Shown: positions 1 through 40,299 of the stretch, piece by piece
Position numbering within the stretch: the stretch's first letter is position 1
Layout: the number at the start of each line of letters is the position of its first letter
DNA from: Nitrospinales bacterium
GTDB taxonomy: Bacteria > Nitrospinota_A > UBA7883 > JACRGQ01
DNA: 40,299 bases
Direction: 5' to 3'
Assembly: GCA_023248535.1 (NCBI GenBank)
Contig: JAHFEJ010000023.1
Span: 1-40,299 of the forward strand
Notes under the pieces: generated by a model
Database searches by the model: none
Told to the model about the DNA's origin: nothing
What the model saw: only the letters and a program-made list of their open reading frames with translations
Translations under genes and position numbers: made by a program

Positions 1-2
1 TC

Positions 3-890
3 GACGCCGCCATCGATATCGCGCGGCGGCCCGATGCGGTACTGGCCAGCTTCGGCGACATGATACGCGTGCCGGGCACGCACGAAAGCCTGCAGCAGGC
101 GAAATCGAAGGGGGCCAACGTGGCGGTGGTCTACTCGCCGGACGACGCGGTGAAACTGGCGCTGGAGCAGCCCGCCAAAAAGGTGGTTTTCTTCGCCGTC
201 GGGTTCGAGACCACCGCGCCGGTCACCGCCGCCGCCATCAGCTACGCGCGGGCGGCGAAGGCGGACAACTTCTTCATCTACTCCGCGCACAAAACAACCC
301 CCGCCATACTGGCGGCGCTGCTGGACGGCGAAGTGCGGCTGGACGCCTTTGTCTGCCCCGGCCACGTCACCACCATCACGGGGGCGGACATTTACAAGCC
401 GCTCACCGACGCCGGGAAGCCGTGCGTCGTCTCCGGGTTCGAGCCGGTGGACATCCTGCGCTCCGTGTTGATGATCGTGCGTCAGGCGAACCGGGGCGTG
501 GCGGAAACCGAAATCGAATACTCCCGCGTGGCGACCTGGGCGGGGAACGCCCGCGCCCAAAAGCTGCTGGCGGAAATCTTCGAGCCGTGCGATGCGGTCT
601 GGCGCGGCATCGGGCCGGTGCCGATGAGCGGCCTCACCTGCAAGGGGGATTATGCGCGGTACAACGCCGCGCGCGAGTTCGGCATCGATTTCGGCGGCGA
701 CGAGAAAGAGACCCCCGGCTGCATCTGCGGCCTCATCCTGCGCGGCATGAAAAAGCCCGCCGACTGCAAACTCTTCCGCAAGGCCTGCAACCCGGAAAAT
801 CCCATCGGCGCCTGCATGGTGTCGGACGAAGGGACCTGCTCGGTCTACTACCGCTTCGGCGGCTCGCACGCGGAGGCGGTACATGCCTAA
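3..890 (+). CDS. hypD: HypD, hydrogenase maturation protein (5' end outside window)
   Basis: HypD is the iron-sulfur scaffold on which, with HypC and HypE, the Fe(CN)2CO unit of NiFe hydrogenases is assembled in the cytoplasm. The reading frame is open from base 3, and residues before the first internal Met (ASFGDM, then IRVPG) are typical HypD, so the true start lies upstream and only about 295 residues are present. Visible family motifs are GFETTAP, PGHVTTITG, CVVSGFEPVDIL and the Cys-rich C-terminal block GCICG...CKLFRKAC...GACMVSDEGTC, which supplies the 4Fe-4S ligands and redox cysteines. It overlaps hypE by 8 bp, which implies co-translation. The rest of the hyp cluster presumably lies to the left. 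Confidence 0.96.
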   Translation, partial: DAAIDIARRPDAVLASFGDMIRVPGTHESLQQAKSKGANVAVVYSPDDAVKLALEQPAKKVVFFAVGFETTAPVTAAAISYARAAKADNFFIYSAHKTTPAILAALLDGEVRLDAFVCPGHVTTITGADIYKPLTDAGKPCVVSGFEPVDILRSVLMIVRQANRGVAETEIEYSRVATWAGNARAQKLLAEIFEPCDAVWRGIGPVPMSGLTCKGDYARYNAAREFGIDFGGDEKETPGCICGLILRGMKKPADCKLFRKACNPENPIGACMVSDEGTCSVYYRFGGSHAEAVHA

Positions 891-1896
891 GTCCGAAGTG
901 GTGACGTTGGCGCACGGCGGCGGCGGCACGGCCAGCGCGGAACTGGTGGCGCGCGTCTTCCTGCCGCATTTTGACAATGACTTTTTGAAATCGCTCTCCG
1001 ATGGCGCGCTTCTGCCGCCGATAAACGGGCGGATGGCCGTCTCGACCGATTCGTTCGTCATCGATCCGATATTTTTCCCCGGCGGCAACATCGGCTCGCT
1101 GGCGGTGCACGGCACGGTGAACGACGTATCGATGTGCGGCGCATCGCCCCTTTACCTCACCGCAGGATTCATTATCGAAGAAGGGATGCTGATAAGCGAC
1201 CTGAAAGAGATCGCCGCCAGCATGGGGGCGGCCGCGCGCGAAGCGGGGGTTCGCATCGTGGCGGGGGATACCAAGGTGGTGGCGCGCGGCGGGGCCGACA
1301 AGATATTCATCAACACCGCCGGTATCGGCGTGGTGCCGGAAGGCGTTACCATCGGCGCGCAGCGGGTACGGGCGGGGGACAAGATCATCCTCAGCGGCAG
1401 CATCGGCGATCACGGCATCTCGGTATTGATAAAACGGAAGGGGCTGAAGTTCGACGCGAACATCCTTTCGGATTCGCGCCCGCTGAACGGCATAGTGAAG
1501 AAGATGCTGGAGGCGGAGCCGGACATCCACATGATGCGCGACCCGACGCGCGGCGGGCTGGCGGCGGTGTTGTGCGAAGTGGCGCGGCAGGGGAACGTGG
1601 GCATTTTGATAGAAGAACAGAAGATACCGGTGCTGGAAGATGTGCGCGGCGTCTGCGAACTGCTGGGGATGGATGTGATGCATGTGGCCAACGAGGGGAA
1701 AGTGATCGCCTTCGTGCCAGAGAGATCGGCCGGCAAAGTGCTGGCCGCCATGCGCGCCCACCCCTACGGCAAAGAGGCGGTCGTCATCGGCACGGTGGGA
1801 ACGGTTGCGCCGGGCCGGGTGGAGATGAAGACCGGATTTTCCGGCAACCGCATCATCGAGCCGCTCGTCGGCGACCAGCTCCCCCGTATTTGCTAA
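883..1896 (+). CDS. hypE: HypE, carbamoyl dehydratase of hydrogenase maturation
   Basis: HypE takes the carbamoyl group from HypF on its C-terminal cysteine and dehydrates it with ATP to a thiocyanate, the CN donor for the hydrogenase iron. At 337 residues it has family length. The N-terminal HGGGG signature, the AIR-synthase-like ATP-binding fold (DSFVIDPIFFPGGNIG, VHGTVNDVSM, RDPTRGGLA) and above all the C-terminal PRIC, whose last residue is the modified cysteine, are all present. The start at 883 overlaps the end of hypD. The stop overlaps by a few bases the stop of the convergent pentapeptide gene, so no terminator separates them. Confidence 0.97.
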   Translation: MPKSEVVTLAHGGGGTASAELVARVFLPHFDNDFLKSLSDGALLPPINGRMAVSTDSFVIDPIFFPGGNIGSLAVHGTVNDVSMCGASPLYLTAGFIIEEGMLISDLKEIAASMGAAAREAGVRIVAGDTKVVARGGADKIFINTAGIGVVPEGVTIGAQRVRAGDKIILSGSIGDHGISVLIKRKGLKFDANILSDSRPLNGIVKKMLEAEPDIHMMRDPTRGGLAAVLCEVARQGNVGILIEEQKIPVLEDVRGVCELLGMDVMHVANEGKVIAFVPERSAGKVLAAMRAHPYGKEAVVIGTVGTVAPGRVEMKTGFSGNRIIEPLVGDQLPRIC

Positions 1897-2921
1897 TTAC
1901 TATTTTGTTGCTTCTTCCAATCTTGAAATTTCTTCCAGTTTTCGAGCGCCTTAAAATTGTTCAGGCCCTCAGGCAGGATGGTCTTTTCATCAAACATTGC
2001 TGTATCAATTTGTCCCTGTGTTAAACCGAGAGTCTCATCCAAATTGGCCACTTCAAACCGCGCCTCTTGCAGATTGGCCTGATTAAACCGTGCCTTTTGC
2101 AAAAAGGCCATTGTAAACTGTGCCCATTGAAGATTCGCCATTTCAAAGTGTGCTGACTGAAGATTGGCCTTTTCAAAGTTTGCCGATTTAAGATTTGCGT
2201 TGAAAAAGTGTGCATCTTGCAAATCGGCCAGTTCAAACCGCGCCCTTTGCAGATTGGCATGGGAAAACATTGCCTTTCGCAGAGTGGCATGCCTAAAATC
2301 AACGTTTCTCAAATCTGTTTTAAAAAGATTGATAGTTTGCCCTTCAATTTCTCTTTCATGCTTTCTTCTAAGCAGAACCGTCATAATCGCTTCAAGGTCT
2401 AATGGCACTGCATCCCCCCGCTTTGGTTCTACACCTTCTTTCCAGGGATACTTGTCGCGTACATAGGCGGTGAGGACTTCCATTACCTGCCAATGATAAT
2501 CAGGCGAATCGTGCGCTATCTTTTCTAGCGCGTAAATCGCTCCCAACTGCAATTGAAGCTCTGTTTTACCAAGTTGCTCAATTGCTTTGGTGAAGCGATC
2601 GGTTATCTGCCCCCGCTCGGTCACTCTAAGCGTCTCCTCGGCAACCGTCTGCCGCCTGAAAGCAAGGTAGATGCCGATCAAAACAAACAGGCCGCCAAAG
2701 ATTTGCGCCAGCGTTTTTCGGGCTTCGTTTTCTATTTCAAAAAGTTCTTTGGCCTTTAATGGCTCCGCAACTACATTCTCGCGCTGGGTTGAAGAGATAA
2801 GGGAACGAAAATGGTCGGCCTGCCACTTGGGGATGCCGTAGAGCGCGCCGATAACAATGTAGGCGACAGCGAGACCGATATAAAATTGCCAAGGGGGGAG
2901 CCAGGATTTTTTGTTATCCAT
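1893..2921 (-). CDS. Membrane-anchored pentapeptide-repeat protein
   Basis: I place the start at 2921 (MDNKKSWLPPWQFYIG), giving 342 residues; the frame stays open further upstream but runs into repeat DNA with no coding character. Two membrane segments lie at about residues 10-28 (FYIGLAVAYIVIGALYG) and 75-95 (IFGGLFVLIGIYLAF). A conserved linker follows (ERGQITDRFTKAIEQLG, then LGAIYALEKIAHDSPDYHW), and the C-terminal third is a right-handed helix of A(N/D)LxxA(R/H/N)F pentapeptide repeats. This architecture recurs in many bacteria with no firm function; the repeat half is probably a protein-interaction surface in the cytoplasm. A TATACT box lies about 8 bases before the ATG and no good ribosome-binding site is visible, so the message may be nearly leaderless. 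Confidence 0.85.
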   Translation of the reverse strand: MDNKKSWLPPWQFYIGLAVAYIVIGALYGIPKWQADHFRSLISSTQRENVVAEPLKAKELFEIENEARKTLAQIFGGLFVLIGIYLAFRRQTVAEETLRVTERGQITDRFTKAIEQLGKTELQLQLGAIYALEKIAHDSPDYHWQVMEVLTAYVRDKYPWKEGVEPKRGDAVPLDLEAIMTVLLRRKHEREIEGQTINLFKTDLRNVDFRHATLRKAMFSHANLQRARFELADLQDAHFFNANLKSANFEKANLQSAHFEMANLQWAQFTMAFLQKARFNQANLQEARFEVANLDETLGLTQGQIDTAMFDEKTILPEGLNNFKALENWKKFQDWKKQQNSN

Positions 2922-2984
2922 GCCGTACAGTATAGCTTTCCCCACCGCCATTGGGTAGCCCAAGATGGGCATGGCCCTGAAAGG

Positions 2985-3203
2985 ACATGTTGCCCCTTCG
3001 GGACAAGACGGACAGGAGTGTCCGTCCCACCAAAGAACAGCCGGTGCTCCTTCCATCCCACCAAGAGAAGCAGAGCGGCCATTTCCCAGGTGGCGCGGAC
3101 ACTCTTGTCCGCGTTGCTCCGCAAGGAGCAAGCCCTATTGAACATGTTACCCCTCCGGGGCAAGACGGACAGGAGTGTCCGTCCCACCAAGAACAGCCGG
3201 CGC
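2985..3203. repeat. Tandem hairpin-rich interspersed repeat, units 1 and 2a
   Basis: Two copies of a unit of about 157 bp begin at 2985 and 3142 with acatgtt. Each contains a small hairpin (CCC-TTCG-GGG-like, at about 2993 and 3150), the palindrome ACGGACA-GGAG-TGTCCGT, cccacca, and acagccgg. The first unit also carries CGCGGACA-CTCT-TGTCCGCG at 3094-3113 followed by GCTCC-GCAA-GGAGC. A related unit lies at 11201-11315. The second unit is interrupted at 3204 by a MITE and resumes at 3470. Open frames here on either strand come from the repeat and are not genes. Confidence 0.85.
3194..3203 (+). repeat. Left target-site duplication of the MITE
   Basis: CAGCCGGCGC, identical to 3470-3479 on the other side of the element. 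Confidence 0.88.
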
Positions 3204-3469
3204 CAGGGCAATCGCATTAAAATAACTCAAATAAATTGAGGTATTGGCAATTAAAGCCAATGATTTTCGGCGTACTTTCGTTTTTACGTTTGTTTGCTAC
3301 GTGGGTACAGGCACTTTTGCACGCACATAGGGTGCAAAGCACTGAGAAAGGTTACGACTCTGCGGTAATGTACCGGGAGGAATGCCTGTACCGCCAAGAA
3401 ACAAGTGCAAAATAGACATTTTTAAGGGATTTTGAGAATAATGCAGGTTATTTTAATGCGATTGCCCTG
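3204..3469. mobile_element. 266-bp MITE with 23-bp perfect inverted ends
   Basis: The ends are a perfect 23-bp inverted repeat (3204-3226, starting CAGGGCAATCGCATTAAAAT, and 3447-3469). Directly outside, CAGCCGGCGC occurs at both 3194-3203 and 3470-3479, a 10-bp target duplication. The uninterrupted target survives as the sister repeat copy at 3038-3047 (CAGCCGGTGC followed by the same tccttccatcccaccaagaga), so the insertion can be read directly. No transposase is encoded; a full-size element elsewhere must have mobilised it. A 10-bp duplication would suit the IS4 superfamily, but I could not confirm the family. Inside, 3304-3313 and 3383-3392 form a 10-bp stem enclosing smaller stems. Confidence 0.9.
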
Positions 3470-3479
3470 CAGCCGGCGC
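3470..3479 (+). repeat. Right target-site duplication of the MITE
   Basis: CAGCCGGCGC, identical to 3194-3203; the split repeat unit continues from here to about 3502, about 20 bases before the TPR gene. Confidence 0.88.
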
Positions 3480-3522
3480 TCCTTCCATCCCACCAAGAGA
3501 GGCGGAATGTTACAATGACCGG

Positions 3523-5217
3523 ATGGCGGAACAACCAAAAGACCCGAAGACGGCGTCAGGGCGGATAAAAATCCCCTCCCCCGACCTTCTCAAAAACCTG
3601 CCGGTCAAGCAGCGGCTGCCGATGCAGTACGCCCACAAGCTGGAGTACCTGCGCGAGAACTACCGGCACATCTATATCAAGTTCGAGACCGCGGGGATCA
3701 CGACCGACCTCACCGATGTGCTGGCAAAATCCGGGTTCCTCCCCCACCCGCAGCCCGACCAGAAAATAAAGGTGCTCATCCACAACATCATCAAGTGGCT
3801 GGACGGCGGCAACCTGCTGATCCTCCACTTCCGGCCGAAGTTCACCGAATTTAATGTGGTGAACCTTCTGCGCGAGATAAAGCTGGCCGCCCCCGCATGC
3901 AAATTCGAGGGGCTGGTGCCTGTCTTTTTCGGCGTGGTCAGCAGCTCCAAACAGATGGAGCTGTTCAAGCATCTCGGCGCGTTCGGCATACGGTATGTTT
4001 TTTTCCTCACACCCGGCGGCACGCCCGATCATACGCTGCAGGAGATCATGGAAGAGCTGGAAAAATTCAACGGGATGCTGCACGCGCAAAGCAGCACCGG
4101 CAAAATCTCCGGGCTGGACCTGGGAGACGATTACGAAGAAGAGCCGGCGAAGGTAAAAAGTTACAAGGAACTGGTGGCGCAAGGGGAAGCGGCGCTGGCG
4201 GAAGGGAATTACGAAGAGGCAATCGGCTTTTTCAGCCAGGCGATCGAACTGGGGCCGAACTTTGAGGCCCTGATGGACCGGGGAGACGCCTATTACAAAA
4301 CACGCAAATATATGCCGGCCCTGAAGGATTACCGCGAGGCGGCGCGCCTGGAAAAAAACGCGCCCGCGCCGTACGCCAGGATCGGGGAGTGTTGCCTTGT
4401 TTTGGTGACCGCCGCGATGAAGGCCGGGGAGCCGGCCAAGGCGAAGCAGTGGTTCGCGGACGGCATGTTGAACCTGCGGCAGGCCGCCGGCCAGGTGAAC
4501 AAGATGGAAGACGACAACCTGCAGACCCCCGAAAACCTGCCGCCGATCCCGTATGCCCCGATATTGGCGGCGCTGGCGGCGGCGGACATCCGCGGGCTGG
4601 GGCTTGCCGCCGAGGAAGAAGAGATGACCGCCTTCGCCAAGATGGCGCTGGAGAAAATCCGCTCGCGGGGGGAGATGATCTCCGACGTGAGCGCCGAGAC
4701 CCGCATCGAAGAGGCCGTGCTGCTGGCCCGTTACGGGCAGTACCGCGAGGCCGAAAAAATATTCCGCGAAGTCATCGCCGAAGACGTGGAACACGCCGGG
4801 CCGGCCTTCAACAATTTCGCGGTGGAACTGCGGAAGAACGGGCAGCATGGCAAGGCATTTGAAATTTACCGCGAATTGCTCCGCCTCGATATACCGGACC
4901 GGGACATCGTGATGGAGAACATGAAAAACGCCGGCCTGCGCCACGCCGCCGAGTTGAAGAAAGCGGGGCGCGCGGACGAGGCGGCGGACGTGTACCGCGC
5001 CGTGCTGGCCGCCCGTCCCGTGGACCGCGAATGGATTCTCTGCGATCTGGCGCTCATCTGCCTGGCGATGGACGACCGGGCGCAGGCCTCGCTCACGCTG
5101 ATGGAAGCGCTCTATATCAATCCGAAGCTGATGGAGGGGCCCCGGTTCGAGCCGTACAAGGAGTTGGCCGGACTGCGCGACGAGATGATGAAAAGGCTGA
5201 AAGATAGCGGGGGGTGA
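3523..5217 (+). CDS. TPR protein with N-terminal receiver-like region
   Basis: 564 residues, no signal peptide or membrane segment, so probably cytoplasmic. Residues about 60-190 look like an alpha/beta domain (KVLIHNII, NLLILHFRP, FEGLVPVFFGV, GIRYVFFLTPG) whose hydrophobic strands resemble a response-regulator fold, but I see no phosphoacceptor motif. From about residue 208 there are tetratricopeptide repeats (AALAEGNYEEAIGFFSQAIELGPN, RKYMPALKDYREAARLEKN, GQYREAEKIFREVI, GQHGKAFEIYRELLRLD), interrupted by a longer insert at about 290-370. The function is unknown; TPRs imply a protein-binding scaffold. The start lies about 50 bp downstream of the MITE, so its promoter region may be altered by the insertion. 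Confidence 0.85.
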   Translation: MAEQPKDPKTASGRIKIPSPDLLKNLPVKQRLPMQYAHKLEYLRENYRHIYIKFETAGITTDLTDVLAKSGFLPHPQPDQKIKVLIHNIIKWLDGGNLLILHFRPKFTEFNVVNLLREIKLAAPACKFEGLVPVFFGVVSSSKQMELFKHLGAFGIRYVFFLTPGGTPDHTLQEIMEELEKFNGMLHAQSSTGKISGLDLGDDYEEEPAKVKSYKELVAQGEAALAEGNYEEAIGFFSQAIELGPNFEALMDRGDAYYKTRKYMPALKDYREAARLEKNAPAPYARIGECCLVLVTAAMKAGEPAKAKQWFADGMLNLRQAAGQVNKMEDDNLQTPENLPPIPYAPILAALAAADIRGLGLAAEEEEMTAFAKMALEKIRSRGEMISDVSAETRIEEAVLLARYGQYREAEKIFREVIAEDVEHAGPAFNNFAVELRKNGQHGKAFEIYRELLRLDIPDRDIVMENMKNAGLRHAAELKKAGRADEAADVYRAVLAARPVDREWILCDLALICLAMDDRAQASLTLMEALYINPKLMEGPRFEPYKELAGLRDEMMKRLKDSGG

Positions 5218-5396
5218 AAAGAGGTAGGGGCGACATTCCTGTCGCACATCGGAGAGGGTGGCCTAAAGGAAGCCTTCAGGCACGTCGCGTCACGCTCCGC
5301 GCCTGCAGGCAGCCTCTATCCTAAACGCGCATCCGGCGCGTTCCCCCTCCCTCATCGGTCGGGGACGGATAGAGGCTTCGAATCCCACCCTTGCCA
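5218..5396. repeat. Structured intergenic repeat with nested hairpins
   Basis: This stretch holds GCGACA-TTCC-TGTCGC (5230-5245), which belongs to the same palindrome style as the other interspersed repeats. It also has a 10-bp perfect stem GCCTCTATCC / GGATAGAGGC (5312-5321 with 5367-5376) enclosing AACGCGC-atccg-GCGCGTT (5322-5340 region) and a CCCC/GGGG stem. Immediately after, TTCGAATCCCACCC..TTGCCA (5377-5396) resembles the 3' end of the neighbouring tRNA-Ser in opposite orientation. No coding sequence is visible. Confidence 0.6.
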
Positions 5397-5448
5397 ATTA
5401 CTGGTCGTTGTGGATTGCAAAGATAAAGGATAATTAAAGACCGACTTA

Positions 5449-5539
<91 letters not shown>

Positions 5540-5639
5540 GATGGGCAATAGAATAACGCAAAACCACCAGAATGTAAGCGCAACTTATTTGCCGCGATTT
5601 ATGAAAGCGGTGAGTTGCGTGCTACAGGGTTTGCGGCAG

Positions 5640-6251
5640 TCAGGGTGAGAAGAATGAGCCGCGCTGGGAACCATTCGGGTCAATGCGAAATACCTGGTCG
5701 CCATGGCGTTCCAGTGTGCCATTTTCCCCGCTGCCACCGCTATGCAATTGGCCAGGGAAGCCGCCCATGTCAGGTTTACCGTTGGTACCTAAATCGACCA
5801 GATCATGCCCCGGAGTGCTGTCCTCGAACTGCTTCATAGCATCGTGGAATTTCTTGAATTCCTCATCGGTCATATCGCGCATCTTTTTATCTTCAGGCAG
5901 GCCCGATTCTTTGGCTATGTGCTTAATATACGCTTCAGTTGGGTTTTCGTTTTTTGGTGCGTATATAGAAATGGCATCTCGAATGCTCTTATCTTTGAAT
6001 TTTTCCTTCAGCAAAGAACCCATGGCTTTGTCACCGGTTTCCCAATTCGGAAAAATGGCGCGGCCCTTATCGTCTTTTCCGATTGCTCCCGTCCTCCGGG
6101 CTCTGGGACCATACATCATATTGCCTGGATTATGATCCCGGAATGCTGCGGTTCCGCCTACCTTTATAGTCTTCTTCCCATCTTTATCGGTGTAAATTAT
6201 TCCCTTTTTTCCGTTGATAGTGACTGGTCTTGCCGAGACGCGCTTTTTCAT
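5640..6251 (-). CDS. Phage-type muramidase/transglycosylase-like protein
   Basis: 203 residues, start at 6251 supported by AAGGA eight bases upstream. Residues about 35-110 carry the pattern RDHNPGNM...GAIGKDDKGRAIFPNWETGDKAMGSLL...SIRDAISIYAPKNENPTEAYIKHIAKESG. This matches the lysozyme-like domain of virion structural lysins (N-N-P-G-N, G-x-D-x-x-G-x-A-I-F, W/YAP-x-x-E-N-x-T). It probably acts on peptidoglycan. There is no signal peptide, so it would need phage-type release or an export apparatus to reach its substrate. The C-terminal third is glycine-rich and unrecognised. It lies 51 bp downstream of the DUF4431 gene on the same strand. It could be a prophage remnant or a toxin; no other phage gene is nearby. 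Confidence 0.65.
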   Translation of the reverse strand: MKKRVSARPVTINGKKGIIYTDKDGKKTIKVGGTAAFRDHNPGNMMYGPRARRTGAIGKDDKGRAIFPNWETGDKAMGSLLKEKFKDKSIRDAISIYAPKNENPTEAYIKHIAKESGLPEDKKMRDMTDEEFKKFHDAMKQFEDSTPGHDLVDLGTNGKPDMGGFPGQLHSGGSGENGTLERHGDQVFRIDPNGSQRGSFFSP

Positions 6252-6302
6252 CTTGTGATCCTTTCTTGCAGCCTGGAAAAAGGTGGAAGGTGGGGGAAGG
6301 GA

Positions 6303-6788
6303 CTAGCGGGCAATTTTGATGTCGGCTGAACTCTTTACCGATATCAGGACTTTTGTGTAGTGCCGGGAGAAAATCTGATGGAAGAGAGTTCCGGTAATGG
6401 CGACTTTCTTATTCACCTTCTCCTTTGCCTTATCATAAAGGTGATCTTCCATTGGCACGATTTGCACTTTGCGAATATTCCGTTCTTCATCATCTTCGAC
6501 TTCTCCATTCACAATCGTGGCCGATACGCAGACCGGTTTATCGAGGTAAAGAAACCAATACACCAGAGCCTCATCGCCATTCGCAATGCTTTCGTAGTTA
6601 GGGGTACCGGGGTGAACCTCTTTTTTTATTGTCCCGGTAAGGGTTATAACCGTTGTCTCATATTTGAAGCATTGCTCCTTTTCAGCCGACTTCTCACCTG
6701 CGGAGGCAAACGCGGGGAATGGGTGGAGAAAGGCTAGAGCAAGAAATGTTAGAAAGCATATTCCTAATTTATATATATACTTATCCAT
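6303..6788 (-). CDS. Secreted DUF4431-family protein
   Basis: I use the start at 6788 (MDKYIYKLGICFLTFLAL), giving 161 residues with a clear Sec signal peptide ending near AFASA; the longer open frame upstream lacks coding character. The mature part shows the DUF4431 pattern: CFKYETTVITLTGTI, HPGTPNYESIANGDEALVYWFLYLDKPVCV, and KKVAITGTLFHQIFSRHYTKVLI. The family is small, periplasmic or secreted, and of unknown function. The gene precedes the muramidase-like gene on the same strand, so the pair may be one transcript. In that setting a periplasmic protector against the neighbour is possible but unproven. Confidence 0.8.
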   Translation of the reverse strand: MDKYIYKLGICFLTFLALAFLHPFPAFASAGEKSAEKEQCFKYETTVITLTGTIKKEVHPGTPNYESIANGDEALVYWFLYLDKPVCVSATIVNGEVEDDEERNIRKVQIVPMEDHLYDKAKEKVNKKVAITGTLFHQIFSRHYTKVLISVKSSADIKIAR

Positions 6789-6957
6789 AGCATGAGCATA
6801 TATACCGAACATTAACCGAAACGTCAAGGCCGAATTTTGGGAAAGCGATTTGAAGCAAAAACCGCAAGAACCAAAAAAAACATCCATAGAACGCCTTAAA
6901 CTTATCCATAACCACAAACTTCATCGCTTTTCCGGCGATTTCCCGTAAAATAGGTAG

Positions 6958-10791
<3,834 letters not shown>

Positions 10792-10807
10792 GCGTTCCCA
10801 TCTTTGT

Positions 10808-10831
10808 CATTCCCGCGAAGGCGGGAATCCA
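10808..10831. repeat. Short palindromic repeat ATTCCCGC-GAAG-GCGGGAAT
   Basis: An 8-bp perfect stem with a four-base loop (10809-10828) lying between the stops of two convergent genes. This is a very common bacterial interspersed palindrome and could act as a weak bidirectional terminator here, although no T-run follows. Confidence 0.8.
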
Positions 10832-10846
10832 GCCCAGCTTGTAAAC

Positions 10847-11140
10847 TTACGCGGGATGGACGGCCAGTTTAAGGCCGCAGGCCTCCAATACCGCCTCGAT
10901 GTTCTGCAAACGGGGATTGCCCTTTTTTGAAAGCATACGGTAAAGGTTTTCCCGGTTGACGCGGGCCTTGCGGGCCACGGCGCTCATGCCGTGCGCCTCG
11001 GCAACGTCACGCAGGGCGACAAGAAGCAGCTTTTCGTCCCCTTCCTCAAATGCGGCGTTGATATATGCCGCCGCTTCTTCCGGGTTTTTTAACGATTCAA
11101 TCAACCCGTCCCGGTAAGCAACGCTTTTTCCCATGTTCAT
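10847..11140 (-). CDS. HigA-type addiction-module antidote, orphan
   Basis: 97 residues, start supported by GGAG six bases upstream. The pattern YINAAFEEGDEKLLLVALRDVAEAHGMSAVARKARVNRENLYRMLSKKGNPRLQNIEAVLEACGLKL is the helix-turn-helix antidote family that normally follows a RelE-like toxin gene. The expected toxin should lie immediately upstream at about 11145-11450, but that space holds only hairpin-repeat DNA and the end of ruvX. The antitoxin is therefore orphaned, perhaps kept as a DNA-binding regulator or anti-addiction gene. Confidence 0.88.
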   Translation of the reverse strand: MNMGKSVAYRDGLIESLKNPEEAAAYINAAFEEGDEKLLLVALRDVAEAHGMSAVARKARVNRENLYRMLSKKGNPRLQNIEAVLEACGLKLAVHPA

Positions 11141-11200
11141 CTGTCTCCAATTGTCCTGTTAGGCAACTATCGACTCCTGCATAAATAATGTTCCATGCCT

Positions 11201-11315
11201 GGGTGGCGCGGACACTCTTGTCCGCGTTGTGCCCGCAAGGGCGCAAGCGTTTTATGGCCGCGTGTGTATTGCGCGCCCTCCCGGACGCGCCACGGGCAGG
11301 AGTGCCCGTGCCACC
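11201..11315. repeat. Interspersed hairpin repeat, third copy
   Basis: It contains CGCGGACA-CTCT-TGTCCGCG (11207-11226), identical to 3094-3113. A GNRA-type stem follows (GTGCCC-GCAA-GGGCGC) where the 3110s copy has GCTCC-GCAA-GGAGC. Further on lies CACGGGCA-GGAG-TGCCCGTG (11291-11310), then ccacca. Stem bases differ between copies but pairing is kept. Confidence 0.82.
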
Positions 11316-11425
11316 AAATGCAACTTTTTTGAATAGGGCATTATTCATGCAGCCATCAATAGCACAGCTATAGCGTATTAGCTACACCGCTTCAAGAGAA
11401 GCCCCGCGCATCCCCCTCGGGAGAA

Positions 11426-11863
11426 TCAATCTTCGCGGCGGGGGAGCGAGTCGAGATAATTCTGCAACAGGAGTTGCGCGGCGATCTTGTCTATGACCCC
11501 TTTGCGTTTTTCGCGCGAAACGTCGGCGGCGATCAGGTGGCGTTCCGCCTGTACCGTGGTGAACCGTTCATCGCGCAAAGTCACAGGGCGGTTTGCCGCT
11601 TTTTGCAACGCGGCGGCGAACGACTCGATCTCCGCCTGAAGCGTGCCGGGGGTGCCGGTCATCCGCATCGGTTTTCCCATCAGGATTTCCCCTACATCCA
11701 GCTTTTCCGCCCACGCGACGATATCGGCGATGTCCTTTTTCTTGTTTTTCCGCTCTATGGTGCAGATACCTTGGGCGGTAAGGCCAAGCGGATCGGATGC
11801 CGCCACGCCAATCCGTTTCGAGCCGTAATCGAGAGCCATTATTTTCTTGATAGGTTTCTCCAT
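11426..11863 (-). CDS. ruvX: RuvX/YqgF, Holliday-junction-resolvase-fold protein
   Basis: 145 residues with an RNase H-like fold: the first catalytic Asp in MALDYGSKRIGVAASD, GEILMGKPMRMTGTPG, the second acidic site DERFTT, and DKIAAQLLLQNYL. The family processes the 5' end of pre-16S rRNA and may also act on recombination intermediates. The start is taken at 11863 (MEKPIKKIMALDYG); an internal ATG eight codons later is possible. Divergent from the gene at 11992. Confidence 0.94.
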   Translation of the reverse strand: MEKPIKKIMALDYGSKRIGVAASDPLGLTAQGICTIERKNKKKDIADIVAWAEKLDVGEILMGKPMRMTGTPGTLQAEIESFAAALQKAANRPVTLRDERFTTVQAERHLIAADVSREKRKGVIDKIAAQLLLQNYLDSLPRRED

Positions 11864-11900
11864 AATTGGGGTTCTTACTCATTGTATAATATATATTGAC

Positions 11901-11929
11901 TTGACAAATTATATTTGATAGCTTACAAA
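11901..11929 (+). promoter_or_regulatory. Predicted sigma70-type promoter for the 11992 gene
   Basis: TTGACA at 11901-11906 (perfect -35), a 17-base spacer and TACAAA at 11924-11929 as a fair -10, inside a conspicuously AT-rich divergent region. It would give a leader of about 55 bases. Confidence 0.5.
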
Positions 11930-11991
11930 AAGTCGTAATTCCTTAACGCATACTGCAACTTATTGATATATTATGGTTTGGAGGGTTTTCC

Positions 11992-12726
11992 GTGGGCAAT
12001 CTGCGCGATCAGATTTTTTACCGGGCGATAAATGATTCCCTCGACCGGCTTCGTAACGAGATGTGCCTGAAATATAAGCCGAAAAAGGAAAACCGTTTCT
12101 TTGTCAATTGGATCACCTACGAAATCGGTACCGGCCGCCTTGGCCCCGATGGGATAATGTTTGAAATAAGCTCCAAAATACCGAGCGAGTTCTTCGCCAA
12201 CAAAGGGCTTAACCCGCGGTATTTCAAGGAAGTGCGCGACATCATGATAAAGGCCTTTAAAAAGCCGCACGATGTGAAAATGGAAAATATCATCCGTTCG
12301 CTCAATATCAACGAGCTGAAGGAGCGGGATTATGTAAAATGCGTCTATCTCTTCAAGAATGAAGAGCTTTACACGGAAGACGATATAGATAAGATCATCC
12401 GGGCCGTAACCGTTGGCAAGATGGAGCTTCCCGATATTCCGGGAATCACCACGGTGGGCGGCAAAGCGGTTATTTACCGGATGCAGGAAAGCATCTACAG
12501 CGCGGCATCCCGGTTGGTGGCTGAATTTATCAGGGCCAACGACTCGGCGATCAGGAAGTACGCGGAATTAGCGAAGAGAACGCCGGCAAGAGCGGCGAAG
12601 AAGGCCCCCGCCTCGAAAAAACCGGCGGCAAAAAAGAGCGCCAAGAAAGCCCCCGCAAAAAAAGCCGCCCCAAAGAAGACGGCTCCCAAAACAAAAGCAG
12701 CATCGAAAGGCGCCAAGAAAAAATGA
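11992..12726 (+). CDS. Unknown protein with histone-H1-like Lys/Ala tail
   Basis: 244 residues from a GTG start at 11992, supported by GGAGGG seven bases upstream; the nearby ATG at 11973 is out of frame. The N-terminal 190 residues look like a folded domain I do not recognise (LRDQIFYRAINDSLDRL, FFVNWITYEIGTGRLGPDG, ELYTEDDIDKIIRAV). The last 55 residues are almost only Lys, Ala and Pro (KKAPASKKPAAKKSAKK and similar), as in bacterial H1-like proteins that bind DNA without sequence preference. Nucleoid or RNA binding is therefore likely for the tail; the function of the head is unknown. Its TGA overlaps the ATG of prfB as ATGA, so the two genes are translationally coupled. Confidence 0.8.
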   Translation: MGNLRDQIFYRAINDSLDRLRNEMCLKYKPKKENRFFVNWITYEIGTGRLGPDGIMFEISSKIPSEFFANKGLNPRYFKEVRDIMIKAFKKPHDVKMENIIRSLNINELKERDYVKCVYLFKNEELYTEDDIDKIIRAVTVGKMELPDIPGITTVGGKAVIYRMQESIYSAASRLVAEFIRANDSAIRKYAELAKRTPARAAKKAPASKKPAAKKSAKKAPAKKAAPKKTAPKTKAASKGAKKK

Positions 12727-13863
12727 ACCGCACCCCCGAAGAGATAGCGTACGTATTCAAGGAACTCGACGGACGGCTTGGCCGGCTCCGGGGGTTCCTT
12801 TGATCTTGACCGCAAGCTCAAACAGATAGCCCAACTCGAGGCGCAGGCCTCGGTTCCCGATTTCTGGAACAACCAGCAAAACGCCAAAACCGTTTTGAAG
12901 GAAAAGGCCCAACTGGAGCAGACCATCGCCCAGTTTGAAAAAGTGCGCAAGGAAATCACCGGCGCGCAGGAACTTTTCGAGCTTGCCCGCATCGAAGGGG
13001 ACCTGCCGGTGATGGGCGAGGTGGAAAAAGAGCTGGACACACTCGAACACAACATGACCTCAATCGAAATAAAACTCATCCTGACCGGCAACTACGACCG
13101 CGGCAACTGCATCATGGAAATCCACTCCGGCGCGGGGGGCACCGAAAGCCAGGACTGGGCCCAGATGCTGATGCGGATGTACCTCCGCTTCGCGGAAAAA
13201 AACGGCTTCAAGACCAACATCATCGACTTGCAGGAAGGGGAAGAAGCCGGCGTCAAAAGCGCGACCATCGAGATTATCGGGGAATACGCGTACGGTTATC
13301 TGAAGGCGGAAAACGGCGTACACCGTTTGGTACGCATATCGCCGTTCGACGCGAACAAGCGCCGCCACACCTCATTTTCGTCCGTGTTTGTGCTGCCCGA
13401 AATCGAGGACAGCGTGGTGGTCGATATCAACGAGGCCGACCTGCGGGTGGATACCTTCCGCTCATCCGGCGCGGGAGGCCAGCACGTCAACAAAACCGAT
13501 TCAGCCATCCGTATCACCCATATCCCCACTGGGATAGTGGTGGCGTCCCAAACCCAGCGGTCGCAGCACAAAAACCGCGAGACGGCCATGAAAGTGCTCC
13601 GCGCCCGCCTGCACGAACTGGAGCGGCGGAAAAAACAGGCCGAGATCGACCACCTGACCATGGACAAAAAAGACATTGGGTGGGGAAGCCAGATACGCTC
13701 CTACGTGCTGGCCCCGTACCGCATGGTGAAAGACCTCCGCACACGCCTGTCGAGCGGCAACACCGACGCGATACTGGATGGCGATATCATGCCGTTCATC
13801 GAGGCGTATCTCACCAAGCCGGCCACCGCCACCGTTCCGGCCGACGACGAGGATCTGGAATAA
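12723..13863 (+). CDS. prfB: Peptide chain release factor 2, with programmed +1 frameshift
   Basis: Release factor 2 ends translation at UGA and UAA. Frame 0 runs from ATG 12723 for 26 codons to an in-frame TGA at 12801-12803. The slip site CTT-TGA, preceded by the Shine-Dalgarno-like CGGGGG, is the classic autoregulatory frameshift, and translation resumes in the +1 frame at GAT 12802 (DLDRKLKQIAQLE). The product is about 379 residues. It has SPF (tripeptide anticodon for UGA) in ISPFDANKRRHTSF and the catalytic GGQ in RSSGAGGQHVNKTDSAIRITH. Low RF2 raises read-through by slippage, so the gene senses its own product. Confidence 0.96.
12791..12803 (+). promoter_or_regulatory. RF2 programmed frameshift site
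   Basis: An internal Shine-Dalgarno-like G-run just before CTT (12798-12800) and the TGA at 12801-12803; the base after TGA is T, a weak termination context. Confidence 0.93.
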
Positions 13864-13888
13864 CCGGCCCCGGCGATTGCGGGAAAAG

Positions 13889-13925
13889 TGGGGGCGGAAA
13901 CTGATTAAAAAGTTCCCCCATTTTT
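13889..13925 (+). terminator. Probable Rho-independent terminator of prfB
   Basis: TGGGGG (13889-13894) pairs with CCCCCA (13915-13920), with an inner AACT/AGTT stem, followed by TTTTT. The remaining 230 bases to 14155 hold no gene; two imperfect 25-base direct copies (gccaaaactttcaaatc-like) lie at about 14010-14060. Confidence 0.55.
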
Positions 13926-14155
13926 CCCTTCCCGTAGCCCCGAATCCGGCCTAAAAATGCTTCCTTCTTTTCACGCAAATGCGGCAAGAAGCCCCAAAAC
14001 CTCCATATACGCCAAAACTTTCAAATCCGCACATGCCAAAATCTTCAAATGCGCCAGATGCTCCATTTCCACCAATTCCGCCACGCGCGCTTGAAATAAC
14101 CGCAGAGAGGCACGGAGAAGATTTTTGGGCAGTGTCTCAGTTTGAAAACATCCCC

Positions 14156-15628
14156 TTAGCGTTTCCCCATTTTTTCAGCGATCGCTTTTAATATTTCCGC
14201 CTCGCCGGGATCCAGTTCCATCAGTTTGGGATACAGTGCCAATGCATCGGATTTTCTTCCCATGTAAAGATAGGTTTGGGCAAGCATAAAGAAGGCATCT
14301 GCATCCGAAGGATCCAATTTAATGGCCTTTTCATACTCCTGTATTGCGCGTGTGTAAAGCTTCCTTGTCATCAAATTGGTCGCCAGGGAGTAAACGGCAT
14401 CGCTGTTCTCTGGATTGATACGCAATGCCTCCTCGTACTCTTTTCCCTCCATCTCATATTGCTTCTCCCTGTAATAGGCATTCCCAAGCTCGATATGCGC
14501 CCCTTCCAGATTTGGATTAAGTTGAATCGCCTTTTTATAGTTGGTTATCGCCTCGTCCCATTTTTGGGCATCTCTGGCAAGAATCCCTTTTATATAGAAA
14601 TTCAAGGCGTCCGGTGAGAAGCTCGTCTTTTTCAATTCGGCTATGGGGAGGGCTTTCCGCCGGTTGATGAAATCCTCCATATCGTTTAGCGGAACGGCCA
14701 TTTTGATGTTTTTTTCAGAGGAAATTATCAGTCCAACAAGCTTGCCGTTCCCATCCACCAATGCCCCTTTGTTGATGGTTTTGGAAAATGAGGCTATCTG
14801 GATATATTGAATTTCCCCATCTTTATGCCTGCCGGGGAAATACTTAAAATCGCTGATCACGGCCTGGCTGGGCTTGCTTCGATTGTCGGCGGCATCCATC
14901 AGGAAAACGGTTTCTCCAACGGTTGCCTCTTTTATTTCCTCAGCCGGTATGTTTGGAAGGGCCTCGTGGCTTATTTTCATTATTGCAAGATTTCTGTTCT
15001 CGTCCGGCCAAACGGTATTGGTGTTGTATGTCGTGCCGTCATTCAGCGTGATGCGTACCGAACTGGCCTTTGCCAGCGGGGCCAGATTCGATGCTATCAA
15101 CCCTTTTCGATTTACGATCACCCCCTGAAAATCGCTTAATGTTCTGCCGTCTTCAGCCATCGCCTTTATGTTCACAAAGGAGTTGCGGTTTATTGCAGGC
15201 AGAACCGGGGTGTCGAGCGCGTTTCTTACCACAGCAAGGGTCGCGAAGATGGCCACGCAAGCGCTTGCCATTCCAACCGCCAGCATTTTCCAGTTGAAAT
15301 AGTTATTTAACGATTCTTTTAGTGTGGCCCAAGGATCTGCTTGCCGGTTTTTATCAGGTGCCGCAAGCAGTTCCTTTAGCTTGCTCGTTAACCGGGGGGA
15401 CAATGAAACCTCTTTTTTCTGATAATTTAGTAACTCTGCCACCTCGTTTAGCTGATGAGTGCAAAAAAGGCAGGATTCCAGATGTTGTTGGAACGCTATT
15501 CTCTCCCCTTCGGATATTTTTTCCTCAACGTATAGACCTATAGCGTTGAATCCGGGACATTCCGGCGTTTTTAAACGCTCAATATCCGTCAAAGCGTTTC
15601 TTATCTTCTGGCCGATAAAATCATCCAT
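14156..15628 (-). CDS. Anti-sigma factor with inactive HtrA-like domain and TPRs
   Basis: 490 residues from ATG 15628 (a TTG six codons earlier is possible). Residues 20-60 form a zinc-finger anti-sigma domain with H49-x3-C53-x2-C56. A membrane segment spans about 113-134. Residues 150-325 align by pattern with trypsin/HtrA proteases (FQGVIVNRKGLIASN, VRITLNDGTTYN, NLAIMKI, GKLVGLIIS). Ala183, Asn213 and Asn286 occupy the places of the catalytic His, Asp and Ser, so the domain cannot be a serine protease. TPRs follow at about 340-480 in the periplasm. It should hold the ECF factor encoded 68 bp upstream and release it on an envelope signal sensed by the extracytoplasmic part. Confidence 0.85.
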   Translation of the reverse strand: MDDFIGQKIRNALTDIERLKTPECPGFNAIGLYVEEKISEGERIAFQQHLESCLFCTHQLNEVAELLNYQKKEVSLSPRLTSKLKELLAAPDKNRQADPWATLKESLNNYFNWKMLAVGMASACVAIFATLAVVRNALDTPVLPAINRNSFVNIKAMAEDGRTLSDFQGVIVNRKGLIASNLAPLAKASSVRITLNDGTTYNTNTVWPDENRNLAIMKISHEALPNIPAEEIKEATVGETVFLMDAADNRSKPSQAVISDFKYFPGRHKDGEIQYIQIASFSKTINKGALVDGNGKLVGLIISSEKNIKMAVPLNDMEDFINRRKALPIAELKKTSFSPDALNFYIKGILARDAQKWDEAITNYKKAIQLNPNLEGAHIELGNAYYREKQYEMEGKEYEEALRINPENSDAVYSLATNLMTRKLYTRAIQEYEKAIKLDPSDADAFFMLAQTYLYMGRKSDALALYPKLMELDPGEAEILKAIAEKMGKR

Positions 15629-15696
15629 GGTAAAACATGTCCTCAATAGAAAAGACTTCCAGAAAAACGATTTTCTTCCACGGCATCTTAATTATT

Positions 15697-16218
15697 TTAG
15701 CCATTAAGCACTTTCCGCATTTTCTCTTTTATCCGTGAATATCTGGAAGCTACCGTTCCCATAGGGATTTTTAACATGGCGGCAACCTCCCTGTCTTTAT
15801 GCCCTTCACTTTTTAAAAGGGCGATCTGCCGGTCTTCCACGGGGAACGCCCCCAATAGTTTCAGGATAGCTTCGGTTTCATCATGCGGATATTCAGGGGA
15901 AGGTATCGTGTTTTCAAGAAACTCTTCTTTTTTCCTGGCTCTGGATGAATATTGGCTTTTCGCGGCGTTGATTACAATGGTTTTGAAATAGGCCAAAAAC
16001 TCGTATTTTGAGCCGCCACGGAAATTTTCCAATCCGCCCTTGTGAAGCTTTACAAAGACTGTTTGAATCACGTCATCCTTGTCGTCGCCGGAAAGGTTGG
16101 GGAATTTTGAATTCAGGATATTCATGGCCATCCGCGCATATTCCATGAAGAAAGCATTCCACGATTCATTAATTCCGGCTTTGCATCCTTGAATCAATAG
16201 AACAACTTCGTCAGCCAT
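15697..16218 (-). CDS. ECF-family RNA polymerase sigma factor
   Basis: 173 residues. Region 2 is seen in ARMAMNILNSKFPNLSGDDKDDVIQTVFVKLHKG and FRGGSKYEFLAYFKTIVINAAKSQYSSRARK. Region 4 helix-turn-helix is EDRQIALLKSEGHKDREVAAMLKIPMGTVASRYSRIKEKMRKVL. It directs RNA polymerase to a stress regulon and is followed on the same strand by its anti-sigma factor, the usual operon order. Autoregulation is likely, but I could not define an ECF-type promoter upstream. Confidence 0.93.
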   Translation of the reverse strand: MADEVVLLIQGCKAGINESWNAFFMEYARMAMNILNSKFPNLSGDDKDDVIQTVFVKLHKGGLENFRGGSKYEFLAYFKTIVINAAKSQYSSRARKKEEFLENTIPSPEYPHDETEAILKLLGAFPVEDRQIALLKSEGHKDREVAAMLKIPMGTVASRYSRIKEKMRKVLNG

Positions 16219-16321
16219 TTCGCTGATTATACAAAGAATTGAAAAATATTTCCGGCCTTTGGAAGAAAACCGGGTTTCTGAAAGTCTCTATTTTGAAAGT
16301 AACTATATTAAGGAGGATGGA

Positions 16322-16384
16322 ATGAGGATCATTGCTGAATGCCTTTTAACCTTGTTTTTCGTATGGCTGAAAAACAACTGGTGA
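16322..16384 (+). CDS. Possible 20-residue hydrophobic leader ORF
   Basis: ATG at 16322 has the best ribosome-binding site of the region (AAGGAGG five to six bases upstream). It encodes MRIIAECLLTLFFVWLKNNW and stops at TGA 16382-16384, which overlaps the GTG 16381 that could start the next gene. This arrangement suggests a leader that couples translation of the following secreted protein. It might also be the original start of that gene after a frameshift. Confidence 0.4.
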   Translation: MRIIAECLLTLFFVWLKNNW

Positions 16385-16659
16385 ACAAAACGATTGGCAT
16401 GAAGAGAATATTTTTTATTTTTCTATGCTTGCTCATCCTTACGGGGGGTGCGTCTTCAAGAAGTTTCGCGTTGGAACAGTTTAATTCGGAGCAAGCGGCC
16501 CAAAGCGCTTGTCCGGGCGATAAGGTCGTCTGGCTCAACATCCCGACCGGTGTTTACCATTACAAGTGGCAGAGATGGTACGGCGCAACCAAACATGGCG
16601 CCTATGTATGCGAAAAAGAGGCCGTAAAAAGCGGCAATCGGGCAAGTAAGCGCGGTTAA
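16381..16659 (+). CDS. Small secreted protein of unknown function
   Basis: 92 residues from GTG 16381; ATG 16399 (MKRIFFIFLCLLIL) is the alternative, and the frame opens at ATG 16339 without a ribosome-binding site. A Sec signal peptide ends near RSFA. The short mature part contains CPGDKVVWLNIPTGVYHYKWQRWYGATKHGAYVCEKEA. This pattern (VVW-N...GVYH...RWYG-TK-G-Y-CEKEA, with two cysteines) I recognise from small secreted proteins of many proteobacteria with no known role, often next to nuclease genes as here. Confidence 0.75.
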   Translation: MNKTIGMKRIFFIFLCLLILTGGASSRSFALEQFNSEQAAQSACPGDKVVWLNIPTGVYHYKWQRWYGATKHGAYVCEKEAVKSGNRASKRG

Positions 16660-16661
16660 AG

Positions 16662-17216
16662 ATGTTATCAAGGCCCGTTAAGCCGTTAGTTGCGCTGATA
16701 GCGGTTATTTTCTTCACCGCTTATGCGGCAGTTAGCCTCGCTCAGCCAGTTAACCTTGACGGTGCAACCGCAGAGGTCTATTTCTCGCCAAACGGCGGCT
16801 GTACAGATGCCATAGTGGCCGAGATAGGCAAGGCGAAGACGGAGGTGCTTGTCCAAGCCTATTCCTTTACCTCCGCGGCCATTGCCCAGGCTTTGGTGGA
16901 TGCGCACAACCGCGGGTTAAAGGTTGAGGTGGTGCTTGATAAAAGCCAAGCTGGGGATAAACACTCGTCGGCGGCGGACCTCGTCGCCCATGCCGGGATT
17001 GCCACATTTATTGACCGAAGCCATGCCATAGCGCATAATAAAATAATGCTTGTCGACCGGGGAATAATCATCACTGGCTCTTTTAATTTTTCCAAAGCGG
17101 CGGAGGAAAAGAACGCTGAAAACCTGTTAATTATAAAGGCCAGCCAAGAGCTTATGGAAAGGTACGTTGATAACTTCCAAAAACATTTGGCGCACTCGGA
17201 GGAATATAAGAAGTGA
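16662..17216 (+). CDS. Secreted phospholipase-D-family endonuclease (Nuc-like)
   Basis: 184 residues with a Sec signal peptide ending near SLAQP. The single HKD motif HNKIMLVDRGIIITGSFNFS (H-x-K-x4-D) and its 155-residue mature size match the Nuc group, which act as periplasmic dimers that cut DNA without metal. It starts two bases after the upstream gene and ends in a 4-bp GTGA overlap with the HEPN-like gene, so it is part of the accessory operon. Likely role: degrade DNA in the periplasm. Confidence 0.9.
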   Translation: MLSRPVKPLVALIAVIFFTAYAAVSLAQPVNLDGATAEVYFSPNGGCTDAIVAEIGKAKTEVLVQAYSFTSAAIAQALVDAHNRGLKVEVVLDKSQAGDKHSSAADLVAHAGIATFIDRSHAIAHNKIMLVDRGIIITGSFNFSKAAEEKNAENLLIIKASQELMERYVDNFQKHLAHSEEYKK

Positions 17217-17920
17217 AGGTCGGAAATGTGGAAAATGTCGGCTCTGGTCAAACACCAGATAAAGTAAGAACCAAAGTTAACATGTCAGGTTTCTTCTTAC
17301 ATGCCATGAACACCTTTTATCGTAAAGCAAAAGATTACGAAGAAATCAATGAAGCCCCCAGTGAGGAATTTAACTCCTATTTTTTTGGTGGAATTATCTG
17401 CACCGTTTCTTTTTTGGAATGCTTTATAAATGAGGTTTACCAAGAATTGTCAGATGGCCCTTGCTACAATTTCATAAATGTTGACTTGGTGCGCGCTCAT
17501 GCCATTCAAGAACTTTATCAGCGGAATATTTTAAGGACAACTGAGATTCTTGAAAAATATGATTTGTTTGCAGGGGTTTATGCTTGTAAAAAACTAGAAA
17601 AAGGAATATCTCCATACAAAGATGTGGCTTTGCTGATTAAGATACGGAATGAACTTGTTCATCATAAGCCCAAATGGGTTGAAAGTGCATTGGATGATTT
17701 TGGCCAAGCTTCAAGTCCATGCAAGATCGAAAAAAATTTCAAAAAACAATTTTCCTTGAGTAAGTATCATGGCGGAAGCCCAACCTTTGTTCCGCATAAA
17801 TGTATGTCAGCGGATTGTCTGCGATGGGGAAATGAAAAATCAAAAGAATTCATCTCGTCTTTTTGCAGTGACATAAACTATAACTATCCATATTTTAAAG
17901 ATCGCGAACCAAAAGGATAA
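17213..17920 (+). CDS. HEPN-like protein with Rx4H motif
   Basis: 235 residues from GTG 17213, overlapping the stop of the nuclease gene; ATG 17282 is a later alternative. It is mostly helical. EFNSYFFGGIICTVSFLECFINEVYQEL followed by LIKIRNELVHHKPKW (R145-x4-H150) is the pattern of HEPN proteins, many of which are RNases in toxin, abortive-infection and CRISPR systems. No membrane segment. Base composition is clearly more AT-rich than the flanking chromosome. Catalysis is not proven; some HEPN proteins only bind. Confidence 0.75.
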   Translation: MKVGNVENVGSGQTPDKVRTKVNMSGFFLHAMNTFYRKAKDYEEINEAPSEEFNSYFFGGIICTVSFLECFINEVYQELSDGPCYNFINVDLVRAHAIQELYQRNILRTTEILEKYDLFAGVYACKKLEKGISPYKDVALLIKIRNELVHHKPKWVESALDDFGQASSPCKIEKNFKKQFSLSKYHGGSPTFVPHKCMSADCLRWGNEKSKEFISSFCSDINYNYPYFKDREPKG

Positions 17921-17923
17921 TTT

Positions 17924-18406
17924 ATGATTTGGATTTTCGGGATTGGATTATTTATCGTTTTCTGGTTCGTTTTTCCCCCATTTCGGAAATTCGTTTTATG
18001 GGTTGGGGTTATTTTGGTTTTGCTAATATCAGCGGTTTTTCTTTATACGAAGCACGAAAAAACCGTGGAGGAGTCCCTCATTCCTTTTTCCAAAGTAGAG
18101 TTAACCGATCTTAAACTTGTTAATGGGAAATTATTGGGAGAGGAAAAAAATAATTCCGATCATGACCTCCTAGATGTTCATCTTGAAGTTAAAGCATGGG
18201 ATTGTCCGTCTCCCCAATTGCCTCCGGGCGTTATTAACCTGGGTTCGCTCTGCACCACAATCGGCCAAGATAGCGTTTATCTTTGGAATATGGTTCCGCC
18301 TCACCAAAAACGTGCAATCGATTCTCATGTCTTTTTCTCAAACCTGCCTTCCATTAAGGGCGAGTTTCGCTGGTCATATGAAATTGTCGGAACAAGGGGG
18401 AGATAA
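17924..18406 (+). CDS. Small membrane protein, two N-terminal TM segments
   Basis: 160 residues beginning three bases after the upstream stop. Residues 1-21 (MIWIFGIGLFIVFWFVF) and 24-42 (FVLWVGVILVLLISAVFLY) are membrane helices. The soluble part contains KVELTDLKLVNGKLLGEEKNNSDHDLLDVHLEVKAWDC, reminiscent of small beta-sandwich domains, and two or three cysteines. I do not recognise a family by name. AT-rich, in the accessory operon between the two HEPN-like genes. Confidence 0.75.
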   Translation: MIWIFGIGLFIVFWFVFPPFRKFVLWVGVILVLLISAVFLYTKHEKTVEESLIPFSKVELTDLKLVNGKLLGEEKNNSDHDLLDVHLEVKAWDCPSPQLPPGVINLGSLCTTIGQDSVYLWNMVPPHQKRAIDSHVFFSNLPSIKGEFRWSYEIVGTRGR

Positions 18407-19382
18407 ATACTTGGTTAAGCATAAAAGGATATCCTTTGGAGGAATTGTCTTCGTTCTGTTATTGGCTTTACTGTTTTCATCCTGTGGGGTTCTGAACGGT
18501 GAAGTAACCGTCCATGAAATAGGGTGTGATGGAGAATGGAAATCCCTAACGCTACACGATGGGAATTGCCTTGGGAAACTCGTTGACCTGTCAGTTACTT
18601 ACAAAGCTTTAGTCGATAAGCAAGAAGTCCTTTATTGGGGTACGGATGACAAAAGCGAAATACGCAAATTTCACAAGTGTAATGTTCGAGACTGGAAAAA
18701 TTGGGATTGTGAAGAAATAGACGGGTTGAAGCATAGCATGAGGAACGGGGATCTAATTGAAGCAAATACGGAGAGAACATATCACGCATCATGGATGGAT
18801 TATCATTCTACATTCCCCAAGGGCATCGGGTGGGCGGTCAAGGGGCTACAGTGGGTTTTGATGTTCGTGGCTTTAATCTTCCTTCTATTGATGTTATGGG
18901 AGCTTATCAAAGCCTGGCGTATAGTGGTGGCGTTTATTTTTTTTGTATTTACCACTTTTCTTTTCTTTGTAGTGCCAAGTGCAGTGTCAAGTGAAAGTTC
19001 CGTCATGAAAGCTCTAAGTGTTACGCTGTCAACAGCGCTGTTTGCTTTTTCGATTTACGTTTTGAAAAAGATTCATTCACCAGCTAAGCCCGATTTCGCA
19101 ACAGTAATGGGAGAGTTCAAGAAAATTTTTCTATCTAAAGCCGCCTTTACGATAGCAATGGGAAATGTAATTGAACCCGGCTTCTTCTCGGAATTAATGA
19201 GGGTTTTTCTCTGGGTAGGCTTTGTAATTTCAGGCTGTTTCTCTGCATTGCTGATTTATGGGTTGCGCGAAGATTATTTTGCTGGACGTGTGCTTGAGAG
19301 TAGCCTAGAACTGTTAGTAGGTATAGGTATATTCATGCTTTCGCTTTATTGTTTGATAAAGATGGATCAACCACCTAAATGA
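18378..19382 (+). CDS. Polytopic membrane protein with lipoprotein-like N-terminus
   Basis: The start is uncertain: ATG 18378 overlaps the upstream gene by 29 bp (334 residues); TTG 18411 has AGGGGGAG upstream and would give 323 residues beginning MVKHKRISFGGIVFVLLLALLFSSCG. LFSSC resembles a lipobox. A Cys-containing extracytoplasmic region of about 130 residues (VTVHEIGCDGEWKSLTLHDGNC, WNWDCEEIDG region) is followed by about five membrane helices (WVLMFVALIFLLLMLWELI, VVAFIFFVFTTFLFFVV, and three more). Family unknown. Its end overlaps the next start as ATGA. Confidence 0.72.
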   Translation: MKLSEQGGDKYLVKHKRISFGGIVFVLLLALLFSSCGVLNGEVTVHEIGCDGEWKSLTLHDGNCLGKLVDLSVTYKALVDKQEVLYWGTDDKSEIRKFHKCNVRDWKNWDCEEIDGLKHSMRNGDLIEANTERTYHASWMDYHSTFPKGIGWAVKGLQWVLMFVALIFLLLMLWELIKAWRIVVAFIFFVFTTFLFFVVPSAVSSESSVMKALSVTLSTALFAFSIYVLKKIHSPAKPDFATVMGEFKKIFLSKAAFTIAMGNVIEPGFFSELMRVFLWVGFVISGCFSALLIYGLREDYFAGRVLESSLELLVGIGIFMLSLYCLIKMDQPPK

Positions 19383-20128
19383 AGCAAAGACAAGCGGTCG
19401 AATTTGATCGTCCGATTTACCTTAGAGAATCCGGCGAAGATGATTCAGTTATCCAGTTTGGAAAGCCTCCCGAACATGTAAAAGAAGATCACGAAAATGG
19501 CGTTTCCAGGTTTGGGGGACTTTGGAGAGAACCGGATTATGTACAAACATACCTTCGAGCCTCCAGCATTTTAGTAGCAGAATCTAGAGAGAGAAATGAC
19601 CTGGATAATCTTGGGTTGCCAATATTCTATTTACAGCGCCACACCATTGAGTTGTTTTTAAAAAGTCTTTTGTCGCATCTATATGATATTGCAAAAATGA
19701 AGCATGAAATTTACTGCACCAGCGAACCGCAAGATTGCCTGCCAACAAAAGAACAAGAAGAAAGATTAGCAGGAAAATATAAGGGACACGACCTTTGTCT
19801 TTTTTGGGCCGACTTTTCATCAGCTTCAAATAAGCTAGGGTTTGGCGACCCGCCAAATGAATTGGGCAATTTGATTAAAGATATAAGCGCATACGAGAAT
19901 ATCCACCATACTTGGTCGCGTTATTCTTCTCACGCTGAAAGGAAAACTGGGGTGCTCATATCGCACAGCAAAAGTGAGGTTGCCATTCCTGTAGTTGATA
20001 TTCAAAACCGCATTGAAAAAGTTATAGGCGGCATTGAATATAAAATGGGTTCCGACCCGAAGAGTTATGCAACGATTCTCTATGATGAATGGAAATCGTT
20101 ATCCGATAGGTTGGAAGATTTGGGGTAA
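19379..20128 (+). CDS. HEPN-like helical protein (second)
   Basis: 249 residues, start in an ATGA overlap. YLRASSILVAESRERNDLDNLGLPIFYLQRHTIELFLKSLLSHL, then GHDLCLFWADF and ENIHHTWSRYSSHAERK, follow the pattern (F-Y-RH-x-IE-x-x-LK-x-L; HDL-x-x-LW; RY) of a broad group of helical HEPN-related proteins of unknown function common in accessory regions. There is no membrane segment. Its stop codon lies inside one of a pair of direct repeats (20122-20151), so the C-terminus may have been reset by a rearrangement. Confidence 0.7.
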   Translation: MKQRQAVEFDRPIYLRESGEDDSVIQFGKPPEHVKEDHENGVSRFGGLWREPDYVQTYLRASSILVAESRERNDLDNLGLPIFYLQRHTIELFLKSLLSHLYDIAKMKHEIYCTSEPQDCLPTKEQEERLAGKYKGHDLCLFWADFSSASNKLGFGDPPNELGNLIKDISAYENIHHTWSRYSSHAERKTGVLISHSKSEVAIPVVDIQNRIEKVIGGIEYKMGSDPKSYATILYDEWKSLSDRLEDLG

Positions 20129-20151
20129 GGCCTTGCATTGCACCGTTTGGG
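20122..20151 (+). repeat. Direct repeat, left copy (REP/RAYT-end-like)
   Basis: GGGGTAAGGCCTTGCATTGC... matches 23 of 30 positions with 20612-20641. The consensus GGGGTcAGGtCTTGCA resembles ends of REP-type elements mobilised by RAYT transposases. Confidence 0.55.
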
Positions 20152-20168
20152 GGATTCTTAAGTTACGG

Positions 20169-20285
20169 TTAAACGAATTCTGATAAAGTAACCATACACA
20201 ATGCGTTTTGACAAAGGAATTTTGCCAAGGGGTTTAATAGTGACGAAACCCAAATATTGGTGTCAATTACGACTTTAACGGCCAC
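20169..20285 (-). pseudogene. Truncated PIN-domain toxin (VapC-like)
   Basis: Starting at GTG 20285, overlapping the antitoxin stop, the frame reads MAVKVVIDTNIWVSSLLNP, the N-terminus of a PIN ribonuclease with its first catalytic Asp (VIDTNIWVS). It then diverges and stops at 20169 after 38 residues, against 130-150 for an intact toxin. The remaining acidic residues are gone, so it cannot be active. Confidence 0.75.
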
Positions 20286-20514
20286 GTTTTTCTTCCCGAA
20301 CCTCCTTTATGGCCCGGGCGGCATCCGCTTCAATTTCTTCGGAGGAATATTTTATTGCCTTCTTTTGCAGGCCCTTTATTATGCCGTCAAACCGCTTTTG
20401 CCAGTCGTCGCGCGACAAAACCCTTATCTCAACCTTCTCGCGTTCTTTGACGTCAACCGGCTCAAGAGGTTTAAACACGCCGTTTTCAAAAATCGCGCCT
20501 ATCACACGGGACAT
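20275..20514 (-). CDS. DUF104-family antitoxin of a broken VapBC-type pair
   Basis: 79 residues. MSRVIGAIFENGVFKPLEPVDVKEREKVEIRVL is the AbrB-like beta domain of DUF104/AF2212 antitoxins; the C-terminal helix (SSEEIEADAARAIKEVREEKRGR) would wrap the toxin. The start is supported by GGGAG seven bases upstream. The partner toxin immediately downstream is truncated, which leaves this antidote without a target in cis. Confidence 0.85.
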   Translation of the reverse strand: MSRVIGAIFENGVFKPLEPVDVKEREKVEIRVLSRDDWQKRFDGIIKGLQKKAIKYSSEEIEADAARAIKEVREEKRGR

Positions 20515-20611
20515 AAAACGTCTCCCTCTACATTAAAAGCTAAAAACATAAACATTTGCTTCCACGACTATGATTCATCAACTGCCATGCAATGTCAACA
20601 AAGGGAGGCGC

Positions 20612-20641
20612 GGGGTCAGGTCTTGCAATGACGCATTTGGG
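20612..20641 (+). repeat. Direct repeat, right copy
   Basis: GGGGTCAGGTCTTGCAATGA..., partner of 20122-20151. The two bracket the toxin-antitoxin remnant; the rest of 20515-20747 holds no gene. Confidence 0.55.
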
Positions 20642-20747
20642 AAAACAACCTCCCCTGTATCCCCTCCTGCCCACTGCGGTGGATTCCGGCCCGATTTGGA
20701 TATTTTTATGAAAATTTCAAAATGAGACACTACCCGCCGATAGGCGT

Positions 20748-21281
20748 ATGATAACCGGCATGAAGAGGGTTTTTGCGGCGGCCGCGCTGCTGACACTGCT
20801 TTCCATGCCGGTGGCCACGGCGGAAAATCTGCCGCCGTTCAAAGCCGATCCGCCCGGGGTGGCCGATTTCTCCCGGATGAAGCTGAAAACCATCGATGGG
20901 GCGCGGGTGATGCTGGCCGATTTTTCCGGAAAAGTGTTGCTGCTCAATTTCGCATCCACCTGGTGCGTGCCGTGCTACGCCGAGATGCCGGCGCTCAACC
21001 GCCTGTACGCCGCATACCGTGAAAAAGGGCTGGCCGTTATCGCCGTTGTCGTGCACAACGGTGGCGCGGCGAAGGCGAAAAAATTCGCCGAAAAAACAGG
21101 CGCGCGCTTCCCCGTGCTGGTCGAGGGAGAAACCGATGTGATGTTGCAACTGGGGTTGAGCGAACTGCCGGTGAGCTACATTCTGGACAAAAAAGGGAAT
21201 GCGGTGGCAAAAGTATCCGGCGCGGTGGCGTGGGATGGCCCGGAGGCTTTTACATACCTGGATATGTGGCTGAAACAATAA
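20748..21281 (+). CDS. TlpA/ResA-like secreted thioredoxin-fold protein
   Basis: 177 residues with a signal peptide (MKRVFAAAALLTLLSMPVATA; ATG 20760 may be the real start). The active site is WCVPC, in NFASTWCVPCYAEMPALNRLY, with the family cis-Pro region ELPVSYILDKKGNAV. It is a periplasmic thiol-disulfide reductase, as used in cytochrome c maturation or in keeping cysteines reduced. It is first in a tight gene run, two bases before thpR. Confidence 0.92.
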   Translation: MITGMKRVFAAAALLTLLSMPVATAENLPPFKADPPGVADFSRMKLKTIDGARVMLADFSGKVLLLNFASTWCVPCYAEMPALNRLYAAYREKGLAVIAVVVHNGGAAKAKKFAEKTGARFPVLVEGETDVMLQLGLSELPVSYILDKKGNAVAKVSGAVAWDGPEAFTYLDMWLKQ

Positions 21282-21283
21282 AT

Positions 21284-21850
21284 ATGTCCGGCAGATTTGC
21301 ACGCCTTTTCATCGCCGTGAAAATGCCGCCGGAGGTGGCGCAATCGCTCGATGCCATGATCCGCCAACTTGCGGTGGCGGAAGCGGAAGTGAAGTGGGTG
21401 AAAATCAAAAATCTCCATCTCACCCTGAAGTTTCTGGGGGAAGTGGATGAATCCGAAATTCCTTCCCTAATCGACGGGCTGCAAACCGTGAAGAGCAAAA
21501 AATTCACCATTGAGGCCGGCTCCATCGGTCTAATGCCCAATATCCGCCGACCACGGGTGATATATGCGGACATTGTGAAAGGGGCGGAAAAACTCGAAAA
21601 ACTCGCATTTTTTGTCGAAAAAGTGACGATTTCACTTGGTTTTGAGCCGGAAAGCAGGAAGTTCCTGGCCCACCTGACCCTTGGCCGCTTCAAGGGTCAA
21701 ACGCGGCTAAATAAACTTTTGGAAAAAATTGATTGTGCAAAAGGGGTAATTTTTGGTAAAGTTTCGGTTGTGGAGTTTTATCTCATAAAAAGCGAACTGA
21801 GGCCGGAGGGGCCGCAGTACACGGAATTGGCCTCAATACCGTTACAATAA
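21284..21850 (+). CDS. thpR: RNA 2',3'-cyclic phosphodiesterase (LigT family)
   Basis: 188 residues. The two catalytic HxTx motifs are [10 protein letters not shown] and HLTLGRFKG, and the start [18 protein letters not shown] is typical. It opens 2',3'-cyclic phosphates on RNA and is named for its reversible 2'-5' ligase activity. I chose ATG 21284 over the earlier in-frame ATG 21230 because it follows the tlpA-like stop directly. It sits 11 bp before recA, a neighbourhood seen in several lineages. Confidence 0.94.
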
Positions 21851-21861
21851 AGGGAGGAATC

Positions 21862-22938
21862 ATGGCGGAACCAAGCAGCGATAAGAAAAAGGCGCTCGAA
21901 ATGGCGTTTGCCCAGATCGAGAAGAACTTCGGCAAAGGCTCGGTGATGCTGCTTGGTGAAGACAGCCCGAAGGTCATCACCGAAACCATCCCGACCAGCG
22001 CGCTCTCGCTCGATTACGCGCTTGGTATCGGCGGCGTTCCGCGCGGCCGCATCACCGAGATATTCGGGCCGGAATCGTCGGGCAAGACCACCCTCACCCT
22101 CCACATCATAGCCAACGCGCAGCGGACCGGCGGCGTGGCCGCCTTTGTCGACGCCGAACACGCCTTCGACGCGCTCTACGCCCAAAAGCTCGGCGTGGAC
22201 GTGAAAAACCTCGTCATCTCGCAGCCGGACACCGGCGAGCAGGCGCTCGAGATCGTCGAAACGCTGGTGCGCTCCGGCGCCTGCGACGTGGTGGTGGTCG
22301 ACTCGGTGGCGGCGCTGGTGCCCAGCGCCGAGATCGAAGGGGATATGGGGGACAGCCACATGGGCCTGCACGCCCGGCTGATGAGCCAGGCATTGCGCAA
22401 ACTCACCGGCATCATCAGCAAATCCAAAACATCGGTCATCTTCATCAATCAGATACGGATGAAGATCGGTGTGGTGTTCGGCAACCCGGAAACCACCACC
22501 GGGGGCAACGCCCTTAAATTCTACAGCTCCGTCCGGATGGATATCCGGCGTACCGCCGCCCTGAAGGACGGGGAAGAAGTGATAGGCAACCGCACCCGCG
22601 TAAAAGTGGTGAAAAACAAGGTGGCCCCGCCGTTCCGCGAAGCCGAGTTCGATATCCTTTTCGGCCACGGCATATCGCGCGAAGGGGACATGCTCGACCT
22701 CGCCAGCAACCACGGGTTAGTGGAAAAAACCGGCTCATGGTACAGCTACAAAAAAGAAAAGATCGGCCAGGGACGCGAGCAGGCGCGCAAATTCCTTGTG
22801 GACAATCCGGCCATCACCGACGAACTCGACAAAGAACTCCGGAGCAAGCTGGGAATAGGCGAAAAGATAGAGCCGATCGGGGGGGCCGAGGCCAAGATGG
22901 AAGAGGCGGAAGCGAAACCATCGCGCAAGAAATCGTAA
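21862..22938 (+). CDS. recA: RecA recombinase
   Basis: 358 residues, of normal length. [11 protein letters not shown], Walker [22 protein letters not shown] (Phe where Leu is usual), [12 protein letters not shown], loop 2 region [22 protein letters not shown] and a charged C-terminal tail are all present. It pairs homologous DNA and triggers LexA autocleavage. GGGAGG lies six bases before ATG. I saw no LexA box in the short space upstream, so expression probably comes from an upstream promoter of the run. Confidence 0.99.
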
Positions 22939-22944
22939 GCGGCG

Positions 22945-23421
22945 ATGGAGCAAGGGTTGCGGCGCGCGCTGGCGGCCGCATACCGCCTGCTGGCGCGGCG
23001 CGACCGGAGCGAGCACGAACTGCGCGGCGCGCTGGAAAAACGGGAGACCCCGCCGGACATTATCGATGCGGCGGTGGAATATCTCCGCGAACGGCGGCTG
23101 GTGGACGACCGGAAATTTGCCCATGCCCGCGCGCAATCGCTGGCGCGAAACAAAAAGGTGGGGCCGCGTTACCTGCGCGACGCCCTTAAAAAAAGCGGGA
23201 TCGGCGAAACGCTGATCCAGGAAGCGGTGGCGGAAACGTTTTCCGACCCGCAACGGGAACGGAACGAAATACGCGCGCTGATCGAAAAAAAAAATAAGAC
23301 CATGAAAAAAGACGCCACACCCCTTCAGCGTAAAAAGAAGCTGTTTGACTTCCTGCTGCGCCGCGGCTTTTCGTACGATGCCGTGATAAAAGCGCTTAAC
23401 GCGCGTGAGGACGCGGAATGA
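22945..23421 (+). CDS. recX: RecX, regulator of RecA
   Basis: 158 residues, six bases after recA. Three-helix repeats: YRLLARRDRSEHELRGALEKRETPPDIIDAAVEYLRERRLVDDRKFAHARAQSLARNKKVGPRYLRDALKKSGIG. It binds in the RecA filament groove and limits its growth. It overlaps the next gene by 4 bp. Confidence 0.95.
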   Translation: MEQGLRRALAAAYRLLARRDRSEHELRGALEKRETPPDIIDAAVEYLRERRLVDDRKFAHARAQSLARNKKVGPRYLRDALKKSGIGETLIQEAVAETFSDPQRERNEIRALIEKKNKTMKKDATPLQRKKKLFDFLLRRGFSYDAVIKALNAREDAE

Positions 23422-24179
23422 ACCCCGCGTATATCTGGGCCGCCTATTTCTTCGCCATCGGCTCCGCTATCGGCTCGTTCCTGAATGTCGTCATATACCG
23501 GCAGCCGCGCGGCGAATCGGTGGTCAGCCCCGGCTCGCACTGCTACGCCTGCAAACAGCCGATACGATGGTATCACAACATACCCATCGCCAGCTACCTG
23601 ATCTTGCGCGGCAAGTGCGCCAACTGCGGCGCGCCGTTTTCGCCGCGCTATATGCTGGTGGAACTGCTCACGGGCCTTCTTTTCGCCGCCTGCCTCCTCC
23701 GCTTCGGCCTGAACGGCCCGGCATTTGTGTACATGCTGCTGTGCGCCGCGCTGGTGGCCGTTTTTTTTATCGATCTCGACCACTTCCTCATCCCCGATGT
23801 CATCACCCTTCCCGGCATGGCGGCGGGGTTGATCTGCGCGCTTTTCGTCCTGCCGCTTTCGATGATGGATGCCACGCTCGGCTTTGCGGCGGGGTTTGGG
23901 ATATTTTTCCTGTTGGCCGTTGCGGTGCCCGGCGGTATGGGCGGCGGCGACATCAAGCTGATGGGGATGCTGGGCCTGTTCCTGGGCCTGAAGGCGGTGT
24001 TAATCACGATCTTCCTGGCATCGTTCATCGGCGCCGTGATCGGCCTTATCGGCAAACTGTTTTTGGGAAAAGGAAGCAAAATTCCGTTCGGCCCCTACCT
24101 CGTCGCCGGCGCGCTGGCGGCCCTCTTCTTCGAGCGGGAGATCATCGATATCTATCTCCGGCTCGTCATGCCGCGCTAG
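23418..24179 (+). CDS. pilD: Type IV prepilin peptidase / N-methyltransferase
   Basis: 253 residues, about eight membrane helices. The zinc-binding C42-x2-C45...C67-x2-C70 block and the first catalytic Asp in FFIDLDHFLIPD, with the second in GGMGGGDIKLMGM (D178), mark a bifunctional A24 aspartic protease. It removes leader peptides from type IV pilins or type II pseudopilins at the inner membrane and methylates the new N-terminus. No pilin gene lies in this window. Confidence 0.95.
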   Translation: MNPAYIWAAYFFAIGSAIGSFLNVVIYRQPRGESVVSPGSHCYACKQPIRWYHNIPIASYLILRGKCANCGAPFSPRYMLVELLTGLLFAACLLRFGLNGPAFVYMLLCAALVAVFFIDLDHFLIPDVITLPGMAAGLICALFVLPLSMMDATLGFAAGFGIFFLLAVAVPGGMGGGDIKLMGMLGLFLGLKAVLITIFLASFIGAVIGLIGKLFLGKGSKIPFGPYLVAGALAALFFEREIIDIYLRLVMPR

Positions 24180-24204
24180 CCCGCTTAAACTTGAATAAAG
24201 CGGG
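24180..24204. terminator. Possible bidirectional hairpin between convergent genes
   Basis: CCCGCTT (24180-24186) pairs with AAGCGGG (24198-24204) immediately after the prepilin peptidase stop and before the end of the CZB gene. No long T-run. Confidence 0.4.
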
Positions 24205-24230
24205 GCCTTCCCCGGAATCCGTGTGTGTTG

Positions 24231-24587
24231 TTACGCTTTTTCCCAGCTTATCATCGCCGAGGTAAGGCTCGCCGAAAGCTTGGAAAATTCGCTCGATGTA
24301 TCGAGGCCTTTTGCCGCGGTATCTTTCTTTCCCGTTAATGCGTTTTCGAGTATTTTTGCGGCCTCTACATGGAATTTGGCATGCAGGTCGCGAACCTTGG
24401 CCCAGTTCTCGGTTTTCTTTTCATCGGGCGAAAGGCCGTGAAGCCATTTGCCGAAATCACAATTGTTGTCGGCTTTTACCTTGTCCACGGTAAATTCGCT
24501 TGTGCCGGTATCCACGGCGCTGCGAAGCCGCACTTTCCACATTCCGTGCGCACCGATGGCCTTTTTGATCTCTTCACTTTTTGACAT
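24231..24587 (-). CDS. Stand-alone CZB (chemoreceptor zinc-binding) domain protein
   Basis: 118 residues from ATG 24587, with GGAGG seven bases upstream. Zinc ligands of the CZB family are visible: H14 (AHGMWKVRLR), C43 (NNCDFGKWLHG), H69 and H73 (DLHAKFHVEAAKIL). The domain normally sits at the end of chemoreceptors or diguanylate cyclases and senses zinc or hypochlorite through the Cys. Here it is the whole protein, so it probably works in trans. No signalling partner is adjacent. Confidence 0.9.
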   Translation of the reverse strand: MSKSEEIKKAIGAHGMWKVRLRSAVDTGTSEFTVDKVKADNNCDFGKWLHGLSPDEKKTENWAKVRDLHAKFHVEAAKILENALTGKKDTAAKGLDTSSEFSKLSASLTSAMISWEKA

Positions 24588-24767
24588 GTCACCCCTCCAG
24601 ATTGATTGTAACTTGGCATTTGCCCACAACTAATTTGGAACATTATATCTCATTTTTATTTTTGCGACAGAGGGATCAAAAGCCGCTTTTGCCTCGATGT
24701 TCATTCAAGTAATCGCCAGTCCGTTCCGAATAATAAACAAATAACCCGTTAAATCTGGTAACCTAAA

Positions 24768-25760
24768 ATGCTAATGAAATCGGCAATTTACGAGGTCTTT
24801 TTCCGCGATGGGTCTTATGCCATCGACTTCGGCTTTACCGTGCGCCACATGGAAATTGTCGGGGCGGCGATGGAGAAGGCCGGTTTTCCGTACGTTGAAA
24901 TCGGCCACGGCTACGGCCTTGGCGCGGCGCGGGCGGGGTATCCAGCCGCCGCCCAGACCGATGAGGAATATTTGAAGGCCGCGGCCCGTATTTTTCACCG
25001 CACCGCTTTTGGCGTTTTCTTCATCCCCGGTATCGGAATAATGGATGACGTCCGTTTGGCGATCGACCACGGCATCCGCTTCATCAGCATCGGCCAAAAC
25101 ATCACCGCCATCGAAGAAGCGGAAGAGGCGGTACGCTTCGCCCGGCGGCAGGGGCTTCAGACGACTGTCTGCATGATGAAGGCCCACCTGCCCGGCGATG
25201 CCGCCTTTGCCGAAAAAGTCAAGCGTATCAGCGGTTGGGGGCCGGACTGCATCTGCATCATGGACAGCGCGGGCTGCCTCACGCCCGGCATGGTGGGGCG
25301 GAAAGTGGAGCAGATACGGGCGGCGGGCGGGGCGGCGGGTTTCCACGGCCATAACAACCTTCAGCTTGCAACCGCCAATGCCCTTGCGGCGGCGGATGCG
25401 GGGGCGGTACGGCTGGACGCATCGCTGGGCGGATTGGGACGCAGCGCGGGAAACGCGCACAGCGAGATATTGGCCGCACTGTTTGAACGGCTGAAACGGC
25501 CGCTCCCCCCCCCACTGGCGCAAATTGAACCGGTTCTCAACGCCGTGGAGGCCGCAGGGATCGCCATGCCGCTGGGGGTGCCGTTGACCGATATTCTGCT
25601 GGGGCTTTATGGATTGCACAGTTCCATCGCCCCGGCGCTTGATGAAGAAGCGGCGCGCCACGGGGTGGCCAAAGCACTATTGTATGAAACGGTGGCGCGG
25701 AAAAACCCCGTCAATCCCACACGGGCCGAGATAGCCGAAACCGCAGCGGCCCTGCGGTAG
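24768..25760 (+). CDS. HMGL-type TIM-barrel aldolase (hydroxy-oxovalerate-aldolase-like)
   Basis: 330 residues; ATG 24774 is an alternative start. The barrel begins IYEVFFRDGSYAIDFGFT, a variant of the DxTLRDG metal-binding start, and has YVEIGHGYGLG, ICIMDSAGCLTPGMV, the metal ligands in GFHGHNNLQLATANALAA and DASLGGLGRSAGNAHSE. These are the marks of 4-hydroxy-2-oxovalerate aldolase and relatives, which cleave or form C-C bonds next to a carbonyl using a divalent metal. No acetaldehyde dehydrogenase lies nearby, so the substrate is open. Confidence 0.8.
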   Translation: MLMKSAIYEVFFRDGSYAIDFGFTVRHMEIVGAAMEKAGFPYVEIGHGYGLGAARAGYPAAAQTDEEYLKAAARIFHRTAFGVFFIPGIGIMDDVRLAIDHGIRFISIGQNITAIEEAEEAVRFARRQGLQTTVCMMKAHLPGDAAFAEKVKRISGWGPDCICIMDSAGCLTPGMVGRKVEQIRAAGGAAGFHGHNNLQLATANALAAADAGAVRLDASLGGLGRSAGNAHSEILAALFERLKRPLPPPLAQIEPVLNAVEAAGIAMPLGVPLTDILLGLYGLHSSIAPALDEEAARHGVAKALLYETVARKNPVNPTRAEIAETAAALR

Positions 25761-25782
25761 ACGTGTGGTGGAGCGGAACGGC

Positions 25783-26121
25783 TTATTGAAAGCTGCGGAT
25801 ACCCTCAGCTTCATTTTTGAATACGGCTATCTTTTCTTTAAGCCGCGTAAAAGTGAACAGCTCATCAAGGTCCTGGGCCAATCCGCTCACTTTCATAATA
25901 CCGCCCACCTCGCTCACCTTCTTTGAGGCCAACACCAACCGGCCCAGCCCCGAACTGTTGACAAAGCCGACTTCCTGGAAATTCAGCAGCAGCTTCAGGT
26001 TCTTCCGGTCCAGTTCGGCCTGGATAGCGGAGGAGAACTCTTCCATGTCGCCGAGGGTTTTGATATTCCCCAGAAGTTCCAGTATCGTTACCCCGTTTTC
26101 GGTGCGAGAAGAAATCTTCAT
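25783..26121 (-). CDS. STAS-domain anti-sigma factor antagonist
   Basis: 112 residues from ATG 26121; AAGGAGG at 26130-26136 lies eight bases upstream and excludes the GTG at 26127. VNSSGLGRLVLASKKV holds the serine that a kinase phosphorylates and a PP2C phosphatase frees. It lies 38 bases after the SpoIIE-type phosphatase gene, and both match a partner-switching pathway with the REC-HATPase protein. Confidence 0.93.
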   Translation of the reverse strand: MKISSRTENGVTILELLGNIKTLGDMEEFSSAIQAELDRKNLKLLLNFQEVGFVNSSGLGRLVLASKKVSEVGGIMKVSGLAQDLDELFTFTRLKEKIAVFKNEAEGIRSFQ

Positions 26122-26159
26122 GAACACTACCTCCTTGGTTCCGAATTTACAGGGACATT

Positions 26160-27812
26160 TTACGCTATTTTACCATTAGATTGGTAGTCCATCACCAGCA
26201 GGGCCACATCGTCGGTCAGCGGTTCATCCCCGGTATGGCTTTTCATCGCGGCGAGTACCGCCTCAATAGCCGGTGCCGCCTCTAAACCCCGGGTCTCCTC
26301 CAGCACACTTATTAAGCGCCTGCCGCCGAAAAGCTCGCGGTTTTTATTGGCCGCCTCGGTGATGCCATCGGTATAGGCAAATAGACGGTCGCCCGGCTCG
26401 AACTTGAACACCGAATCGTCGAACCGGTCAAAATCGAATATCCCCACCAGGCCGCCGTTTGGCTCAAGCAGGCGCACAACACCGGTATGCCGGTTCACCA
26501 CGACCGGTGGGGGGTGCCCCGCCAGCGAATACGCCATCCAACCGGTTTTGGTGTTAAGCACGGCGTAAAACAGCGTGCAGAACGAATCGTCCGGTGTGAG
26601 CCGTGATAAAATCTTGCTTATCCTCTGCACCACATAGCTGGGAGAACCGATATCCATGCCGATAGTGGAAAGCAGCGACTTTACAATAGCGACAATAAGC
26701 GCGGCGGAACTGCCGTGACCCGATGCGTCGGCGATAAACACCCCCATATGGCCGTTGGGCATTTCAAACACATCGTAATAATCCCCCCCCAGATGCAGAC
26801 AGGGGAGGTAGGCCGAGTGGAACAAAATATTGGGGTTTTCGGGGAATTTTTCGGGCAGCAGTTTTTGCTGGATGCGGCGGGCCACCATAAGGTCGGCTTC
26901 GATGAAATCGTTCTTCTCCCGCAATTCCTTTGTCCGCTCCAGGACTGTCGCCTCGAGGCGCTCCTTTTCCTGTTCCTCCGCCTGGCGGTACAGTTCAACG
27001 GAAGCGATGAAATGGTTGAACGCGATTGAAAGTTCGTCCAGCTCATCGCTTGATCCCAGCGGGATGCGGGCGTCGAACCGGTTGTCCCTGACGATCCCGT
27101 TCACCTGCCGGATGATGCCGGTGATGCGGTTGGCCACCATGGTGTTGAAAAAAATGAGTGCGCCAAACGAGGTGGCAAGCATCACGATGAAGCCAATGAC
27201 CGAAAGCAGCAACATGTCGTTGATGAGGTGCTTATCCTCCTTGGTCATGGTAAATGTGGAAAGCAATACCCCGCGTATGCGGTGATCGGCGCCATGGCAA
27301 CCGTGACATGCCTCCATGTTGATTATCGGAAACAGCATTTCGACCATCTTCCCGTTATCGGTCTGCCGTGTGTAGACCACTTTCCCGCCCGTCCCAAGCG
27401 CGTTGGCGAAGTGGGGATCATCAGGCGGCACCGCCTGGCGCGGAGATTTCAAGCGCCGGGAGAACCGCTTTTCGCCCAAAATCCCGTTCACCTTGTTCAT
27501 CGTTTCACCATCGGCGAAGGCTTCGATGCCATTGACGCGGACGATCTCGATCTTCTCAAGGCCCTGGATGCCCTTGTAGTTGTTCATCACCTCGCTCATC
27601 ATGTCGCCATGGCCCGCAAGCATAATCGGGGTGAGGGTGCCCATCACGAAATCATCGATGAGCCGGACTTTTTCGTTTTGGAATTCCTCCTGCATGCTCC
27701 GCGTGGTTTTCATAGCCACCCCGGCCAGCGTGAGGACGCCGATAAACGAAAGCGCCAGGACGAAAAGCGCCGCCTTTCCCTTAAGCGTCCTGAAAAAGGA
27801 ATGGGATTTCAT
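26160..27812 (-). CDS. Membrane sensor SpoIIE/RsbU-type phosphatase with a heme c motif
   Basis: 550 residues: membrane helix about 14-35, a periplasmic domain about 36-198, helix about 199-222, HAMP about 224-275, coiled coil about 280-310, and PP2C/SpoIIE domain about 325-550 (GGDYYDVFEM, ADASGHGSSAALI, YTDGITEA, DDVALLVM). In the periplasmic part MEACHGCHG (C169-H-G-C172-H173) is a CxxCH heme-attachment motif, so the sensor probably binds heme c and reads redox state or a gas. It would dephosphorylate the STAS protein encoded next. Confidence 0.92.
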   Translation of the reverse strand: MKSHSFFRTLKGKAALFVLALSFIGVLTLAGVAMKTTRSMQEEFQNEKVRLIDDFVMGTLTPIMLAGHGDMMSEVMNNYKGIQGLEKIEIVRVNGIEAFADGETMNKVNGILGEKRFSRRLKSPRQAVPPDDPHFANALGTGGKVVYTRQTDNGKMVEMLFPIINMEACHGCHGADHRIRGVLLSTFTMTKEDKHLINDMLLLSVIGFIVMLATSFGALIFFNTMVANRITGIIRQVNGIVRDNRFDARIPLGSSDELDELSIAFNHFIASVELYRQAEEQEKERLEATVLERTKELREKNDFIEADLMVARRIQQKLLPEKFPENPNILFHSAYLPCLHLGGDYYDVFEMPNGHMGVFIADASGHGSSAALIVAIVKSLLSTIGMDIGSPSYVVQRISKILSRLTPDDSFCTLFYAVLNTKTGWMAYSLAGHPPPVVVNRHTGVVRLLEPNGGLVGIFDFDRFDDSVFKFEPGDRLFAYTDGITEAANKNRELFGGRRLISVLEETRGLEAAPAIEAVLAAMKSHTGDEPLTDDVALLVMDYQSNGKIA

Positions 27813-28643
27813 TCAGGCGGCGGCGGAATCATTTTTTGTGGAACAAATGCAGCGGCGGCCGCCGTTTTCAAATCGGAGTTCATCCATATAAAAACGCACC
27901 ATCATAATGCCGCGTCCCTCTTCCGCCAGCAGGCTCTCCTCGTTAAACTCCTGGGGGAGCGCCCCGTAGTCAAATCCCGGCCCCTGATCTTCAACGATCA
28001 GGGTAAAAAAGTCGTGCCCCACCCGGGCTTCCACGGCGACTTCCTTCCCGGAATCCATTTTGTTCCCGTGTTTCATGGCGTTGATCACCAGTTCATCCAC
28101 CGCCAGCGGAATGGCGAAGTTGGTTTTTTTGCTGGAATATTCCATATCTTCGCAGACCCGCATCACCTGATAGCTGATCGCGGGCACCATGGAAAAATCG
28201 CTGGGGATGCGGTAGGTGAGCGTTGCAACGGCATAGGGGAGAACCCGCCTCTTTTCGGAAGTGATCCGGGGAAGCCGCAATGCCTTTTCCGAGATGTTAA
28301 GGATCGTGGACTTGTTGAACGGCTTGGTCAGAAAGTAAAATGCGCCCCGGTTGAGCGCCTCCTTCGCCACATAGAAATCGCCGTGGGCCGTCAACACGAT
28401 CACGGGCAGGGTGGGATAAAGCCCTTTGATCTTTTCCAGCAGTTCAAGGCCGCTCATTCCCGGCATCAGAATGTCGGTAATCACCAAATCCACGCGATGA
28501 GTGCGCAAAAGGTTGAGGGCCTCTTCGCCGGACGAGGCGGCAAGCGGCTCGATCTTCGCCTGCGAGAGAATACGCCCGATGATCTCCGTGACGTGCGGCT
28601 CGTCATCAACCAGCAATACTTTGAATATCTGCCCTTCCGGCAT
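27813..28643 (-). CDS. Response regulator with HATPase (RsbW-like) output
   Basis: About 276 residues from MPEGQIF (AGGAGG upstream). The receiver domain has VDDEP, phosphoacceptor D57 (DLVITDILMPGMSG) and TKPF. Residues about 150-276 form a GHKL ATPase of the anti-sigma kinase type: VDELVINAMKHGN, VEDQGPGFD, EEGRGIMMV. It can phosphorylate a STAS protein or hold a sigma factor, under control of receiver phosphorylation. It is first in the operon, stop directly beside the phosphatase start. Confidence 0.92.
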   Translation of the reverse strand: MPEGQIFKVLLVDDEPHVTEIIGRILSQAKIEPLAASSGEEALNLLRTHRVDLVITDILMPGMSGLELLEKIKGLYPTLPVIVLTAHGDFYVAKEALNRGAFYFLTKPFNKSTILNISEKALRLPRITSEKRRVLPYAVATLTYRIPSDFSMVPAISYQVMRVCEDMEYSSKKTNFAIPLAVDELVINAMKHGNKMDSGKEVAVEARVGHDFFTLIVEDQGPGFDYGALPQEFNEESLLAEEGRGIMMVRFYMDELRFENGGRRCICSTKNDSAAA

Positions 28644-28748
28644 ACTCCCTCCTAGTCCCAACGCATAGTCTAACAAAAAAGTATTAGGAAGCGAAGAAAT
28701 ACCGGCGACTAAAATGAGGTGGCCTATTGATTAACGAACGCGCGCCAA

Positions 28749-29633
28749 TCAGTCGAGCGACTTGATGAATTTATCCATCTTCCGGTTTTCATCTTCCGGA
28801 GGAACCGGGGCGGACTCGGGCTTGGCCTTCTTAACCGGTTCCACCTGTTTAATGCGGGGGGGGCGCGCGGCCGCTTGGGCGGAAGGCGCATTGTCGGCGG
28901 AGGCGGGCGGCAATCCCGCCCCCCTCTTGGGAGAAGAAGGTTGCGGTGGGTAAACAGCGGCCGGGTGGGGAGGATTTTTGGGCGATACCGGCTGCAACTC
29001 AGGCGGCGGAATCTTCTGCGGCCCGGCTACCGGGGGTGCTGCGGGGGGAACCCCATCCTCCGGGATGGCCGGCACCGAAGGGAGGCTCCCTTTCAAATCC
29101 TTAAGGTCGGGGATTTTTTCCTTCAACTCATTAAAATCGCTTTTCAGTTCGCCAGAAGGCCGGATATTCAATCCCAGGGGACCGCTAGGATGCGCCAAAT
29201 ACCGCGTCCAGCGCAATAGATATGAATTGGCAAGAAGGGTTTGAAAGGCCGACGGCCAATAACCGAGGGCCACCAGAAACAATGCCAGAATGACAAATCC
29301 CTTTATTACACCCATCAATGCGCCGCCGGGGGCATCCACCGCCCGCGGCATTTTTAAACCCAGTTTTTCCCGGACAACATATTCCAGCAGCCGCACAAGA
29401 AGATATACGCCTACGAACAGGATTAAAAATCCGAGGAGGCCGGCCAAGGGGGCGAAGGTGATAAAACCCTTCAGAAGAGCCGCGGCACGTTGATAAAAAA
29501 ACAGCGCGGCCAAATACGCACCAACCCACGCGGTAGTGAAAAAGAACTCCTTTACCAGCCCGCGCACCCAGCCGAAGCCGGCAAACGCCAGCAGCAACAC
29601 GCCAGCGGCCAAATCGAACCAGTAAATGGACAT
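28749..29633 (-). CDS. CvpA-family membrane protein with Pro-rich tail
   Basis: 294 residues from ATG 29633 (MSIYWFDLAAGVLLL). Four membrane helices in the first 150 residues with the CvpA signatures GWVRGLVKEFF and RAVDAPGGALMGVIKGFVILAL. The last 130 residues are hydrophilic and rich in Pro and Ala (PPAAPPVAGPQKIPPPELQP), much longer than a typical CvpA tail. CvpA proteins affect colicin production and envelope stress; the mechanism is unknown. Confidence 0.88.
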   Translation of the reverse strand: MSIYWFDLAAGVLLLAFAGFGWVRGLVKEFFFTTAWVGAYLAALFFYQRAAALLKGFITFAPLAGLLGFLILFVGVYLLVRLLEYVVREKLGLKMPRAVDAPGGALMGVIKGFVILALFLVALGYWPSAFQTLLANSYLLRWTRYLAHPSGPLGLNIRPSGELKSDFNELKEKIPDLKDLKGSLPSVPAIPEDGVPPAAPPVAGPQKIPPPELQPVSPKNPPHPAAVYPPQPSSPKRGAGLPPASADNAPSAQAAARPPRIKQVEPVKKAKPESAPVPPEDENRKMDKFIKSLD

Positions 29634-29830
29634 TGGCTGTATTGTGGTAAACCCATGGGATATAATCAAGGGGAAAAAATAACCCGTACGCACATTGGCC
29701 CGCCTTATTCACAATCAACCGGGGCGGGAACGCCACACTTTTTGAAAAAACGCGGAGGCAGGCGAAGGATTTGGCAAAATAGGCGTTTGCGTGGTTTGGT
29801 TCTTAATGATTGCGGGGGACTCTTGGCGGC

Positions 29831-30940
29831 ATGAATATTCTTGATCGGTATGTGTACGGCCTTTTTTTCCGTTATTTTTTCGGGGGGATGGCGCTGCTGG
29901 TCACGCTCTTCGCCATGATCATCTTTTTTGAGGTGGTTGGAGACTTTGTCCGCGCCGGCTCATCCTTTGGGCTTATCGCCGCGTACTTCTTCTACCGGCT
30001 TCCCGAAGCGGTCTATTACATGACCCCGATGGCGGTATTGACCGCCTCCATCATCGCTCTTTCCATCATGACGCGGCAAAAAGAAACGATGGTGCTGATG
30101 TCCTGCGGCGTCTCCGCTTCCCGCATCACCCGGCCCATCGTGGCGGCGGCGTTGCTGATCGCGGCGGGAACTTTCATGCTGGGGGAATACGTGCTCCCTT
30201 CCGCATGGGTAAACGCCGCGGACATCTGGAACCATAAGGTGAAAGGGTACCGCAATATAAGCTCCGTAAAACAAAACGGCGCCTGGATAAAATCCGACTC
30301 CGGCGAAATATGGAACATCGGCTTTCCCAACCTTGCGGCCGGAACGCTGTTCGATGTGACCATCATCCAAATCGCGCCCGGCAACGAAAACTTCGCCACC
30401 ATCATCCAGGCCCGTACCGGACGTTTCGAGCCGGGCGGGGGATGGACTTTTTCCAACGTGCGCGAACGCCATTTCACCCCCGCGGGGGACGCCGCAGATG
30501 AAACATTCATGGAAAAAACCTACCCATTCGCCCTCGGCGCCGGCGAACTGGAACGCGCCGAGAAAAAACCGGAACAAATGAACCTGCGTGAAATCGCCGC
30601 CTATGTCGGCCAAATCAGGAAAGCGGGTTACAAAGATACCCGCTATACGGTTGACATGTACGCCAAAGTCACTTTTCCGCTTATCAGCGTGGTGATGGCG
30701 GCGCTAGCCATCCCCTTTGGCCTCAAATCCAGGCGGGGGAGCGGCAACCTCGCCGCCGTTACGATGGCCGCCGCCCTGGGCTTCATGTTCTGGTTCTTCT
30801 ATTCCATGGGCATTTCACTCGGACATTCCGGCAAACTGCCGCCACCGTTGGCAGCTGGCGGAGCGCACCTCCTGTTCCTGTTTGCGGCGTCATATATATT
30901 CCTCTCCGGTTACCACACACGAGAAGGCCTGTTCCGTTAA
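29831..30940 (+). CDS. lptG: LptF/LptG-family lipopolysaccharide export permease
   Basis: 369 residues from ATG 29831 (MNILDRYVYGLFFRYFFGG). Three membrane helices at the N-terminus (to about 115), a periplasmic jellyroll domain about 130-265 (WNHKVKGYRNISSVKQNGAWIKSDSGEIWNIG) and three C-terminal helices (FPLISVVMAALAIPFGLKSRRG). It extracts LPS from the inner membrane with LptB. The start fits LptG slightly better than LptF; no second permease gene is adjacent. Confidence 0.85.
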   Translation: MNILDRYVYGLFFRYFFGGMALLVTLFAMIIFFEVVGDFVRAGSSFGLIAAYFFYRLPEAVYYMTPMAVLTASIIALSIMTRQKETMVLMSCGVSASRITRPIVAAALLIAAGTFMLGEYVLPSAWVNAADIWNHKVKGYRNISSVKQNGAWIKSDSGEIWNIGFPNLAAGTLFDVTIIQIAPGNENFATIIQARTGRFEPGGGWTFSNVRERHFTPAGDAADETFMEKTYPFALGAGELERAEKKPEQMNLREIAAYVGQIRKAGYKDTRYTVDMYAKVTFPLISVVMAALAIPFGLKSRRGSGNLAAVTMAAALGFMFWFFYSMGISLGHSGKLPPPLAAGGAHLLFLFAASYIFLSGYHTREGLFR

Positions 30941-30994
30941 AGAAAAACGCATTTCCCCCAGCTCTTAATGCGGGCCGGGCACACCACCGGAGCA

Positions 30995-31056
30995 AAATAA
31001 GCGGCTTTGTCCGCATTATTTACGGAATAGGGCGGGCTATGCGCTATTCCGTATTT
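30995..31056 (+). terminator. Double hairpin after lptG; 30941-31285 otherwise empty
   Basis: AAATAAGCGG-ctttgt-CCGCaTTATTT (30995-31021) is followed at once by TACGGAATAG / CTATTCCGTA (31021-31030 with 31044-31053), a perfect 10-bp stem, then ttttat. It probably ends the lptG message. The rest of the 345-base gap up to the helicase holds only a weak open frame (31102-31296) that I do not believe. Confidence 0.55.
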
Positions 31057-31285
31057 TATGTTACAGTCCGCTAAATGATGGTATGATTAGACATTATTTG
31101 TATGCTTGCTGAGATGGAACTGCATTATTTCCACCGTGAATACGCCGCCCGCCGTACCCTGCACGCGCCGGGCGGGTTCAGAGCTTCGACCGGAAGCCTC
31201 ATTCCTCCCAGGCAAGCCAAACAGCGCCGCATGTGTAATGATTGGGGCGGCGCGCCAAAGCAACATTTTTACTTGAACGGAAAAC

Positions 31286-32998
31286 ATGAGATTTGAAGCA
31301 CTGAACCTTGACCAGAAACTGATCGACGCAGTCCACGCCATGGGATACGAAAAATGCACACCCGTGCAGGAGCAGGCGCTCCCCGAGTGCCTCACCGGCC
31401 AGGACGTCATGGCGCAAGCCCAGACCGGCACCGGCAAAACCGCCGTCTTCCTGCTCACCATCCTGCAACGGATGATCGCCGATAACGATCCGGGGGGCAG
31501 CCTGCGGGCCCTCATCGTCGTTCCCACCCGCGAACTGGCCGTGCAGGTTGAAGAACAGGCCGTCCTCTTGTGCAAATTCCTCCACTACCGCTCCATCTCG
31601 ATTTACGGCGGCGTCGGCTACGATGAACAGGAGCGGGCGCTGGCCGCCGGCGCCGAGATCGTGGTGGGCACTCCCGGCCGCATGATAGATTTCATCAAAA
31701 GCGGCAAGCTGAAACTGGGCACCCTTTCCTTCTTCGTCATTGATGAAGCCGACCGGATGTTTGATATGGGCTTTACCGAGGACGTGAAATACATCCTCAG
31801 CCGCGCGCCAGACAAGGAAAAACGCCAGACCATCATGGTTTCCGCCACCCTTGACGACCGGGTACGGCACGTCGCTTACCAGTACATGCGCGAAGCGGTT
31901 GAAGTGGAGATCGAACCGGACCAGATCACAGTGGAAAAAGTGACGCAGCACCTGTTTCACGTTTCGCTTGAGGAAAAAATCCCGCTGCTGCTCACGCTCC
32001 TCCGGCGCGAAAACATGGAACGGGCCATCATATTCTGCAATATGAAACGAACCGTCGAAGATGTCGGGTACAAACTGGCGGGAAACGGCATTAAGGCCGA
32101 AGTTCTCACCGGCGACGTCGACCAGAAAAAGCGGCTGAAAATCATCGAACGGATGAAGAATGGCGAGGTACATGTTCTCGTCGCCACCGATGTGGCCGCC
32201 CGCGGCCTTCACATCGACAATATCTCGCACGTGATCAATTTCGACATTCCGGCGGACGCCCCCAACTATGTGCACCGCATCGGCCGCACCGCGCGGGCGG
32301 GCGCAACCGGAGTCGCGTATACCATCGCCTGCGAACGGCATGTTGAGAACCTTCCGGCCATTGAGCGTTACATAGACATGAAAATTGACGTGGCTCCAAT
32401 GGACTTTGAATTGACCGAAGATGAGGCGGGTAACCGGCCCCGCGGACGCCGTCCCGATACGCGCGGCGGGCGCCCCGGCGGCGGACGCGGCGATGCGCCG
32501 CGTGGCGGACGAGACAGACATCCCGGCGGCGGACGCGGCGAAGGACGTGGTGAACGTAAATTCCCTCCCGCGCGCGATGGCCGGGGCGGCCCCAGGCCGG
32601 AAACGCGCGGCCCCGCCCCCAAACCCAAAAAGGAAATGTCCTCCGAAGAACGGATGGAACTTTACCGCCGCAAATACGGCGACTCCTTCGGCGGCAAGGC
32701 CCCGGAACCGGGTACCGTCGCGGATCACGGTTCCCGGCACGCGGGCGAGCGTAAAGCCGGCGGCGACCGCAAGCCGGGCGAATTCCCAAAAGGGCGGCGA
32801 AACCGCGGCAAAGGACCGCGGCATGGAAAACCGCATGGCCAGGAGCATGGCACAAAACCGGGGCACGCCGAACATAAACCAGCCGCCCACAAACCAGCCC
32901 ACAAGGTGGCCCACAAGCCGACGCACAAAGCGGCCGAGCATGGGAAGAAAAAAGGGATCATCAGCAAGATTTTTGGTATTTTTAAAAAGAAAAAATAA
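31286..32998 (+). CDS. DEAD-box RNA helicase with RGG and Lys/His-rich tail
   Basis: 570 residues. Helicase core to about 375: Q-motif region CTPVQEQALP, AQTGTGKT, PTRELA, GTPGR, VIDEADRMFDMGF, SAT, IIFCNMKRT, TDVAARGL, HRIGRTARAG. The tail has GGRPGGGRGDAPRGGRD-type repeats (about 395-445), then HKPAAHKPAHKVAHKPTHK, and ends in IFGIFKKKK. It unwinds short RNA duplexes in ribosome assembly or RNA decay, like RhlE or CsdA; the basic tail should bind RNA. Monocistronic. Start MRFEALNLDQKL. Confidence 0.95.
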   Translation: MRFEALNLDQKLIDAVHAMGYEKCTPVQEQALPECLTGQDVMAQAQTGTGKTAVFLLTILQRMIADNDPGGSLRALIVVPTRELAVQVEEQAVLLCKFLHYRSISIYGGVGYDEQERALAAGAEIVVGTPGRMIDFIKSGKLKLGTLSFFVIDEADRMFDMGFTEDVKYILSRAPDKEKRQTIMVSATLDDRVRHVAYQYMREAVEVEIEPDQITVEKVTQHLFHVSLEEKIPLLLTLLRRENMERAIIFCNMKRTVEDVGYKLAGNGIKAEVLTGDVDQKKRLKIIERMKNGEVHVLVATDVAARGLHIDNISHVINFDIPADAPNYVHRIGRTARAGATGVAYTIACERHVENLPAIERYIDMKIDVAPMDFELTEDEAGNRPRGRRPDTRGGRPGGGRGDAPRGGRDRHPGGGRGEGRGERKFPPARDGRGGPRPETRGPAPKPKKEMSSEERMELYRRKYGDSFGGKAPEPGTVADHGSRHAGERKAGGDRKPGEFPKGRRNRGKGPRHGKPHGQEHGTKPGHAEHKPAAHKPAHKVAHKPTHKAAEHGKKKGIISKIFGIFKKKK

Positions 32999-33233
32999 AA
33001 TACCTCCCCGTGGGGCGTCTTGCGGAGAACAATCCGCCAGAGGCCCCTCCACCAATGAATTTGCCAGTATACCTGTAATGGCGGTTGATGGTATAAAGAG
33101 CGGGCATTGGAGTTCGCGCGTGGCTTGTCACCGCGGAACCGGGCCGGTTTTTGCCTTTAATGGTTGGATTGACGAACGGAAAAAAAGGAAGCCGTCGCCC
33201 TTGGACGGGAATTACAGCGGATATATTATTGAC

Positions 33234-33776
33234 ATGGACAGAAACAGAATACTCGCCGCCCTTTACATCGTTTGTGGCATCATGATCGCCACACCGTCGT
33301 TCGCCCACGCCACCGAATCCGGGCGCTTTATCAACTTTTCTGTCGATGTGGGGGCCGCCACCTCCACCAGTCCGGGTAGCAGTTGGGATAACGCCACCGG
33401 CCTCTCCCTGGGGCTTGTTTACCGCTTAAGCAACAACACTGGAATTCGCCTCGCGGTGGAACGGTACAAGTTCACCAGCACTATCTCCTCCGATACCTAC
33501 ACAAGGACACCGGTATTTCTTGGTGGACGCTTTTACTTCTGGAACTTTGGCGACCTCTGGTCACATGCGGATCTGGGGATGGAAATGAGCATGGACCAGA
33601 AACAATCCACCACCGCAGGCGTATCCACCGATGCTCAATCCAACATAGGGGGCGCGGCGCTCTACGGAATTCTATATGAAATCTCCAACCACCTCTTTAT
33701 GGGCGCGGACGCCAAAATACACCTGAACAAGAACAGTTACTGGAGTTACGGCATCTACCTCGGCATGGTGTTTTAA
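33234..33776 (+). CDS. Small outer-membrane beta-barrel protein
   Basis: 180 residues from ATG 33234 with a signal peptide ending near PSFAHA. The frame is open far upstream across the helicase, but only this part has protein character. Alternating patterns (GLSLGLVYRLSNNTGIRLAVERYKF, TPVFLGGRFYFW, HADLGMEMSM, LFMGADAKIHLN) and the terminal Phe in YWSYGIYLGMVF suggest an eight-stranded OmpW/OmpX-size barrel inserted by BamA. Function unknown. The 33000-33233 gap holds no gene. Confidence 0.8.
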   Translation: MDRNRILAALYIVCGIMIATPSFAHATESGRFINFSVDVGAATSTSPGSSWDNATGLSLGLVYRLSNNTGIRLAVERYKFTSTISSDTYTRTPVFLGGRFYFWNFGDLWSHADLGMEMSMDQKQSTTAGVSTDAQSNIGGAALYGILYEISNHLFMGADAKIHLNKNSYWSYGIYLGMVF

Positions 33777-33814
33777 TTCCGCCGCCCCATGCGGAAAACG
33801 GTATACCCGCTTTT

Positions 33815-34279
33815 CTACGAACCGACCGCGGTGGCCTGTTCCTGGATAAACCGGCGGTTCTTTTCGGCCAATTCCGGATTTGAAAGCGCCAATATCCGCA
33901 CCGCCATATACGCGGCGTTTTTCGCGCCATGACTCCCTATCGCCATGCCGGCCACCGGCACGCCACCCGGCATCTGCACAGTCGAAAGAAGGGCATCCAT
34001 TCCCTGCAAGGGGCCGCCGTCCATCGGCACGCCGATCACCGGCCTGTCCGTATGGCTGGCAACGACCCCCGCCAAGTGCGCCGCGAGACCGGCGGCGGCG
34101 ATAAATATCTTCACGCCCGCGCCATGCGCTTTGCCGATGATCTGCGCCACCCGCGACGGGGAACGGTGCGCGCTGGCGACGTGCACCTCGAACGAAACGC
34201 CGAAACCTTTAAGAATGTCGGCCGCCTTTTCCATGACCGCCATATCCGATTTGGAGCCCATCATTATCACAACGTCCAT
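33815..34279 (-). CDS. purE: N5-carboxyaminoimidazole ribonucleotide mutase
   Basis: 154 residues from ATG 34279, six bases after AAGGAGG. GSKSDMAVMEKAADIL, SAHRSPSRV, AAAGLAAHLAGVVASHTDRPVIGVPM and GGVPVAGMAIG are class I PurE. It moves the carboxyl group of N5-CAIR to C4 in purine synthesis. No purK is adjacent in the window. Confidence 0.97.
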   Translation of the reverse strand: MDVVIMMGSKSDMAVMEKAADILKGFGVSFEVHVASAHRSPSRVAQIIGKAHGAGVKIFIAAAGLAAHLAGVVASHTDRPVIGVPMDGGPLQGMDALLSTVQMPGGVPVAGMAIGSHGAKNAAYMAVRILALSNPELAEKNRRFIQEQATAVGS

Positions 34280-34306
34280 CACAATCCTCCTTATGCCAAG
34301 TGCCGC

Positions 34307-35089
34307 TCAGGGGGCAGGGATGAGCCGCCGCCGGACCAACCGCATCGCAAGCCAAATCAATACCGGCGCGCACGCGGCCAAACACAGGATACCTATTATA
34401 GGCATAATCACCCCTCCGCCATGAAAAAGATAACGCGCGATGTTGACCGCATGTGGCGTTGGAAAAATCAAAAAAAAGCTTGAAAGCCATGCGGGGAGAC
34501 GTGCCACCGGAAACCAGATGCCGGAAAAAACCAGCAACGGCGTGAGAAACAGCGTAAAGAAGTAATTGAAGAATTCGTAACTTTTCGACACCGCCGTAAC
34601 GCACATGGTGAGCGCGGCGAATACGGTGCCGAACAGCGCCATCTCGATGAGCAGGAACGGCACGCTCGCCCACCGGTCGAACAAGCCCAACGCCGACAAC
34701 ACCAGCAGCAATATGGCGCTGCTCATCAGCCCTTTGGTCGCCCCCCAGAGGATTTCCCCCAGCACGACATCCTCCACTTCCAGCGGCGTCGCCAGCACCC
34801 CTTCATACACCTTCTGCTCCACCATGCGGGTATACGCGCCGAAGGTGCATTCGAACGCGGCGGCATTCATCGCGGCGGCGGCCATCATGCCGGGGGCGAT
34901 CCATTGAAGGTACGGAATGCCATCCACCTTCTCGATCATCCCGCCGATGCCGGCGCCGAGGCCGAACAGGTACAGCAGCGGTTCGCCGATATTGCCGACG
35001 ACGGAGGAGAGGTAATGGCTGCGGAAAACGTCGGCGTTCCGCTGCCAAAAGCGGAACGCTCCCGTAAAGCGCGCTTTCAGGTTATTCAT
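34307..35089 (-). CDS. ABC-2 type export permease (NodJ-like)
   Basis: 260 residues, six membrane helices. The ABC-2 pattern is seen in YLQWIAPGMMAAAAMNAAAFECTFGAYTRMVEQKVYEGVLATPL and FVFSGIWFPVARLP-like LLVFSGIWFPVARLPAWL. It overlaps the ATPase gene by 8 bp, so the two make one exporter. NodJ relatives export lipo-oligosaccharides or drugs; the substrate is unknown here. Confidence 0.93.
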   Translation of the reverse strand: MNNLKARFTGAFRFWQRNADVFRSHYLSSVVGNIGEPLLYLFGLGAGIGGMIEKVDGIPYLQWIAPGMMAAAAMNAAAFECTFGAYTRMVEQKVYEGVLATPLEVEDVVLGEILWGATKGLMSSAILLLVLSALGLFDRWASVPFLLIEMALFGTVFAALTMCVTAVSKSYEFFNYFFTLFLTPLLVFSGIWFPVARLPAWLSSFFLIFPTPHAVNIARYLFHGGGVIMPIIGILCLAACAPVLIWLAMRLVRRRLIPAP

Positions 35090-36002
35090 TGAGCGTCCTT
35101 CCGGCGAGCTTCAGGAAGAGGTCCTCAAGCGTGGCGCGGCGGTGGACGATCATGCGGTGTTCAAGACGCATCACCTCCTGCGCCAGCTTCTTGCACTCGC
35201 GGCTGTACAGGTAGAGCGTTTCGCCGTGAACGTCATAGTTCTCGCATATCTGCCGCACCGCTTCGATAGCGGCGGGCATCTTCCCCTCTTCCACATGGAG
35301 TTCCACCACCTCTTCCCCGATTTGCCGCGTGATGAGTTCCCGCGGCGCCCCTTCCAGCAGTATCTCCCCGCCGTTCATGATCGCCACGCGGTCGCATAAA
35401 TGTTCCGCCTCCTCCATGTAATGGGTGGTGAGAATGATGGTGATTCTCTGGCGCTTGAGCATGTTCAGCCGCCGCCAGATGAGATGGCGCGCCTGCGGAT
35501 CGAGGCCTGTGGTCGGCTCATCCAGTATCAGCAGGCTTGGGTTATTGATAAGCGCGCGGGCGATGGCCAGCCGCCGTTGCATGCCGCCCGAAAGCGTGGC
35601 AAGCCGGGCGTCCGCTTTGGCGTCGAGCTGCACGAAGGCCAGCAGCTCCGCGGCGCGGCGGCGCGCCTCCGGCGGCGGTATCTCAAAATAACGGGCATAG
35701 GTAAGCAGATTCTGGCGGACCGTGAGATCGCGGTCGAGGTTGTTCTCCTGCGATACAACGCCGATATGGGCTTTGATGGCGGGGCGGTCAAGATCGATAT
35801 CGCGCCCCATCACGTTCAGTTCGCCGCCGGAGCGGGGAAGCATCCCGTGAATCATGCGGATGGTGGTGCTTTTGCCTGCGCCGTTGGGGCCGAGAAAACC
35901 ATAGCATTCGCCGGGCCGGATCGAGAAACCGGTTTCCTTTACCGCTTCAAACGTCCCGAACGAGCGCCGCAACCCCTTCGCCGATACCGCATCCATGGGC
36001 AT
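35082..36002 (-). CDS. ABC transporter ATPase (NodI/DrrA-like)
   Basis: 306 residues. Walker A GPNGAGKST, Q-loop VVSQENNLDRDLTV, signature LSGGMQRRLAIARAL, Walker B LLILDEPTTGLDP, H-loop TTHYMEEAE. The C-terminal extension of about 80 residues is typical of the DrrA/NodI group. It drives the permease encoded downstream. Confidence 0.95.
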   Translation of the reverse strand: MPMDAVSAKGLRRSFGTFEAVKETGFSIRPGECYGFLGPNGAGKSTTIRMIHGMLPRSGGELNVMGRDIDLDRPAIKAHIGVVSQENNLDRDLTVRQNLLTYARYFEIPPPEARRRAAELLAFVQLDAKADARLATLSGGMQRRLAIARALINNPSLLILDEPTTGLDPQARHLIWRRLNMLKRQRITIILTTHYMEEAEHLCDRVAIMNGGEILLEGAPRELITRQIGEEVVELHVEEGKMPAAIEAVRQICENYDVHGETLYLYSRECKKLAQEVMRLEHRMIVHRRATLEDLFLKLAGRTLNE

Positions 36003-36063
36003 AGCTTAATATCTTTGGGCGCGGATTGAATAAATAAAAATCCGCTATTTTTTGTTCATGCGG

Positions 36064-36095
36064 AAAAAAAAGCGGGGGAAGTGGCTCCCCCGCTT
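36064..36095 (-). terminator. Rho-independent terminator of the radical SAM gene
   Basis: AAGCGGGGGA (36070-36079) pairs perfectly with TCCCCCGCTT (36086-36095), six-base loop, followed on the minus strand by a run of eight T (36071-36064). Confidence 0.92.
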
Positions 36096-36125
36096 ATATG
36101 GACTGTTCGAAATGCTTCCGCCGGT

Positions 36126-37898
36126 TCAGCCGGCGGCGATGTCGGCCGTGACTTCGGCGGTATCTTCCACCAGCGGCATGCCCGGCCCGTGCGTCCAGCG
36201 TTCCGCGTCGGCCGAATGGTCGATGCTGGTGCGGTCGGGATAGGTAATCCGGTTGGTCTTGGGCTGGCGCATGACATCGCCCCCCTTCACCGCAGCGCGG
36301 ATTTTTTCGCTAACCGCGAGCACCCGCACCGCGCCGGACATGACGCGGTCCAGTACCGTCGGCGGGCCGAATGTTTCGTTGAAGGCGGCGCGTACCTTTT
36401 TGGCTTTTTCGCGCGCGGCTTCGTTTGGCGCGTGATCAACCGCGGCGGTAAGTATCGGGCGGAATTCCAGAGCCGATTCGCGCATGGACTCCAGCCGTTT
36501 TACCATAAACCCATCCACCACGCCGGGTTTGCCCCCCGATACATAACGCAGCACCGTGGGATCCCAGACAAGGCCCTTTGCCGAACGCTCGGCCATTTCG
36601 CGTTGCACGGTGAGATACCCCTTGAGATAGGTCTGCGCCATGCTTATCACGCCGGGGCCATGCGTCTGGAATTTCTTGATGAAGGCATTCTTGGTGTAAA
36701 CGGCCGTTTCCTTCGGCGTGAAATGCGGATGGTGGAACCATATCTCGTCCTGCCCGTGCTGTTTTGGCCACGGCACGTCCTTGAGCAGTTTTCCCGCCGC
36801 ATCGTAATCCTTGTAAAGGCGCGTGCCGGGTATCGGGCCGAACTCCATGAACTGCAACAGGTCCGATTCCAGCGAGATGGCCCAGTCGATATCCTCGTGA
36901 ATGGACTCCTTGTCGTGGTGTTCCATAAACAGGATGGCCGACGCCAGCACGGTGATGCCGTGGTTTTGCAGGTCGCCGATCAGCTTGTGCAGATCGACCC
37001 CCTTGGTCTTGTCGAACACGTTGGCCTTCGATTCCACGCCGATCCAAAGGAATTTCACCCCCAGCCGGACCAGGAAATCGATCCCCAGCTTGCCGATGGT
37101 CTCGGCGGACGAGAAGGTGGCGAAGGTGTAGGCCTTGCCGTGCTTCTCCATTTCATCGAGGAGCTGGCGCGCGCGGCGCGGGCTTTTGCAGAAATTCTCG
37201 TCCATCAACGCGAAATCGGTGACCTTCATCGCGCGCTCGGTTTTTTCGCACGCATCGAATACCTCGCGGCCGGTGAACAAAAAGGCGGTGTAGCGTTTCT
37301 CGAACTTATGCGCGGTGGCGCAGAAGCGGCAGGAGTTCTGGCAACCGACGCCGGTGACGATGATGCCGGCATCACGAACGATAGGCCCGCCATAGACGAA
37401 CTTCGTGACGGCGGAGGGACAAACGGGATGGACGATCTTCCGGTCGAGTTTCTCGCCGAAATAACGGCGCATCCATGCCACCCCTTCGCCGCGGCAGGCG
37501 TCGTCAAATGTCAGTATCTCTTCAAGGTTCGGAATGGAGGTGCCGTGGCCGCCGAGCAGTATCTTCGTTCCCGGCGATTTTTGGCGGACATAATCGGCCA
37601 TCCGCTTCGCCTTCATCACGTTTGGAACAATGAATGAAATGCCAACGTGGGTGTAGTTGCCGGTGTCCACCTCGCGGGTAAAATCCTTCCAGGAGGGGAA
37701 ATCGAGCACGGTCGTGGGCACTTGCACGTTTTCGGCTATCAGGTACAGCCCGAAACTGGGATTGTTGGAACGGGGGGAGTGAATGCCCTGCTCCCGCGTC
37801 ACCTGGTTATTGAGAAGCTCCATCGTGCAGAGCGCTTCGCCATACTCATCGCTGACGCCAAAGGGCTTGAAAACCCCGGTAAGAAGCAATTTATTCAT
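36126..37898 (-). CDS. B12-binding-type radical SAM protein
   Basis: 590 residues from ATG 37898 (MNKLLLTGVFKPFG), with AGGAAAAGGA upstream. Residues about 80-155 look like a cobalamin-binding Rossmann domain (YTHVGISFIVPNVMKAKRMADYVRQ, GTKILLGGHGTSIPN), though the DxHxxG cobalamin motif is not visible. C186-x3-C190-x2-C193 in GVGCQNSCRFC binds the 4Fe-4S cluster of the SAM barrel. The C-terminal 200 residues are unassigned. Such enzymes methylate or rearrange unactivated carbons in lipids, tetrapyrroles or peptides; the substrate cannot be told from context. Confidence 0.87.
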   Translation of the reverse strand: MNKLLLTGVFKPFGVSDEYGEALCTMELLNNQVTREQGIHSPRSNNPSFGLYLIAENVQVPTTVLDFPSWKDFTREVDTGNYTHVGISFIVPNVMKAKRMADYVRQKSPGTKILLGGHGTSIPNLEEILTFDDACRGEGVAWMRRYFGEKLDRKIVHPVCPSAVTKFVYGGPIVRDAGIIVTGVGCQNSCRFCATAHKFEKRYTAFLFTGREVFDACEKTERAMKVTDFALMDENFCKSPRRARQLLDEMEKHGKAYTFATFSSAETIGKLGIDFLVRLGVKFLWIGVESKANVFDKTKGVDLHKLIGDLQNHGITVLASAILFMEHHDKESIHEDIDWAISLESDLLQFMEFGPIPGTRLYKDYDAAGKLLKDVPWPKQHGQDEIWFHHPHFTPKETAVYTKNAFIKKFQTHGPGVISMAQTYLKGYLTVQREMAERSAKGLVWDPTVLRYVSGGKPGVVDGFMVKRLESMRESALEFRPILTAAVDHAPNEAAREKAKKVRAAFNETFGPPTVLDRVMSGAVRVLAVSEKIRAAVKGGDVMRQPKTNRITYPDRTSIDHSADAERWTHGPGMPLVEDTAEVTADIAAG

Positions 37899-38461
37899 GT
37901 ATTCCGTTCCTTTTCCTTTTATATTGCGTTGGGGGTGTGGAACCCCTTGTGGCAACGGCTTTTTATAAAGATATCGATAACGGAATAGTGAGCACAATCA
38001 CCGCCCGTTTCAATCTTTCCGCATTTAGAAAGCTATAAAAACTGTTGCCGTTTAAGAAGAGAACCGTTCTTGTGTTAGTGGTACTCCTATCAGTTCGCTC
38101 ATGTAATTTTTGAAGCATAGCATAAACAAGGGAAGATAGATATATCAATCCCGGAACTCGCTGAAAACACGGCGCAATATGCAACTGCGCATATTTTCCC
38201 GGAAGGCGTTCCAGCTTTGTTTATGGCAGCGTTTTTTGAAACCGCCAGGGCGGCTACGCTTGGCTGCCGAAGGAGGCAAGGCGGGCCATTTGGGCAAGAA
38301 CCCCCCGCATCAAAAAGCGGCATCCAGCTTCGGAATCCGGGTTCAAGAATCAAAACTTGATTTAAGGGTGGCATTACAGGATAGAATGTATGGCAGCGTA
38401 ACAGAGAGGAACGCCGTCCGCCGGAGGGTCTGCGTTCATTTTTCATCATAAGGAGTTCGCA
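37899..38461. other. Long divergent intergenic region, no gene
   Basis: 563 bases between the radical SAM start and the REC-PilZ start. It must hold both promoters. I see no credible ORF. GAACGC (38409-38414) pairs with GCGTTC (38432-38437) around a GC-rich loop and is followed by ATTTTTC, 22 bases before the TTG start, so an attenuator-like hairpin is possible. It does not match the c-di-GMP riboswitch cores I know. Confidence 0.5.
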
Positions 38462-39235
38462 TTGCAGGATGTAAGATTCCTCGTAGTTGACGATTCGGGC
38501 ACCCTGCGCAAGCTGGTGCGCAAGGTTCTTGAAACCAAGCTGGGCGCCAAACTGATATTTGAGGCGGGCGATGGTGCCGAGGCCCGCAAGGTACTGGAAG
38601 GGCAATCCATAGACGTCATTCTCTGCGACTGGGAGATGCCCAATGTCAGCGGCGACGAGTTTCTGTTTCAGGTGCGCAATGCCCCCCGCTGGAAAGATAT
38701 CCCCTTTGTCATGATGACAGCGCACGGCGGGCGCGATTTCATCATGACCGCCATCCAAAACGGCGTCACCCATTATTTGGTGAAGCCGTTCACCGCCGCC
38801 GAATTGGAAGACCGCGTCCGCAAATCGTGGAACGGCGCGGCGAAGCGGCAGGCCGACCGGTTCTCCTCGTTGCCGCCGCATCAGCTCATGGTGAAAGTGG
38901 GGAGCAAAGCGTATTCCGCGCAGGTGGTGAATATCAGCCGCCTCGGCGCGATGGTGAAAATGGAGTACACGGAAAACATCAAGCTCTTCGGCGAATACCA
39001 GCTCTCGCTTGAATTCGACAGCGGTCCGGGCAAGCAGCCCTGGGCTATCAACCCGCTGTTCGGCACCGCCGTGCGCATGGAAGCCGACAGCTCGAGCATG
39101 GCCATCACCAACAAGATGTGCCAATTGGCGCTCACGTTCGGCGCCAATACCATCGACCGGAAAATCGAAGAAAAGCTTAACGAGCTTGTCCGCTGGCTCG
39201 CCTCATTCGAGCCGGAATCAATTACCGACGCATAG
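38462..39235 (+). CDS. Response regulator with PilZ-like domain (REC-PilZ), active receiver
   Basis: 257 residues from TTG 38462, six bases after AAGGAG. Receiver: VVDDS (acidic D10, D11), phosphoacceptor D56 in VILCDWEMPNVSGDEF, MMTAHG, and LVKPF. Residues about 130-240 are PilZ-like (RFSSLPPHQLMVKV, VVNISRLGAMVKM), but the RxxxR c-di-GMP-binding pair is not evident. It probably links a phosphorelay to motility or surface behaviour. A close paralog follows 24 bp downstream. Confidence 0.88.
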   Translation: MQDVRFLVVDDSGTLRKLVRKVLETKLGAKLIFEAGDGAEARKVLEGQSIDVILCDWEMPNVSGDEFLFQVRNAPRWKDIPFVMMTAHGGRDFIMTAIQNGVTHYLVKPFTAAELEDRVRKSWNGAAKRQADRFSSLPPHQLMVKVGSKAYSAQVVNISRLGAMVKMEYTENIKLFGEYQLSLEFDSGPGKQPWAINPLFGTAVRMEADSSSMAITNKMCQLALTFGANTIDRKIEEKLNELVRWLASFEPESITDA

Positions 39236-39259
39236 AGCGGTGGCGGAAAGGGGGCCGGG

Positions 39260-40039
39260 ATGAGGGAACTTAAAATACTGGTCGCGGATAATTCGGCCTG
39301 GACGCGGTCAATGATACGCCGGGTGCTGGAAACCCGGTTTGGAGCCACCGCCGTATACGAAGCCGAGGATGGCCGCCGGGCCATAGCCCTCCTGGAAGGG
39401 CTTAAGATAGACATGGTCATCACCGCGGTGGAGTTGGCGCACACATCGGGCATCGTGCTGCTCGATTTCATCCGACAGAATGCAAAATTTAACCAGATGC
39501 CGGTGATCATCGTCTCCTCCCACGAAGACGACCGCACCCGCGTCGACGCCATCCAGCACGGCGCGGTGCGCTATCTCCTCAAGCCGTTCAAGCCCGACGA
39601 CCTGGAAATGGCGGTTCGCACCTCATGGACCGATGCCGTGCGCCGCAAGGCGAAGCGCTATTCCCGGCTCCCCGCGCACACGCTCACGGTAACATTGGAT
39701 GGGGAGGAAGCCAGGGGGGAAGCGCTCGACATCAGCATTGGCGGCCTTGCCGGCCGTTTTCCCTATATGCAGTCATTTACGCTATATAGCCATTACCGCC
39801 TCCAAATCCTCTTCGAGGCCACTAAGGAGTTCGGTGCATTTGAGATTGCCCCGGTGGAGGCGGCCCTGCTTCGCATCGAAGGCTCGGTCGACGAAATAGG
39901 GGAAGACGAGCCGCGCTGCATCTGCGCCTTTCACTTCGGGCCGGATGCGATGGATGCGGGATCTCGTGGACGGCTTGAGTTGCTCATGGCGCGCTTGGCC
40001 GCCGAAATGCCGGAGTTCATCGCCGATTCAGACGGGTAA
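39260..40039 (+). CDS. REC-PilZ paralog with degenerate receiver
   Basis: 259 residues, aligned without gaps to the preceding protein over the receiver. Residue 56 is Ala (DMVITAVELAHTSG; codon GCG) where the paralog has the phosphoacceptor Asp, and the acidic pair is D10-N11 instead of D10-D11. LLKPF remains. It therefore cannot be phosphorylated in the usual way. The PilZ part has RYSRLPAHTLTV and LDISIGGLAG. Probably a constitutive or partner-regulated form working with its neighbour; co-transcribed. Confidence 0.88.
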   Translation: MRELKILVADNSAWTRSMIRRVLETRFGATAVYEAEDGRRAIALLEGLKIDMVITAVELAHTSGIVLLDFIRQNAKFNQMPVIIVSSHEDDRTRVDAIQHGAVRYLLKPFKPDDLEMAVRTSWTDAVRRKAKRYSRLPAHTLTVTLDGEEARGEALDISIGGLAGRFPYMQSFTLYSHYRLQILFEATKEFGAFEIAPVEAALLRIEGSVDEIGEDEPRCICAFHFGPDAMDAGSRGRLELLMARLAAEMPEFIADSDG

Positions 40040-40183
40040 ACCGCCTGAGATCCCACGCCAAAAAAAGTTTTTTCCCTGTTTTTTCCCCTTGCCCTCCGGA
40101 ACGCAAAGGTGAAAAATAACCTGTGGTAAAATTCGCTCATGAACCGAACTGTTGACCCACTATCACCTGGAGGAGTATCGGAA

Positions 40184-40299
40184 GTGAAAAAATACCTGAA
40201 TTTTTTCCTGGTGGCAATATTTTTTGCCATGATGTTTTCCGCGTGCGGCGGCGGCTCTGGCACCGGCAGTACCGGAAGCGGGGGAAACGGCAACAACGC
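40184..40299 (+). CDS. Lipoprotein, N-terminus only (cut by window edge)
   Basis: GTG 40184 follows GGAGGAG by eight bases; ATG 40139 is in frame but has no ribosome-binding site. MKKYLNFFLVAIFFAMMFSACGGGSG is a type II signal peptide with the lipobox FSAC, then a Gly/Ser linker. TAAAAT at about 40127 may be its -10. The product is unknown because the rest is outside. Confidence 0.7.
   Translation, partial: MKKYLNFFLVAIFFAMMFSACGGGSGTGSTGSGGNGNN

Follow-up and report, generated by a model that had tools for sequence, protein, structure and literature searches.

The element described here lies in a 40.3-kb stretch of DNA from a Nitrospinales bacterium (40,299 nucleotides, analysed as a whole and referred to below as the window). 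It is located between two divergent genes, which encode a pentapeptide-repeat protein (1896–2921, minus strand) and a TPR protein (3523–5217, plus strand). The start codon of the latter is 53 bp downstream of the element, and HypD- and HypE-like genes are found upstream of this locus. The features of the region are as follows.

2985–3074, plus strand: uninterrupted sister of a ~90-bp repeat unit, the paralogous empty site, with the target CAGCCGGTGC at 3038–3047; 92% over 89 bp
3142–3203, plus strand: left part of the interrupted repeat unit, which holds the palindromic core GACGGACAGGAGTGTCCGTC of an intergenic repeat
3194–3203, plus strand: left copy of the 10-bp direct target duplication, CAGCCGGCGC
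3204–3469, no strand assigned: putative ISAs1-type non-autonomous (MITE-like) element, 266 bp, 41% GC, without a transposase remnant
3204–3226, plus strand: left terminal inverted repeat CAGGGCAATCGCATTAAAATAAC, the first 18–20 bases of which are those of ISAs1-family insertion sequence ends
3304–3392, plus strand: inner imperfect inverted repeat GGTACAGGCA ... TGCCTGTACC, without an Rfam match
3447–3469, minus strand: right terminal inverted repeat, a perfect reverse complement of the left one
3470–3479, plus strand: right copy of the 10-bp direct target duplication, CAGCCGGCGC
3470–3506, plus strand: right part of the interrupted repeat unit

The first-pass annotation of this sequence had described a 266-bp element with 23-bp perfect inverted ends and a 10-bp duplication, and this description is correct to the base. 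In the whole 40.3-kb window, the ends of the element form the sole inverted pair of at least 16 bases whose members lie no more than 3 kb apart. By arithmetic estimate, perfect 23-bp pairs this close together would be expected by chance about 2 × 10⁻⁶ times per window, and the adjoining 10-bp repeat about 1 × 10⁻⁶ times. The element is AT-richer than its surroundings, with a GC content of 41% against 60% for the intergenic DNA around it. No transposase remnant was detected by tblastn inside the 266 bp.

The insertion point can be compared with the sister copy of the interrupted repeat. After removal of the insert and of one copy of the duplication, the unit matches 2985–3074 at 92% over 89 bp, ungapped at the insertion point. 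The 10-bp target reads CAGCCGGCGC at the insertion and CAGCCGGTGC in the sister, with one base different. Because of this difference the sister represents the empty site as a near paralogue, without being identical to it, and the earlier claim of a paralogous empty site holds with this qualification. The palindromic core GACGGACAGGAGTGTCCGTC is part of an intergenic repeat of which the genome contains about 20 partial copies. A REP-like intergenic palindromic repeat with the core GACGGACAGGAGTGTCCGTCCCACC was observed at 2985–3033, at 3142–3190 and in about 18 more places in the genome. In the nearest relative, a genome of the same genus (G002, L145), the TPR gene directly follows the HypE-like gene, and the whole segment corresponding to 1897–3522, including the pentapeptide-repeat gene, the repeats and the element, is missing. 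Since the whole segment is missing, this locus of the relative does not offer an orthologous empty site that could be compared base by base. Apart from a possible influence on the gene that starts 53 bp downstream, no effect of the insertion on the host is evident.

The host genome is a draft of 2.87 Mb in 132 contigs with an estimated completeness of 98%. The search of this genome with the element and with its 23-bp end, which the first-pass annotation had proposed, returned no other copies: the element is single-copy, and no further 23-bp ends were found at up to three mismatches. Copies of the element were likewise not detected in 96 other genomes at mixed distances or in 23 other genomes of the phylum, and the comparison with plasmid and phage records gave nothing above chance. 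One match was obtained in a distant genome (G069, L005); it falls within a coding gene resembling phosphoglycerate mutase and was attributed to chance. Two interior 17–18-mers recovered from viral contigs were also rejected, as they show no similarity past the word itself. One exact ISAs1-type end is present near the edge of an IMG/VR viral contig (L008, 103–122), beside phage tail-like genes and without a partner end.

The search for a full-length insertion sequence with the same ends, also suggested in the first-pass annotation, was successful outside the host genome and led to the ISAs1 family. A scan of GTDB contigs located the exact terminal 20-mer in at least 116 bacterial genome stretches, spread over many phyla; chance alone would yield about 0.5. 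The hosts among the matches listed include Zetaproteobacteria, Gammaproteobacteria, Cyanobacteria, Planctomycetota, Chlamydiota, SAR324, Hydrogenedentes, Bacteroidota, Chloroflexota and Desulfobacterales. The ISAs1-type end sequence is CAGGGCAATCGCATTAAA. Complete insertion sequences with both of these ends and 10-bp target duplications were recovered from Paraglaciecola (1213 bp, in several copies), Rhabdochlamydia (1231 bp), Crocosphaera (1497 bp) and Methylobacter (1694 bp, in which the transposase match is split in two pieces). An insertion sequence of 1333 bp from Mariprofundus has the same ends and no target duplication. The transposases of Paraglaciecola and Mariprofundus score 397–398 and 407 bits, respectively, with the ISAs1 model NF033564, and both also match Pfam PF13808 and PF01609. 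The first 18–20 terminal bases of the 1213-bp element of Paraglaciecola sp. MB-3u-78 (L014, 5320–6532) are identical to those of the window element, and the two are alike in their CAGGG ends and 10-bp target duplications. In contrast to this insertion sequence, the window element is only 266 bp long, has no transposase gene and shares nothing with it inside the ends.

The same ends also delimit non-autonomous elements of 117–558 bp with exact 10-bp target duplications in at least six kinds of host. These are Bermanella (278 and 353 bp), Mariprofundaceae (228 and 558 bp), Rhabdochlamydia (117 bp), Crocosphaera (127 bp), Methylobacter (244 bp) and an unclassified proteobacterium. The elements of the five named hosts resemble the window element in ends, size class, target duplication and lack of coding sequence; their interiors are unrelated to it. 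Those of at least Bermanella and Crocosphaera are multi-copy, whereas the window element is single. The 127-bp element of Crocosphaera watsonii WH 8501 was observed in several copies in C-/G-rich tracts (L022, L041, L069, L073, L085, L089, L097). Interiors that resemble one another are confined to a single host or to a few related hosts. BLAST detected no similarity between the window element and any recovered element in the sequence next to the ~20-bp ends. Additional end pairs without an intact duplication were also found. Among 33 end pairs, the flanking repeat is exactly 10 bp long in 15, 5 bp in one and missing in 17. The last group comprises ends that may not belong to a single insertion, copies lying adjacent or in tandem (Paraglaciecola, L072), and pairs with near-matching flanks (for example, L110 and L085, one mismatch in 10).

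The window element is short, non-coding and bounded by terminal inverted repeats. Its target is duplicated as CAGCCGGCGC on both sides and has an uninterrupted paralogue, and its ends are common to a known insertion sequence family, namely ISAs1, complete copies of which carry the NF033564 transposase. Multiple genomic copies, which are usual for MITEs and not strictly required, were not found, with one copy present in the draft genome. The earlier designation as a MITE is therefore appropriate for a non-autonomous element of this type with a target duplication and a paralogous empty site, but not in the strict multi-copy sense. Since the element is single-copy in a draft, in which further copies may be collapsed or unbinned, it is more safely called 'MITE-like' or an 'ISAs1-type non-autonomous element'. 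Members of the ISAs1 family have target duplications of about 8–10 bp. The CAGGG-type ends and the 10-bp duplication of the window element are those of the complete copies; an ISAs1 DDE transposase gene was found neither in the element nor in the genome. Judged by its sequence, the element would be ISAs1-derived or ISAs1-mobilised and not an ISAs1 insertion sequence. This putative link to the family is drawn from the ends and the length of the duplication.

The first-pass annotation had further suggested that an active transposase is present elsewhere in the genome. This suggestion found no support: neither PF13808 nor NF033564 matches any gene of the 132-contig, 98%-complete draft, which may have lost an insertion sequence or left one unbinned. 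In ten relatives from the genus and family, NF033564 likewise detected no ISAs1 transposase, and no copy of the ends was found there. The only PF01609 (DDE_Tnp_1) gene of the host genome belongs to a frameshifted IS5-like copy, which adjoins an intact-looking IS30 transposase gene (L196; G000:C117, ~19551–19979). No living transposase source for the element is visible in the host. An ISAs1 transposase was likewise not found in 8 of 20 other end-bearing genomes, a figure that should not be over-read because these are mostly drafts, from which insertion sequences are often lost. A genome from another family of the same class (G018) contains decayed ISAs1 transposase fragments that score below the cut-off, as well as six such ends at no more than one mismatch, one of them directly behind the relic of an ISAs1 transposase C-terminus. 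These fragments and ends show that the ISAs1 family has reached this class. A 443-bp end pair in the same genome (L215, 1076–1518) was rejected as a copy of the window element, as it has imperfect ends and no target duplication.

We propose that the sequence at 3204–3469 is very probably an ISAs1-type MITE, a non-autonomous element inserted by a trans-acting ISAs1 transposase. In the proposed mechanism, an ISAs1-family DDE transposase supplied in trans would bind the ~20-bp terminal repeats of the element. The element would then insert into one copy of the duplicated intergenic unit between the genes at 1896–2921 and 3523–5217, and the filling-in of a 10-bp staggered cut would generate the target duplication. 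The ISAs1 transposase is the likely agent of this insertion. Presumably its source was lost afterwards, was never resident and only arrived transiently with a mobile element, or escaped the draft assembly. The first-pass annotation had taken the perfect ends as a sign of recent movement; the intact ends and the exact duplication fit an undecayed insertion, but they give no date.

Alternatively, a specific ISAs1 insertion sequence might have decayed or undergone internal deletion to leave the element, which would then be a relic instead of a mobile MITE. Internal deletion is the usual origin of such miniature elements, the ends are ISAs1 ends, and decayed ISAs1 pieces are present in the same class (G018). 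We consider this explanation unlikely, as tblastn reveals no transposase remnant in the 266 bp and the subterminal sequence is unlike that of any recovered insertion sequence. The perfect 23-bp ends and the exact duplication imply either that the element moved in its present form or that it was deleted without decay of its ends. Because nothing is common beyond the ~20-bp ends, any origin of the element through internal deletion of a particular insertion sequence would be conjectural.

It is considerably less probable that the MITE belongs to some other transposase family whose ends are similar, for instance one that makes 9–10-bp duplications. The assignment to ISAs1 by ends and duplication length is indirect, no transposase in the genome settles it, and the sole DDE_Tnp_1 gene there is the frameshifted IS5-like one beside the IS30 gene. 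Nevertheless, all complete elements recovered with such ends carry an ISAs1 transposase gene, and nothing connects IS5 or IS30 to these ends.

The inner inverted repeat is weak in this element. It has 10-bp perfect arms, which are reached by 6 of 200 shuffles, and folds somewhat better than shuffled sequences (z −2.7). An Rfam scan of 2900–3600 gave sub-threshold chance matches only. A captured host repeat was considered as its source and rejected, since the genome contains just one other occurrence of TACAGGCA-N-TGCCTGTA, which does not amount to a host family. Among other ISAs1-ended elements, inner palindromes are strong in those of Bermanella and in one of Mariprofundaceae and absent in others; for this reason they are not a defining feature of such miniature elements. 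Similar inner palindromes, GTCATCCCCGAATGC...ATGACG, were observed in ISAs1-ended elements of Mariprofundaceae and another proteobacterium (L030, L043, L086, L080, L046, L012). That the whole element is a host-made structure (a regulatory RNA, terminator or palindromic repeat) merely resembling a transposon is hardly credible: the folding of the inner repeat, the position 53 bp upstream of a start codon and one sigma-70-like match inside the element (chance mean 0.5) would fit, but the exact duplication and the interrupted paralogue already contradict it, no relevant Rfam match exists, the element is missing from all relatives searched, its GC content departs from that of the surrounding intergenic DNA, and its ends are identical to insertion sequence ends.

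A published precedent exists for a miniature element that has only its ends in common with the presumed parent. MITEAba12 of Acinetobacter is non-autonomous, shares only the terminal repeats with its presumed parental insertion sequence and is mobilised by ISAba12 (PMC6382973). It differs from the window element in its many copies, 9-bp target duplications and co-resident parental insertion sequence (PMC6382973), whereas the latter is single-copy, with a 10-bp duplication and no resident source. A description of ISAs1-derived MITEs was not found in the literature searched, mostly without subscription papers and without ISfinder, and no priority is claimed.

The window element is a single, new example of a known element type. 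It is mildly unusual in being single-copy, in having no source present and in sharing only about 20 bp with its counterparts across phyla. As a broader and tentative idea, which we regard as possible if rather doubtful, the ~20-bp ISAs1 end may act as a self-sufficient mobility signal that has repeatedly packaged unrelated non-coding DNA in many phyla. Such elements could pass between lineages without a transposase, and the one found here would be a lone passenger with no resident driver. The locus provides one well-defined insertion with its pre- and post-insertion states side by side. It also draws attention to ISAs1-ended miniature elements as a large group that seems to have been little described and has only the terminal 18–20 bp in common. 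Mobilisation of the lone element by an ISAs1 transposase, if it occurs, would show how little sequence is needed for mobility and how survival without a resident transposase works.
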